Source of the DNA: an uncultured Pseudomonadota bacterium | GTDB lineage: Bacteria > Myxococcota_A > UBA796 > SXON01 | NCBI GenBank assembly: GCA_903875225.1 | Contig: CAIQVJ010000007.1 | Location: forward strand, 89,795 to 153,794 | Length of the DNA: 64,000 nucleotides | Reading direction: 5' to 3' | Part shown: piece after piece, positions 1 through 64,000 of the stretch | Layout of the letters: every line of letters starts with the position of its first letter | Position numbering within the stretch: the first letter of the stretch is position 1 | Translations under genes and position numbers: made by a program | Notes under the pieces: generated by a model | Seen by the model: the letters and a program-made list of their open reading frames with translations, nothing else | Database searches by the model: none | Told to the model about the DNA's origin: nothing

Positions 1-86
1 GGGTCCACGGCCGAAGCCAGCAGCCGGCTGAACCCGACGAGCAGCTCGATCGCGCTCGGTGCCTCGTGTGTGCTGGACGTAGCCAC
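1..86 (-). CDS. Partial CDS running off the left edge, possible MarR/TetR-like regulator N-terminus (VATSSTHEAPSAIELLVGFSRLLASAVDP...)
   Basis: Open minus-strand frame from GTG at 86 with protein-like composition; lies directly downstream of the EmrA-like gene. Family guess is weak. Confidence 0.35.
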   Translation of the reverse strand, partial: MATSSTHEAPSAIELLVGFSRLLASAVD

Positions 87-139
87 GTGGCGCTACTAAT
101 CCAAAACGGTCCGGGCGGATGGTCCCAGTCGGTACAGGG

Positions 140-1393
140 TCACTGCCCGGTGTGCACGGTCACCTCCACCGACTGTCCAGGCCGAAGCTGGATGTCGGCG
201 GGCAGGTCGGCCCACGCGATACGCACGGGCACGCGCTGCACCACCTTCACGAAGTTTCCCGACGCGTTGTCGGGCGCGAGCATCGAGAACCGCGATCCCG
301 TACCCGGCGCGACGCTGTCGACGACCCCATGAAAAGCACGCCCGGGAAAGCCGTCCACCACCACGTCGACCGGGGCGCCGGCCCGCATGTCCGCGATCTG
401 CGTCTCCTTGAAGTTCGCGACCACGTAGGTGACCTGCGGCACCACGGTGGCCACCTGCTGCCCCGCCACGACGAGTTGCCCGGGATGGACGGAGACGCGG
501 GACACGATGCCGTCGGCGGGGGCGAGCACCGTGGCGTAGCCATGTGCGATCTTCGCCAGGTCGAGCGCGGCCCTCGCTGCGTCGAGGTTCGCGTGCGCGA
601 GGGCGGAGTTGGCCCGGGCGACCGCGATCTTCGCGTCCACCGGGGTGTTTGCGTCCACCGCTCCCCCCGCCTCGGCCATCCGGCTCCGGGCGGCGACACT
701 CGCATCCTGGGCCGCGAGCAACTGCGCCGTGGCACCCTGCAGACCGGCAGTCGCCCCGGCATCGGCGGAGACTGCAGCGTCCAGCGCCTGCTGCGTCGCC
801 GCGCCCGCCGCGAAGAGCGAACGCAGCCGGGTGAGGTCCGTCGCCGCGCGCGTGGCCTCGGACGTCCTCCTCGTGAGCTCGGCCTTCGCCGCGTCGATCT
901 GGGCGTCGGCGCTCCCGAGCTGCGCGCGCGTCGTCGTCACCTGGGCCTCTGCCGTCGAGAGGCCGCCGCGCGCCGAAGCCTCCGCGATGCCCACCTGCGC
1001 ATCCGCAACCCCGGCCTGAGCCTCTGCCGCCGCCTCGGCCGCCTGCGCCTGCCGCTCACGCGCCGAGAGCTCGGCATCGTCGATCACCAGCACCACGTCG
1101 CCCTTGTGTACCGGGCTGTTCTCCGCCACCTGCACGGCAGCCACCTGCCCCGCGGTGCGGACGGAGACGGCCACGACGTCGGCGTCCACGAGGGCATTGT
1201 CCGTGGACTGTTCGTCGGCGGTGACGAGGCGGTAGATCCCCAGGGTGGCGAGGGCGACGATCAGGCCCACTCCGAGGAGGACTACGCCTTTGCGGCCCTT
1301 CTTCTCGCGGACGGCCTCGGCGACGGGGGTCTCGGGCGCCGAAGCGTCGGGCTCGGCGGTGACAGGGACGGGAGCGGCGTTTGACATGGACAT
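140..1393 (-). CDS. emrA: HlyD/EmrA family efflux periplasmic adaptor
   Basis: ORF track; true start is MSMSNAAPVP at 1393 (stop of upstream MFS gene overlaps at TAATG). N-terminal TM, 'DADVVAVSVRTAGQVAAVQVAENSPVHKGDVVLVID' lipoyl-like motif, coiled coil, C-terminal barrel. Confidence 0.85.
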   Translation of the reverse strand: MSMSNAAPVPVTAEPDASAPETPVAEAVREKKGRKGVVLLGVGLIVALATLGIYRLVTADEQSTDNALVDADVVAVSVRTAGQVAAVQVAENSPVHKGDVVLVIDDAELSARERQAQAAEAAAEAQAGVADAQVGIAEASARGGLSTAEAQVTTTRAQLGSADAQIDAAKAELTRRTSEATRAATDLTRLRSLFAAGAATQQALDAAVSADAGATAGLQGATAQLLAAQDASVAARSRMAEAGGAVDANTPVDAKIAVARANSALAHANLDAARAALDLAKIAHGYATVLAPADGIVSRVSVHPGQLVVAGQQVATVVPQVTYVVANFKETQIADMRAGAPVDVVVDGFPGRAFHGVVDSVAPGTGSRFSMLAPDNASGNFVKVVQRVPVRIAWADLPADIQLRPGQSVEVTVHTGQ

Positions 1394-3000
1394 TACTCGA
1401 TTTCGACGTGAATTTTCTGAACGGGCGCGTCGGCAGGGCGACGGAGCAGCAGGACCAACGGCGCACAGCCCACGAACAGGAGCGCCCCGACCGCGAAGGT
1501 CTTCTCGAAGCCGAGGACCATCCCCTGGCGTGCGACGGTCCCCGCGAGACCGCCGAGCCCGAGGCCCTGGGCCGTGGCGAGGTCGAGCCCGTGGGCCACC
1601 CCGTCCGCGACGGTCTGGCCGATGCGGCCCACGACCTCCTGGCGATCCGGTGAGAGCTGCCACTTCAGCGACTCATGGGCCTCCACGATGTACCGGGAGA
1701 GCAGCGTGGACAGCGTCGCCAGGCCCATCGAGGCGCCGATCTGACGAATCAGGGACGAGAGCCCCGTGGCATCCGCCAGCCGCGCACGCGGGATCCGGGA
1801 GAGTGCGAGCGTGCTCAACGGTACCAGCAGCAGGGAGAGCCCGAAGCCCTGGAGCAGGATGCTCGCCAGGATCTCGGCCCGGCCCGACTGCAGTGTGAGC
1901 CCCGCGAGCCCCCACTGCCCCCAGGCGCAGAGCGCGAGGCCGAGCCCCGCGAACAGCATCGGGGGAAAGCGGTTGTAGAACTTCCCCACGAGCGGCATCA
2001 CGACGACCATGGCGAGCGTGCGCGGCATGAGCGCCATCCCCGACTGCGTCGCCGTGTAGCCGAGGAGCTCCTGCATGAACATCGGGAGCAGGAACATGCC
2101 GGACATCATCACGGACATGGTCGCGGCGGAGACGAGCGTGCCAGTGGCGAAGGTGCGGTCCTGGAACAGGCGCAGGTTCACCGCCGGAACCACCGTCGTC
2201 AGCTCGCGCAGGATGAACGCAGCGCCGCCGAACACCGCGACCAGGGAGAGCACCACGATCAGGTTCGAGTCGAACCAGTCGGCCGACTGCCCCTCCTCCA
2301 GCACGTACTGGACCGCGAGCAGGGTGGTCCACAGGAGCGCGATGCCGAGCCAGTCCATGTGCTTGCGCTGCCGGGCGGCGAGCGCCCGCATCTCGGCCTT
2401 CAGGTCCTCCGGCTCGACCACGAAGCGCGAGACCATGAAGAGGCCGACCACCCCGATCGGGAGGTTGATGAAGAAGATCCAGGACCAGTGGAAGTTGTCG
2501 ACGATCAGGCCACCCAGCGTGGGACCGAAAGCCGGGCCGACCATGATGGCCACCGTGAACAGCGCCATGGCCGTGCCCTGCTCCTCGGGCGGGAAGGTCT
2601 GGCGCAGGATCGCCTGCTCGGTCGGCTGGAGCGCGCCGGCGCCGAACCCCTGCACGATGCGGAAGACGATGAGCGAGCCGAGGCTCCACGACAGGCCACA
2701 CAGCGCCGAGCCGACGACGAAGAGCCCGAGGCAGAACAGGTACACCCGCTTCTGGCCGAACAAGCGACCGAAAAACCCGGTGAGCGGCATGACGAGCACC
2801 GTCGCCATCGAGTACCCGGTGGAGATCCAGGTGATCTCCTGCATCGTCGCACCGACCGAGGCGCGGATCTGGGAGAGCCCCACGTTCACGATCGAGGCGT
2901 CGATCGCCCCCATGAGCGTGCCGAACGTCACCGCGAGGGCGACGATCCACTTCCGTTCGATGCCCCACAACCGCGGGGCGGCGGGTGCTGCGGCGCTCAT
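1393..3000 (-). CDS. emrB: DHA2 family MFS drug exporter (EmrB/QacA type)
   Basis: 14-TM-like translation with 'LMGAIDASIVNVGLSQI', 'STGYSMATVLVMPLTGFFGRLFG'; start MSAAAPAAPRLWG at 3000. Confidence 0.88.
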   Translation of the reverse strand: MSAAAPAAPRLWGIERKWIVALAVTFGTLMGAIDASIVNVGLSQIRASVGATMQEITWISTGYSMATVLVMPLTGFFGRLFGQKRVYLFCLGLFVVGSALCGLSWSLGSLIVFRIVQGFGAGALQPTEQAILRQTFPPEEQGTAMALFTVAIMVGPAFGPTLGGLIVDNFHWSWIFFINLPIGVVGLFMVSRFVVEPEDLKAEMRALAARQRKHMDWLGIALLWTTLLAVQYVLEEGQSADWFDSNLIVVLSLVAVFGGAAFILRELTTVVPAVNLRLFQDRTFATGTLVSAATMSVMMSGMFLLPMFMQELLGYTATQSGMALMPRTLAMVVVMPLVGKFYNRFPPMLFAGLGLALCAWGQWGLAGLTLQSGRAEILASILLQGFGLSLLLVPLSTLALSRIPRARLADATGLSSLIRQIGASMGLATLSTLLSRYIVEAHESLKWQLSPDRQEVVGRIGQTVADGVAHGLDLATAQGLGLGGLAGTVARQGMVLGFEKTFAVGALLFVGCAPLVLLLRRPADAPVQKIHVEIE

Positions 3001-3614
3001 CGAGCGGCTGCGCCGTAGAGGAACTGCCGGGTCACGAGACGCGCGACCTCCTCGGACGTCTGCGCCGCCGCGCGCGGCGAGAGCACGAGCGTGGAGTGTA
3101 GCAGGCCGAGCAGCAGCACGGGCTGCAGCAGGTCCGGGTCGGCGCCCAGCAGCCCCTCGGCACGGCCGCGCTGGAGCACGACATCCAGGCGCTCGACGAC
3201 GGCCGCACGCAGCGCCACCCGTCGCGGGTGACACGGGGGCAGCTCGGCCTGGAGGGTGACCCTGCGGAACGCCGCGTGCAGCTTGGTGACCTCGGTGATG
3301 ACGTGCAGGACGGAGCCGAGCTGCTCCTCGAAGCACACGTGGGCGGTCGCCTCCCGAGCCCTGTCGATCGCGGTCAGCAGCTCCTGGAAGCGTGCATCCA
3401 GCAGCGCCTGAACCAGCCCGTCGCGGTCGCTGAAGTGTTTGTACAGCGTGCCGACCGCCACACCCGCCCGACTCGCGATGGCGTCCATCCCCGCCTGCAG
3501 CCCCTGCTCGGCGAACACCTCTTCTGCGGCCTCCAGGATCGCCTGGGAGGCGAACGCGCGAAGGCGCGTTCGCATCGGCGTAGGACCGGTGTCGAGTCGT
3601 GAATCATCGTTCAT
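2997..3614 (-). CDS. TetR/AcrR family transcriptional regulator
   Basis: N-terminal HTH 'ILEAAEEVFAEQGLQAGMDAIASRAGVAVGTLYKHFSDRDGLVQAL'; start MNDDSRLD at 3614; 4-bp overlap with emrB. Confidence 0.88.
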   Translation of the reverse strand: MNDDSRLDTGPTPMRTRLRAFASQAILEAAEEVFAEQGLQAGMDAIASRAGVAVGTLYKHFSDRDGLVQALLDARFQELLTAIDRAREATAHVCFEEQLGSVLHVITEVTKLHAAFRRVTLQAELPPCHPRRVALRAAVVERLDVVLQRGRAEGLLGADPDLLQPVLLLGLLHSTLVLSPRAAAQTSEEVARLVTRQFLYGAAAR

Positions 3615-3723
3615 GATTTGAAGACCATAGTGCACGACTGCGTCACCCGCAACACCAATGTGCCCGGCGGGTGGATCGGAGACTGCACCCCGACAGACCC
3701 GGCGCCCCCGCGACGGCGATCCG

Positions 3724-4518
3724 TCAGTCCACCCGGCACAACACCTCGCCGCACTCGAGGAGCTCCCCGGTCTCCACGTCGGCGACTGCGCCCCAGCAAT
3801 GGTAGCCATCCCCGGGGAGCGGGGCGGTCCCCCGCACCGTCAGCTTCTTCGGCTCCGCGAGCCAAGGTTGCACGTCGGACGGGGGGCTGGCCCCATGGCA
3901 CGTCGCCAACGCCGCCACGACGGCCTCGCGGGAGACGACGCCGCGAAAGGCCCGCAGCTCACCGACGTGGAAGCCACTCGTGGCGCGCTGATCAGCGAAG
4001 GACTGAAGGACGGAGGCGTCGCTCTCGAACGTGGCGCCGGGCCCGCTTCGCACACGGACGCCCTCCTCGATCGGGAGGGAGACCCAGTCCATCGTCACCA
4101 CCCACCGGATCGTGAACGTCGCCCAGTCGGGCCGGTCGTCCATCCAGATGGACTCGACGGACACGTGCTGGGCGACCCAATCGGCGGGGAGCGCGAGCTG
4201 CTCGCCGAGGTGGCGGCGCCAGAGATCGACCCAGTGGCAGCCGCTCGGCTCGTTCCCCGGGCACGAGTCCCGGGGGTCCTCAGCCGCCATGCGCCGTGCG
4301 TCGGTGACGGAGCCGGGCTCCTCCGCGCTCGCGGGCGAAACGTCCGGCGGCGTGGCCGGCCGGTCCTGCGGGGGCGCGCCGACCGGGCCGGGCGGAACGG
4401 GCTGCTGCTGGGCGCCGACCGGGAGCGGTTGTGGGGCGACGGCAGACGGGGTGACCGCGATCGGCATCCGAGCGGGTGCGGGCACGCAGCCCGCCAGCAT
4501 GAGGAGGATGGGGCTCAT
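3724..4518 (-). CDS. Hypothetical lipoprotein
   Basis: Lipobox-like MSPILLMLAGC; 'GVRVRSGPGATFES' segment; no clear family. Confidence 0.6.
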   Translation of the reverse strand: MSPILLMLAGCVPAPARMPIAVTPSAVAPQPLPVGAQQQPVPPGPVGAPPQDRPATPPDVSPASAEEPGSVTDARRMAAEDPRDSCPGNEPSGCHWVDLWRRHLGEQLALPADWVAQHVSVESIWMDDRPDWATFTIRWVVTMDWVSLPIEEGVRVRSGPGATFESDASVLQSFADQRATSGFHVGELRAFRGVVSREAVVAALATCHGASPPSDVQPWLAEPKKLTVRGTAPLPGDGYHCWGAVADVETGELLECGEVLCRVD

Positions 4519-4540
4519 CCGCCCCTCCTACGCCGCAGGG

Positions 4541-7201
4541 TCACCCCCCGCACCCGAGTCGGAGCTCGCCTTCCTTCGCGCCCTCGGCCGTGACCGACCG
4601 GGGCGTGGCCTTCCCCCAGCGGTCGATCACCCACGCGTAGTCGGCACAGGCAGCCTCCTTGTGGCCCAGCGCCTCATGGGCGAGCCCGCGCTCGAGGTGC
4701 GCCTGCACCACCGCTGCGGGGGCGAACAGGACCCAGCAGGCGCCCGCGGCGTTGTCGAGCACGGAGAGCGCGCCCTCCGGAGAGCCGGCGAGACGGCTGA
4801 TCCGGCCCTTCCAGCGCTGGCTACGGGGGTCGAGATCGGGCACCTGGAGGTAGTCCGTCGTGAGGCCGTGCTCCGGAAGCGCGGCGATGGCGGCCTTCGC
4901 ATCGGCCTCGGAACGCACCGTCGCCTCCCAGGCGCCGAGCCAGATCTCCCGCGGGTTCCGGGTGCCCGACTCCGCGCGGCGCGCCGACACCCAGGCACTA
5001 CGCGCCGCCGCGAGGCCGGCATCATCGAGCTGTCCGGCGTCCCGGCGAGCCGCCTGCAGCGCCATCTCCCGGTCCATCCCCGGGTAGACCAGGAACGGCT
5101 CCGGAACCCAGGCGGCACGACGCTGCAGGGTGTCCGCGGCGGCTGCGCCGGCGCCCGCGACGTCACCCGTCTCCGCGAGCACCTCCACGAGCTCCCAGGC
5201 GGCGTCCAGGTGCGGGGTGAGCCGCAGCTCCCCGGTCAGCGCGTCGACCCGAGCGCGGGCGATAGCGGCAGCCGTGACGAAGTCGCCGTCCCAGATGGCG
5301 AGCAGCGCGCGGTCCTCGTCCGGCGTCTCCCTCCCACCGAACGAGTGGGCCAACCGGAGCGTCTCCTCCACTGCAACGACCGGGGCGCCAGCCTGCAGCA
5401 GCGCCTGCGCACGCCCACGCAGGGCCCGGGGCTCCTGGGGCGAGCCGGACAGCCAGGCGTCCACGTCTGCGCGTACCGCGCCGCAGTCGCCGTGGTACGC
5501 CGCCCAGATCTGCTTCACGCGGTGGCAGGCGGGCGAGCGGGGGTGGTGGAGGAGGCACTGGGTGAGCACCTGGCCCTGCTCCACGGGGTCGGCGGAGACA
5601 CTGTCCGCGAACTCCATCGCCGCCCAGGCAAAGGCAGGGTCCAGTCGGAGCGCTTCGCGTGCGTGCTCGAAGCCGGGGCCCGCCTGCGGGGAGGCGAGGA
5701 AGCGGAGGTAGTGGAATTCGGCGTCGTCCGGGAAGCTGGCGAGGGCGGCATCTGCGAGCCGGACCTTCTCGTCGGTCGGCGCCTGGTCGACCCCGGCCTT
5801 CACGATGTCGAGCAGCAGCTGATCGCGCCGGGAGAGCACCGCGCGCCCCTCCTCGGCCTTCACGACTGCCTCGCGCTGGGCGGGTGGGTTCCGCTCGCCG
5901 AGGCTGACCGAGAGCGTGGACAGGAGCCAGGCTCTCCGCAGCCAGGCGTCCGGCGAGTCGGGAGCGGATCGGACGAGCTGCTCGCTCAGGGAGGCCATGC
6001 CCTGCTCGTCGCCTGACCGGTAGGCGTCCATCATGCCGACCCACAGGGCCGTCGCGGCATCGGGGAGCTGCGGGACGGGGAGCTCGGTCACGTCCGTGCC
6101 CGGCGAGTCGTCCGGCGGCCGGGCCCACCACGACGCCGCCCCAGCCGCACCGATCGCCGCGAACCCGAGGGTCGCGAGCATCACCGGCCGGCGAGCACGA
6201 GCCGGGGTCGGCACCGGAGGGGGCGACACCACGCCCGGTGCGGCCACGGCCGGAGCCTGGACGGCGACACGCTCGGGCGCGTCGATGAGCGAGGGAGAGA
6301 TCGTGGCGCCCGCCGGCGTGGAGAGGGGCCTCGGCGCGCTGCGCGGCACCCCGTCCAGCAGGGTCATGAGCGCCTGCGTGCTCGGCACCCGGTCCTCGCG
6401 ATGGAACGCGAGGCAGGCCGCCACGGCAGCGTCGATCCGGGCCGGCAGTCCCGGCACCCGCTGCGAGGGTGGCTCCCAGGCGCCCCGGGCGATGTCGTCG
6501 TGGTAGGCGACCAGATCCGAGCTCTGGAACGGCGAGCCCCCCGTCACGAGCTCGTAGAGCAGGCACCCGAGGGAGAACACGTCGGCGCGCTCGTCCACGC
6601 TGCTCGCATCCCGCACCTGCTCCGGCGCCATGTAGCGGATGGTGCCCATGGTCGCGCCGGTGCGCGTGCCCGATCCGCCGCCCTCGTCGAACACGCGCGC
6701 GAGCCCGAAATCTGCGACCTTCGCGATCAGTTGCCCGCTCAGGGTGGCGAGCAGCACATTCGCCGGCTTGAGGTCGCGGTGCACGATCCCGCGGCTGTGC
6801 GCCTGCTCGACCGCCCGGACGACGTCGGTGAACAACGCGAGGGCCACGGGGAGGTCGGGCCTGTTCGTCTCCAGCCAGCGGTCCAGCGAGGGGCCGTCCA
6901 CGTACTCGAGCACAAGGCCGCAGGCGTCGTCCACCACCACGATGTCCATCACCGTCACGATGTTCGGGTGGCGCAGCGAGGCCTGCACCCGGCCCTCCTG
7001 CACGAGCCTTCGCTCCATCGCGGCGCTGGGCAGGCGCAGGACCTTCAGCGCAGCGAGGGAGCCGAGCTGCACGTGACGAACGAGCCAGACCTCGGCCTGC
7101 CCTCCGACACCGATCGGCGCCTCGACCCGGTAGCTGCCGAACAACTGGCCCGGTTGGATCCTCAATCGAGCTCCGGGAGGCGCATGTCCGCAAGGTATCA
7201 C
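4541..7201 (-). CDS. Serine/threonine protein kinase with TM segment and TPR-like C-terminus
   Basis: 'FGSYRVEAPIGVGGQAEVWLVRH', 'IVHRDLKPANVLL', 'VADFGLARVF', 'GTIRYMAPEQ'. Start codon uncertain (7201 GTG or 7165 TTG; ORF extends to 7303). Confidence 0.85.
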   Translation of the reverse strand: MIPCGHAPPGARLRIQPGQLFGSYRVEAPIGVGGQAEVWLVRHVQLGSLAALKVLRLPSAAMERRLVQEGRVQASLRHPNIVTVMDIVVVDDACGLVLEYVDGPSLDRWLETNRPDLPVALALFTDVVRAVEQAHSRGIVHRDLKPANVLLATLSGQLIAKVADFGLARVFDEGGGSGTRTGATMGTIRYMAPEQVRDASSVDERADVFSLGCLLYELVTGGSPFQSSDLVAYHDDIARGAWEPPSQRVPGLPARIDAAVAACLAFHREDRVPSTQALMTLLDGVPRSAPRPLSTPAGATISPSLIDAPERVAVQAPAVAAPGVVSPPPVPTPARARRPVMLATLGFAAIGAAGAASWWARPPDDSPGTDVTELPVPQLPDAATALWVGMMDAYRSGDEQGMASLSEQLVRSAPDSPDAWLRRAWLLSTLSVSLGERNPPAQREAVVKAEEGRAVLSRRDQLLLDIVKAGVDQAPTDEKVRLADAALASFPDDAEFHYLRFLASPQAGPGFEHAREALRLDPAFAWAAMEFADSVSADPVEQGQVLTQCLLHHPRSPACHRVKQIWAAYHGDCGAVRADVDAWLSGSPQEPRALRGRAQALLQAGAPVVAVEETLRLAHSFGGRETPDEDRALLAIWDGDFVTAAAIARARVDALTGELRLTPHLDAAWELVEVLAETGDVAGAGAAAADTLQRRAAWVPEPFLVYPGMDREMALQAARRDAGQLDDAGLAAARSAWVSARRAESGTRNPREIWLGAWEATVRSEADAKAAIAALPEHGLTTDYLQVPDLDPRSQRWKGRISRLAGSPEGALSVLDNAAGACWVLFAPAAVVQAHLERGLAHEALGHKEAACADYAWVIDRWGKATPRSVTAEGAKEGELRLGCGG

Positions 7202-7327
7202 GCCTTTGGGTGCCGACGATCGCCGGGCCGCACCCCTGTCGTCCGCGAGTCTATGGGAGTCCTGACCGGCGTCCAATCCTGCTCCAATGGTCAGGGGGCA
7301 CATTGGACATGGAACCAGGAGGTCCAG

Positions 7328-7663
7328 ATGAACCGTCAGCTAGCAATCGCATGGGGCGTAGCGGGACTCGCAATCGCTCTCGCCGTCACACTCGTCACCC
7401 TGAGCGCCACGAGCCGCTCTCCGACCGCCACCGCGGCGCAGGAGAAACAGGGAGCCGAAGTCGTCTACGTGGACGCTCCAGCCAGTCCGGGGCTGTGGGG
7501 CGGCGAAGAGGCAGAGGAGGGTGAGGACGAGGAGCATGAGCGCGGGGAGCGCGAAGAGCGCGGGGAGCGCGGGGAGCGTGAGGAGCGCGGGGAGCGTGAG
7601 GAGCGCCGCGGCGTCGGAGAGCGTGCGGAGATCGGCGAGCGCGGCGAAGGGCGGGAGGAGTAG
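7328..7663 (+). CDS. Small single-pass membrane protein with highly charged GEREER repeat tail
   Basis: AGGAGG immediately upstream of ATG 7328; MNRQLAIAWGVAGLAIALAVTLVTLSATS TM then EEAEEGEDEEHERGEREERGERGEREERGEREERRG...; first gene of an apparent operon. Confidence 0.6.
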   Translation: MNRQLAIAWGVAGLAIALAVTLVTLSATSRSPTATAAQEKQGAEVVYVDAPASPGLWGGEEAEEGEDEEHERGEREERGERGEREERGEREERRGVGERAEIGERGEGREE

Positions 7664-7665
7664 CG

Positions 7666-7935
7666 GTGCAGCCCCTCCGCGTTGTACCGCGGCTCCCCCC
7701 GCCGGAGCCCGACCGGGCACCGAACCCGGCAGCCGCGCGCAGGGCCACGGTGCGGGCGGCGGTGATCGCCGCCTCTGCGCTGGTGTTCTGCGCGGCGTGG
7801 GCGGGCATCGCCGCCGAGGGACCACCGCCTGCGCAGGCAAGCACGGTGGAAGCCTCGGCCACCGCTGCGGCACACCTCGTACCCGTGCCGTCCCCTCGCC
7901 GCCGCGTGGTCGTCCGCCGATCGAGGGCGTCGTGA
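7666..7935 (+). CDS. Small single-pass membrane protein, basic C-terminus (PRRRVVVRRSRAS)
   Basis: 89-aa ORF 2 bp after previous gene, stop overlapping the GTG of apbE; central TM 'AAVIAASALVFCAAWAGIA'. Confidence 0.5.
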   Translation: MQPLRVVPRLPPPEPDRAPNPAAARRATVRAAVIAASALVFCAAWAGIAAEGPPPAQASTVEASATAAAHLVPVPSPRRRVVVRRSRAS

Positions 7936-8792
7936 CAACAGGCGTGCACACGTTCTCCGCGATGGGCACTACGTTCTGGCTTCAGGCCGAGGGCGTCGAC
8001 GACGAGGCCCTGAGGAGCTCGGAGCGACTCGTGCGGGAGGCGGAGGCCCGGCTCTCGCGATTCCTCCCGGGTTCGTCGCTCTCGCAGCTCAACAGCCGTC
8101 GGGAGGCATCCGATCCCATGCTCGCCTTGGTGGCGCGCGAGGCCCTGCGGGCCCGGGAGCTGACGCGGGGGGCCTTCGATCCCACAGTCGGCGATTCGCT
8201 CATCGCAGCGGGCTACGACCGGAGCTTCGAGCACCTCTCGACCACCACGGGCCCGTCTCGCGCGGAGGGAGGGCGCCCGGACGTCACGATCGAGGGGGAC
8301 ACTGTGCGCCTGACCGGCCGCGGTGCGCTGGATCTGGGCGGGATCGCAAAGGGTTGGACGGTGGACCGCGTGGCCGAGCAGCTCGCGATGGCGGGCGCCA
8401 CGGGCTGGCTGGTGGACGGCGGGGGTGACATCCGGGTGGGCGGGCAAGCGCCCGCGGGCGAGTGGCACCTGGGGATCGGCGACGACCACGCGATCGGCCT
8501 GACCGAGGGCGCCGTGGCCACCTCCTCCAGCCTGCAGCGCCGGTGGCGCACGGCCGAGGGGGAGGCCCACCACATCATCGACCCACGCACCGGCCAGCCC
8601 GCGCTCGGGCTGGTCGACACCGCCGTGGTCATCGCACGGGATGCCGGAACGGCAGACGTCCTGGCGACAGCGCTCATCGCCGACTTCGACGCAACCTGGC
8701 CGGCCCTCGCGCGGTGCGATGCAGCGGCGCTCGTACACAGCGCCGTGAACGGCTGGCGCATGACCTCGAACCTCAAGGAGCTCCTCAGATGA
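7932..8792 (+). CDS. apbE: FAD:protein FMN transferase (ApbE family)
   Basis: 'AMGTTFWLQAEG', 'GAFDPTVG', 'LDLGGIAKGWTVDRVAEQL', 'IDPRTGQPA'; GTG start overlapping previous TGA. Confidence 0.85.
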   Translation: MTTGVHTFSAMGTTFWLQAEGVDDEALRSSERLVREAEARLSRFLPGSSLSQLNSRREASDPMLALVAREALRARELTRGAFDPTVGDSLIAAGYDRSFEHLSTTTGPSRAEGGRPDVTIEGDTVRLTGRGALDLGGIAKGWTVDRVAEQLAMAGATGWLVDGGGDIRVGGQAPAGEWHLGIGDDHAIGLTEGAVATSSSLQRRWRTAEGEAHHIIDPRTGQPALGLVDTAVVIARDAGTADVLATALIADFDATWPALARCDAAALVHSAVNGWRMTSNLKELLR

Positions 8793-9430
8793 GCATTTTC
8801 GAAGATATTCCCGTCGGCGTGCGCGTTGTCGCTTCACTGGCAGCCGGGGCGCTCGCACTGCAGGCGCTGGGCTCGCTGCTCGACAGCGTCACCGCGATCC
8901 CGTTCGCCTGGTGGCTCGCCCGGGCGCTCGGTTTCGTCGGCTACGCAGCATTGTGGGCCTCGATCCTGTCCGGACTGGCCATGTCTGCCAGGGGGGGCGG
9001 CATGTTCGACATGAAGTGGGTGCTCGACATCCACCAGGAGACGACGCTGATGTCGGTGATGGCATCGCTGCTGCACGCAACCGTGATGGTGGTCGACTCC
9101 GCCTCTGGTGTCTCGCCGCTCGCGGTGATCGTGCCCTTCGCCTCCATGCGCCTGACCGGCCCGGTCACGCTGGGCACCCTCGGGCTCCTCGGGCTCGGAG
9201 GAATCGCGCTGACCAGCTGGATGCGCTCCCGCCTGGGGCCCGCAGTCTGGCGGGCGGTCCACGCCGGCGCGTTCGGGGTCTGGCTCCTCGGACTCCTGCA
9301 CGGCGTGTTCGCCGGCAGCACGAACGGACCCGTGGTGAACGCGATCTACGTGGCCAGCGCGGGCCTGGTCGCCGGCGCCATGGTGTGGAGGGTGGGCATC
9401 ACGACTGCACAGGCGGCGTCGGCCTCGTAG
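8789..9430 (+). CDS. Ferric reductase-like / YedZ-like heme transmembrane protein
   Basis: Polytopic; His residues spaced in helices ('DIHQETTLMSVMASLLHATVM', 'VHAGAFGVWLLGLLHGVFAG'); ATGA overlap with apbE. Confidence 0.65.
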   Translation: MSIFEDIPVGVRVVASLAAGALALQALGSLLDSVTAIPFAWWLARALGFVGYAALWASILSGLAMSARGGGMFDMKWVLDIHQETTLMSVMASLLHATVMVVDSASGVSPLAVIVPFASMRLTGPVTLGTLGLLGLGGIALTSWMRSRLGPAVWRAVHAGAFGVWLLGLLHGVFAGSTNGPVVNAIYVASAGLVAGAMVWRVGITTAQAASAS

Positions 9431-11831
9431 GCACCGGGCCCCCCGTCAACCTCCGCACCAGCTTCAACGCCTCGACCACGCTCACGGGCAGGAGCCCGAG
9501 CCCTGCCGCCAGGAGAAGGTGCTCGGAGCTGATGGGGGCGAGGCCAAAGAGGCGCTGAGCGAGCGGGACGTAGTGCAGGCCGACCTGCGCGAACGCCGAG
9601 AGCACGACCACCGCGACGAGGCGCGGATTGGTGAACGCGCCGACCTCCCAGAACGTTCGCGTGCGACTGCGCGCGGCCAGCGCCCGGAAGAGCTCCCCGA
9701 ACACGAGCGTGGTGAACGCGAGGTTGCGCGCAAGCGCCACCCCCTCCGCCGGCACGGCCCAGGCAAAGACCCCGAGGGTGACTGCGCCCTGGAGGAGCCC
9801 GGTGCTGAGGATCGCCGACCACTCGGCCCTGCCGAGCATCGGCTGTCCCTGCGGCCGGGGCGCCCGGGCGAGAACGTCCTCCTCCACGGGATCCATGACC
9901 AGCGCGAGCGCCGGGAGTCCATCTGTGACAAGGTTGATCCACAACAATTGGATCGGGAGCAGCGGGAGTGGCAGGCCCCCGATCGCGGCCCCCAACATCA
10001 CCAGCAGCTCCCCGAAGTTGCCCGCCATCAGGTACACGACAGTCTTCTGGATGTTGTCGAAGATCCCGCGCCCCTCGCGCACTGCCGCGACGATGCTCGC
10101 GAAGTTGTCGTCCGAGAGCACCATGTCTGCGGCCTCGCGGGTCACCTCGGTGCCCCCCCGCCCCATTGCGATCCCGATGTGGGCCTCCCGCAGCGCCGGT
10201 GCATCGTTCACGCCGTCACCCGTCATCGCGACGATCGCGCCCTTCTCCTTCCAGAACCGCACGATCCGCAGCTTGTCCTCTGGGGTCGCCCGCGCGTGGA
10301 CACGGCTCTCGAGCAGTTCGCCGGGCTGCAGGATGCCCATCTCGCGGGCGATCGCCTCGGCGGTGACGGGGTGATCCCCGGTGATCATGACCGTCACGAT
10401 GCCCGCCGCCCGTGCCTGCGCAACAGCGACGACAGCCTCCTGCCGGGGTGGGTCCGCGATGCCGACCAGCCCGAGGAGGGTGAGCCCCGCTTCCTCCTCG
10501 CCCGGCCCCGTCGCGATCGCCAGCACGCGGAGCCCCCGCGCGGCCATGTCGCGGTTGGCCTCGCGGGCGGCATCGCCGGCGTCTGGACAACGCTGGATCA
10601 CGACCTCCGGGGCCCCCTTCACGTAGAGCACGCCGTCGGCCCGACGAATCGACATGAGCCTGCGGGCGGCGTCGAACGGATGGACGGACGCCCGCGGGTT
10701 CTCCCGCTCGATCCCGTCCCGCTCGATGCCCAGCTCCCTCCCGGCCATCAGCAGCGCGAGCTCGGTCGGGTCTCCCGTCGAGCTCTCGAGGTCGGCCTCG
10801 CAGTTGGAGACAGCGGCCCGCAGGATCGCCTGCTTGTCGCCCCCCCAGATCTCGCGGAGGGTCATCCCCCCCGTGGTGAGCGTGCCGGTCTTGTCGGTAC
10901 AGATGACCGTGGCCGCCCCCAGGGTCTCGACCGACGGCAGCCTTCTCACGAGCACGTTCCGCGAGGCCATGCGCTGGATTCCGACGGCGAGCGCGATGGT
11001 GACGATGGCCGGGAGGCCCTCAGGCACGGCGGCGACCGCCAACGACACGGACGAGAGCAGCACGTCGAGCCACCCGAGCCCCTGGACGAAGCCCAGCACC
11101 CCGACCACCGCGACGATCAGGAGGCAGAGCTTGATGAGGGTGCGGGAGACCCCTTCGAGCTGCACCTGGAGCGGCGTCGGCTCCTGCTCGGCGGTGGCGA
11201 GCAGGTGCGCGATGTGACCCAACTGGGTGCCCATCCCCGTGGCGAACACGACGGCCGAGCCCGTACCGGACCCGACGGCAGTGCCCGCGTGCACGCGATC
11301 GCGGCGCTCGGCCAGCGGCACGCTGTCAGCGAGCGGGGAAGGATCCTTCTCCACGGGCAGGCTCTCCCCCGTGAGCGCCGCCTCGTTCACGGTCAGCGCG
11401 TGGACATCCGCCAGCGCGGCATCCGCAGCGACGAGATCTCCCGCCTCGAGCAGCAGGAGATCGCCTGGAACGACCTCCCGCGCGGGGATCACCACCGGGT
11501 GCCCGTCGCGAAGCACCGTCGCGCGCGGGGCGGTCATCGCCCTCAGCGCCAGGACCGCGTTCTGGGCGCGGAACTCCTGGAAGAACCCGATGACCCCGTT
11601 GAGCGCCACGATGGTGAGGATCGCGATGCCGTCGAGCACCTCGCCCAGCCCCAACGCGACGAGGCTGGATACCACGAGCAGGCCGATCACCGGGCTGGCG
11701 AACTGGCGGAGCAGGATGCGCCATGCCGGCGTCGCCGCCTCCCTCCGGATCTCGTTCGGGCCCACCTGGGCGAGGCGTTCGGCGGCCACCGCGGCGGTGA
11801 GGCCTTTCGGCAGGGAGGAGGCGGGGGGCAT
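9399..11831 (-). CDS. P-type cation-transporting ATPase (P2/Ca2+-ATPase-like)
   Basis: 'CTDKTGTLTTGGMTLREIW', 'TGESLPVEKD', 'MTGDGVNDAPAL', 'PIQLLWINLVTDGLPALALVMDP'. Confidence 0.9.
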   Translation of the reverse strand: MPPASSLPKGLTAAVAAERLAQVGPNEIRREAATPAWRILLRQFASPVIGLLVVSSLVALGLGEVLDGIAILTIVALNGVIGFFQEFRAQNAVLALRAMTAPRATVLRDGHPVVIPAREVVPGDLLLLEAGDLVAADAALADVHALTVNEAALTGESLPVEKDPSPLADSVPLAERRDRVHAGTAVGSGTGSAVVFATGMGTQLGHIAHLLATAEQEPTPLQVQLEGVSRTLIKLCLLIVAVVGVLGFVQGLGWLDVLLSSVSLAVAAVPEGLPAIVTIALAVGIQRMASRNVLVRRLPSVETLGAATVICTDKTGTLTTGGMTLREIWGGDKQAILRAAVSNCEADLESSTGDPTELALLMAGRELGIERDGIERENPRASVHPFDAARRLMSIRRADGVLYVKGAPEVVIQRCPDAGDAAREANRDMAARGLRVLAIATGPGEEEAGLTLLGLVGIADPPRQEAVVAVAQARAAGIVTVMITGDHPVTAEAIAREMGILQPGELLESRVHARATPEDKLRIVRFWKEKGAIVAMTGDGVNDAPALREAHIGIAMGRGGTEVTREAADMVLSDDNFASIVAAVREGRGIFDNIQKTVVYLMAGNFGELLVMLGAAIGGLPLPLLPIQLLWINLVTDGLPALALVMDPVEEDVLARAPRPQGQPMLGRAEWSAILSTGLLQGAVTLGVFAWAVPAEGVALARNLAFTTLVFGELFRALAARSRTRTFWEVGAFTNPRLVAVVVLSAFAQVGLHYVPLAQRLFGLAPISSEHLLLAAGLGLLPVSVVEALKLVRRLTGGPVPTRPTPPVQS

Positions 11832-11892
11832 CTGGGCGTCCGGCGAGTGCGTGAAGGATAGTCACGACGCGGTCGCCGGCCATGTGAGGACG

Positions 11893-13749
11893 CTATTGCC
11901 CCGCCGCCGGGGCCTGGCGATTCTCCCGTCTCGGCGCCATCGGGGCCATCGCCGGCATGGAGAACCCGAGCGACGTCTCGTGCATCCCCATGATCGAGAG
12001 ATCCGGCCCGCCCGGCTGCACGTTCGCCGGCCACGCGAACACGGGGAAGGTCACCTCGGTCTTCCCGTTCCACGTGCTCATGTCCCAGGCCCGCGTGCGC
12101 TTGCCCGTCGCGACGGGCAGGCCGAACAGGGACTCGAAGATCGAGCCGTAGCTCGAGACCAGCGGGCTGAACGCCACCGGGAAGTACTCCCGGTTCAGCA
12201 CCATCACGCGCACGTCCTGATCGAGCAGGGCCTGCAGGTCGGCCGCCCGGAAGGTGAACGGCCCCTCGACCTTCCCCCTCTCCAGGGCCTGCATCTCGGT
12301 GAGGAAGCTGTTGCCGGCCACGAAGGTGTCCCACGCGTCGGGGCGCACCCGGTCCACCCACTCGGCATGGCCGTTCACCAGCTGTTTGTGGTGGTACAAC
12401 TGATAGATGAGCGGCGTCTCGCTGCTCGCCACCTCGGGGGCCAGCGGAGGCTCGATCATCCTCCTTCCCGGCAGCCTTTGGACCTTCACGTAGAACGGCT
12501 CCGGGGCGATCACGTGGGAGAACTGGGCGTGCCAGGGAGCGCCCTGGAGCTGGAGCTGTGCCGGGATCGAGAGCGCGACCCCGACGCCGAGCACCTTCCC
12601 CCCCCGCCGGCCCGAAAACAACCTGTCCGCGCCCAACGCAGCCAGCGTGGTGAGCGCATAGTTCAAGCCCGCGACGTGCCGGTAGGGCCACCAGAAGCGT
12701 CGTAGCGGCCGGGCGAGGCCGTACACCCAACTGTACGGGCCGTGCGGGATCAGCGCGCCCGCCATCAGCCCCCCGAACAGCAGCGCCACACCGAAGAGCC
12801 CCCACGCGGTCCGCCGCCGGGGATGCGCCAGCCCGAACAGCGCCAGGAGCACGGTGGTGAACGGCAATGCACGGCCTGAGTGCCGCCCGCCTGTCACCAG
12901 GAAGGGGATCCCCGGCCAGGTGCTGTCACCGAGCGCCTGCGGGTGTGGAAACTGCTCCTCTCCCGTGCCCGGTATGTTCGCCCAGTACCGCAGGTACACC
13001 CACAGGAGCGGGAGCACCAGCACGAGGTAGGTGGCCGAGAAGACCAGCAGCGACCGCCACTGCAGCCGGATCGAGGCCCCCCGGGCCGCCAACAGCACAC
13101 CCCCCGCGAGCACGCCAAAAAGACCGTAGTACCAGTAAAACAGCGACGTCAGCGCGAGCATGAGGGCCGACGTCAGCGCTCGGAGCGTGGACGGTTGATC
13201 CAGCACCCGAAGCCAGCTGGCAAGAAAGAACCCGAGCCAGCAGATGCTGACCTGCGAAAACCGCCCGGCCCCCAGCTCCTGCATGGCGTACAGCGAGAGC
13301 GTGGTCGTCGGGCACGCCGCCAGCGCAGCGGTCTGGCTCGCGCCCGCAGCCCTCGCCAGCGCCCAGCCGGCCAGCCCGTTGAGGACAAGCACGCCCACGA
13401 GGTAGACGTTCGACCCGAGCGGCCAGCCCAGGGCGGCGTAGATCGGCAGGAACGCAAACCCCTCGCTCCCGTTGCCCGCGAGCCAGGGGGCATCGCCGAC
13501 CGGCCAGTAGTAGGTGTCGTTGTGAAGGATGCTCTGGCCGTGCAGGAGCTGGTCGGCCACCCAGACCATGAGCCAGTGGTTCCCGAGGCAATCGGGGTGG
13601 ATGTAGTTGCAGAGGATGGTGTCACGGGGCGACGTGGCCGCAACCCAGGTCGCGGCGAGCGCACACACGAGCGCCAGGACGAACGCAGGACCGATCCCAG
13701 CAGCGAGCCGGGCGGCCGTGCTCGGCGATGGCGGCGTGTCAGTCTGCAC
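11893..13749 (-). CDS. Polytopic membrane protein, glycosyltransferase-like
   Basis: Multiple hydrophobic segments; GTG start at 13749 (VQTDTPPSPSTAARLAAGIGPAFVLAL). The upstream part of the ORF-track entry is antisense to the next gene. Confidence 0.65.
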   Translation of the reverse strand: MQTDTPPSPSTAARLAAGIGPAFVLALVCALAATWVAATSPRDTILCNYIHPDCLGNHWLMVWVADQLLHGQSILHNDTYYWPVGDAPWLAGNGSEGFAFLPIYAALGWPLGSNVYLVGVLVLNGLAGWALARAAGASQTAALAACPTTTLSLYAMQELGAGRFSQVSICWLGFFLASWLRVLDQPSTLRALTSALMLALTSLFYWYYGLFGVLAGGVLLAARGASIRLQWRSLLVFSATYLVLVLPLLWVYLRYWANIPGTGEEQFPHPQALGDSTWPGIPFLVTGGRHSGRALPFTTVLLALFGLAHPRRRTAWGLFGVALLFGGLMAGALIPHGPYSWVYGLARPLRRFWWPYRHVAGLNYALTTLAALGADRLFSGRRGGKVLGVGVALSIPAQLQLQGAPWHAQFSHVIAPEPFYVKVQRLPGRRMIEPPLAPEVASSETPLIYQLYHHKQLVNGHAEWVDRVRPDAWDTFVAGNSFLTEMQALERGKVEGPFTFRAADLQALLDQDVRVMVLNREYFPVAFSPLVSSYGSIFESLFGLPVATGKRTRAWDMSTWNGKTEVTFPVFAWPANVQPGGPDLSIMGMHETSLGFSMPAMAPMAPRRENRQAPAAGQ

Positions 13750-13888
13750 GTGTCGTCGTAGCACCTCTGGGTGCGGGCTGCGGGCCCCGTGCACCGATCC
13801 CGGGATCCGTGAGTATCTTGCACCCGGAGCTCTCGACCGCCATGCACCGCGCCCCACCCGGACGGACCTTGACCCCGAGGGCGCCGCG

Positions 13889-16447
13889 TTGGAGAAGCTG
13901 ACCCCCCCTGGCCCCGCTCGACCGCCGGAAACCGGGGATGCCATCCTCGCGAGTAGCTGGGGCGCCGATCCAGCGGCGCTCTTCGCAGCGCTGGGGAGCA
14001 CCCCCGCCGGCCTCTCGGAGAGCGCGGTCCAGGGCGCCCGGCGCGTACACGGCCTCAACCGGCTCACCCGCCTGGGGGGCCACTCCGACCTGCACCTGCT
14101 GTGGGGGCAGGTGGCGAGCCCGATGGTGCTGCTGTTGCTCGCTGCGGGGGTGCTCTCCCTGGCGGTCGGATCGGCCGTGGACGCCTGGATCATCTTCGGG
14201 ATCGTGGGCCTGAGCGTGCTGATCGGCTTCTGGCAGGAGCGCGCGGCCGTGCACGCAGTCGAGGCCCTGCTCGCCCGGGTGGCCGTGAACACGACCGTGC
14301 TCCGCGGCGGGGTCGAGACCGAGATCCCCGTCTCCGAGGTCGTCCCCGGCGACGTCATCCGGCTGCGAGCGGGCAACCTCATCCCGGCCGACGCCGTGCT
14401 GGTCGAAGCGAAGGCGCTGCACGTGGACGAAGCGGCGCTCACGGGCGAATCGCTCCCGACCGAGAAGCGCCCCGGGTCGGTGCCCGTGGAGACCCCCCTG
14501 GCCGGTCGACTGGGCTCGCTCTGGTTTGGCACCCACGTAGTGAGCGGAACCGCCACGGCGCTGGTCGTCCGCACCGGGGCGGACACCGCGTTCGGGGAGA
14601 TCGCCGGGCGCTTGAACACCCAGCCGCCCCCCTCCGACTTCCAGCGCGGCGTCGCAGCGTTCGGCGGGCTGCTCGTTCGTGTCACCTCGGTGCTCGTCTT
14701 CGGAATCTTTGCAGCGAACCTGTACTTTCAGAGACCCTTCCTGGAGTCGCTGCTGTTCGCGGTGGCGCTGGCGGTGGGGCTCGTGCCCGAGATGCTCCCC
14801 GCGATCGTGAGCCTGACGCTCTCCGCCGGCGCGCGACGCATGGCCAAGCGCGGCGTCATCGTCAAACGGCTGGCGGCGATCGAGAACTTCGGGAGCATGA
14901 ACGTGCTCTGCTCCGACAAGACCGGCACGCTCACCGAGGGCCGGGTGCAGCTGGAGGGCGCGCTCGACGTCGAGGGCGGGACGTCACCCCGGGTGCTGCG
15001 GTACGCCGCCGCGAACGCCACGTTCGAGACGGGTTTCCTCAACCCGGTGGACGCCTCGCTGCGCGCTGCTGCGCCGGACCTCACGGGGCTCACCCGCCTC
15101 GACGAGGTGCCCTACGACTTTCTCCGAAAGCGCCTCTCGGTGCTGATGGACGAGGCGGGTACCCCCGTGCTGGTGACGAAGGGGGCCCTCTCCAACATCC
15201 TCGAGGTCTGCACCGAAGCGCTGCTACCCGACGGTCGACACGTCGCGCTCGGAGAGGTCCGGGCTTCGATCGAGGCCCGTTTCCAGGCGCTCTCCGAGCA
15301 GGGGCAGCGGGTGCTGGGACTGGCAACGCGCACGTTGCCGGGGATGACCGGGACCAGCGCAGGGGACGAGCTCGGCATGACGTTCGAGGGCTTCCTGGCG
15401 TTCGCAGACCCTCCCCGGGCGGACGCCGGGCAGGTCGTACTGGCGTTGCGGGAGCTCGGCATCCGCCTGCAGATCATCACGGGCGACAACCGGGCCGTGG
15501 CAGCGCGGGTGGCCCGCGCCGTGGGGATCGAAGCCCCCGTCGTGGTGAGCGGCGCGGAGCTGCACACCCTCTCGGATGCCGCGCTCTTCGCCCGCGTGGG
15601 CTCCGTCGACGTGTTCGCAGAGGTGGAGCCGAACCAGAAGGAACGCATCATCCTCGCGCAGAAGAAGGCGGGAAACGTCGTCGGGTTCCTCGGCGACGGC
15701 ATCAACGACGCGACCGCCCTGCACGCCGCAGACGTGGGGATCTCGGTCGACAGCGCCGCAGACGTCGCCAAGGAGGCGGCGGAGATCGTGCTCCTGGAGC
15801 ATGACCTGGCGGTCGTGCTCGACGGCGTGCGGGAGGGGCGCGCGACGTTCGCGAACACGCTGAAGTACATCTACATCACCACCAGCGCCAACTTCGGGAA
15901 CATGCTGTCGATGGCCGGCGCGACACTGTTCCTGCCGTTCCTCCCCCTGTTGCCACGCCAGATCCTGCTCAACAACTTCCTCTCCGACTTTCCGGCCATG
16001 ACAATCGCGACGGACCATGTGGACGCCGCCCAGGTCGCGCGGCCCCAACGCTGGGACGTGAAGCGCATCCGGAATTTCATGTTCGTCTTCGGCGGGATCA
16101 GCAGCGTGTTCGACTTCATGACGTTTGGGTTCCTGCTCTGGCTCGGGGAGACGCAGGACATCTTTCGCGCGGGCTGGTTTCTCGTCTCGTTGCTCACCGA
16201 GTTGGTCATCCTGTTGGTCATGCGTACCCACCAGCCCTTCCACAAGAGCAAGCCGAGCACGGCGCTCCTCGTGTCGACGATCGCCACTGCTGGGGTCACC
16301 CTCCTCCTCGTCATCCTGCCTGTCGGCGGGCCCTTCGGGCTCGTGCCGCTGCCGCCGCTCGTGCTGCTCGGCTGCCTCGGCATCACCGCCGCCTACGCCA
16401 CGGCCAGCGAATTGGCAAAGCAATGGTTTTTCAAGCGCTTTTCATGA
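13889..16447 (+). CDS. mgtA: Magnesium-translocating P-type ATPase (MgtA/P3B-like)
   Basis: 'CSDKTGTLTEGRVQLEG', 'TGESLPTEKRPG', 'GDGINDATALHAADVGISVDSAADVAKEAAEIVLLE', 'ILLNNFLSDFPAMTIATDHVD'. TTG start inferred. Confidence 0.85.
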   Translation: MEKLTPPGPARPPETGDAILASSWGADPAALFAALGSTPAGLSESAVQGARRVHGLNRLTRLGGHSDLHLLWGQVASPMVLLLLAAGVLSLAVGSAVDAWIIFGIVGLSVLIGFWQERAAVHAVEALLARVAVNTTVLRGGVETEIPVSEVVPGDVIRLRAGNLIPADAVLVEAKALHVDEAALTGESLPTEKRPGSVPVETPLAGRLGSLWFGTHVVSGTATALVVRTGADTAFGEIAGRLNTQPPPSDFQRGVAAFGGLLVRVTSVLVFGIFAANLYFQRPFLESLLFAVALAVGLVPEMLPAIVSLTLSAGARRMAKRGVIVKRLAAIENFGSMNVLCSDKTGTLTEGRVQLEGALDVEGGTSPRVLRYAAANATFETGFLNPVDASLRAAAPDLTGLTRLDEVPYDFLRKRLSVLMDEAGTPVLVTKGALSNILEVCTEALLPDGRHVALGEVRASIEARFQALSEQGQRVLGLATRTLPGMTGTSAGDELGMTFEGFLAFADPPRADAGQVVLALRELGIRLQIITGDNRAVAARVARAVGIEAPVVVSGAELHTLSDAALFARVGSVDVFAEVEPNQKERIILAQKKAGNVVGFLGDGINDATALHAADVGISVDSAADVAKEAAEIVLLEHDLAVVLDGVREGRATFANTLKYIYITTSANFGNMLSMAGATLFLPFLPLLPRQILLNNFLSDFPAMTIATDHVDAAQVARPQRWDVKRIRNFMFVFGGISSVFDFMTFGFLLWLGETQDIFRAGWFLVSLLTELVILLVMRTHQPFHKSKPSTALLVSTIATAGVTLLLVILPVGGPFGLVPLPPLVLLGCLGITAAYATASELAKQWFFKRFS

Positions 16448-16475
16448 TCGCATCCAATATCCGGCGGCGCGCCGG

Positions 16476-17795
16476 ATGAGCGTGCTCGCGCTCCTCGTGC
16501 TCGGCCCGCCGGCGTTGGGTGCCGCGCCCGCCGCTGCGGTCGAGCCGCCGGCGAGCGAGGAGCCAACCAATCCACGCCCGGAAGTGCGTCGCTCGCCCGT
16601 GGAGCTGCGCGTGCGCAGCCTGCCCACCCCGACGGCTCCGTTGCGGGGGAGGATCCCGCCAAACGAACCCTTCACCGTGCTCATGAGGGTGGGCGGCGAG
16701 AGGTGCGCAGGGGACGGATGGGGCATGCTGCAGGGTGGGTACACGTGTCTCGCCAAAACGCAGGTGGTGGACGAAACCCCCGTCGCCCTCCCCCGCCTGG
16801 TGCCCTTCGACCCTCCCACCCCCGAGGAGTACCGCGCCTACGTGCGCGACGGGACCTGGCCGCGGGACCCGGACACCACCGAAGCCCTGCTGCCCTTCGT
16901 GTACGGCAAGGCGTGGCGCCACTGGGCAGGCACCAACTACGCGAGCCTGGAGGCGTGGGAGCGCGGCGATCCCCCCGTGGCCACCCTCGACGCCGACCAC
17001 AAGTACCACTTCGTCGCCGCCGTCGAGGCAGCGCGCGGGACAGCCCTCGTGCGCGACGATGGCCGGGTCGTCCCCCTCGCAGATGCGTTCATCTACCCCG
17101 TTTCCCGCTTTCACGGAGCGGAGTTGACCGGTGCAGACGCGCTCGCACCGGGAGAGATGCAGGCCTGGGTGTTGCCCTACGGCGGCGCGAACCTACGCGA
17201 GGCCCCCAACGGCGCCGTCGGGCTGGTGCTCCCCCACCAGACCCCCCTGCGCGTGGTGCCCACGGCGAACCCACGCTGGGTCGAGGCGCCCGACGCCCTG
17301 GGGCCGGACGTCCCAGGCTACGTCGCCGTCTCCGTCCTACGCTTCGCGAGGCCCCGCGCCCGCCCCGTAGGGCTCGCGCCGGACGCGGTGTGGGTCGACA
17401 TCGACGTGAGCGAGCAGGTGCTGATGCTGATGCTGGGAGACACGCCGATCTTCGCCACGCTGGTCTCCACCGGCCTCGTCGAACGCGACACCCCGCCGGG
17501 GGTCTACCAGATGCTCGACAAGACCATCCACGGCGACATGGCGAGCCTCCCCGACGCCGAGGAGCCGTACCACGTCGAGAGCGTCCCCTGGGTGATGCAC
17601 TTTCGACCGCGCTACGCCCTGCACGGCGTGTTCTGGCACTGGGGGTTCGGCAGCCGGGCCAGCCATGGCTGCGTGAACCTCGCGCCGCTCGATGCCCGGC
17701 GGATCTTCGACGCCATCCAGCCGCGGCTGCCGGACGGCTGGTCGAGCGTGATCGCCGGCCCGGACGAGCCGGGGACCACCGTGCGCATACGCTGA
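16476..17795 (+). CDS. Secreted L,D-transpeptidase (YkuD family)
   Basis: Signal peptide MSVLALLVLGPPALGAAPAAA; catalytic 'GFGSRASHGCVNLAPLDARRIF'. Confidence 0.85.
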   Translation: MSVLALLVLGPPALGAAPAAAVEPPASEEPTNPRPEVRRSPVELRVRSLPTPTAPLRGRIPPNEPFTVLMRVGGERCAGDGWGMLQGGYTCLAKTQVVDETPVALPRLVPFDPPTPEEYRAYVRDGTWPRDPDTTEALLPFVYGKAWRHWAGTNYASLEAWERGDPPVATLDADHKYHFVAAVEAARGTALVRDDGRVVPLADAFIYPVSRFHGAELTGADALAPGEMQAWVLPYGGANLREAPNGAVGLVLPHQTPLRVVPTANPRWVEAPDALGPDVPGYVAVSVLRFARPRARPVGLAPDAVWVDIDVSEQVLMLMLGDTPIFATLVSTGLVERDTPPGVYQMLDKTIHGDMASLPDAEEPYHVESVPWVMHFRPRYALHGVFWHWGFGSRASHGCVNLAPLDARRIFDAIQPRLPDGWSSVIAGPDEPGTTVRIR

Positions 17796-17868
17796 CCCCG
17801 CCCTTGAAAGCAGGAGAACGGCGCATAGCTGAAATTCCGGTGCAACCCAAACGTCCGGAGACGCTCCA

Positions 17869-18219
17869 ATGGAGAACAACCCCCCTCCCCCACCGCTCCC
17901 AGCATGGTGGCGGCACGATCACAGCGTCGGATGGGACCGTGTGCGGGCGGCCGTCCGGCGGGAGTGGTCCCGGCGCATGCTCCCCCCGCCCGGCCATCCG
18001 GCGGCGCCCGCTGCCAGGGGTGTGGCGGCCCCTCCCTCGGTCGAGCCCGGCGAGGCCCCGCTCCGATTCGGATACGGCGCTGCGGCCTACTATGGGCAGC
18101 CGTGGGGCGAGGAGACGGAGCTCCAGCTCAAGGGCGACTGGGCGCTCCTCCACCCGGACCAGCCCTGGGACGACGTCCGCGACGCGGTCCGACACGGTTG
18201 GGACCACGGGCTGCTCTGA
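17869..18219 (+). CDS. Small conserved-looking hypothetical protein
   Basis: 116 aa; C-terminus 'LRFGYGAAAYYGQPWGEETELQLKGDWALLHPDQPWDDVRDAVRHGWDHGLL' looks like a folded domain. Confidence 0.6.
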   Translation: MENNPPPPPLPAWWRHDHSVGWDRVRAAVRREWSRRMLPPPGHPAAPAARGVAAPPSVEPGEAPLRFGYGAAAYYGQPWGEETELQLKGDWALLHPDQPWDDVRDAVRHGWDHGLL

Positions 18220-18236
18220 CCGCGGGGCGCCCGCCC

Positions 18237-18929
18237 CTACATTCCCCGCTCGTAGGATGAGAGCAGGCGCCCACCGCCCTCGTCCACCAGCCCGACGCCC
18301 CCGGCGAACCCGAGGCTGGCTCCGGGCGTATAGGTGATCCGGAAGCCGTCGAAGCTCCCGGCGGGGGTGTCGATCGACCCCGCCGCGGCGGATCCGGCGA
18401 TCGACCATTCGATCGTGGAGTCCTGCAGGACCGCGCCGTCGGACCGGGTCACTGTGAGATGCACGCTCCCGACGGTGCTGAACTGGGGCGTTGCCGCCGG
18501 ATCGGCTGGAACGAACAACATCGGCGGGTCGTACACGAGCACGTCGGTAGCCGTGGGATCGGAGCTGTCGGCGTGCTCCGTGCCGAGCAGCGACACGCCG
18601 CTCACGTCGTCCATGTAGTAGACCGTCGAGGAGTCCGAGATCCCGCCCGTGGCGTTCGAATTCCACTCCGAGACCCCCCAACAGTCCACGCCCTCGAAGG
18701 TCGTCGCCCCCATCGTGACCCGGTGCTCGGCGCCGCCGTCTGCCGTGTCGTAGGACCATGACCATCCCGTCCCGAGCGGGTAGTAGTCGTCGCCCTCCCC
18801 GACGAGCCCGGTGTCTCCGCGGCGGGAGTCGCGCGAGGACGAGTCGTGAAAGCCGGTCTCGCCGGGGGGCCGGACGTGGTGACAGCCGAGGAGCACGAGC
18901 GCGAGCAGGACCACGCCGCGCGAGGTCAA
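18237..18929 (-). CDS. Hypothetical lipoprotein, similar in layout to the gene at 55140-55835
   Basis: TTG start 18929 overlapping upstream stop (TTGA); lipobox 'LALVLLGC'; 'DTPAGSFDGFRITYTPG...GGVGLVDEGG'. Confidence 0.65.
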   Translation of the reverse strand: MTSRGVVLLALVLLGCHHVRPPGETGFHDSSSRDSRRGDTGLVGEGDDYYPLGTGWSWSYDTADGGAEHRVTMGATTFEGVDCWGVSEWNSNATGGISDSSTVYYMDDVSGVSLLGTEHADSSDPTATDVLVYDPPMLFVPADPAATPQFSTVGSVHLTVTRSDGAVLQDSTIEWSIAGSAAAGSIDTPAGSFDGFRITYTPGASLGFAGGVGLVDEGGGRLLSSYERGM

Positions 18930-20491
18930 GACCCGCCGCTCGTCTCGTCGTAGCCGAGCGCCCGGGCCTTCACGAGCTCGCGATCCGCGCGCTGGAGCAC
19001 GTCCTCGAAGCCCTCGGAGCTGTCCGCCACCCCGGCACAGAGCGTGAGGGACGCCAGGGCGGGACGCACGGAGAGCCGCTCCTTGAACCGGGCGCGGACG
19101 GCTGCGAGCCGCACGCGACCGTCCCGCGCCGTGCATCCGGGCAGGAGACCCGCGAAGCCCGAGGGGCCGACATGGCCGACGGAGTCGGTCTCCCGCAGCC
19201 CGTCCCGCATCGCGAGCGCCAGGCACCGCTCGGCGAACACGGCCGTGCCGTCGCCCCGTTGACGGCGGACCTCGCCGATCCGGTCGACCTCGGAGCGGAG
19301 CACGCAAAGCGGCGCGCGAAACCGGCGCGCCGCCGCGATCTCCCTGTCAGCAGCGCGGAGCAGGGATGCGCGGGAGAGCGCGCCGGTCTCGTGCTCCACG
19401 TCGCGCAGCGCTCGCTCGCGACGCGCCCGCTCGAGCAACGCATTCACACGCGCGCGGATCGGGGCCGGACCCAGGTCGAGGCGCAGGACGGCCTCGGCGT
19501 CCGTGAGCAGCCCCTTCGACTCGGCCCGCGCGTCGTCGACGACCAGCACCCGAGGCACGTCGCCATGCCGGTGGTGCGCCCGCAGCACGCTCACGAGGTC
19601 CATCGCCTGCAACCGCCGCAGGTCCGAACAGATCGCGATCATGTCCGGCAGCGACTCGTCGAGCGCCGCCAGCAGGTCCATCTCCTCACCGATCGCCACG
19701 ACGCGCGCGGGATCCCCAATCAGCAGGGCCCCGACGGTGCTCGCGGTCTCCCGCGTCTGCGCGATCACCGCGACCCGATACCCGCCCTGGGCGCTGGCCG
19801 TGAGCCGCGCGCGAATGCTCGGCAGCGCCTCTCGCAGGTCGAGCGGGAGCGGAAGGTACCCGGCGGCCCCGAGGCGTGCCGCGAGCAGCCGGTCTGCGAG
19901 ATCCCTCGTCTCGCCGTACACGTAGAGCGGCACCCCGCGCACCTCGGCGGCCTCGAGCGCCAGGGAGTCGAGCGACGCGCACGGGATGAGCATGGCGGCT
20001 GGCGAATCGACCCGGGCCAGCGCCACCGCCTCGTCCGGACTGTGGACGATGCGCACGACGACCGCGAGGCCTTCGGACTGGTGGCGCAGGCGCGACTCGG
20101 TCGGCCCTCCGGCGACGACCACGATCAGCGGGCGCAGCACGGGTGCGACTCCGTCGAGGCTACGGCACTGCTCGAGCAGCGTGTCGAGTGCTCCCGCGCC
20201 GTGCCCCCCTTCGGCGGCCGCGATTGCCTCCGCGCTGGCCTGCTCCACCTCGATGAGACCCAGGGAGTGCGCCGTCAGCCGGATCCGCGTGAGGGTCTCC
20301 ACCAGCGCTTCGAGCAGGTCGGGGTCCTTTCGAGCGTCGCGCCACAACTCCCGAGCCTCCAGCGTCTGCCGGTGGAGCACCGTGGCGAAGCTGCCCCGCA
20401 GGCGCTCGTTTTCAGCAAGTACGCTCACGACTACCTCGGGAGCTACGGTAACCGGGATAGCGGCCGGTTGTGCGATGCAGTTGCTGACCAT
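18926..20491 (-). CDS. Regulator with tandem receiver-like regions and a degenerate GGDEF domain
   Basis: C-terminus 'ETGALSRASLLRAADREIAAARRF...DSVGHVGPSGFAGLLPG...LCAGVA...ADRELVKARALG' follows GGDEF layout but lacks GG(D/E)EF. Start codon uncertain. Confidence 0.65.
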   Translation of the reverse strand: MVSNCIAQPAAIPVTVAPEVVVSVLAENERLRGSFATVLHRQTLEARELWRDARKDPDLLEALVETLTRIRLTAHSLGLIEVEQASAEAIAAAEGGHGAGALDTLLEQCRSLDGVAPVLRPLIVVVAGGPTESRLRHQSEGLAVVVRIVHSPDEAVALARVDSPAAMLIPCASLDSLALEAAEVRGVPLYVYGETRDLADRLLAARLGAAGYLPLPLDLREALPSIRARLTASAQGGYRVAVIAQTRETASTVGALLIGDPARVVAIGEEMDLLAALDESLPDMIAICSDLRRLQAMDLVSVLRAHHRHGDVPRVLVVDDARAESKGLLTDAEAVLRLDLGPAPIRARVNALLERARRERALRDVEHETGALSRASLLRAADREIAAARRFRAPLCVLRSEVDRIGEVRRQRGDGTAVFAERCLALAMRDGLRETDSVGHVGPSGFAGLLPGCTARDGRVRLAAVRARFKERLSVRPALASLTLCAGVADSSEGFEDVLQRADRELVKARALGYDETSGGS

Positions 20492-21227
20492 GCGAAAGCC
20501 ACGCAAGCTGCGGCTCGACGAAGCGCTCGTGGAGCACGGACTCGCCCCCACCGTGGAGCGGGCGCGCGCCGAGATCCTCGCGGGAAACGTGCTCGTGGAC
20601 GAGGAGCCCCGCAACTGCGCCTCCGACCGCGTCACAGGCCAGCAGGCGCTCCGGCTGCGTTCTGCACCCCAGCCGTTCGTGAGCCGAGCGGGCGGCAAGC
20701 TCGACGCCGCGCTGCAGGACTTCGGCGTCGACGTGCGGGATCGCGTCGTCGCTGATCTGGGCGCGAGCACCGGGGGGTTCACCGACTGCCTGCTCCAACG
20801 AGGCGCGCGCCGCGTCTACGCCATCGACGTCGGGTACAACCAGCTCGCCTGGAAGCTGCGGCAGGACGTGCGGGTCGTCGTGATGGAGCGGACGAACGCC
20901 CGAACCCTGGAGTCCCTGCCGGAGCCGGTCAGCCTGGTGGTCGGCGACCTCTCGTTCATCTCCTTGAGCCAGATCCTCCCCACGGTCGCGCGGCTGCTGG
21001 CCGGCGCCGGGGACGCCGTCCTCCTGATCAAGCCGCAGTTCGAGGCGGCGCGGGGCGCGCTCGGCCCGGGCGGCAACCTGCCGGAGGGACACGCCCGGGA
21101 TCTGGCGATCGAGTCCGTGCTGGCTGACGCGCGCGCAGAAGGGTTCACGGTGGTGGCCGTGGCGCAGAGCACGGTCCCCGGTGCGCGGGCGAAAAACGTG
21201 GAGGCACTGGTGCACCTCCGGCCGTGA
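20490..21227 (+). CDS. tlyA: TlyA family rRNA (cytidine-2'-O)-methyltransferase/hemolysin
   Basis: S4 domain 'RLDEALVEHGLAPTVERARAEILAGNVLVD' plus FtsJ-like 'VADLGASTGGFTDCLLQRGARRVYAIDVGYNQLAWKLR'. Confidence 0.9.
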   Translation: MRKPRKLRLDEALVEHGLAPTVERARAEILAGNVLVDEEPRNCASDRVTGQQALRLRSAPQPFVSRAGGKLDAALQDFGVDVRDRVVADLGASTGGFTDCLLQRGARRVYAIDVGYNQLAWKLRQDVRVVVMERTNARTLESLPEPVSLVVGDLSFISLSQILPTVARLLAGAGDAVLLIKPQFEAARGALGPGGNLPEGHARDLAIESVLADARAEGFTVVAVAQSTVPGARAKNVEALVHLRP

Positions 21228-21273
21228 CGCCGCCGTGACATCGGCCGCTTAGCCGGATCCGCCCGGAGTCCGC

Positions 21274-22020
21274 GTGCGCATCCTTGGCAGTCTCCTACGA
21301 TTCTCCGTGGGCCTGGTCTACATGGCCATCGCAGTGGCGGTGTTCATGGTGGTCTGCCTGCTGGTGGCCCCCTGGCGGGGCCTGCGGATCCGCGCGTGCA
21401 ACATCTACGGGCACATCAGCGGACGGGTGTGCCTGTGGCTCGCCTCCGCGACGGTCACGAACCCCGCCGAGGTGAAGGCGCGCGCCGAGAAGTTCTACCC
21501 CGCGATCTACGTCTCCAACCACACAAGCGCGCTCGACATCTTCATAGGCATCTGGCTCGCGCCGATCGGCGTGGTCGGAATCGCCAAGAAGGAGGTGGTC
21601 TGGTACCCCTTCTTCGGTCAGCTCTACGCGATCTCCGGCCACCTCCTCATCGACCGCAGCAACCGGGCCAACGCCGTGGAAGCGCTGTCCGGGCTGGCAA
21701 AGGCCATCCAGCGCTACAACCTCTCGGTGTGGATGTGGCCGGAAGGCACGCGCTCCCGGGACGGGCGGCTCCGGCCGTTCAAGAAGGGGTTCGCCCACCT
21801 CGCGCTGGCCACGAAGCTGCCCATCGTTCCGGTCGTGGTGAGCGGTGCCCACAGGAGCTGGCGAAAGGGCTCCTTGATCCTGGAGCCGACGACGATCGGG
21901 CTCCAGGTGCTGGACCCGATCCCCACCACCGACTGGACGCTCGAGAACCTCGACCAGAAGATCGAGCTCGTTCATCAGCGCTTCCTGGACGCCCTCCCCG
22001 CCGACCAGAGGCCCACGTGA
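21274..22020 (+). CDS. plsC: 1-acyl-sn-glycerol-3-phosphate acyltransferase
   Basis: 'VSNHTSALDIF' (HX4D) and 'MWPEGTRSRDGRLRPFKKG'. Confidence 0.9.
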   Translation: MRILGSLLRFSVGLVYMAIAVAVFMVVCLLVAPWRGLRIRACNIYGHISGRVCLWLASATVTNPAEVKARAEKFYPAIYVSNHTSALDIFIGIWLAPIGVVGIAKKEVVWYPFFGQLYAISGHLLIDRSNRANAVEALSGLAKAIQRYNLSVWMWPEGTRSRDGRLRPFKKGFAHLALATKLPIVPVVVSGAHRSWRKGSLILEPTTIGLQVLDPIPTTDWTLENLDQKIELVHQRFLDALPADQRPT

Positions 22021-23054
22021 GCTTCTCCAAGGACTACTTCACGGCCCGGGACCGGTTCCGAGCTGCCACCGCCGGCCTGCCTGGAGCAAAGGGCGCCATC
22101 GAGGTCGTGGACGGGCTCACCATCGACTGGGCCTGGGCCGGCCCGCCGGTCGTGGACCGCGCCCTGGTGTTCACCAGCGGGGTGCACGGCATCGAGGGCT
22201 TCGCCGGCTCTGCCGTCCAGTTGGACCTGCTCGCCCGCGGAGTCACCCTGCCGACGCTGATGGTGCACGTGGTGAACCCCTGGGGCATGGCGAACTGGCG
22301 CCGGTTCAACGAGAGCAACGTCGATCTGAACCGCAACTTCCTGCCCCCGGGGGCTGTGTACAAGACCGACGACCCGACCTACGCCCGCGTGGACGGCCTG
22401 CTCAACCCCCAGAGCCCCCCGGGGGGCTTCGAGTTCTTCTGGCCCAACATCGCCTGGGTGGTCGCACGATACGGCTGGCAGACGCTCAAGAACGCCGTGG
22501 TGGGCGGCCAGCACCAGAACCCCAGGGGCCTGTTCTTCGGCGGCGAGCGGTTGGAGAAGGGGCCCGCGGGGCTCCTCCCCGTGCTCGACGAGCAGCTCGG
22601 CGGACTGCAACGGGTCGTGCACATCGACCTGCACTCCGGCCTCGGGAAGTTCGGCGGGCGCACCCTCCTGCTGGAGGGCAAGTCCACGCCCGAACAGATG
22701 GCCCGCGCCCGCGCGGCGTTCGGCACCGAGATCAAGGGCTGGGACGCGAGCAACACGCACGCCTACGAGATCCGCGGGGGGCTCCTCGGCGAGGTGATGC
22801 GCAGGTTGGTGGGCGTGCGGTATGACGGGTTCACCTGCGAGTTCGGGTCACTCGCGAACCTCGCGGTGTTGGTGCGCCTGCGGAACGAGAACCGCCTGCA
22901 CCACTGGGGCAACCTGCCGGCCGGCAGCATCGATCACTGGGCCAAGGCGGGCGTGCGCGAAGCGTTCGCACCGATGGATCCGGCGTGGGAGAGCGCAGTG
23001 CTGGCGCACGGACCCGAGCTGTACAAGGCCGCAGTGGCGATGTTGGGGAGCTAG
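22017..23054 (+). CDS. DUF2817 / M14-like zinc carboxypeptidase family protein
   Basis: 'TSGVHGIEGFAGSAVQ', 'HVVNPWGMANWRRFNESNVDLNRNF', 'HIDLHSGLG'; GTGA overlap with plsC. Confidence 0.8.
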   Translation: MSFSKDYFTARDRFRAATAGLPGAKGAIEVVDGLTIDWAWAGPPVVDRALVFTSGVHGIEGFAGSAVQLDLLARGVTLPTLMVHVVNPWGMANWRRFNESNVDLNRNFLPPGAVYKTDDPTYARVDGLLNPQSPPGGFEFFWPNIAWVVARYGWQTLKNAVVGGQHQNPRGLFFGGERLEKGPAGLLPVLDEQLGGLQRVVHIDLHSGLGKFGGRTLLLEGKSTPEQMARARAAFGTEIKGWDASNTHAYEIRGGLLGEVMRRLVGVRYDGFTCEFGSLANLAVLVRLRNENRLHHWGNLPAGSIDHWAKAGVREAFAPMDPAWESAVLAHGPELYKAAVAMLGS

Positions 23055-23060
23055 GTTGGC

Positions 23061-23876
23061 GTGACGGGGATGGCGATGGGAGACGCGATGAGAGACCTTG
23101 TCGGCAAATGGGCGATGGTGACCGGAGCCTCCAGCGGGCTCGGGGTCGACTTCGCGAGGCTGCTCGCGGAGCGGGGCGCGAACCTCGTGCTGGTGGCGCG
23201 CCGCGCGCCTGAGCTGGAGTCGCTCGCCGCGGAGCTGAAGCAGGCGTACGGCACCCAGAGCCAGGTCCTGCCGATGGATCTGGCGCAACCCGGAGTCGGG
23301 GCCAGGCTCCGGGCGAGGCTGGACGAGGCCGGGGTCGCCGTGGATGTGCTGGTGAACAACGCAGGCTACGGCCTGCATGGCGAGCTCCTCCAGCAGCCCC
23401 TCGAGCGGACGCTCGACATGCTCCAGCTCGACGTGATGAGCCTCACGGAGCTCACCCACGTGTTCGCCAGCGACATGGTCCGCAGGGGCGGCGGCCAGAT
23501 CCTGCTGATCGCCTCGATCGGCGCGTTCCAGGCTACCCCAACGTACGCGGCGTACTCCGCCGGCAAGGCCTATGTGCTGATGCTCGGCGAGGCGCTGCAC
23601 GAGGAGCTCAAGCCGCACCACGTCACCGTCACGACCCTCTCCCCGGGGGTGACGAGGACCGGGTTCTTCGAGGTCGCGGGGCAGAAGACGAACGCGCTCC
23701 AGCGGATGGCCATGATGGAGAGCCGCGCCGTGGCGCAGATCGGGCTGGCGGCCCTGAAGGCGGGGCGTCCCTCGGTGGTGGCGGGGTTCATGAACGCGCT
23801 CACCGTGTTCCTGGTCCGCTTCACCCCGCGCTGGTTGCAGCCCCGGCTCGCACGGGCCGCGATGAAGAGCGACTGA
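23061..23876 (+). CDS. Short-chain dehydrogenase/reductase
   Basis: 'AMVTGASSGLGVDFARLLAERG', 'NNAGYG', 'YAAYSAGKAYV'. Confidence 0.9.
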   Translation: MTGMAMGDAMRDLVGKWAMVTGASSGLGVDFARLLAERGANLVLVARRAPELESLAAELKQAYGTQSQVLPMDLAQPGVGARLRARLDEAGVAVDVLVNNAGYGLHGELLQQPLERTLDMLQLDVMSLTELTHVFASDMVRRGGGQILLIASIGAFQATPTYAAYSAGKAYVLMLGEALHEELKPHHVTVTTLSPGVTRTGFFEVAGQKTNALQRMAMMESRAVAQIGLAALKAGRPSVVAGFMNALTVFLVRFTPRWLQPRLARAAMKSD

Positions 23877-23915
23877 GCCGCGCCGACCGGGGAGGAAAGC
23901 AGGCCGCCGCCCCGC

Positions 23916-24611
23916 TCACCCACGTCTCAGCCACACGCCATCGGCCTTCACCTCGTGGGGGGTGTAGTTTGCCTTGTAGTTCAGGTGGCTGCAGTCCCGC
24001 ACATAGTAGCCGAGGTAGTACCACTCGAACCCGGAGAGCTTGCACCACGCGAGCTCCCACAGCACCGAGTACACCCCCAGCGAGCGCCGGGACTCCTCGG
24101 GGTCGAAGTAGTGGTACACGCTCGACGCCGCGCGCGCCCCGAGATCGAGCACGGACACCGCGACCAGCCGGTGATCCACCCGGAACTGCACCTCCACGGT
24201 CTCTGCACAGCTGTCCACGAGCCAGCGCTGGTAGCTCTCCTCGGTGAGGGCCTCCCCCGACCGGGACAGCCCCCGGGAGAGCTTGTGCCGGTTGTAGAGG
24301 TCCAGGTGCTCTGGCGTGCACTGTGGCTGCACCACCTGGACGACCACATCCGGGTTGCGCTTGAGGCTACGCCGCTGGGAGGTGTTGGGCACGAATTCGG
24401 CCGTTGGAATCCGGATCGGCAGGCACTCGGCGCAGGTGCCGCAGGTCGCCCGGTACAGGAACCGCCCCGACCGGCGATCCCCCTCCTCCAACAGGCGATC
24501 GAACTCCGCCGGCAGGAGCTTGCGACCGGGCATGCGCAGCGGCAGCCGTGCCATGCGGTCCGGCAGGTAGGGACAGGGCTCCGGCTGATCCCAGATGACG
24601 CGCATCAGCAC
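23916..24611 (-). CDS. bpt: Aspartate/glutamate leucyl/arginyltransferase (Bpt/Ate family)
   Basis: 'ATCGTCAECLPIRIP' Cys-rich N-terminus, 'SVYHYFDPEESRRSLGVYSVL', 'GFEWYYLGYYVRDCSHLNYKANY'. Confidence 0.88.
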   Translation of the reverse strand: MLMRVIWDQPEPCPYLPDRMARLPLRMPGRKLLPAEFDRLLEEGDRRSGRFLYRATCGTCAECLPIRIPTAEFVPNTSQRRSLKRNPDVVVQVVQPQCTPEHLDLYNRHKLSRGLSRSGEALTEESYQRWLVDSCAETVEVQFRVDHRLVAVSVLDLGARAASSVYHYFDPEESRRSLGVYSVLWELAWCKLSGFEWYYLGYYVRDCSHLNYKANYTPHEVKADGVWLRRG

Positions 24612-24630
24612 TCCGGCAGGAGCAGGAAGA

Positions 24631-25881
<1,251 letters not shown>

Positions 25882-25996
25882 GACCGGGAGCGTATCGCGT
25901 GGGCGGGGTCGGGCCTCGAGGCCACGCCCCGTCCCTTTTCCCTCCCCGAAGGCCGGCCCCGCTCCGATCCCCCCGGCTCTCTGGTACCATCCCACC

Positions 25997-31534
<5,538 letters not shown>

Positions 31535-31545
31535 GCGGCGCACCG

Positions 31546-32136
31546 ATGATCGCCATGCTCCTGGCCGGCGCCGCCCTCGCGGGGACACCGGTCGATGTGT
31601 CATCCCAGGTCAAGCATGCCCGGGCTGGGGAGGTCCTGGCGATCGCCGGGCCACCCGTGATGGTGGGCGGGGGGCTCCTGCTTGCCGATGGCGCGTTGAA
31701 CGAAGAGGTTGCGCCGCTCGCGCTCGGCGGCGGGCTGGCGACCATCGGTACTGCCGGCACATTCGCGGGTGTGCCGATGATCGCTGGAGGTTCGTTGCGA
31801 GCGCGGCGCCTGCTGCTCGACGATGGCATCCGCGTGTCCCCAGCCCTCGGGCGGACGTCCTGGGGACTCTGGGCAGGGTCGATGGGTCTCTCCGCCCTCG
31901 CGTTCAGCCTCGCGGTCGCCGACATCCCCACCAGCCCAGCGGAGAAGGACGTGCTCGCCGTCTCGATTCCCAGCCTCTACGTGGGCTCGATCGTCACGGC
32001 CACGATGCAGCTGCACAGCATCGTGGCCGCAGCGCCTGCGGGGGCACCCCGGAGCGACCGCCCGAGCGCGGTCTGGGGGATTGCCCCATGGGCCGACGGG
32101 AGTCATTGCGGGGTTGCGTTCATCGAGATCCGCTGA
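31546..32136 (+). CDS. Hypothetical membrane protein
   Basis: Starts 12 bp after previous gene; several hydrophobic segments; no family recognised. Confidence 0.5.
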   Translation: MIAMLLAGAALAGTPVDVSSQVKHARAGEVLAIAGPPVMVGGGLLLADGALNEEVAPLALGGGLATIGTAGTFAGVPMIAGGSLRARRLLLDDGIRVSPALGRTSWGLWAGSMGLSALAFSLAVADIPTSPAEKDVLAVSIPSLYVGSIVTATMQLHSIVAAAPAGAPRSDRPSAVWGIAPWADGSHCGVAFIEIR

Positions 32137-32295
32137 CGCCCCGCGGTGATGGAGGGCTCGACGGCCGGTCAGCACAGCGGCATTCGCACCCGCGGGTCGG
32201 ACGACCCCGGCCCGCGCCTGACCGAGGTGTGGGATCTCCCACCCCGATCCAGCCGATCAGCCCGCTCCTTCCCCCGAAGGAACGGGCTTTCGCCG

Positions 32296-33453
32296 TCATC
32301 TCCACCCACCTCGCAACACCTCGGCCAGCCGCTCGTACTCGTCCGGCGTGTTGAAGGCCTGCCCGGAGATGCGCAGCCACACGCGATCGTCGTAGGTCGT
32401 GAACGGGACCTCGATCCGGTGGTCGTCATACATGCGGCGGTTGAGATCCGCGACCTGGCGGTAGTCGCCGGAGAAGGGCTCGGGCCACAAGGTGGCCGCC
32501 ATCGGGCCGTAGAGCAGGGCGTCGTCGGGATGGGGCAGATCGGTGCCGAGCGCCGCCGAGACCAGCGTGCGACCGCGTCGGACGAGCGCGTGGTTGAACG
32601 CTGCGACACCGCCGAGCTCCACGTCCATGCGTCGCCAGAATTCGAGCGCCACCGGGGCCGTCAGGTAGGGCGACGGGTCCATCGTGCCGGTCCAGTCGAA
32701 CTCGGCGCGCAGGCCCTGCCGGTAGCCGTGCGAGATGCACACGGGCGACATCATCTCCCGCCAGGCTTCGGCGACGTGCAGGATCGCGGACCCCTTGGCT
32801 GCGTAGGCCCACTTGTGCAGGTTGGCGACGTAGAAGTCGGCCCCGATCGTCGCCAGGTCGAGAGGCAGCAGGCCGGGGGCGTGCGCGCCGTCCACAAGCA
32901 CGGGGACGCCCTTCCCGTGCAGCTCAGCGACGATCCTGGCGACGGGCAGGACCATCGCCGTGGGCGATGAGACGTGATCGATGACGGCGAGCCGGGTCTT
33001 CGACGTCGCCGCTTCGAGCCAGGGCGTGACCATCTGGTCCGCCCTGTCGAGCGGGAACGGGAGCTTTGCCCACTGAAGCTCCACCCCGTAGCGCTTCGAC
33101 ACCCAGATCGCGGTCTGCTTGACGGCGTTGTACGTCTGATCGGCGAGCAGGATGGCGTCGCCCGGCTGCCACGGGAACGAGCGCAACACCGCGTTCACGC
33201 CCGTCGTCGCGTTCTGTACGAACGCGAGCCCCGCCTCGTCGGCCCCGACGAAGCTCGCGACTGCCGTCCGGGCGGCCGCGATGCGACCGGGAAGCTCCCG
33301 CGCGTGGAACCGCACGGGCTCGGCCTCCATCTCGAGGTGGGTCTGCCGCACGGCGTCGAGCACCACGCGGGGCGTGGCGCCGAAGCTGCCGTTGTTGAGG
33401 AAGGTGACGTCGGGGTCGAGGCCCCAGTGCGCGCGGATCCCGGTCGTGTTCAA
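32296..33453 (-). CDS. Class V aminotransferase family protein (isopenicillin-N epimerase-like)
   Basis: 'LNNGSFGATPRVVLDAVRQ', 'LVDGAHAPGLLPLDLATIGADFYVANLHKWAYAAKGSAIL' with PLP Lys motif; TTG start overlapping upstream stop. Confidence 0.83.
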   Translation of the reverse strand: MNTTGIRAHWGLDPDVTFLNNGSFGATPRVVLDAVRQTHLEMEAEPVRFHARELPGRIAAARTAVASFVGADEAGLAFVQNATTGVNAVLRSFPWQPGDAILLADQTYNAVKQTAIWVSKRYGVELQWAKLPFPLDRADQMVTPWLEAATSKTRLAVIDHVSSPTAMVLPVARIVAELHGKGVPVLVDGAHAPGLLPLDLATIGADFYVANLHKWAYAAKGSAILHVAEAWREMMSPVCISHGYRQGLRAEFDWTGTMDPSPYLTAPVALEFWRRMDVELGGVAAFNHALVRRGRTLVSAALGTDLPHPDDALLYGPMAATLWPEPFSGDYRQVADLNRRMYDDHRIEVPFTTYDDRVWLRISGQAFNTPDEYERLAEVLRGGWR

Positions 33454-34940
33454 GGCTCCCCCGTGGTGATGATGTCGGTGTAGACGGCGGCCATCGGCTT
33501 GGGCGTGCGCGCCTTGGTGGTGAGGTCCACCGAGTACATGCCGAACGTCATCGACATGCCGTGGTTCCACTCGTAATTGTCGGTCAACGACCAGTAGAAG
33601 TAGCCGCGCACGTCGGCCCCGGCGTCCATCGCGCCGAGCAGGGCCGAGAGGTGCGGCCGCAGGAACGTGTCGCCGCTGGTCTCGGTGGGCTCGGTGCCGT
33701 TCTCGGTGATGACCGCCGGGAGGCCGTAGCTGTTCGCGAGGTTCACGACGTCGGCGATGCCGTCCGGGTATTCCTCCCAGAGGACCTCGGGGTAGAAGTC
33801 GGTGATGGGGTACTCGGAGAACAGCGGGACGTTCAGCCCACGCACGGTGATGCGCGTGTAGTAGTTCACGCCGATGTAGTCCATGCGGCCGGCGACATCG
33901 TCGCGGTGCTCCTCGGCCACGCCGTCGAGGTCCCGGTCGAAGTCGCCGTACACCGTCGCGTTCAGGTACACGCGGTTGTAGACGTAGTCGAGGTCGGCGG
34001 CCCCGTGCACGTCGGTTTCGTTGTCCGGGTCGAGCGGCTGGACTGCGACGAGGTTGGGGACCGCGCCGACCATGCTGTCGACACCGTCACCGTCGGCATC
34101 CACGGTGTCGTAGGACTTCACGGCGTCGTACATCGCGGCGTGGCCCTCCGCGAGGTTGAAGGCGACGGGGATCGCAAGATCGGGGCGGCTCACCCCGGGC
34201 GGGTTGGTGCGATCCTCGCCGGGCAGCAGGTAGCCGGAGAGCACGATCGCCATCGGCTCGTTCTCGGTCGCCCACCAGTCCACGCGATCGCCGAACTGCT
34301 GGGCGCAGAACCCGCTGTACAACGCGATCGCCGGCTTGATCCGCGCGAGGTCCAGCCAGCCGCGGTTGGTGCAATTGTCCGGGTCCTCGTGGCACGCCTT
34401 GCCGTCGTGGATCCAGAGCGGGAGGGTGTAGTGGTTGAGCGTGACGAGCGGGGTGAGCCCGTGGGCGACGATCGCGTCGAAGTAGGCGTTGTAGTAGGCG
34501 AGCGCCGCGGGATCGGCGTACTGCATCAGGTCGTCCACGCTGGTCGCCTGCTCGGCGGCGGCGGCGGGAAAGAGCCGGGACCACTCGATGCTGGTGCGGA
34601 AGGAGTTGGTCCCGAGAGCGACGGCGTTGTCCAGATCGGTGTTGTACAGCTCAAAATGGCCGGGGGCATCCGCCAGGGGCTCACCGGACAGGTAGTTGGC
34701 GGATTCGGCGATCAGATCGGGATCGGTGACCCACTGGTACCAGTCGCTGCCGCGGTCTTCGCAGTCCTCGGCGGCAATCGTCGGGCAGCCGGCCTCCACC
34801 TGGAACCCGGCGACCGCCGTGCCCCACATGAAGTCTGCGGGAAATTTCGGGGTCGCGGGGGCGGTGTCGTCGCCGGGCTTGCCGTTGCAACCGGTGAGGG
34901 CCAGGGCGAGTACGAGCGCAGGGGACAGGTGTGCGGGCAT
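33450..34940 (-). CDS. Glycoside hydrolase family 1 lipoprotein (beta-glucosidase-like)
   Basis: Lipobox 'LALALTGC'; 'FMWGTAVAGFQVE', 'WWATENEPMAIV' (acid/base NEP), 'AVITENGTEP' (TENG nucleophile), 'YFYWSLTDNYEW'. Confidence 0.88.
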   Translation of the reverse strand: MPAHLSPALVLALALTGCNGKPGDDTAPATPKFPADFMWGTAVAGFQVEAGCPTIAAEDCEDRGSDWYQWVTDPDLIAESANYLSGEPLADAPGHFELYNTDLDNAVALGTNSFRTSIEWSRLFPAAAAEQATSVDDLMQYADPAALAYYNAYFDAIVAHGLTPLVTLNHYTLPLWIHDGKACHEDPDNCTNRGWLDLARIKPAIALYSGFCAQQFGDRVDWWATENEPMAIVLSGYLLPGEDRTNPPGVSRPDLAIPVAFNLAEGHAAMYDAVKSYDTVDADGDGVDSMVGAVPNLVAVQPLDPDNETDVHGAADLDYVYNRVYLNATVYGDFDRDLDGVAEEHRDDVAGRMDYIGVNYYTRITVRGLNVPLFSEYPITDFYPEVLWEEYPDGIADVVNLANSYGLPAVITENGTEPTETSGDTFLRPHLSALLGAMDAGADVRGYFYWSLTDNYEWNHGMSMTFGMYSVDLTTKARTPKPMAAVYTDIITTGEP

Positions 34941-35054
34941 GGCAGCCTCCGCGGCCGGACTATCCCCGCCGACCCTACTGGCACACCGGGGCCGTCCACA
35001 CGACGCCATACTCCCGATCGGTGCTTACCCTTGCACCTGCCGGAGCTACGCCCC

Positions 35055-35759
35055 TTGCCTGCATCGTCCATCTCCGCCTCGTTGCGCCAGAGCTTCCTCG
35101 CCGGCCTCCTGGCGCTGCTGCCCCTCTTCATCACCTGGAAGGTCCTCTCGTTCGTGTTCACGACGGTGGACGGTGTGCTGGGCGAACGCCTGAACGCCCT
35201 GCTCCAGGCCGTGACCCGGTCGAGCATCCACATCCCCGGGCTCGGGCTCGTGGCGACGGCGCTCATCGTGCTCGGGATCGGCTACCTCTCCCGAAAGCTG
35301 TTCTTCATGCGCGTGCTGGTGCTGCTGGAGTCCTTGATCGACCGGGTGCCCATCGTGCGTTCGCTCTACGCGGCATCCCGGCAGATCGTGGTGCCGTTCA
35401 CGGACAAGGCGAAGCTGCCCTTTTCGAAGGTGGTGATCGCCGAGTACCCGATGGTGGGCCGACAGACGCTGGGGCTCCTGGCTCGGGAGCGGGCGACGGA
35501 CGATCCCGACGACGACCGCGTGGTGGTGTTCTTTCCCTCGAACCACCTGCACCTCGGCTACCCCGTGCTGCTCTCGCGGAAGGACGTCACCGTGATCGAC
35601 ATGTCGGTGGAGGACGCGATCAAGTTCTTCGTGAGCTGTGGGGTGGTGGGCGACGGGAGCCTGCTCCTGGCCGCGCCCGTCATTGCCCGCCCCGCAGGTT
35701 CTGTCGCCGCGGGTGCAACAGGAAACTTGCGCGATCCTCCGCAACCTGCATCTGTGTGA
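35055..35759 (+). CDS. DUF502 family membrane protein
   Basis: 'LRQSFLAGLLALLPLFITWKVLSFVFTTVD...IPGLGLVATALIVLGIGYLSR...IPIVRSLYAASRQIV' layout; TTG start inferred. Confidence 0.8.
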   Translation: MPASSISASLRQSFLAGLLALLPLFITWKVLSFVFTTVDGVLGERLNALLQAVTRSSIHIPGLGLVATALIVLGIGYLSRKLFFMRVLVLLESLIDRVPIVRSLYAASRQIVVPFTDKAKLPFSKVVIAEYPMVGRQTLGLLARERATDDPDDDRVVVFFPSNHLHLGYPVLLSRKDVTVIDMSVEDAIKFFVSCGVVGDGSLLLAAPVIARPAGSVAAGATGNLRDPPQPASV

Positions 35760-38700
35760 GCTGGCGGAGCAGGGTGTGGGCGCGGTTCCGGGAGATCTCC
35801 GGATCGAGCCCGCCCTCGATCTGGGCATGGCGCGTGTCGTCGGTGAGCAGCGCCAGGCGCGTGATGCGTACAGGCTGACGCTCCACCCACTGGTCGATCT
35901 CCCCCCGGAGCAAAGCGTCCACGTGCTCGCCGCGGTCGATGGCGCCCACGAACACGTGGGAGAGAGCGGTGAGCGCGCCCATGCGCACGAGGCTCCGCAC
36001 CGCCGCGGCCGTCGTCACCATGGCCTCCCCGTCCCGCCCGAGCCGCCCCAGCAGGACGCCCCGCTCGGCCGTGAGCTCCGCGGCATGGAGTCGCCAGTTC
36101 CTCGACTCCGCGCGGGCGATGGCGGGCTCGATGGTCTGGAGCCCGCCCTCCGCATCTCCCGCGAGGTCGAGCAGGTTCGCCCGCAGGCGCGCGATCGGGC
36201 CATCGAGGAGCGCCGGCACATCGCCCTGCAGCGCATCCATCGCCTGGAGCACGCGATCACGCGCGAGTCCGGGACGGAACAGGTCGATGTCGAGCTGCGC
36301 GGAGGTGACGAGCAGATCGGCCAGCATGGGCGCCGGGGCGCTGATGCGGGCACGGGCGAGCGCCTCCTCGAGGATGCGCCGGGCCTCGGAGAAGCGGCCC
36401 TGGAGGCGCAGCGTCGTCGCCAGACCCGAGATGGCGCGCCAGTCGGAGCCATCGGCCTGCACCGTCTCCAGGAAGAGCCGCTCGGCCGAGACGACCTCTC
36501 CGCGGTTCAGCTCGACGTGCGCGAGCGCCGCCCGGGACCGTCCGAGCGCGGCGGGATCGGACCAATGCGCCCGCGCCTCGACGCCCTCCCGGGCGAGCCG
36601 CCAGGCCACGTCGAACTCACCCACGCAGACGAGCAGCTCGGAGAAGCGCGCGAGCGCATCTGCCCCGGCCGAGACGTAGATCTCGCCTCCTGCACGCCGG
36701 AAGATCTCGATCGCCCGAACGAGGCTCCCGCGCTCCGCAGCGGTGTCGCCGCGCGCTCGCGCGACGCCCGCCGCCACCAGGGCGACCTCGCCCTCCTCCA
36801 CCGGACCCTCCGCCAGCGCCCGGGCCTGCGCGAGCGCCTGATCGGTCTGCATGCTCGAGCTGCGCAGCACCGAGAGGCACTGCGCGTAGAGCCGCCACAG
36901 GGCAAAGTCGGCGGGGGCATGCGCGCGCCCGTGGACCACCCGCTCGAGCCCGACGAGCGCCTCCGCGTAGAGCCCGAGGTCCACGAGCGGGCGAGCCCAC
37001 GCGACGACGCTCTGCGCCGCGGCTTCGGGGCGATCCGCTTCCAGCAACACGACCGGCAGGCGAGCGCTCGCCGGCGGATCGGGCAGCGCTGCGGCGATCC
37101 TGCGACAGAGCAGCGCCCGCCGGGTGGCTCGCGTGCGGCCCAGCACGAACTCGGCGGTGATGCCCTGGCGGAAGACCCAGCTCGAAGGCTGGGGCTCGGG
37201 CCCCCGCGAAGGGCCTGGGCCCAACAGGATCGGCTCGATCAGCCGCTCTCGGGAGAGCTCGGCAAGCGCGTCGCGAACCACCGCCGTGGGGAGGTCCACG
37301 GCGTGGGCGACCACGTCGAGCTCCAGATCGCCCTCGGCCAACGCGAGCGTCTCCAGGATCCGGCGCTGCGTCGTCGGAAGGCTCTCGATCCGCATGTGGG
37401 TGGCCTCGTGGACGCTCGACGAGGCCTGCGGGAGCGCGGTCCGGTCCGACCGGTCCCGGGGCAGCAGGCGGACGAGGTTCTCCAACGGCGAGGGCATCCC
37501 GCCGCTGGCGGCGGCAAGGCGACGGACCAGCTCCGGCGGCACGGTCGAGACCCCGAGCCACCGGCTTGCGACGACGCCGACCTCCAGCCCGGTGAGCGGT
37601 GGAACGTCCATCAGGTGCAGCCCGTCCCAGGTCGCGGGCAGGGCCTCCTCTCCCCATGCACCGACCATGATCACGGCGCCACCGATCTCGGCCACCGCCA
37701 CCATGGTCGCGGCCAGCGTCCGGACATCGCCCGGCAACGCGTCCTCCATGCCCTCCACGGCGACCAGCAAGGGGTGGGCATCGAGCCTGGCGCGCGCGGC
37801 GAGCGCCTGGGCGAACGATGGCGCGTGCACCCCGCCGGACGTGAGCGCCGCTCGGGCCCAACCAGCGCCGTCCGCATCGCCGTCGAGCGCCAACCCCGCG
37901 GCGAGCTGCGTACACACCGGGCCGAACGGCTGCGCGGTGCCCGACGCGATCAGGCGCAGCGAGCGCGACCCGCGACGGGTGGCCTCGTCCACGGCGAAGC
38001 CCACGAGGCGCCCACGCCCCGAGCCCTCGGGCCCGCAGAACACGAGACCGGCACCGGGCATCGCCTCGTCGAAGAGCCGCCGCACCGCGGCGACGTGACC
38101 GTGCCGACCCACGAAGCGCAGCGACGGCATCGGATCGTCTGCCTGCGTCGCCGGTCCGACGACGAACGGGCGCAGGAACTCCACGACCTCGCCAGCGTCG
38201 GCTGGCCGGGACGCCGCGGACTTGGCGAGCAGGCGGGTGACCAGCTCGCAGATCGCGGCAGGCACGCCCCGCGCGAGCCGATCGACCGAGACGGGCTGGT
38301 GCTCCAGGTGCTGGCGCGCAAGCGCGACGGCATCGTCGCCCTCGAACGGCCGACGTCCGGTGAGCATGCGGTAGAGCAGCACCCCGAGCGCGTACAGGTC
38401 GGTACGGGCATCGACCTTGCCGCCGGTGAGCTGCTCCGGGCTCGCGTAGTGGAACGTACCCACGAACTCCCCGGGCTCCGTGAGGGCGTCGCGCTGGTTC
38501 TCCATGCGCGCCGTTCCAAAGTCGAGGAGCTTCACGGTGCCGTCGGCCAGCGCGATGATGTTGCTCGACTTGAGATCGCGGTGGATGATGCCGCGTGCGT
38601 GAAGGCACTGCAGGGCCTCGGCGACGTGGAAGGCGATGCGGATGGCCTCGGCCGTTCGGATCGGGTCGCCGGGGCGGCCGACTCCCTTCACCCGCACCTG

Positions 38701-39003
38701 GGCCGCCTGCCCCTGGAGCAGCTCCATCACCAGGTACGGAAGCCCCTGCTCGCTGATCCCGTACCGATACACGCGAATCACGTTCGGGTGGTCGATCCGC
38801 GTGAGCGCACGGTACTCGCGGCCGAACCGCGGCGCTCCTGCTCCGCGGGACTGCAGCACCTTGACCGCCAGGGGGCGGCCCGATTCCGGGTCCGTGACCT
38901 CGTACACGATCGCCATGCCGCCCTGCGCCACGACCCGAACAACGGGGTATGGCCCGATAGCGGCGGGGATCAACTCGGGGGTGGTCAACGGATCTGGGCG
39001 CAA
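35680..39003 (-). CDS. Serine/threonine protein kinase fused to ATPase/TPR-like region
   Basis: 'VVAQGGMAIVYEV', 'IIHRDLKSSNIIAL', 'LLDFGTARM', 'YASPEQLTGG' then P-loop-like 'VFCGPEGSGRGRLV' and long helical repeat region. Confidence 0.87.
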   Translation of the reverse strand: MRPDPLTTPELIPAAIGPYPVVRVVAQGGMAIVYEVTDPESGRPLAVKVLQSRGAGAPRFGREYRALTRIDHPNVIRVYRYGISEQGLPYLVMELLQGQAAQVRVKGVGRPGDPIRTAEAIRIAFHVAEALQCLHARGIIHRDLKSSNIIALADGTVKLLDFGTARMENQRDALTEPGEFVGTFHYASPEQLTGGKVDARTDLYALGVLLYRMLTGRRPFEGDDAVALARQHLEHQPVSVDRLARGVPAAICELVTRLLAKSAASRPADAGEVVEFLRPFVVGPATQADDPMPSLRFVGRHGHVAAVRRLFDEAMPGAGLVFCGPEGSGRGRLVGFAVDEATRRGSRSLRLIASGTAQPFGPVCTQLAAGLALDGDADGAGWARAALTSGGVHAPSFAQALAARARLDAHPLLVAVEGMEDALPGDVRTLAATMVAVAEIGGAVIMVGAWGEEALPATWDGLHLMDVPPLTGLEVGVVASRWLGVSTVPPELVRRLAAASGGMPSPLENLVRLLPRDRSDRTALPQASSSVHEATHMRIESLPTTQRRILETLALAEGDLELDVVAHAVDLPTAVVRDALAELSRERLIEPILLGPGPSRGPEPQPSSWVFRQGITAEFVLGRTRATRRALLCRRIAAALPDPPASARLPVVLLEADRPEAAAQSVVAWARPLVDLGLYAEALVGLERVVHGRAHAPADFALWRLYAQCLSVLRSSSMQTDQALAQARALAEGPVEEGEVALVAAGVARARGDTAAERGSLVRAIEIFRRAGGEIYVSAGADALARFSELLVCVGEFDVAWRLAREGVEARAHWSDPAALGRSRAALAHVELNRGEVVSAERLFLETVQADGSDWRAISGLATTLRLQGRFSEARRILEEALARARISAPAPMLADLLVTSAQLDIDLFRPGLARDRVLQAMDALQGDVPALLDGPIARLRANLLDLAGDAEGGLQTIEPAIARAESRNWRLHAAELTAERGVLLGRLGRDGEAMVTTAAAVRSLVRMGALTALSHVFVGAIDRGEHVDALLRGEIDQWVERQPVRITRLALLTDDTRHAQIEGGLDPEISRNRAHTLLRQLTQMQVAEDRASFLLHPRRQNLRGGQ

Positions 39004-39021
39004 GCCTTCATCTAATCATAC

Positions 39022-39408
39022 GTGGTCCGGATGGCCGTGCACCACCTCGCGCTGCGATCTCCCGATCCGGCCACCCTCGCTGCATACTACCAGCGCGTCC
39101 TCGGCCTGGTAGAGCTGCGCCGGTCCACGGACGACACCGGACTTTACTCGGTTTGGCTGGACCTCGGGGGCACGATCCTGATGGTGGAGCGGGGCCACGC
39201 GCGGACCGCTGACCAGGGCTGGGACGGCATGTACCTCGTCGCCCATCCCGGGAGCGGACCCGCGTGGTCGGCGCGCTTGGAAGGTTGCTGCACCCCGATC
39301 GAGGGGCGGACTGCGTTCACCCTCTACGCACGCGACCCGGAAGGCAACCGTTTCGGCGTCTCGAGCTTCCCCGACCCGCTCTTCAATACCTTGTCGCAGG
39401 GATCTTGA
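39022..39408 (+). CDS. VOC/glyoxalase family protein
   Basis: 'VHHLALRSPDPATLAAYYQRVLGLVELRR...' and 'AFTLYARDPEGNRFGVSSFP'. Start may be ATG at 39031. Confidence 0.83.
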   Translation: MVRMAVHHLALRSPDPATLAAYYQRVLGLVELRRSTDDTGLYSVWLDLGGTILMVERGHARTADQGWDGMYLVAHPGSGPAWSARLEGCCTPIEGRTAFTLYARDPEGNRFGVSSFPDPLFNTLSQGS

Positions 39409-39445
39409 TCGGTCGAACGGGTCCAGGCTGACGCAGTCCTACGGA

Positions 39446-40933
39446 TCAGCGGCGACGCCGAGCGGCGAGGATCAAGCCGGCCACGAGCACCGCTGCCCCG
39501 GCCGCGTTCCCGCCTCCCGTCGCACACGCGCAGCCCCCGTCGACCTTGATGGCGCCCGCCGTGTCGTCCGTGCTCGCCGCGACGTCGTCGTCCGATCCAT
39601 CGCAGTCGGAGTCGACGCCGTCCCCGTTCACGCCCGGGGCGCCTGGGTAGATGTCCGGGTTGGTGTCGTCGCAGTCGAGCGGGCTGTCGAAGCCGTCGCC
39701 ATCGGCGTCGTCGTCGTTCCCATCACAGTCCTGGTCGATGTCGTCGTAGTAGATCTCGGTCGCCCCGGGGTGGATCGCGGCGTCGTGGTCGTTGCAGTCG
39801 TCACCGCCGAATTCATCCGAGTCGTAGCCGTCGCCGTCGGCATCGTAGTCGGACTGCCCGTCGCAGTTGCTGTCCACCCCGTCGTACATCGGGTCCGGCG
39901 CACCGGGGTAGGCCGCGGAGTCGGTGTCGTCACAGTCGCTCGCGAGCTCGTAGCCGTCGCCGTCCTGATCGTAATCGGAGCCCCCGTTGCAGTCCTCGTC
40001 CACGCCGTCGTACCAGACCTCGCGCGCGCCCGGGTATGCGTTGGCGGCGTCGTCATCGCAGTCGTCGCCGCCGCACCAGGTGCTCTGGTGCCCGTCCCTG
40101 TCGGCATCGCAGGAGCCGCACAGGTCCGTGGCCGCCCATTGGGCCTCCACGTCGTCGAGGCTCGTGCCCTCGATCACGACGAAGGTGAGATCCCCCTCGT
40201 CGCCCGGCGCCATCGTGACCCCGGGCGCCATCTGGATGCCCATGGCCGAGTCCGCGGCGGCCCCCTCGTTGTCGGTGAGCGTGGGGTTCGCGGAGGGCGT
40301 TGCGTAGCTCCACGTCGCGTTGTGCCCGAGGTGCTGGGTCGCGGGGCTGCAGGCGCCGAACGCGAGCGTGTACCCCTCGGCGTTCGACACGCTGACGACG
40401 AGGTCGTCGAACCCGTCGCCATCGGTGTCGAGGACGTCGTTCTGGGTGGTGTAGTCGCCCGCGCCACCGTCCGGGTCCGGGTCCACCTCGAAGTAGACGG
40501 CGAGGTGGCTCAACGCAGAGGTGCCGGCGGTGAGGTGGTAGTTCACGCGGACGGCGCTGCCGTCGCGCTGCCAGGCCTGGGTCTGCACCATCTCCAGCGA
40601 CTCGCCGCTGTAGGTGTACGACGAGATCGCCCAGTCCGCGGTGGAGAGGTCGGCCTCGCCGGAGACGGAGCAACTGGCGGTGGATGTGTTGGAGTTCGCG
40701 ACGTAGGCCATGACCCCATCGCTGGTCGCGTATTCGAACGCCAGGAGTTGCCACGGATAGCCCCAATAGGACCAGTCAACCCACTCGCCCCCGTGCAGGG
40801 CCTGGAAGCCCCCATAGGCGTCCTGGTCGTTCCAGGTGCCGACGGAGTCGTAGTAGATGCGTACGGCGTTGCCCTGCACGAGCTCATCCGCAGAGGCGAC
40901 CGGGATCGCAGACAAGGCAAGAAGGAGCAGCAT
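39446..40933 (-). CDS. Secreted protein with MopE-type repeats and MYXO-CTERM-like sorting tag
   Basis: Signal peptide MLLLLALSAIPVASA; repeats 'DYDQDGDGYELASDCDDTDSAAYPGAPD'; C-terminus 'GGCACATGGGNAAGAAVLVAGLILAARRRR'. Confidence 0.82.
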   Translation of the reverse strand: MLLLLALSAIPVASADELVQGNAVRIYYDSVGTWNDQDAYGGFQALHGGEWVDWSYWGYPWQLLAFEYATSDGVMAYVANSNTSTASCSVSGEADLSTADWAISSYTYSGESLEMVQTQAWQRDGSAVRVNYHLTAGTSALSHLAVYFEVDPDPDGGAGDYTTQNDVLDTDGDGFDDLVVSVSNAEGYTLAFGACSPATQHLGHNATWSYATPSANPTLTDNEGAAADSAMGIQMAPGVTMAPGDEGDLTFVVIEGTSLDDVEAQWAATDLCGSCDADRDGHQSTWCGGDDCDDDAANAYPGAREVWYDGVDEDCNGGSDYDQDGDGYELASDCDDTDSAAYPGAPDPMYDGVDSNCDGQSDYDADGDGYDSDEFGGDDCNDHDAAIHPGATEIYYDDIDQDCDGNDDDADGDGFDSPLDCDDTNPDIYPGAPGVNGDGVDSDCDGSDDDVAASTDDTAGAIKVDGGCACATGGGNAAGAAVLVAGLILAARRRR

Positions 40934-40953
40934 TCCGGAAGTATACACCCGGG

Positions 40954-41808
40954 TCAGCCGACCCACGTCCCCACGCACACACCCGCGAAGAAGAGCAGCG
41001 ACACGTAGCCGTTCAGGTCAAAAAACGCCTTGTCGATCCTCGAGAGATCCCCGGGGCGCACGATCCAGTGCTCGTAGGAGAGCACCCCGGCGATCGCCAC
41101 GAACCCCAGCCAGTAGCCCCACCCGAGGGGAGCGAGGAGAGGCACCGCCGCGAGCAGGCCCACCGTGACGAGGTGGAGCAGGGCGCTCACCCCCATGGCG
41201 CCCCGCTCGCCGAGCGCAACGGGGATGCTGTGGAGCCCCTGCCCGCGGTCGAACGACTCGTCCTGAAGGCTGTAGAGGATGTCGAAGCCCGCGACCCACG
41301 TGGCCACGGCGCCGGCGAGGATGCCCGCCAGCGGGGCAACCGTCCCGGTGAGGGCCACCCAGACCGCGATCGGCGCGAGCCCGAGCGCCACGCCGAGCCA
41401 CAGGTGCACGAGCGCGGTGAACCGCTTCGCGTAGCTGTAGCCGCAGACGACGCCGAGGGCGACCGGCGAGAGCCACCCACAGAGGGGGTTCAGCGCGACC
41501 GCGAGCGCGACGAAGGAGGCCGCTGCGGCCACGGTGATCGCGATGGCGGCGCGCAGGCTGATCTGTCCGCTCGGGATCTCCCGAATCGCCGTTCGAGGGT
41601 TGCGCGCATCGAAGTGTCGGTCGACGATCCGGTTGAACCCCATCGCGCAGGACCGCGCCGTGACCATGCAGCCGATGATCAGGGCCACCTGGAGCGCCGT
41701 GACCGGCACCGTACGACTGGCCAGCACCGCTGCCGAGAGCGCGAACGGCATCGCAAAGATCGAGTGGGAGAACTTGATCATCCGCCCGTAGGTGGCGATC
41801 GCGCTCAT
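40954..41808 (-). CDS. UbiA family prenyltransferase (MqnP/UbiA)
   Basis: 'GFNRIVDRHFDARNPRTAIREIPSG' (NDxxDxxxD-like) and 'DILYSLQDESFDRGQGLHSIP'; overlaps mqnX-like gene by 4 bp. Confidence 0.87.
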   Translation of the reverse strand: MSAIATYGRMIKFSHSIFAMPFALSAAVLASRTVPVTALQVALIIGCMVTARSCAMGFNRIVDRHFDARNPRTAIREIPSGQISLRAAIAITVAAAASFVALAVALNPLCGWLSPVALGVVCGYSYAKRFTALVHLWLGVALGLAPIAVWVALTGTVAPLAGILAGAVATWVAGFDILYSLQDESFDRGQGLHSIPVALGERGAMGVSALLHLVTVGLLAAVPLLAPLGWGYWLGFVAIAGVLSYEHWIVRPGDLSRIDKAFFDLNGYVSLLFFAGVCVGTWVG

Positions 41809-42794
41809 GGGGCGACCCGCTCACGGCGCCAGCGCGTGCCGTCGAGCAGCTGGTCCACGGTGGTCACGTCCGGGAACCACAAGCGCCCAGCGGGCTCCAG
41901 CCCCGCGAACCCCCCGGTCGCCGCGCCGACCCACGTGGCCACGTCCACCCCCGGGAACGCGCGCCGCAGGGCGACGAGCTCCTCGAGCAGATCGAGGTCC
42001 GGAGACGACGCGAGGGAATCGGTCCCGACGCGGATGGGGATGCCACGGTCGAGCATCCCCGGAACGTCCGGCAGGCGCCCGCCGATCCACAGGTTCGATC
42101 GCGCGCAGATGCACACGTTCGCGCCGGAGGCGGCGATGCGATCGAGGTCTTCGGGCCGCGTCTCCACGCAGTGCACGAGCAGGGCGCGGGGGGACAGCAC
42201 CCCGAGCGCCTCGAGGTAGGCGACCGGCGAGAGCATCGGGTACTCGAAGCCGTCGAGGCTCCGCCCGAACGCCCGGAGGCGGTCCGGCCAGGGCCCCTCC
42301 CCGCGCAGGAAGGCGGCCTCCGCGGGGTCCTCGTCCACGTGAATGCTCCACACTCCGGGGAGGGCGGCGCACTGCTGGATCCAGTTAGGGTGGGTCGAGT
42401 AGACGGCATGAGGGATGGGACGGGAGCCCGGCTCGGTCGCGTGGGTGGGGATGTCGATGCCGAGCCGCTCGTGGAGGCACACCCCACGCTCCCCGAACAG
42501 CGCCCCCGTTCGCCCGGTGTTGCTCACATCCAGCCAGCGCCCGGTACCCGTCGCCACCGAGGCCTCGAAGCGCTCCGCCGCAGGCCCCAGGAACGCGTCG
42601 GGATCCCGCCCCACGAACGTGCTGCCGGTGCGCTGCACCTGGTCGAGCCAGGGGAGGAACCCGCGCTCGGCGGGCCGGGGGAGCGGCCCCACCTCGAAGT
42701 GCACGTGGGCGTTGAGGAACGTGGGAAGCTCGATGCCGCGGGGCAGATCCGAGGGCTCCATGCCCTCCGGCGTCCACCGCAACCCGTGGCTCAT
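41805..42794 (-). CDS. Amidohydrolase, probable aminofutalosine deaminase (MqnX-like)
   Basis: Amidohydrolase layout 'TFLNAHVHFE', 'LLVHCVETRPEDLDRIAASGANVCICARSNLWIGG', 'IRVGTDSLASSPDLD'; context with Mqn genes. Confidence 0.75.
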   Translation of the reverse strand: MSHGLRWTPEGMEPSDLPRGIELPTFLNAHVHFEVGPLPRPAERGFLPWLDQVQRTGSTFVGRDPDAFLGPAAERFEASVATGTGRWLDVSNTGRTGALFGERGVCLHERLGIDIPTHATEPGSRPIPHAVYSTHPNWIQQCAALPGVWSIHVDEDPAEAAFLRGEGPWPDRLRAFGRSLDGFEYPMLSPVAYLEALGVLSPRALLVHCVETRPEDLDRIAASGANVCICARSNLWIGGRLPDVPGMLDRGIPIRVGTDSLASSPDLDLLEELVALRRAFPGVDVATWVGAATGGFAGLEPAGRLWFPDVTTVDQLLDGTRWRRERVAP

Positions 42795-42801
42795 GCCCCG
42801 C

Positions 42802-44685
42802 TCACTTGGCCGGCGCGGCGACGGGAGCCCCGGCGCCGGGCGTGACGAGGTGGTCGTAGCGCATGTTGCGCCGCACCGGGATGAAGCCTGCGGTCCGGAT
42901 GTTGTGCTCGACGTCGTCGATGGTCATCGCCCAGGTGGAACCTGCGGCGCTCACCACGTTCTCTTCGAGCATGACGCTGCCGAAATCGTTGCAGCCCATC
43001 GTCAGGCTGGCCTGCGCCACGCCCGGGCCCTGGGTGACCCAGCTCGCCTGGATGTTGTCGAAGTTGTCCAGCATCAACCGGCTGACTGCGTTGGTGCGCA
43101 GGTAGGCGGCCGCCGTGTTGTTTCCGGGCAGCACGTAGGTGTTGTCGGGGACGAACGTCCAGCAGATGAACGCGGTGAACCCGTGGTATTCGTCCTGCAG
43201 GTCGCGCAGCTTCACGAGGTGGCCCATCCGGTGAGCGCTCGTCTCGCCAACGCCGAACATGAGCGTCGAGGTGGACCGCAGGCCCTTCTGGTGCGCCATC
43301 CGCATGACAGCGAGCCACTCCTCGCTGGTGCACTTGAGCGGGGCGATGCGCTTGCGAACGCCGTCGTCGAGCACCTCGGCCCCGCCGCCCGGCACGCTGT
43401 CCATCCCGGCGGCGATCAGCCTGTCAAGCGTCTCCTCCATCGAGAGCTTCGACACCGCCATGATGTGGAAGATCTCCTCGGGGGAGAGCGCGTGGAGCGC
43501 TACCGAGTAGTTCCCCTTGATCCAGCGGAAGAGATCCTCGTAGTACTCGATGCCGAGCGCGAGGTTCAGCCCGCCCTGGAGCAGGACCTCGATGCCGCCG
43601 CAGGCCTCCAACTCCGTGAGCTTCTGGTGGAACTGCTCCCGGCTGAGCACGTAGGCTTCAGCGTGGTTCTTCGGTCGGTAGAACGCGCAGAACTTGCATG
43701 CCGTGACGCAGATGTTGGTGTAGTTGACGTTTCGCGAGACGATGTAGGTCACCTCGCGGCCGGGGTGCAGCGCGAGCCGCCGAAGGTGCGCGGCATTGCC
43801 GAGGTCCTCGAGGCGGGCCTCGGTCTCGAGCCGCACGCCCTCTTCGAGCGTGAGCCTGCCGCCCTCGGCGCCGCGGGCGAGCAGGGTGTCCAGGCTCGCC
43901 GCGCCGGGTCGGGACCGGGTGATGGGCGGGCCATACAGGCAGACCTCTTCGCGCGCGAGCAGCCCCGCGCGCTTGCCGAGCGCGGCAAACCGGCGGAGGC
44001 CCATCAACGCGCGGTCATCGAGGTCGTAGCGGATCGCCTGGGTCAGGTAGGCACGGTCCGCCTCGGGAGCAGTCAGCCGATCGGGCATGCCGAGGCGACC
44101 GGCTTCCCGGATCCCAGCGATCGCCGCCTGCGGGAGCCCGGGGCGACCGGCCCAGACCGCGAAGACGAAGGGCAGGCCTGTCCAGTCGCGCCACACCCGG
44201 CCCAGGTCCACGCGCGTGGTGAGCCGCGCCGGCAGGTTCCGGGCGGCGTCGCCGATGACGACCGCTCCGGTCCTGCCCTGCGCGTGGAACGCGCCGGTGC
44301 CGGCATCGACGGGGAACACCCGCAGGTCTGGCCGGCCGAGCGGCCCGCGCAGCAGGATCTGCGCGAGGATCACGCTGGTGCGGCTCTCCCCGTCGAGCGC
44401 CACGGCCTCCCACTCCTCGACCGGGGTCTCGCCGACGAGCAGCACGCTCTGCACGTCGCCGTCACAGCCGATGCAGTAGCCGGGCACGATCCGGTAGTCG
44501 GCGTCGTCGTTGAAGATCGCGGCCACGGGCACGAGGCCGACGTCGGCCTCCCCGGTGCGGAGCAGTCGCGCGGCCTCGCTGGGCACACAGGGCAGCAGAT
44601 CGAACCCATCGAGGAGATGACGGGTGAGCGGCCATGCGTTGGTGTAGCCGACGCAGGCGACCTTCCAGGACGATTCAGCCGGCAT
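42802..44685 (-). CDS. Apparent MqnA-MqnC fusion: chorismate dehydratase-like N-half plus radical-SAM cyclic dehypoxanthinyl futalosine synthase-like C-half
   Basis: N-half 'VACVGYTNAWPLTRHL...GEADVGLVPVAAIF'; C-half 'NICVTACKFCAFYRPKNHAEAYVLSREQF...SVPGGGAEVLDDGVRKRIAPLKCTSEEWL'. SD GGAGG 5 nt before ATG 44685. Confidence 0.82.
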   Translation of the reverse strand: MPAESSWKVACVGYTNAWPLTRHLLDGFDLLPCVPSEAARLLRTGEADVGLVPVAAIFNDDADYRIVPGYCIGCDGDVQSVLLVGETPVEEWEAVALDGESRTSVILAQILLRGPLGRPDLRVFPVDAGTGAFHAQGRTGAVVIGDAARNLPARLTTRVDLGRVWRDWTGLPFVFAVWAGRPGLPQAAIAGIREAGRLGMPDRLTAPEADRAYLTQAIRYDLDDRALMGLRRFAALGKRAGLLAREEVCLYGPPITRSRPGAASLDTLLARGAEGGRLTLEEGVRLETEARLEDLGNAAHLRRLALHPGREVTYIVSRNVNYTNICVTACKFCAFYRPKNHAEAYVLSREQFHQKLTELEACGGIEVLLQGGLNLALGIEYYEDLFRWIKGNYSVALHALSPEEIFHIMAVSKLSMEETLDRLIAAGMDSVPGGGAEVLDDGVRKRIAPLKCTSEEWLAVMRMAHQKGLRSTSTLMFGVGETSAHRMGHLVKLRDLQDEYHGFTAFICWTFVPDNTYVLPGNNTAAAYLRTNAVSRLMLDNFDNIQASWVTQGPGVAQASLTMGCNDFGSVMLEENVVSAAGSTWAMTIDDVEHNIRTAGFIPVRRNMRYDHLVTPGAGAPVAAPAK

Positions 44686-44697
44686 CGTGGCCTCCGA

Positions 44698-44721
44698 GGA
44701 TTTCACTTCTAATTGAAATCC
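44698..44721. promoter_or_regulatory. Perfect hyphenated palindrome GGATTTCA-N8-TGAAATCC between divergent genes
   Basis: 8-bp arms 44698-44705 and 44714-44721, AT-rich island just upstream of the mqnA/C fusion SD. Confidence 0.5.
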
Positions 44722-44822
44722 TTGAACTGGCCAGAGCGCCCGCCCGCGCTCTGGCGCGGCTTCGCTGAATTCCGACGGTGCGCCTACCGGGCCGGTTACT
44801 TCGAGCGCGACGTGGAGCGGAC

Positions 44823-45575
44823 ATGGCAGTGCGAGAGCGGGTTCGCGGGCTCGGCTGTGCGGCGAGCCTGGCCCTCGTCGGCTGCACGCAGGGGCACGCG
44901 ACCATCACCCTCGACGGGGTCCGCGACTTCGGAGAGGTGAAGCGCGCGCAGTGGATCGCGGCGCCCGTGCTGCACTCCTGGTCCATGCTGACCAACAGCA
45001 CCGTGATCTGGCCGAGCGCGAGCGAGCCGAGCCAGCTCATCCTCTCGGACTACGCCGTCTCCTGTGAGCAGACGAACGCCGAACTGAAGGCCTGGACGGA
45101 CGCGAGCGAGGCCCTGCTCGACGCGCTGGACGGCGGCAACGACGTGCGGGATGCCTGCGCCGAGATGTCCACCCTCGCAGACCTCGCCGACGCGCGGAAC
45201 GCGGCCCGACCGGCGGACCGGCGTGTGTTCGCCGCGAACTTCGCCGCCGCAGACGGGGCCGAGGGCGTGGGCACCTGGACCGAGGACGACGACACCTGGG
45301 GCATCCTCTCCTACTACAGCCAGACAAGCGGGTGCGACACCTGGAACCGGGACACCTGCTCGTTCGACGCGGACGCTGGCTCGTGCGTCTACCAGAGGTG
45401 GGACGCGGTGGACCCGGTGCTGGAGATCACGCACGTCGGCAGCGCCATCACCGGGACGTTCGATGCGGGCCTCGCGGAAGCGGACACCGACGAAGACGCC
45501 GGCACCATCCACGTCGAATTCCACGCGCCGATCTGCTCGATGGAGGGCCTCGGGGACAGCATCGTGGCCTTCTGA
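44823..45575 (+). CDS. Hypothetical lipoprotein
   Basis: ATG 44823, lipobox 'LALVGC', secreted-like acidic composition. Confidence 0.6.
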   Translation: MAVRERVRGLGCAASLALVGCTQGHATITLDGVRDFGEVKRAQWIAAPVLHSWSMLTNSTVIWPSASEPSQLILSDYAVSCEQTNAELKAWTDASEALLDALDGGNDVRDACAEMSTLADLADARNAARPADRRVFAANFAAADGAEGVGTWTEDDDTWGILSYYSQTSGCDTWNRDTCSFDADAGSCVYQRWDAVDPVLEITHVGSAITGTFDAGLAEADTDEDAGTIHVEFHAPICSMEGLGDSIVAF

Positions 45576-45583
45576 CGCTGGGC

Positions 45584-46402
45584 CTACCGCCCTACGTGCA
45601 CCCGACACGCCCGCCGCATGGCGCAGCCCTCGCACGCAGGCGACACGTCCCCGGTGCACCCCGCCGAGATCCCCAGGTGCGCCAGGGCGAAATCGTAGCG
45701 CACCGGATCCTTCGGTGAAAACGCCCGCAGCCGCTCAGTCAGTTCCACCGCCGTCTTCCAGTTCGCCGCCTTTCGCTCCGTCAACCCCGTGAGCTGCGCG
45801 ATCCGCAGCACGTGGGTGTCGACCGGCATCACGAGCCTGGCCGGGTCGAGGTGGGTCCAGATCCCGAGGTCCGGAGCCTCCTGCCGCACCATCCACCGCA
45901 GGAACATGCACCAGCGCTTGCAAGCCGAGCCCTGCGACGGTCGGGCGAACCACGTCGTGAAGAACTTCCCAGCGGTGTCCACCGGCGCGAGCGCGTGAAG
46001 CCGCACGATGCCGGACTCCATGTCGGTGAACGCGGCGCCGAGCCCCTCAGCGGCCTGCAGGCGACCGAGCGCCACCCCGAGCGCGATGAAGTCCGCACGC
46101 CCGAACCACCGGTAGACGAGCGGATCGCCGTCGCCGATTCCTCCCTCTGCGCAGGCGGCGACCCAGGCGCGCGGTCCACCGACGGTGTCCATCTCGGCGA
46201 ACAGCCGCTCCAGCACGGGCCCGAAGAGGTCTACCCGCCCAAAAGCCAGTTGCGCGGCGAAGACCCCGGCGATCTCGGCGTCCCCCTGCGATTTCGGGAG
46301 GTACGCCTTCGGGAACCGCACGGGGTCACGGGCGACCTGCTCGTCCACCAGCGTGGCCGCCTGGGCGCACGCTGCGTCGAGCGCCCGCTTCAGGCTCGCC
46401 AC
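45584..46402 (-). CDS. TIGR02757/DUF2400 family protein
   Basis: 'DPVRFPKAY...DAEIAGVFAAQLAFGR', 'CKRWCMFLRWMVRQEAPDLGIW', C-terminal 'CEGCAMRRAC'. GTG start inferred. Confidence 0.75.
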   Translation of the reverse strand: MASLKRALDAACAQAATLVDEQVARDPVRFPKAYLPKSQGDAEIAGVFAAQLAFGRVDLFGPVLERLFAEMDTVGGPRAWVAACAEGGIGDGDPLVYRWFGRADFIALGVALGRLQAAEGLGAAFTDMESGIVRLHALAPVDTAGKFFTTWFARPSQGSACKRWCMFLRWMVRQEAPDLGIWTHLDPARLVMPVDTHVLRIAQLTGLTERKAANWKTAVELTERLRAFSPKDPVRYDFALAHLGISAGCTGDVSPACEGCAMRRACRVHVGR

Positions 46403-46815
46403 TGCAGCCCCGACTCGATCCCCCAGCCCAGCATGCAGCCGACCGCGTAACAGACGAGATCGGAGGCGAGGAAGCCGTGGCCGAGCACGAGGCCGCCCAT
46501 CGTGGTGGCCCTCACCGCGTTCAACCACCCGACATCCCAGCCCTGCGAGAACTCGATCACGAAGCACACGAGCAGGGCCGTCAACGCCACCCGCCAGGGT
46601 GCGCGCGGCGCAGCGAGCCGGGCCGTTGCCAGCCACGACAGGGGGAGGCCGACGAGCTGCACCCAGAGGGTCGCATAGAGCGTGTCACCCCCATACTCCG
46701 CGATGAAAGCGGGAAACGCCGCAGGGTCCCGTCGCGTCGCGAGCCCGAGCCCGATCGTCGCGAGCAGGAGCCCCCCGCGGAGGAACAGGAACCGGCTGCC
46801 CGGGAACGCGCTCAT
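46390..46815 (-). CDS. DUF2809 family membrane protein
   Basis: 'GDTLYATLWVQLVGL...FVIEFSQ', 'FLASDLVCYAVGCMLG'; ATGA overlap with next gene. Confidence 0.7.
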   Translation of the reverse strand: MSAFPGSRFLFLRGGLLLATIGLGLATRRDPAAFPAFIAEYGGDTLYATLWVQLVGLPLSWLATARLAAPRAPWRVALTALLVCFVIEFSQGWDVGWLNAVRATTMGGLVLGHGFLASDLVCYAVGCMLGWGIESGLQWRA

Positions 46816-48425
46816 CTCGGGGCCCCGGCGCCGACGCGGAAGACCGTGGCGGTCTCCAACGGACCGTCCCCGACGCCGATGGGGAGCGCCCCCAGCGTCT
46901 CGGCGTACAGCGAGACGCCCTGGGCGGGCGACATCACCCGCAGCCAGAGTGCGTCCGCGCTCTCGATGCGGTCTACCGGCTCCCAGACGGAGCGGGGATA
47001 GTCTCCGGGCGATTCCCCGTCCGCGACCACGACGAGCGTTCCCCCCGGCAGGTCCTCGCCGGGGCGGTAGCGCTCCCACCCGAGCGCCTCCATCGTGTAG
47101 CGAAAGCTCCACTCTCCGGCGAACCGCTTCTCCACCGGGCGCCGCTCGTCCACCCGGGCGGCCGCCACGCGGGCCACCTCGACGCCCGAAGCGCCGAACC
47201 GGTAGTCCGCCACCGAGAACGCAAGCGCACCGACCGCGCCGACGGCTGCGCTCACCTGGGCGAGCGCCCGCCCACCGAGCGTGTCCTCCGCAGAGCGAAC
47301 GAGCAGCATCGCGAGCGGCGCAGCGGCTGGGAGCAGGTAGCGGGCCGAGGCGTAGTTGTGCGCGAACGTGACCCCGGCAACCACGCACAGCACGGTCCCC
47401 CCGAGCAGGAGCCCGTCGTCCCGATCGTCCCGGCGACGCATGTGGGCAGGCGTGAACACGGTCGCCGCCGCGCGCGCGAGAGCCACTCCCCCCACGGCAC
47501 AGCAGATTGCCAGCTCCGCGAACTGGCCTCCCTCGATCCCGGCGGGTCGGGCGATCGTCGCCATCACCAGCCCCCCGAGGGTCCCGCCCAGGGTCAGGCC
47601 CGGACGCGCCAGGAGCAGGAGCGCCGGGAGCGGCAGGAGGGCCATCCGGACCAGGGCGCCGAGCGCCCGCTGGTCGAGGGGGCCAGACGCGATGTCGTGC
47701 CGATGCGCCCAGACATGCAGGAAGTGCACCTTCCCGTAGACCACGGCCATCGCCGCCTCTCCGAGCAGCGGAATCGAGAGCAGCGGCGCAAGAAATGCGA
47801 CCAGCGCCCACCCTCGCAGGCGCCCGCGTCCCGCCTGCACCGCGGCGTGGAGGATCACCAGCCCCACGACCATCCCCATCGAGTACTTGGTCCCAAGGCC
47901 GAGCCCGAGCAGGGCGCCCGCCCGCCAGAGACCCGCCCCCTCGTCCACACCTTCGCGGTAGAGGGCGAGGCCCGCTGTCACCAGCGCGACAGCCGGGAGA
48001 TCGATCATCAGCGAGTCCTGCAGCCCAAGCTGCACGGTCGCCGAGGCGAGCCACAGAATCCCGACGAGACCTGGGCTGACGGTACACCGCGCCGCCCAGC
48101 GGCCGACGCCCCAGGCATACAGGCTCACGAACGGCACCGCGCAGCAGAGTCTGTTCACCCGGAGGTCGGTGGAGATCCCGCGCACGAGCGCCATGAACCA
48201 CAAGAACAACGGGGGATGGGCGTACTCGAACGTCGAGGGACCGTCTACGTCCCAGGGCTGCCACACCCTGTGCCAGTCATAGGGCCGCAGGACGCTCACG
48301 TGCGAGCCCAGCCACAGGTAGCTCTCCTCATCGATGACCGGCGCCTTGCCGATGAATGCCACCGCACAGAGGAGCGCGGCCGGGACGAGCCAGCGCGGAG
48401 ATGCAGTCGCGGGGAGGGATGTCAC
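46812..48425 (-). CDS. ArnT/GT39-like polytopic glycosyltransferase
   Basis: 'VIDEESYLWLGSHV...FEYAHPPLFLWFMAL' early-loop acidic motif and multiple TM helices. Confidence 0.7.
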   Translation of the reverse strand: MTSLPATASPRWLVPAALLCAVAFIGKAPVIDEESYLWLGSHVSVLRPYDWHRVWQPWDVDGPSTFEYAHPPLFLWFMALVRGISTDLRVNRLCCAVPFVSLYAWGVGRWAARCTVSPGLVGILWLASATVQLGLQDSLMIDLPAVALVTAGLALYREGVDEGAGLWRAGALLGLGLGTKYSMGMVVGLVILHAAVQAGRGRLRGWALVAFLAPLLSIPLLGEAAMAVVYGKVHFLHVWAHRHDIASGPLDQRALGALVRMALLPLPALLLLARPGLTLGGTLGGLVMATIARPAGIEGGQFAELAICCAVGGVALARAAATVFTPAHMRRRDDRDDGLLLGGTVLCVVAGVTFAHNYASARYLLPAAAPLAMLLVRSAEDTLGGRALAQVSAAVGAVGALAFSVADYRFGASGVEVARVAAARVDERRPVEKRFAGEWSFRYTMEALGWERYRPGEDLPGGTLVVVADGESPGDYPRSVWEPVDRIESADALWLRVMSPAQGVSLYAETLGALPIGVGDGPLETATVFRVGAGAPR

Positions 48426-49042
48426 GCAGCCGGGCGCGCGCGCTTGCCGTACTGGTAGAACCCCCAGAAGTACTCGGCCGCGCTCGCGAGCGAGAACAGG
48501 AGGCTGACGTAGAGCAGCAGGATGCCGACGGAGTGCGCGTCGATGGTGATCGTGCGGTAGTGCCAGAGCAGGAAACCGATCGCGGTGGACTGGTACGCGG
48601 TCTTGAACTTGCCCAGGCTGCCTGCGGCGATCACCATGCCCTCGCTCATCGCGACCATGCGGAGGCCAGAGATGGCGAGCTCACGGGACTCCATCAGCAC
48701 CACGATCCACGCGGGCACCCACCCCAGCGGGATCATCATCACGAGGGCCGTGAGCACCATCAGCTTGTCCGCGAGCGGATCCAGGAACGCGCCCGCCACG
48801 CTCTGCAGGTCCCAGCGGCGGGCGAGCCAGCCGTCCAGCACGTCGGAGAGCATGGCGATCACGAATAGGACGCACGACGCCACGGCCCAGTGGTAGGTCG
48901 GCCGGGTCCACAACGCGAACGCGACGACGGGCACCATCGCGATGCGGAACACCGTGATCGCGTTGGGCAGGTTCCAGAACCCCCGGCGTCGGTACCAGAC
49001 CGCCGACGCGGCGGGCTCGGGCGGGGGCTGGAGATCAGACAA
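48422..49042 (-). CDS. pgsA: CDP-diacylglycerol-glycerol-3-phosphate 3-phosphatidyltransferase
   Basis: 'NLPNAITVFRIAMVPVV' and 'SDVLDGWLARRWDLQSVAGAFLDPLADK' (CDP-alcohol phosphotransferase motif). Confidence 0.9.
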   Translation of the reverse strand: MSDLQPPPEPAASAVWYRRRGFWNLPNAITVFRIAMVPVVAFALWTRPTYHWAVASCVLFVIAMLSDVLDGWLARRWDLQSVAGAFLDPLADKLMVLTALVMMIPLGWVPAWIVVLMESRELAISGLRMVAMSEGMVIAAGSLGKFKTAYQSTAIGFLLWHYRTITIDAHSVGILLLYVSLLFSLASAAEYFWGFYQYGKRARPAA

Positions 49043-49048
49043 TCGGGG

Positions 49049-49711
49049 TCACGGCGAGAGAGGGCGGGTATCGCGAAAAAGCTCGTAGAGCCCGATCACG
49101 CGGGCGACGTAGGTGCGAGTCTCCGCGAAGGGCGGGATCCCGCCATGCTCGATGACCGCACCGGGACCTGCGTTGTAGGCGGCGAGCGCAAGCTCGTAGG
49201 TGCCGAACGCCTGCACCTGCCGGGCGAGGTACTGTGCGCCCCCGGCGATGGCCTGCGGAGGGTCGAACGAGTCGGTCACGCCCAGCTTCCGGGCCGTGCT
49301 GGGGATGAGCTGCATGAGCCCTCGCGCGCCCGCCGGCGAGACGGCCTTGGGGTTCATGTGGCTCTCGGCGACAGCGACGGCCTTGATCAGCTCCGGAGGC
49401 AGCCCCGTGCGGCTCCCGGCCTCGCGGAACTCGGAGTCCCACGCATCGAGGTTCGCGATGCGGTCGAGGTTGGGCATCGGGACGCCGTTCGGCAGGTACT
49501 GGCCTGGGACGACGTCCTTCCACCACACCTCGAGATCCTCGTAGACCTCGCTCCGGTTCCGGGCGTCCGGGTTCTGCGGGGGCGAGTCGGTGAAGAGAGG
49601 GGTGCCATCGGCGGCATAGGTCACGTAGATGTCGGCCGCCCGCGCATAGGGGGCGGCGAGCAAGCTCGCGCTCATCAGGAACGGGGGCAGCGCGCGGCGG
49701 GCGAGGAGCAT
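49049..49711 (-). CDS. Lytic transglycosylase (SLT domain) with DUF4124-like N-terminus
   Basis: 'IYVTYAADGTPLFTDSPP', 'KAVAVAESHMNPKAVSPAGARGLMQLIPSTA', 'LALAAYNAGPGAV'. Confidence 0.87.
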   Translation of the reverse strand: MLLARRALPPFLMSASLLAAPYARAADIYVTYAADGTPLFTDSPPQNPDARNRSEVYEDLEVWWKDVVPGQYLPNGVPMPNLDRIANLDAWDSEFREAGSRTGLPPELIKAVAVAESHMNPKAVSPAGARGLMQLIPSTARKLGVTDSFDPPQAIAGGAQYLARQVQAFGTYELALAAYNAGPGAVIEHGGIPPFAETRTYVARVIGLYELFRDTRPLSP

Positions 49712-49740
49712 CGCGGCCCAGTGTAGCAGAACGCAAGGCG

Positions 49741-50523
49741 CTACCCGCTGTTCAGGGACCAGTCGTAGTCGTAGAACCGCCGTGGGCAGTCCTTGTGCGC
49801 GGAGAGGAGCGCGCGTAGCTCGACGCTCGCGTAGGGCCGCACCGCATCGCACGGGGTGGACGCCTCGGCCCAGTCACGAAAGTCACGGGCGTACCAGTCG
49901 AAGATCGGGCTGAACACGAACTGGGAAGAGCTGGCGTCCCAGGTGACGGCGGCCCGGAGCGGGTCGGACATCGCCACCCAGCGCCGCATCTGGTCCTTGA
50001 GCTGCCGGTCGACGTCCGACGTCCGGTAGAGCTCCCCGCGAAGCGGTGGGCAGGAGCGCGAGGCACAGTTGAGCGCGGCGTGGGAGAGGGGCTCCTCGTA
50101 GGTCGGCAGGATGTCGCGACGCTCGTAGTTGTAGAGCGACACGCGCTCCCGATCCACCGCGAACTCCTGCCACCAGAAGAAGCCGCGGATGTCCCGCACC
50201 GAGTGCAGCGCGGGGCCGGCCTTCACGACGCTCCACAGAACCAGCGCGTTGTAGGCGTTGAGGTGCCAGGCAAGTCGGCGGTCGTCGTCGAGCAGCCGAA
50301 ACCCATCGGTCTCCGGGCCATGCTCGGCGATCCACCCGACAAAATCCACCAACGGCTGGGGATCCTGGCGCAGAAGCTCGTAGCGCACGAGCCCATCCTC
50401 GGTCGTCACTGCACCGAGCAGGTGCGCCCACGCCTCGGACGGGTCATGGTTCGGAAGCGGGGGCGCCTGCACGCTCGCACAGGCACACACGAGGGGCCAG
50501 GCCCACAACCACCAGCGGTGCAA
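49741..50523 (-). CDS. DUF547 domain lipoprotein
   Basis: 'LNAYNALVLWSVV', 'HAALNCASRSCPPLR' motif. Confidence 0.8.
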   Translation of the reverse strand: MHRWWLWAWPLVCACASVQAPPLPNHDPSEAWAHLLGAVTTEDGLVRYELLRQDPQPLVDFVGWIAEHGPETDGFRLLDDDRRLAWHLNAYNALVLWSVVKAGPALHSVRDIRGFFWWQEFAVDRERVSLYNYERRDILPTYEEPLSHAALNCASRSCPPLRGELYRTSDVDRQLKDQMRRWVAMSDPLRAAVTWDASSSQFVFSPIFDWYARDFRDWAEASTPCDAVRPYASVELRALLSAHKDCPRRFYDYDWSLNSG

Positions 50524-50526
50524 GGG

Positions 50527-50892
50527 CTACAGTTCGCGCGAAGAGCGCTCGAGCTGCTCGAATTCCGTCTTGCAGTCGATGCAGTGCGTGGCGACGGGCC
50601 GCGCCATCAGCCGCTTCTCGGCGATGTCGTTGCCACAGTGCGTGCAGATGCCGTACTCGCCTTCGTCGAGGCGCACGATCGCCTCCTTGATCTTGTGGAT
50701 CAGCACGCGCTCGCGGTCGCGGATGCGGAGCTGGAAGTCACGATTCGACTCCATCGACGCAAGGTCGATCGCGTCGGCGAGGTTCTCTTTCTCGTCTGTC
50801 AGGTCGCCGAGCGTGGCTCCCGCCTCCGCCAGCAGGGCGCGGAGGCGCTCGTTGAGCAGGTTGCGAAAGAACTCGATTCGGTCTTTCTCCAA
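50527..50892 (-). CDS. TraR/DksA family zinc-finger protein
   Basis: 'YGICTHCGNDIAEKRLMARPVATHCIDCK'; strong AAGGAGG before TTG start at 50892. Confidence 0.88.
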   Translation of the reverse strand: MEKDRIEFFRNLLNERLRALLAEAGATLGDLTDEKENLADAIDLASMESNRDFQLRIRDRERVLIHKIKEAIVRLDEGEYGICTHCGNDIAEKRLMARPVATHCIDCKTEFEQLERSSREL

Positions 50893-50925
50893 AAGAACCT
50901 CCTTTCAATGCACATCATGACGAAG

Positions 50926-50953
50926 TTTGCGGTAGCGCAGGAGGGGCTATAGT
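50926..50953 (+). promoter_or_regulatory. Possible sigma70-type promoter TTTGCG-N16-TATAGT
   Basis: TTTGCG 50926-50931, TATAGT 50948-50953, only 10 nt before ATG 50964. Confidence 0.35.
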
Positions 50954-50963
50954 AGTCCCCCCC

Positions 50964-51914
50964 ATGCAGTCCGGCAAGCAACTTCGAATGTTCCCCGTCC
51001 GGATCGCCCACTGCATCGTCGCATTCGCGGCTTTCTGCCCTGCCCTGGCACATGCACGAGGGCAGGCCGCCGCCTCCGTCGCCGCCAACGAGGACCTGGA
51101 GGACATCGGCGCGCGAGCCACCGGCAGCGGGATGGTGGGGGTCGCGAACCCGAACGATGTGGGCGCGCTGCGCCTCTCGGTCGCGACGGCCAGCCTCACG
51201 GAGCGCTACGAGCTCTACACGGGCGGTGAGCTCGGCCCGGACAAGCACCTCGGCTTTCGCGGCGGCGCCGTGGACTCCCGCACCGGCCCGGTGACGATGG
51301 CGTTGGCCTACCGCCGGATGTCCGATTCGACGAACGTGCGTCTGATCGAGCGCCCAGGCTGGAAGACGGAGGAGGAGGACTTCGAGAACCCGACGATCCA
51401 CCAGGGCGTGTTCGGCGGCGTCGCCTACCCGTTCGCACCCGGAAAGGCCTCGGTGGCGGTGGATGCCCGCTACGACTGGTACGACTCCGACGAGCTCGGG
51501 TCTGCCGGAGCCTTCAACTTCGGCTTCTCGTTCGCCTGGCGCCCGGCCACCCCATTCACGCTCGCCGCAGCGATCGACAACCTGCTGGAGAACGACTTCC
51601 GGGACACCCAGCGCCAGCTCCGCGTGGGCGCCCGGTGGGACGCCGGCACGTATTTTGGCGTCGAGGGCGACGTGCTCGCCCCCGTCCGCCCGACCTGGGA
51701 CTGGAAGCAGCTGGACTGGCGCGTGGGCGCCAACGTGGGCGTCGCGGAGTTCCTGGCCCTTCGCGCCGGCTACGCGAACGACCGCACCCGTAGCTGGGTG
51801 ACCGGCGGCCTCGGGCTCGTGTCGGAGAAGTGCGACCTCGACTACGGCGTGCGGGTGCGGGTGGACGCGCCCCGGCACAACGTGCACGTGCTGGACGTGC
51901 GGGTGCGGTTCTAG
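50964..51914 (+). CDS. Secreted beta-barrel-like outer-membrane protein, hypothetical
   Basis: Signal peptide 'IAFAAFCPALAHA'-like; alternating beta-strand pattern ending in aromatic-terminal strand '...NVHVLDVRVRF'. Confidence 0.65.
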   Translation: MQSGKQLRMFPVRIAHCIVAFAAFCPALAHARGQAAASVAANEDLEDIGARATGSGMVGVANPNDVGALRLSVATASLTERYELYTGGELGPDKHLGFRGGAVDSRTGPVTMALAYRRMSDSTNVRLIERPGWKTEEEDFENPTIHQGVFGGVAYPFAPGKASVAVDARYDWYDSDELGSAGAFNFGFSFAWRPATPFTLAAAIDNLLENDFRDTQRQLRVGARWDAGTYFGVEGDVLAPVRPTWDWKQLDWRVGANVGVAEFLALRAGYANDRTRSWVTGGLGLVSEKCDLDYGVRVRVDAPRHNVHVLDVRVRF

Positions 51915-51934
51915 GAGCGCCGAACCGCGCAGGA

Positions 51935-53332
51935 CTACGTCGACAACCCCGCGAGCAACGCGTCCACGCTCTTCTTCGCGTCCCCGTACAACATGCGGGT
52001 GCAGTCACGCAGGAACAGCGGGTTCTCGACGCCGGCATAGCCAGCGCCCTTGCCGCGCTTGAACACCACGACGCGCGCGGCCTCCCAGGCATGCAGCACG
52101 GGCATCCCGTAGATGGGTGAGCTCGGATCGTCGATCGCACCGGGGTTCACGATGTCGTTCGCGCCGATGACCAGCACGACGTCGGTCTCGGGGAAGTCGT
52201 CGTTGATCTCGTCCATCTCCAGCACGAGGTCGTAAGGCAGGTTCGCCTCGGCCAGCAGCACGTTCATGTGCCCGGGCAGCCGACCCGCGACGGGGTGGAT
52301 CGCGAACCGCACGTCGATCCCGCGCGCACGCAGGTTCTTCGTCAGTGCACAGACAGGGTGCTGCGCCTGGGCGACAGCCATCCCGTACCCCGGGACGATG
52401 ATCACGCTGCTGGCTGCTGCGAGCTCCTTCACCAGGGTCTCCACGTCGGTCGCGATGGGCTCGCCCACGGGCCCCGTGCCGGCCGGAGCGGGCGCCGCGC
52501 CCTCGTCAGCCCCGAAGCCTCCGAGGATCACGCTGACGAAGCTGCGGGCCATGGCCTTGCACATGATGTACGAGAGGATGGCGCCTGAGCTGCCCACGAG
52601 CGCCCCGGTGACGATCAGGAGATCGTTCTGCAGCAGGAAGCCGTCAGCAGCGGCGGCCCAGCCCGAGTAGCTGTTCAGCATCGAGACGACGACCGGCATG
52701 TCGGCCCCGCCGATCGCCATGACCATGTGCCAGCCGAGGAAGCCGCCGATCACGGTCATCACGAGCAGCAGCGGCAACCCAGCGGCGGGGTTCATCGCAT
52801 ACGGAATCGCCATGCCCACGACCGCGAGCACCAGCACCAGGTTCAACGCGTGCCGGGCCGGGAGCACGACGGGCTTGGAGCGGATCTTGCCCTCCAGCTT
52901 GCCCCAGGCCACGACCGAGCCAGTGAACGTGACGGCGCCGATGAACACGCCCGCGTAGAGCGCGAGGCTGTGGATCACGCCCTCGGCGCCCGCCGGGTGC
53001 TCCCCGCCGAGCTGACTCGCGTACCCGACCAGCGCTGCGGCGAGCCCGACGAAGCTGTGAAGGATGGCGACGAGCTGCGGCATCGACGTCATCGCCACGC
53101 GCTGGGCGAGTGCAGCGCCGATCGTGAGGCCGATCACGATCATGACCGCGAGGATCGGCAAGGTCGCCTGCGGCAGCAACAACGCGGTCGCGCCGACGGC
53201 GAGCGCCATGCCGACCATGCCCTGGGTGTTGCCCTCACGGGCCGTCTCCGGGCTCGAGAGACCGCCGAGGCTGCGAATGAACAAGGCCGACGCCGCGATG
53301 TACGCAGCCGTCGAGAGGCTGGTGACGTCCAT
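51935..53332 (-). CDS. pntB: NAD(P) transhydrogenase subunit beta
   Basis: '[21 protein letters not shown]...[20 protein letters not shown]' and '[14 protein letters not shown]'. Confidence 0.93.
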
Positions 53333-54916
53333 CTACGACTCCTTCCGGAACATGCCGAGCATTCGGCGAGTGACCATGAACCCGCCGCCGACGTTGATCA
53401 TCGCCAGCAGGATGGCAAGCGCCGCCACGATCATCGTGGGCGACGTCATCGACCCCTTCTCGGCGGCCATCGCACCCATCCCGCCCACGAGGATGATGCC
53501 CGAGATGGCGTTGGTCACGCTCATCAGCGGGGTGTGCAGCGCAGGGGTGACGTTCCAGACTACCTGGAACCCGATGAACACCGCGAGAACGAAGACCATC
53601 AGGTGCGAGAGGAACGCCGGAGGCAGGAACGGGCTCAACACCAGGAGTGTCAGGCCCGCCGCCGGCAACATCATCAGCGAGAGGGTCGAGCGGGGCGTGG
53701 TGCTGGCAGCCGGAGCGTGGCCGTGGCCGGACTTCTTGCGCTTCGGGGCCCTGGCCACGGGAGCCTTGGGCGCCTCCGGCTTCGGCTGGGCGACCACCGG
53801 CGCGGCGGTCGCCGAGGGTGGGCGGACCGGCGGCGGCCATGTGACGGCGCCCTCATGACAGACGGTCATCGGACGGACGACCTCGTCGTCCATGTCCACC
53901 CGGAAGTCGGGCTTCGTCATGTCATCGAGCAGATGACAGAGGTTCACCCCATACAGTTGGCTCGACTGTTCCGCCATCCGGCTCGCCAGGTCCGTGAACC
54001 CGACGATCTTGACCCCGTCGACGTCCACCACCTCCCCGGCCACGGTGAGCGCGCAATTTCCGCCCATCTCCGCGGCGAGGTCCACGACCACCGAGCCCGG
54101 CTTCATCGCCCGCACGGCCTCCTCGGTGACGAGGATCGGCGCCCGCTTGCCGGGGATCAGCGCGGTGGTGATGATGATGTCCACCTCCTTCGCCTGCTCC
54201 AGGAACAACGCCATCTCTGCGGCGATGAACTCCGGCGACATGACCTTGGCGTACCCGCCGCCGCCGTCACCCGCCTCCTGGATCTTCACCTCCAGGAACT
54301 CGGCCCCCATGCTCTGGATCTGCTCTGCGATGGGCCGGGTGTCGAACGCCCGCACGATGGCGCCCATGCCTCGCGCCGCGCCGATCGCCGCCAGGCCGGC
54401 CACGCCGGCCCCGATCACGAGCACCTTGGCCGGCGTGACCTTGCCCGCTGCCGTGACCTGGCCAGGGAAGAACCGGCCGAACTGCCCGGCAGCCTCGACC
54501 ACGGCCCGGTACCCGATCAGGTTGGCCTGCGAGGACAACGCGTCCAGCTTCTGCGCCCGGGTGATCCGCGGCACCTGGTCCATCGCGAGCACCGTGGCGC
54601 CAGACCTGGCCCACTCTGCCAGCTCGTTCTCCCGCTGCGCCGGCCAGAAGTGCGCGATCCACACCTGCCCGCGCCGGGCTGTCGCCGCGAGCGAGAACGG
54701 AAATGGCCGCACGCCGAGCACGATGTCCGCCTGCAGCGGATCACCCACCTCGGCGCCCGCTGCGACATACGCAGCGTCTGTGAAGCTGGCCTTCTCTCCG
54801 CAGCCCGACTCCACGACCACGGTGAACCCGAGCTTCTGAAGCCGGCCGACAGTGTCCGGGGTCGCTGCGACCCGTCGTTCACCCGGCCACTGTTCCGCGA
54901 GGACTCCGATGCGCAT
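53333..54916 (-). CDS. pntA: NAD(P) transhydrogenase subunit alpha (alpha1+alpha2 fused)
   Basis: 'MRIGVLAEQWPGERRVAATPDTVGRLQKLG', 'VLVIGAGVAGLAAIGAARGMGAIVRAFDTRP', C-terminal TM alpha2. Confidence 0.93.
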   Translation of the reverse strand: MRIGVLAEQWPGERRVAATPDTVGRLQKLGFTVVVESGCGEKASFTDAAYVAAGAEVGDPLQADIVLGVRPFPFSLAATARRGQVWIAHFWPAQRENELAEWARSGATVLAMDQVPRITRAQKLDALSSQANLIGYRAVVEAAGQFGRFFPGQVTAAGKVTPAKVLVIGAGVAGLAAIGAARGMGAIVRAFDTRPIAEQIQSMGAEFLEVKIQEAGDGGGGYAKVMSPEFIAAEMALFLEQAKEVDIIITTALIPGKRAPILVTEEAVRAMKPGSVVVDLAAEMGGNCALTVAGEVVDVDGVKIVGFTDLASRMAEQSSQLYGVNLCHLLDDMTKPDFRVDMDDEVVRPMTVCHEGAVTWPPPVRPPSATAAPVVAQPKPEAPKAPVARAPKRKKSGHGHAPAASTTPRSTLSLMMLPAAGLTLLVLSPFLPPAFLSHLMVFVLAVFIGFQVVWNVTPALHTPLMSVTNAISGIILVGGMGAMAAEKGSMTSPTMIVAALAILLAMINVGGGFMVTRRMLGMFRKES

Positions 54917-55139
54917 CCGATTTTTCTCCGCCGGGTACCCGGCAACACGCAGGAGAGGCTCCTGACGCGCCGCGAAGCTAACATGCCGTCCAGAGTGGGA
55001 GGTCGGTGAAACAACCGACCCGAGCCACAGACGCGAGGGCCTCGCGATGCGCCGATCGCAGCCGCGACGCTCGCGGCAGGCTCGCATGCCTCACGAAGGC
55101 GAACCTGAACCGTGGAGTGCCACGGCGCGCGACGCTGTG

Positions 55140-55835
55140 TCAGTGGGCAGCGCTGAGCTCGGTCGTGTCGGACTTCACGGTGCCCACCCCCGCAGCGATC
55201 CAGGCGTGGGAAGGATCACCCGAGGAGGGCGTGTAGGTGATGGCGAGTGTGTCGTACGTTCCCGCGGGCACCGTGACGGACTCCGCGCCGGTGACCGCTG
55301 CCGTCTGGGAGATGCTGAACGTGGAGCTGCCGGCGTTGCTGTCGGTGGTCGTCCCGTCCGTGGACATGTCCCAGTTGCTGCCGACAGCGACATCTGCGGG
55401 CAGGACGAGCATCGGCGGCCCGTAGGTCGTCTCGGTCGTGCCGCCGAAGGACGTGCCGCTCGCCACCACGGAGTAGTCCGTGGTGGAGGAGAGGTCGAAG
55501 ATCCCATCGGCCTGGCAACGCATGTTCTGGATGGTCGTGCTGCTGCTGGTGTACTGGGCGCTGGCGATGTCGGTGATGCTCGTGAACACGGCGTCGCCCG
55601 ATGCCGAATCGAGGCTGGTGAACGTCACGACCGAGGTGCCGGTCATCTGGGATGCCGCGGTGAACGAGTAGGTGAGCACCGAGCCGACGCCGCTCATGTA
55701 GGCTCCGCACGCGCCAAGGTGGCTGTCCGTGTCGTTCGTGGAGTCGTGGGCGTCCGGGCCGCCCGTGTCGTCCCCCTTGCCGGTGCAGGCGGCGAGCGGG
55801 AGGGCGGCGAGGAGGGACAACAGGGAGATGCGCAT
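55140..55835 (-). CDS. Hypothetical lipoprotein
   Basis: 'MRISLLSLLAALPLAACTGKGDDTGG'; 'VTVPAGTYDTLAITYTPSSG...AAGVGTVKSD'. Confidence 0.7.
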   Translation of the reverse strand: MRISLLSLLAALPLAACTGKGDDTGGPDAHDSTNDTDSHLGACGAYMSGVGSVLTYSFTAASQMTGTSVVTFTSLDSASGDAVFTSITDIASAQYTSSSTTIQNMRCQADGIFDLSSTTDYSVVASGTSFGGTTETTYGPPMLVLPADVAVGSNWDMSTDGTTTDSNAGSSTFSISQTAAVTGAESVTVPAGTYDTLAITYTPSSGDPSHAWIAAGVGTVKSDTTELSAAH

Positions 55836-56010
55836 GGAGAAGCTCCGAAAGGGTGGGGGGCGGTAACCCGGGCTACGCTCTCGGGGCAAACGGCCCTCCG
55901 ACGTCGGAGAACGGCCTCGACACGGGGCGAGCGAAGCCGCACAACCCCGCGTCAGCCCCCCTTCCGAACCCGGCCTCGTGTATACTGCTGAACGAGGCTC
56001 ACCGATACGC

Positions 56011-56703
56011 ATGTACTCCCGCCGTCAACGCCAGGGCGTCACGCTCGTCGAGATCGCCATCGTGATCGCCATCATCGGGATCATGTCGGCGCTCGCCTCG
56101 CAGGCGATGGGGGGGATGGCCCCAAGCTGGCGCACCAAGCGCGCGGCGCAGGAGTTCCTCGCGAACGCGCAGAAGGCCCGGAATCTCGCGATCGCTGAGG
56201 GCGTGGACTACCGCATCCGCGTGGATGCCTGGGACACCAGCCCGGACACCGGGGATGCGAGCATCGGCTCCTACTACATCGAGCGCGGGAACTCGGCGAT
56301 GGCGACCACCTGGGACATCCTCCCCATGGATGTCGGCGGGGTCGTGGACGACCACGAGGGCCGCATCGACTTCAGCCGCGGGGGAGCGACCCCGCTCGTC
56401 TGGGTGAGCCTGGACCAGCCGACGTCTGCGACGATCACGTTCGATCCCCGTGGCTTCTTGCGAAACTCGTCGACGGAGTTCGACAGCGCGGGCATGATCA
56501 ACTTCGTGTTCTTCAACAAGCGCGCGCTGGTGGCGGACGGCCAGGACGAGTGGTGGGAAGTGTCCCTGAGCCGGTCGGGCTTCGCGCGGCTGGCAGGCAC
56601 CTTCACAACACCGATCGGCGCAGCCTCGGGCACGTCGACCACGACGAACTCCAGCACCTCGAGCGGGTCGGGCTACACAGGCGCGGCGACGCCACCGATC
56701 TAG
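56011..56703 (+). CDS. Type IV prepilin/GspH-like pseudopilin
   Basis: N-terminal 'RQGVTLVEIAIVIAIIGIMSALA' prepilin cleavage/methylation motif. Confidence 0.85.
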   Translation: MYSRRQRQGVTLVEIAIVIAIIGIMSALASQAMGGMAPSWRTKRAAQEFLANAQKARNLAIAEGVDYRIRVDAWDTSPDTGDASIGSYYIERGNSAMATTWDILPMDVGGVVDDHEGRIDFSRGGATPLVWVSLDQPTSATITFDPRGFLRNSSTEFDSAGMINFVFFNKRALVADGQDEWWEVSLSRSGFARLAGTFTTPIGAASGTSTTTNSSTSSGSGYTGAATPPI

Positions 56704-56734
56704 GTGACGCCACCGATCCAGTCGGGCGCTCGGC

Positions 56735-57487
56735 TCAGAGCACGAGCCCGCCATCGACCTCGACGACGCGGCCCGTGAAGTAGCCGCACTCGATCACGAA
56801 CCGGATCGCGAGCCAGATCTCGGTCGGTTCACCCAGCCGACGCAGCGGGATCCCGGCCGCCACCTTTGCCAGGGCCTCGGGCTTCATGCCCTCGGTCATG
56901 GGCGTCCGGATGAACCCCGGCGCGATGGCCCCGACCCGCACGCCGTAGCGCGCGAGCTCCTTGGCCCACACCACCGTGTCGGCGACGAGGCCGGCCTTCG
57001 CGGCGGAGTAGTTCAACTGCCCGGCGTTGCCGGCCCGGCTGATGCTGGAGAGGTTCACGACGACAGACTCCGGGTTTTTGGCCCGGAAGGCGCCGGCGGC
57101 GAACGCGCGCGTGCACAGGAACGGGCCGGTGAGGTTCACGTCGATCACCTGCTGCCAGCGATTCACGTCCATCATCACCGGCTCGCCCGTCTCGGGGTGC
57201 GCCTTCATGAACAGGCCGTCGCGGGTGATGCCGGCATTGTTGATCAGTACATTCGGTACGCCGATCGCGGCAGACGCCTCGTCGTAGAAGCGCTGAACGC
57301 TGGCCTCCTGGCTGACGTCGCAGGCAAAGCCGGGGGCGTGCAGGGCGTCGGCGGTGGCCGCCACCGCCTCGCCGTCGACGTCGCAGAAAGCGACAGCGCC
57401 CCCTCCTGCCTGGATCTGCTCGACAAAACAGCGGCCCATGCCGCGGGCGCCGCCGGTGACGAGGGCGCGGACTCCTGAAAATTCCAT
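56735..57487 (-). CDS. FabG/PhaB-like short-chain dehydrogenase
   Basis: 'ALVTGGARGMGRCFVEQIQAGG', 'INNAGITRDGLFMK', 'NYSAAKAGLV', 'GFIRTPMTEGM'. Confidence 0.85.
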   Translation of the reverse strand: MEFSGVRALVTGGARGMGRCFVEQIQAGGGAVAFCDVDGEAVAATADALHAPGFACDVSQEASVQRFYDEASAAIGVPNVLINNAGITRDGLFMKAHPETGEPVMMDVNRWQQVIDVNLTGPFLCTRAFAAGAFRAKNPESVVVNLSSISRAGNAGQLNYSAAKAGLVADTVVWAKELARYGVRVGAIAPGFIRTPMTEGMKPEALAKVAAGIPLRRLGEPTEIWLAIRFVIECGYFTGRVVEVDGGLVL

Positions 57488-57535
57488 GGGATCTCCTGAC
57501 GGTGAACAGCACGACCCTGAACGGGCCGGGTCACC

Positions 57536-57573
57536 ATGCTGTAATGCAGCACGGCATATGCTGCAATGCGGCG
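57536..57573. promoter_or_regulatory. Tandem near-palindromic 16-mers upstream of the SDR gene, candidate operator
   Basis: ATGCTGTAATGCAGCA (57536-57551) and ATGCTGCAATGCGGCG (57558-57573), 22 bp apart. Confidence 0.45.
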
Positions 57574-57608
57574 CGTCCAGATCGCGGAACGCACCAGACG
57601 CTCCGGGA

Positions 57609-58514
57609 TCACCGGTCGTCCCACCCGAAGGTCATCACGTCACAGAGCGACGTCCCGCCGAGAACCGCGAGGCACAGCCGATCCACGCCCATCGCCATCC
57701 CCGCGCCCTCCGGCAGCTGCGCGACCGCAGCAAGAAACCGCTCATCCTGCTGCACCACCGCCATGCCAGCGGCCCTCCTGGCCTCGTTCTCCGCCGCGCT
57801 CCGCGCCCGTTGCCAGTCCTCGGCCCTCACGAAGGGGAACCCGTCGCAGATCTCGAGACCCTTCCAGAAGAGCTCGCTGCGTTGCGTCACGCTCGGGTCC
57901 GAAGGGTCGAGCCCCGCCGAGGCCGTCATGCCGGCCGGCCAGCCGACCACCCAGGTCGGAGCCTCAGGATCGAGCCGCTGCACCGCCGTGTCGATGATCC
58001 AGGACAGGTGAGCGTCGTCGTCGCCGGCGAGCGGGCCGGGGATCCGCACGAGCTCCGACCAGTCGCGCACAGGAACGCCGAAGCCGCGCTGGATGAGGTC
58101 CCGGACCGTCACCCGGGCCCAGCGCTCCTGCCCCAGCGCCCGCCCCGCCACACGCCGCACCATCGACTCACACTCGCCCTCCACCTCCCCCATCGTCGCG
58201 CCCGCCCGCCCCCACTCGAGCATCGTGAACTCGGGGTTGTGGATCCGCCCCTGGTCCCCCTCCCGGAAGTTCGGGCCCAGCGTGTAGGCAGCGGAGATCC
58301 CCTCTGCAAACAACCGCTTGAGCTGGTACTCGGTGGAGGAGACGAGGTAGCCGCCCTCACGCACCTCGAACGACCGGATGCCGAGATCCGGGCATGTGCC
58401 CGGCACGAGCAACGGAGTCTGAACCTCGATGAACCCGCGAGAGTCCAGCTCGTCGCGGAGCGCCCGGATCACCATCGCGCGGGCTCTCAGCATCGGCTCG
58501 CGAGTGACAGGCAT
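57609..58514 (-). CDS. epmA: EF-P lysine lysyltransferase (EpmA/GenX/PoxA-like class II LysRS paralogue)
   Basis: 'FIEVQTPLLVPGTCPDLGI', 'YLVSSTEYQLKRL', 'LGPNFREGDQGRIHNPEFTMLEW', 'GMAMGVDRLCLAVLG'; no anticodon-binding domain. Confidence 0.85.
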   Translation of the reverse strand: MPVTREPMLRARAMVIRALRDELDSRGFIEVQTPLLVPGTCPDLGIRSFEVREGGYLVSSTEYQLKRLFAEGISAAYTLGPNFREGDQGRIHNPEFTMLEWGRAGATMGEVEGECESMVRRVAGRALGQERWARVTVRDLIQRGFGVPVRDWSELVRIPGPLAGDDDAHLSWIIDTAVQRLDPEAPTWVVGWPAGMTASAGLDPSDPSVTQRSELFWKGLEICDGFPFVRAEDWQRARSAAENEARRAAGMAVVQQDERFLAAVAQLPEGAGMAMGVDRLCLAVLGGTSLCDVMTFGWDDR

Positions 58515-58566
58515 GACGAACCTATGGTAACGTGGGGAGTGCGCCCGCAAAGGCGATGGAGTTCTG

Positions 58567-61362
58567 ATGACGCGTCTCTCTCTGCTGTTGGTCCTTCCGC
58601 TCGGCGCGACCGCCTGTTCCAACCTGAAGGACCATGGCTGGTTGGGGACGAACGGGCAGATCGACACAGCCGACGCGGACGCCGACACCGATGCGGACGG
58701 TGACACGGACACCGACGCGGACGCCGACACCGACACCGCGCCCGACACCGATACCGACACCGATGCGGACACCGACACGGACGCCGACGGAGACACGGAC
58801 ACCGACACCGACGCCGATCCCCTGACCTTCGACGGTCCGGGCGACGTCGTGACCTACGAGACCGACACCGGCGGGTTCGCCGACGTGCCGCTCGGCGACG
58901 TGTCGGGCGAGTCCAACCAGGATGAGGAGTTCTACCTGGTGGTGGTGAACACCAACGTCGACGACGGGGGGTACCGCCTGCGGTACGAAGAGGACGCCAC
59001 GAGCGGTCCGCCCGCGCCTCCGGTGGCCGCTCCTCCGCGAGTGAGCGCGAGAGCGACGCCGCGGCGCGCGATCCGCCACGACTTCGCCCCGCCCCCGCCC
59101 TCCGAGGTCCTGACCGCAGCCGACATCGGTCGGACCGAGCACGAATTCCTCGTCCGCAGCGACCTCAATGACACCGGCAAGATCGCCACGGTGAGCGCCA
59201 AGCTGTGGGCGCTCGGCACCTACGTGGAGATCTGGGTGGACACCGACGTGCAGGTGGACTGGGACTACACGTGCGACGGCACCATCGACGAGCCCGCGCG
59301 CTACGACGCCTACGGGTTCAAGAACTGCGACCTCTCGGACGTCGCCGAGATCATCGACACGAACATCGTGCCGAACCTCGAGGGACTGTACGGCGACGTC
59401 TCCGACGTGAACGGCGACAGCCGGGTGAGCGTGCTCATCACGCCGCAATTGAACGCGATCACGCTCACCTCCACGGACGACACGAACTGGACCTCGGTCC
59501 TGCCTTCGTATGCCTCCCCCGAGACGGACCTCGAGCCCTTCGACCGGGTCTCGAACCCGAGCAGCAACGATCAGGAGATCATCTACGTCTACGCCCCGGA
59601 CCCGTACGGCTACTTCAACACGAGCACCGGGCCGAACGGCCCGAGCGTGGCGTCGTACACCGGGTACCAGCTTGCGGGCGAGTTCGCCCGGTCGTTCACC
59701 AAGCTCATCTCCTACAACCAGCATGTCGTCGTCCCCACGGCGGCGGACGGCCTGGCGCACATCCCGGAAGACGAATGGGTGGTGAACGTGCTCGGAACGG
59801 TCGGCGGGGACCTGTGCGGGTTCGGCGCCGCCTACTACGACGACGTCTGGCGCTACCTGGACGCCCCTCACCTCGCCCCGCTCGCGGCCGCGCCCTCGTT
59901 GGGCAGCCTCGAGACCTTGACCTACGGCGCGCAGTACCTCTTCGGGCGCTGGCTCTATGACCGCGCGGAGCTCGACACGACCGGCATGGGGGCGACCACC
60001 CTCGCCGCGATCATGCAGTCCTCCGACACGGAGGGCGTGGACTCCATCGAGGCCGGAACGGGCGAGACCATCGCCGACCTCACGGTGGCCTGGCAGGTCG
60101 GGATGCTCACCACGGGCGTAACGGACAGCACCGGCGCCCCCCTCGTGAGCCCCGCCGACTACGCCCCGATCGCCGACGCGACCACGATCTACGCGCCCCC
60201 TTCGAGCCCCGGCGCCTTCTACGGCGCCAACGGGTACCAGTCGGGCGTGAACCTCAACGGCGAGAACCACCTCTTCCAGGGCGGCACCACCACCTCCCCG
60301 ACCGAGATCACGGACGACCTCGTCACGACGTCCGACCAGTTCAAATTCCTCTACACCCCTGGATTCGAATTCCAGGGCTTCGCCCAGGGGGGCTTCGGCG
60401 TGAGCGTCGTGCGCCTCACCGGCATCACCTACGACCGCGCGGTGATGCGGTTGCAGGCGTCGGGCGAAGGGATGATCGGCGCCGTCATCCGCTGGAACGA
60501 TCCGGTCGACGTGAACTACTCCGTCGAGAACATCTTCTCCAACTTCGACGTGAACGCCCTCGATCTTCCCGCGCTGCCGACCGACGGATCGATCATCACC
60601 GGCGAGGGCAAGATCGACGCGCCCGTGTCGACCTCCGTCGTCGCCTCAGACGGCTCGACGGGCAGCGCTGACGTCGCGGACACCGATCGGTGGCTGCTCG
60701 ACCTGACAGACCGCCGCGCGTCGGATGTCGTTCCCGTGACCGTGTGGCTCAAGCGCCACTTCTCCGACACCGCGGGCAGCGTCGGCCCTGCAGACCCCTG
60801 GGTCGCGATCGTACCGGACGGCTTTCTCCCGGAGCCCTCCTACTCGGGCACCCACACGAACTACACCTGCACGGGCTCGCCCTCCTTCGCCTATCCGTCG
60901 TCGCTCCTGAGCTACCTGTACTCCCAGCAGATGCTGTCGTCGGCGATGTACTCGGACTCCGACTTCCAGCCGTGCGGCACGCCCCCGACCGACACCGAGA
61001 GCGCACCCACCTGCGACATCGACTGGGACCTGGACGGGATCGCCGACGAGAACGAGGCCATGCCCTCCAACCTCCTCGAGCAGATCGAGGTCGCAGACTG
61101 CACCGCGCAGGGCGCGACGAACGACACCTACGTCCAGAGCTACTCGCTCTCCTGGATGGACGCAGACGAGCAGGATGAGGACGACCGCCCGACCCACGAC
61201 TTCGCCAACAACGCCGGCGGGCGGGTGGTGGACGACGCTGGACAGCAGGAGGAAGGCTACGTCCACGCCGATCTGCCCGGCGGGAGGACGTACCTGCTCG
61301 TGGTCGGCGGCAACAGCGATGTCGGCACCTACGAGATCAACGTCCGGCAGACGCTGCACTAG
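58567..61362 (+). CDS. Large secreted lipoprotein with acidic DTD repeat tether and M30 (hyicolysin)-like domain, apparently catalytically inactive
   Basis: Lipobox 'LGATAC'; DADTDADGDTDTD repeats; 'LEGLYGDVSDVNGDSRVSVLITPQLN'; 'QLAGEFARSFTKLISYNQ...EDEWVVNVLGTVGGDLCGFG'; C-terminal PPC-like 'YVHADLPGGRTYLLVVGGNSDVGTYEINV'. Confidence 0.7.
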   Translation: MTRLSLLLVLPLGATACSNLKDHGWLGTNGQIDTADADADTDADGDTDTDADADTDTAPDTDTDTDADTDTDADGDTDTDTDADPLTFDGPGDVVTYETDTGGFADVPLGDVSGESNQDEEFYLVVVNTNVDDGGYRLRYEEDATSGPPAPPVAAPPRVSARATPRRAIRHDFAPPPPSEVLTAADIGRTEHEFLVRSDLNDTGKIATVSAKLWALGTYVEIWVDTDVQVDWDYTCDGTIDEPARYDAYGFKNCDLSDVAEIIDTNIVPNLEGLYGDVSDVNGDSRVSVLITPQLNAITLTSTDDTNWTSVLPSYASPETDLEPFDRVSNPSSNDQEIIYVYAPDPYGYFNTSTGPNGPSVASYTGYQLAGEFARSFTKLISYNQHVVVPTAADGLAHIPEDEWVVNVLGTVGGDLCGFGAAYYDDVWRYLDAPHLAPLAAAPSLGSLETLTYGAQYLFGRWLYDRAELDTTGMGATTLAAIMQSSDTEGVDSIEAGTGETIADLTVAWQVGMLTTGVTDSTGAPLVSPADYAPIADATTIYAPPSSPGAFYGANGYQSGVNLNGENHLFQGGTTTSPTEITDDLVTTSDQFKFLYTPGFEFQGFAQGGFGVSVVRLTGITYDRAVMRLQASGEGMIGAVIRWNDPVDVNYSVENIFSNFDVNALDLPALPTDGSIITGEGKIDAPVSTSVVASDGSTGSADVADTDRWLLDLTDRRASDVVPVTVWLKRHFSDTAGSVGPADPWVAIVPDGFLPEPSYSGTHTNYTCTGSPSFAYPSSLLSYLYSQQMLSSAMYSDSDFQPCGTPPTDTESAPTCDIDWDLDGIADENEAMPSNLLEQIEVADCTAQGATNDTYVQSYSLSWMDADEQDEDDRPTHDFANNAGGRVVDDAGQQEEGYVHADLPGGRTYLLVVGGNSDVGTYEINVRQTLH
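58661..58822 (+). repeat. Hexanucleotide-based in-gene repeat encoding Asp-Thr/Asp-Ala tether
   Basis: GACACC/GACGCG-type alternation read directly. Confidence 0.85.
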
Positions 61363-61371
61363 CCGCCGCGC

Positions 61372-62295
61372 ATGTCGGAAGATCGCTGGCGCCTGCCCTG
61401 GGGGCGCCGAACCGTGCCGGGCGAACCCCTCACGCCCCTGACGCCCGCGCAGGAGTGGCGCCGCGCGGGCCTGTGGTTCGCGGCGACCTTCGCCTGCGTG
61501 CTGGTGATGTACAAGCTCGTGTGGGACGACGGCCAGGGAACGGTGCTCGACCCGCTGTGGTTCGCGCTCTCCTTCCTCTCGATCCTCGCGGTGCACGAGG
61601 CCGGACACTACGTCGTGGCGCGGCTGCACGGCTTCGAGCTCTCGCCGCCGCTGTTCATCCCGTTCCCTGCGGGGTTCGGCACGCTGGGGGCGGTCATCCG
61701 GTTGCGCTCCCTCCCGCGGTCGCGTCAGGCGCTGCTGGAGATGGGCGCCGCCGGGCCGCTCGCAGGAGCGCTCGTCGCCTTCGTGATCGTGCTCGTCACG
61801 GTGCCGTGGATGCGCGCCGGGGGGCCCATCCCGCCGGCGTCCGAGATCCTGATCTTCAACGACCCGCCGATCCTCAAGCTCCTGGGGCTGCTGCGGATGG
61901 GGCACGTTCCGGGGCGCTACGACAACTACCACCCGGCCACGCTGGGCGCGTGGATGGGGTGCCTGCTCACCGCCAACAACCTCGTGCCCATCGGCCAGCT
62001 GGATGGCGGTCACGTGATGAACGCGATCCATCCCCGATCCGCCAGGGTGCGCACCTACGGGGTGCTCGGCCTGCTCGTGATCCTCGGCTCCTGGTGGCAT
62101 GGCTGGTGGATCTGGGGGGCCATCGCGGTGCTGGGCGGCGCGTGGCGGCCGCTTCCGGTGCCCGAGAGCCCCGCGCTCACCGCGCGCGCGTGGGCCGTGG
62201 TCGCCCTGGTGGCCGTCGTGTTCGCGCTCACGTTCATGCCGATCCCGATGGAGACCGAGACCACCCCGGCGGCGACCTCCGCAGCCGCGCGATAG
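61372..62295 (+). CDS. Site-2 protease family (M50) membrane metalloprotease
   Basis: 'LSILAVHEAGHYVVARLHG' and 'LVPIGQLDGGHVMNAI'. Confidence 0.88.
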   Translation: MSEDRWRLPWGRRTVPGEPLTPLTPAQEWRRAGLWFAATFACVLVMYKLVWDDGQGTVLDPLWFALSFLSILAVHEAGHYVVARLHGFELSPPLFIPFPAGFGTLGAVIRLRSLPRSRQALLEMGAAGPLAGALVAFVIVLVTVPWMRAGGPIPPASEILIFNDPPILKLLGLLRMGHVPGRYDNYHPATLGAWMGCLLTANNLVPIGQLDGGHVMNAIHPRSARVRTYGVLGLLVILGSWWHGWWIWGAIAVLGGAWRPLPVPESPALTARAWAVVALVAVVFALTFMPIPMETETTPAATSAAAR

Positions 62296-62304
62296 ACCCC
62301 CGCC

Positions 62305-63306
62305 ATGGGCTTTTTCCTCGCTTGTGTGCTCCACCTCGGGATCGTGCAGGCGCACGCCGAGACCTTCTACGTCGAGGCGGGGAGCTTCGGCTCGCGCGAC
62401 GATGCCGCCGCCGCCGCGGCGTTGGCCCGCAAGGCCGGGATCGACGTCCGGGTCGTGAAGCGGTTCCAGCTCAACCACGGCTTCGAGTTCGTGCTGCTCC
62501 TCGACGGAGTGGAGGACGGCGCGGCCGCGCAAAAGGCAGCGGCGGACCTGGAGAAGGCCACATCCCAGCACGCTTCCGTGCACTCCAGCGGCGGCGCCCC
62601 GACGCCCGACGTTGCCCCCGAGCAGGCCAAGACCGCTGCGCAGTGGGTGTCGCGGGTCTCCGATGGCCTCGGCGGCCCCACCGGTGGCTCGGACGCCCTG
62701 GCCCGCGCGCCCGTGGTGCACTTCGTGTTCGACCGCACGCTGCGCATCGGGGAGAAGGAAGTGACGATGCAGCAGGACTATTGGCGCGACGGAACGAACC
62801 GCAGGCTCGACGTGAAGACCCTGGGGAACGGCACCGACAGCATCGCGGTGACAACCGCGGGCAGCGCGTGGGTGAAGACGGGCACCACGGTCACCCCGCG
62901 CGACATCGGCGTGCTCGTCGGGACGATCGACGCATTCTCTCCCGAGGCGATGCTCACCGTCGCGCTCGGCGCGACAGACCTCCTGCGGGCCCCGGAGGTA
63001 CAGCGATTCACGCTGCTCGAAGGCGGTGACAGCGGAATCCGGCTCGGAACCGGCGGGGACGAGAGCAACGTGGGCCTGGCCTGGATCGACGTGGACCCGA
63101 GCACCGGGTACCTCGCCGGCGTGCGCTTCGTGACCAGCGGCGGGCCCATCGAGTGGGACCTGCGCGCCTGGAAGGAAGTGGCCCCGGGCGTGGTCGTGCC
63201 GACAGACGTCCGCGTTCGTCGCGCAGATGGTCGCCACGAGATCCTGCGCGTCAAAACGTTGGAAGTGTCACAGAAAGCGCCGGACGGGCTGTTCGCGGCA
63301 CCGTGA
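62305..63306 (+). CDS. Secreted SPOR-like domain protein with beta-rich C-terminal domain
   Basis: 'FYVEAGSFGSRDDAAAAAALARKAGIDVRVVKRFQLNHGFEFVLLLDG' SPOR-like; C-terminal domain resembles LolA-like/outer-membrane lipoprotein-sorting folds (weak). Confidence 0.65.
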   Translation: MGFFLACVLHLGIVQAHAETFYVEAGSFGSRDDAAAAAALARKAGIDVRVVKRFQLNHGFEFVLLLDGVEDGAAAQKAAADLEKATSQHASVHSSGGAPTPDVAPEQAKTAAQWVSRVSDGLGGPTGGSDALARAPVVHFVFDRTLRIGEKEVTMQQDYWRDGTNRRLDVKTLGNGTDSIAVTTAGSAWVKTGTTVTPRDIGVLVGTIDAFSPEAMLTVALGATDLLRAPEVQRFTLLEGGDSGIRLGTGGDESNVGLAWIDVDPSTGYLAGVRFVTSGGPIEWDLRAWKEVAPGVVVPTDVRVRRADGRHEILRVKTLEVSQKAPDGLFAAP

Positions 63307-63321
63307 GTCCAGCCCGGACTC
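63305..63321 (+). terminator. Hairpin GAGTCC-N5-GGACTC just after the stop codon, possible terminator without T-run
   Basis: Perfect 6-bp inverted repeat at 63305-63310/63316-63321. Confidence 0.35.
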
Positions 63322-63332
63322 GTCCCGATGAC

Positions 63333-63360
63333 TTGACACCCCCGCCCCTCACGTTAAACC
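63333..63360 (+). promoter_or_regulatory. Promoter for tRNA-tuf operon: TTGACA-N16-TAAACC
   Basis: Perfect -35 at 63333-63338, -10-like TAAACC at 63355-63360, first tRNA at 63405. Confidence 0.55.
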
Positions 63361-63404
63361 GCTGCCGCCGGTGGAGTAACCCCAGGGCGTGTCCTCCGGC
63401 ACGC

Positions 63405-63477
63405 GCTGGTGTAGCTCAACTGGTAGAGCAGCTGTTTTGTAAGCAGCAGGTTGCGGGTTCAAGTCCCACCACTAGCT
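63405..63477 (+). tRNA. tRNA-Thr(TGT), CCA not encoded
   Basis: Acceptor GCTGGTG/CACTAGC, anticodon loop TTTGTAA. Confidence 0.93.
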
Positions 63478-63484
63478 CACCCCT

Positions 63485-63570
63485 GGGCAGATGCCCGAGC
63501 GGCCAATGGGAGCGGGCTGTAAACCCGCCGGCTTATGCCTACAGTGGTTCAAATCCACTTCTGCCCACCA
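63485..63570 (+). tRNA. tRNA-Tyr(GTA), class II with long variable arm, CCA encoded
   Basis: Acceptor GGGCAGA/TCTGCCC, anticodon loop CTGTAAA. Confidence 0.93.
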
Positions 63571-63631
63571 TCTTCGTTCTTTTCAGCACGAGTACCGGTC
63601 ACGCACCTTCCGCGAGGTGCGAGGCCAACGC

Positions 63632-63707
63632 GCGGGCGTAGCTCAGTTGGTAGAGCATCAGCCTTCCAAGCTGAGGGTCACGGGTCCGAATCCCGCCGCC
63701 CGCTCCA
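63632..63707 (+). tRNA. tRNA-Gly(TCC), CCA encoded
   Basis: Acceptor GCGGGCG/CGCCCGC, anticodon loop CTTCCAA. Confidence 0.93.
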
Positions 63708-63714
63708 CATTTCA

Positions 63715-63789
63715 GCCCTTCTAGCTCAGGGGTAGAGCACCCCCTTGGTAAGGGGGAGGCCTCGAGTTCAAATCTCGAGAAGGGCTCCA
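63715..63789 (+). tRNA. tRNA-Thr(GGT), CCA encoded
   Basis: Acceptor GCCCTTC/GAAGGGC, anticodon loop TTGGTAA. Confidence 0.93.
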
Positions 63790-63860
63790 TTTTCGCATGG
63801 TCGGTCCGCCGATCTTTCGTCTCACCTGAATTCGCCTTCACGAGGGCGCGGAGCAAGAGC

Positions 63861-64000
63861 ATGGCCAAGGCAAAATTCGAGCGCAACAAGCCGCACGTCA
63901 ACATCGGCACCATCGGCCACGTTGACCATGGCAAGACGTCCCTGACGGCCGCGATCACCAAGGTGCTCGCGAAGTCGGGCGGTGCGACGTACACGGCCTA
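63861..64000 (+). CDS. tuf: Elongation factor Tu, 5' part (runs off the window)
   Basis: [37 protein letters not shown]. Confidence 0.97.

Follow-up and report, generated by a model that had tools for sequence, protein, structure and literature searches.

An M30 (Lugdulysin)-Like Domain without the HExxH Zinc Site in a Probable Surface Lipoprotein of Class-Wide Distribution

Introduction

The solved M30 peptidase is lugdulysin of Staphylococcus lugdunensis (peptidase family M30, PDB 7bb8/7bb9), in which the HExxH motif reads HEYQH and is followed by a third Glu. Pseudometallopeptidases keep the scaffold of such enzymes after loss of the catalytic residues, and act in protein-protein interactions, regulation or scaffolding (PMC11266112). 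A text search of that review finds no mention of M30 or hyicolysin (PMC11266112). We know of no described M30 pseudopeptidase in the part of the literature that was searched.

Here we describe a gene from a 64,000-nucleotide stretch of bacterial DNA (the window), which belongs to a draft genome of 137 contigs. Its product shares with lugdulysin the overall fold, an FGxxSDVDxxGKV segment, the helix that bears HExxH and the downstream second-site segment, but R-S-F-T-K and an Asn stand where lugdulysin carries HEYQH and the third Glu. It also differs from lugdulysin in its length of 931 amino acids and in its lipobox, acidic tether and long all-beta C-terminal region. Compared with pseudometallopeptidases in general, it represents a bacterial lipoprotein family that is conserved class-wide.

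Results

A predicted lipoprotein with an acidic tether

The layout of the gene and its product is as follows.

58567..61362, + strand: coding sequence of the M30-like pseudopeptidase lipoprotein (open frame, 931 aa)
58567..58617, + strand: lipoprotein signal peptide ending at Cys17 (TAC, followed by SN), from the sequence; the alignment column is Cys in 97% of orthologues
58663..58830, + strand: acidic Asp/Ala/Thr-rich tether, from the sequence; similar low-complexity linkers in about 80 other places of the genome
58831..58992, + strand: small N-terminal beta module (AlphaFold strands at mature residues 5-9, 23-29 and 35-43)
59113..60135, + strand: M30 (lugdulysin)-like domain (domain model, Foldseek match to 7bb8 and profile match to 7bb8)
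60136..61359, + strand: all-beta C-terminal region (AlphaFold model), with invariant Cys and with Asp-rich loops

The N-terminus, MTRLSLLLVLPLGATAC, reads as a lipoprotein signal with a lipobox, and an Asp/Thr-rich tether comes next. The product of the frame is thus predicted to be lipidated at Cys17 and displayed at the cell surface. The first-pass annotation of this DNA had proposed a surface lipoprotein on an acidic tether, and a probable lipoprotein with such a tether is supported here. Acidic tethers of the same Asp/Thr/Ala composition occur in very many proteins of the genome, at about 80 places outside this gene, which suggests a linker type used lineage-wide by surface lipoproteins. 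When the single protein sequence was searched against the PDB with phmmer, the only matches were to the acidic tether. For the C-terminal region (60136..61359) a Pfam scan gave no match, and a weak fold similarity to the collagen-binding domain of ColG was found (E 0.03); its Asp-rich loops are possible calcium loops.

The domain is homologous to M30 peptidases

Neither the protein nor its 30 orthologues gave a credible match in Pfam or NCBIfam, and none of them reached the gathering threshold of Pfam PF10460 (Peptidase_M30). The HExxH-bearing relatives from the phylum that were tested likewise fell below the PF10460 cut-off. The same model matched nothing in the genome of the window, nor anything in the 284 genomes sampled from the phylum, and no control gave a signal either, so that this result is not readable as absence of M30; protein queries found M30-like HExxH relatives where PF10460 matched none.

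A different picture emerged when the 30 aligned orthologues (alignment A1) were used as a profile. Searched against the PDB, this profile matched lugdulysin with an E-value of 1.2e-4, the next and unrelated match being at 0.02. An AlphaFold2 model of the mature protein built with A1 (pLDDT 84.9, pTM 0.86) was compared to known structures with Foldseek, and the two lugdulysin entries were the only matches below 0.001 (E 8e-11). A model of the domain itself (window positions 59113-60135; pLDDT 88.8, pTM 0.89) matched 7bb8 with E 1.5e-10, TM 0.63/0.60 and rmsd 4.6, with other gluzincins (M61, thermolysin, M1) far behind; in the fold alignment, sequence identity with lugdulysin was 13-15%. One M30-type segment is also retained.

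59401..59427, + strand: SDVNGDSRV, which reads FGxxSDVDxxGKV in lugdulysin and the HExxH relatives

The domain is therefore a homologue of M30 (lugdulysin) peptidases on the basis of sequence profile, profile-profile comparison and predicted fold. The M30 likeness noted in the first-pass annotation stands in this form, at E 1.2e-4 by profile, 1.5e-10 by fold and 4.3e-28 through the relatives described below; a direct match to the Pfam Peptidase_M30 model, the HMM comparison that it had suggested, was not obtained. It had held that absence of a significant M30 match would speak against the idea, and such a match appears once a profile is used.

The zinc ligands and the catalytic Glu are replaced

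The two segments on which the first-pass annotation had based its reading are both present in the 931-aa frame on the + strand, QLAGEFARSFTKLISYNQ at 59668-59721 and EDEWVVNVLGTVGGDLCGFG at 59767-59826. The register of the former active site was determined by three alignments that agreed with one another: the profile against lugdulysin, a MAFFT alignment with 27 HExxH relatives, and hhalign. AHExxH aligns to A374-R375-S376-F377-T378-K379 and the xEG motif to N407-V408.

59689..59703, + strand: former HExxH site, R375 S376 F377 T378 K379 (three agreeing alignments)
59785..59787, + strand: N407, in place of the third zinc ligand, the Glu of the (Y/W)xxEG motif (alignments)

The first His is thus replaced by R375, the catalytic Glu by S376 and the second His by K379. 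The earlier claim that the zinc site is lost stands, with all ligands replaced and the second site included, but its register does not: GEFAR (371-375), which had been taken for the remnant of HExxH, lies four residues upstream of R375-K379. That register would have kept the catalytic Glu, and E372 is not this residue, whose place is taken by S376.

The loss extends to the whole family. HExxH was found at the aligned site in 0/42 distinct homologues from the class, in answer to the survey of orthologues that the first-pass annotation had called for. The position of the first His is never His in these 42 members (R in 31, Q in 3, others in the rest), the catalytic Glu is Ser in 32 of the 42, and the position of the second His is mixed. 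The third-ligand position holds D in 21 members, E in 8, H in 4, N in 3 and Q in 3, the remainder having other residues. In the other orders of the class, S, V, Y, F or I stands at the first position and A, T, S or Q in place of the catalytic Glu. R375 was considered as an invariant Arg, since it does not vary among the first 30 orthologues; this was rejected, as additional members from families f2, f4 and f6 have Q, G or A there.

We also looked for a zinc site formed by other residues. No invariant His was found across the 30 orthologues of A1, making a conserved His-based replacement zinc site unlikely. Sequence alignment served to judge the geometry of the former metal site. Of the 42 homologues, 29 have Asp or Glu as the third-ligand residue, which may leave room for some metal binding. 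One member (L125, from genome G031) has AETTH at the former HExxH site, with the Glu and the second His present, Ala for the first His and Leu for the third ligand. A half-decayed relic was considered for this sequence and rejected, as the tree nests it beside sequences that read RSYIK, RSYTN and RSYLR; its Glu and His are more likely secondary.

HExxH-bearing relatives include a paralogue in the same genome

A tblastn search of 58 genomes with the mature part of the protein detected an orthologue in 37 of them, its own included, at 42-67% identity and nearly always in single copy; the 37 include one genome (G056) whose contig may be misbinned, the rest of its family being without the gene. 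With a divergent orthologue (L040) as query of 284 genomes of the phylum, pseudopeptidase members came to light in three more families of this class, together with one weak match outside the class (L076) that reads AHECGH...YMIEG. Used as a query in turn, L076 returned relatives, spread over the phylum, in which HExxH and the third Glu are retained, as well as weak matches to the pseudopeptidase family (best E 5e-9). These reciprocal matches support homology in both directions. The relatives (L076-L096) have a homologous domain with the motif in the same register as in the pseudopeptidase family, and in the alignment 27/27 HExxH relatives keep the H, E, H and third E. A profile of these HExxH relatives (A2) matched lugdulysin with E 3.1e-14 (hmmsearch), and hhalign joined A1 to A2 with a probability of 99.8 and E 4.3e-28. 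In one relative, a single frame of 1081 aa (L076:672-3914) contains an HEFFH protein with a MYXO-CTERM-like tail and the in-frame lipoprotein start of an HExxH M30-like protein; the two are not separated by a stop, which means fused genes or a missing stop.

The genome of the window itself encodes an HExxH paralogue (L091, G000:C19:232672-234006; AHEFNHLIYAWHK...ENPYITEGTSALAQDLTGY) that keeps HEFNH...YITEG. This paralogue resembles the pseudopeptidase in its lipobox and acidic linker; it differs in retaining HExxH and xEG, and at 512 aa is without the long C-terminal extension. Among sampled genomes of the gene's own family, the pseudopeptidase was present in 19/19, whereas a strong HExxH paralogue was present in 6/19, a lower bound in view of the draft genomes and of a query identity of only 35-39%. 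The pseudopeptidase is thus more widely retained than the HExxH paralogue in its own family. Sampling of the class comprised 71 genomes, many of them incomplete drafts.

HExxH was lost once and the former active site is under strong constraint

A tree of the domain was calculated after removal of the motif columns. All 42 pseudopeptidase members fell on one side of a single branch (support 100/99, and present in 100% of bootstrap trees), and this long branch, with a length of 1.2-1.6, separates them from the intact relatives. With HExxH taken as ancestral, as lugdulysin implies, the position of the pseudopeptidases behind one branch indicates a single loss, implying one ancestral event before the orders of the class separated.

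Ratios of nonsynonymous to synonymous substitution (omega) were determined for five close pairs. Omega was 0-0.055 for the motif region, 0.05-0.21 for the domain and 0.09-0.29 for the rest of the protein. Constraint peaks at the former active-site stretch, which indicates that the dead site is being maintained rather than decaying.

Neighboring genes

Two genes follow the pseudopeptidase gene closely on the same strand.

61372..62295, + strand: M50 (site-2-protease-like) peptidase gene (Pfam PF02163, E 5.6e-18), 9 bp past the pseudopeptidase stop
62305..63306, + strand: gene for a SPOR-domain secreted protein (Pfam PF05036, E 8.6e-6), 9 bp past the M50 stop

The SPOR gene adjoins within the gene's own family. 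Adjacency to M50 recurs in genera g1, g2 and g5 of this family (f1), and also in families f2, f4, f5 and f6. No M50 gene was detected in genera g3 and g6 of the own family, in which the pseudopeptidase and SPOR genes are kept, and in one genome (G007) the M50 gene is on a different contig from the pseudopeptidase gene. The absence from g3 and g6 indicates that M50 is a frequent but not a required partner.

Downstream of the SPOR gene is a cluster of tRNA-Thr, tRNA-Tyr, tRNA-Gly and tRNA-Thr (63405-63789). A predicted frame at 63599-63994 on the - strand overlaps the last two of these tRNA genes, and the overlap probably explains its apparent conservation in relatives. On the other side, at 57609-58655 on the - strand and divergent from the lipoprotein gene, is a short protein resembling class-II lysyl-tRNA synthetase (EpmA/GenX-like); its longest frame runs antisense over the tether DNA, and its true start is probably further in.

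Discussion

We conclude, with a probability of roughly 0.85, that the protein descends from M30-type peptidases, is catalytically dead, and is retained as a probable surface lipoprotein that most likely binds a partner or serves as a scaffold. The lost ligands, the kept fold and the strong constraint together argue for this interpretation. Points against it are the missing match to Pfam Peptidase_M30, the long branch to the intact relatives and the acidic residue that many homologues keep at the third-ligand position. Loss of catalysis by the zincin mechanism is strongly supported, the inactivity itself being deduced from the residues present, and the binding or scaffold role may be suggested with less confidence; the repurposing for binding proposed in the first-pass annotation is a reasonable idea. 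In such a scheme the protein would be exported and lipidated at Cys17, and the acidic tether would hold the domain off the membrane. The M30-like fold would be kept, with R375, K379 and N407 in place of the zinc ligands and S376 in place of the catalytic Glu, so that zincin hydrolysis would be impossible. Loss of catalysis would have occurred once, prior to separation of the orders of the class, and the former active-site stretch, since then the part of the protein under the strongest constraint, would most likely serve as a groove for binding peptides or proteins, or as a scaffold, at the cell surface.

Several other explanations bear upon the same data. That the missing residues reflect a sequencing or assembly artefact, or a pseudogene decaying in a single genome, might be raised given a draft in 137 contigs; the orthologue survey has already refuted this, the loss being found in 42 distinct homologues from separate genomes with open frames and dN/dS well below 1, and we give the idea practically no credence. 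It is also very improbable that the likeness to M30 arose by chance and that the domain has an unrelated fold. Such a view could draw on the lack of Pfam or NCBIfam matches and on the identity to lugdulysin of 13-15% in the fold alignment, but independent sequence-profile, profile-profile and fold evidence leads to one family, and the alignments lead to one register.

The more serious alternatives concern what the domain now does. The domain could have kept or gained an enzymatic activity with altered chemistry or another metal site in the old cleft, making it a changed rather than a dead enzyme. In favor of this, conservation is highest around the former active site (omega 0-0.055), R375 and S376 are kept in most of the order (R in 31/42, S in 32/42), and Asp or Glu occupies the third-ligand position in 29/42. 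We nevertheless regard this as improbable, as no invariant His is found in 30 orthologues and the positions of the first His and the Glu vary freely in other orders, where a shared new catalytic set should persist. A narrower form of the binding reading is that the dead domain serves as a regulator or substrate presenter for the adjacent M50 peptidase, capturing a signal or substrate and passing it on to M50. The M50 gene starts 9 bp past the pseudopeptidase stop in the same orientation, and the two genes sit side by side in several genera of the own family as well as in f2, f4, f5 and f6; yet the two are separable, M50 being undetected in g3 and g6 and on another contig in G007, and we consider dedicated service to M50 unlikely, although less so than a changed enzyme.

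A broader proposal, which we offer tentatively and hold to be rather doubtful as a whole, is that of an M30 pseudopeptidase family of single origin and class-wide range, more universal than its HExxH paralogue, in which the dead groove has become a conserved surface site that binds a ligand or is newly catalytic. The family has a bearing on how peptidases are annotated. Annotation led by HExxH leaves families without the motif unannotated, and the present protein goes without a name in Pfam and NCBIfam. Catalysis was lost in one ancestral event, after which the dead site has been strongly constrained, and the HExxH paralogues present in some genomes provide natural controls. The question of why a dead protease is kept thus becomes directly testable in a bacterial surface protein.
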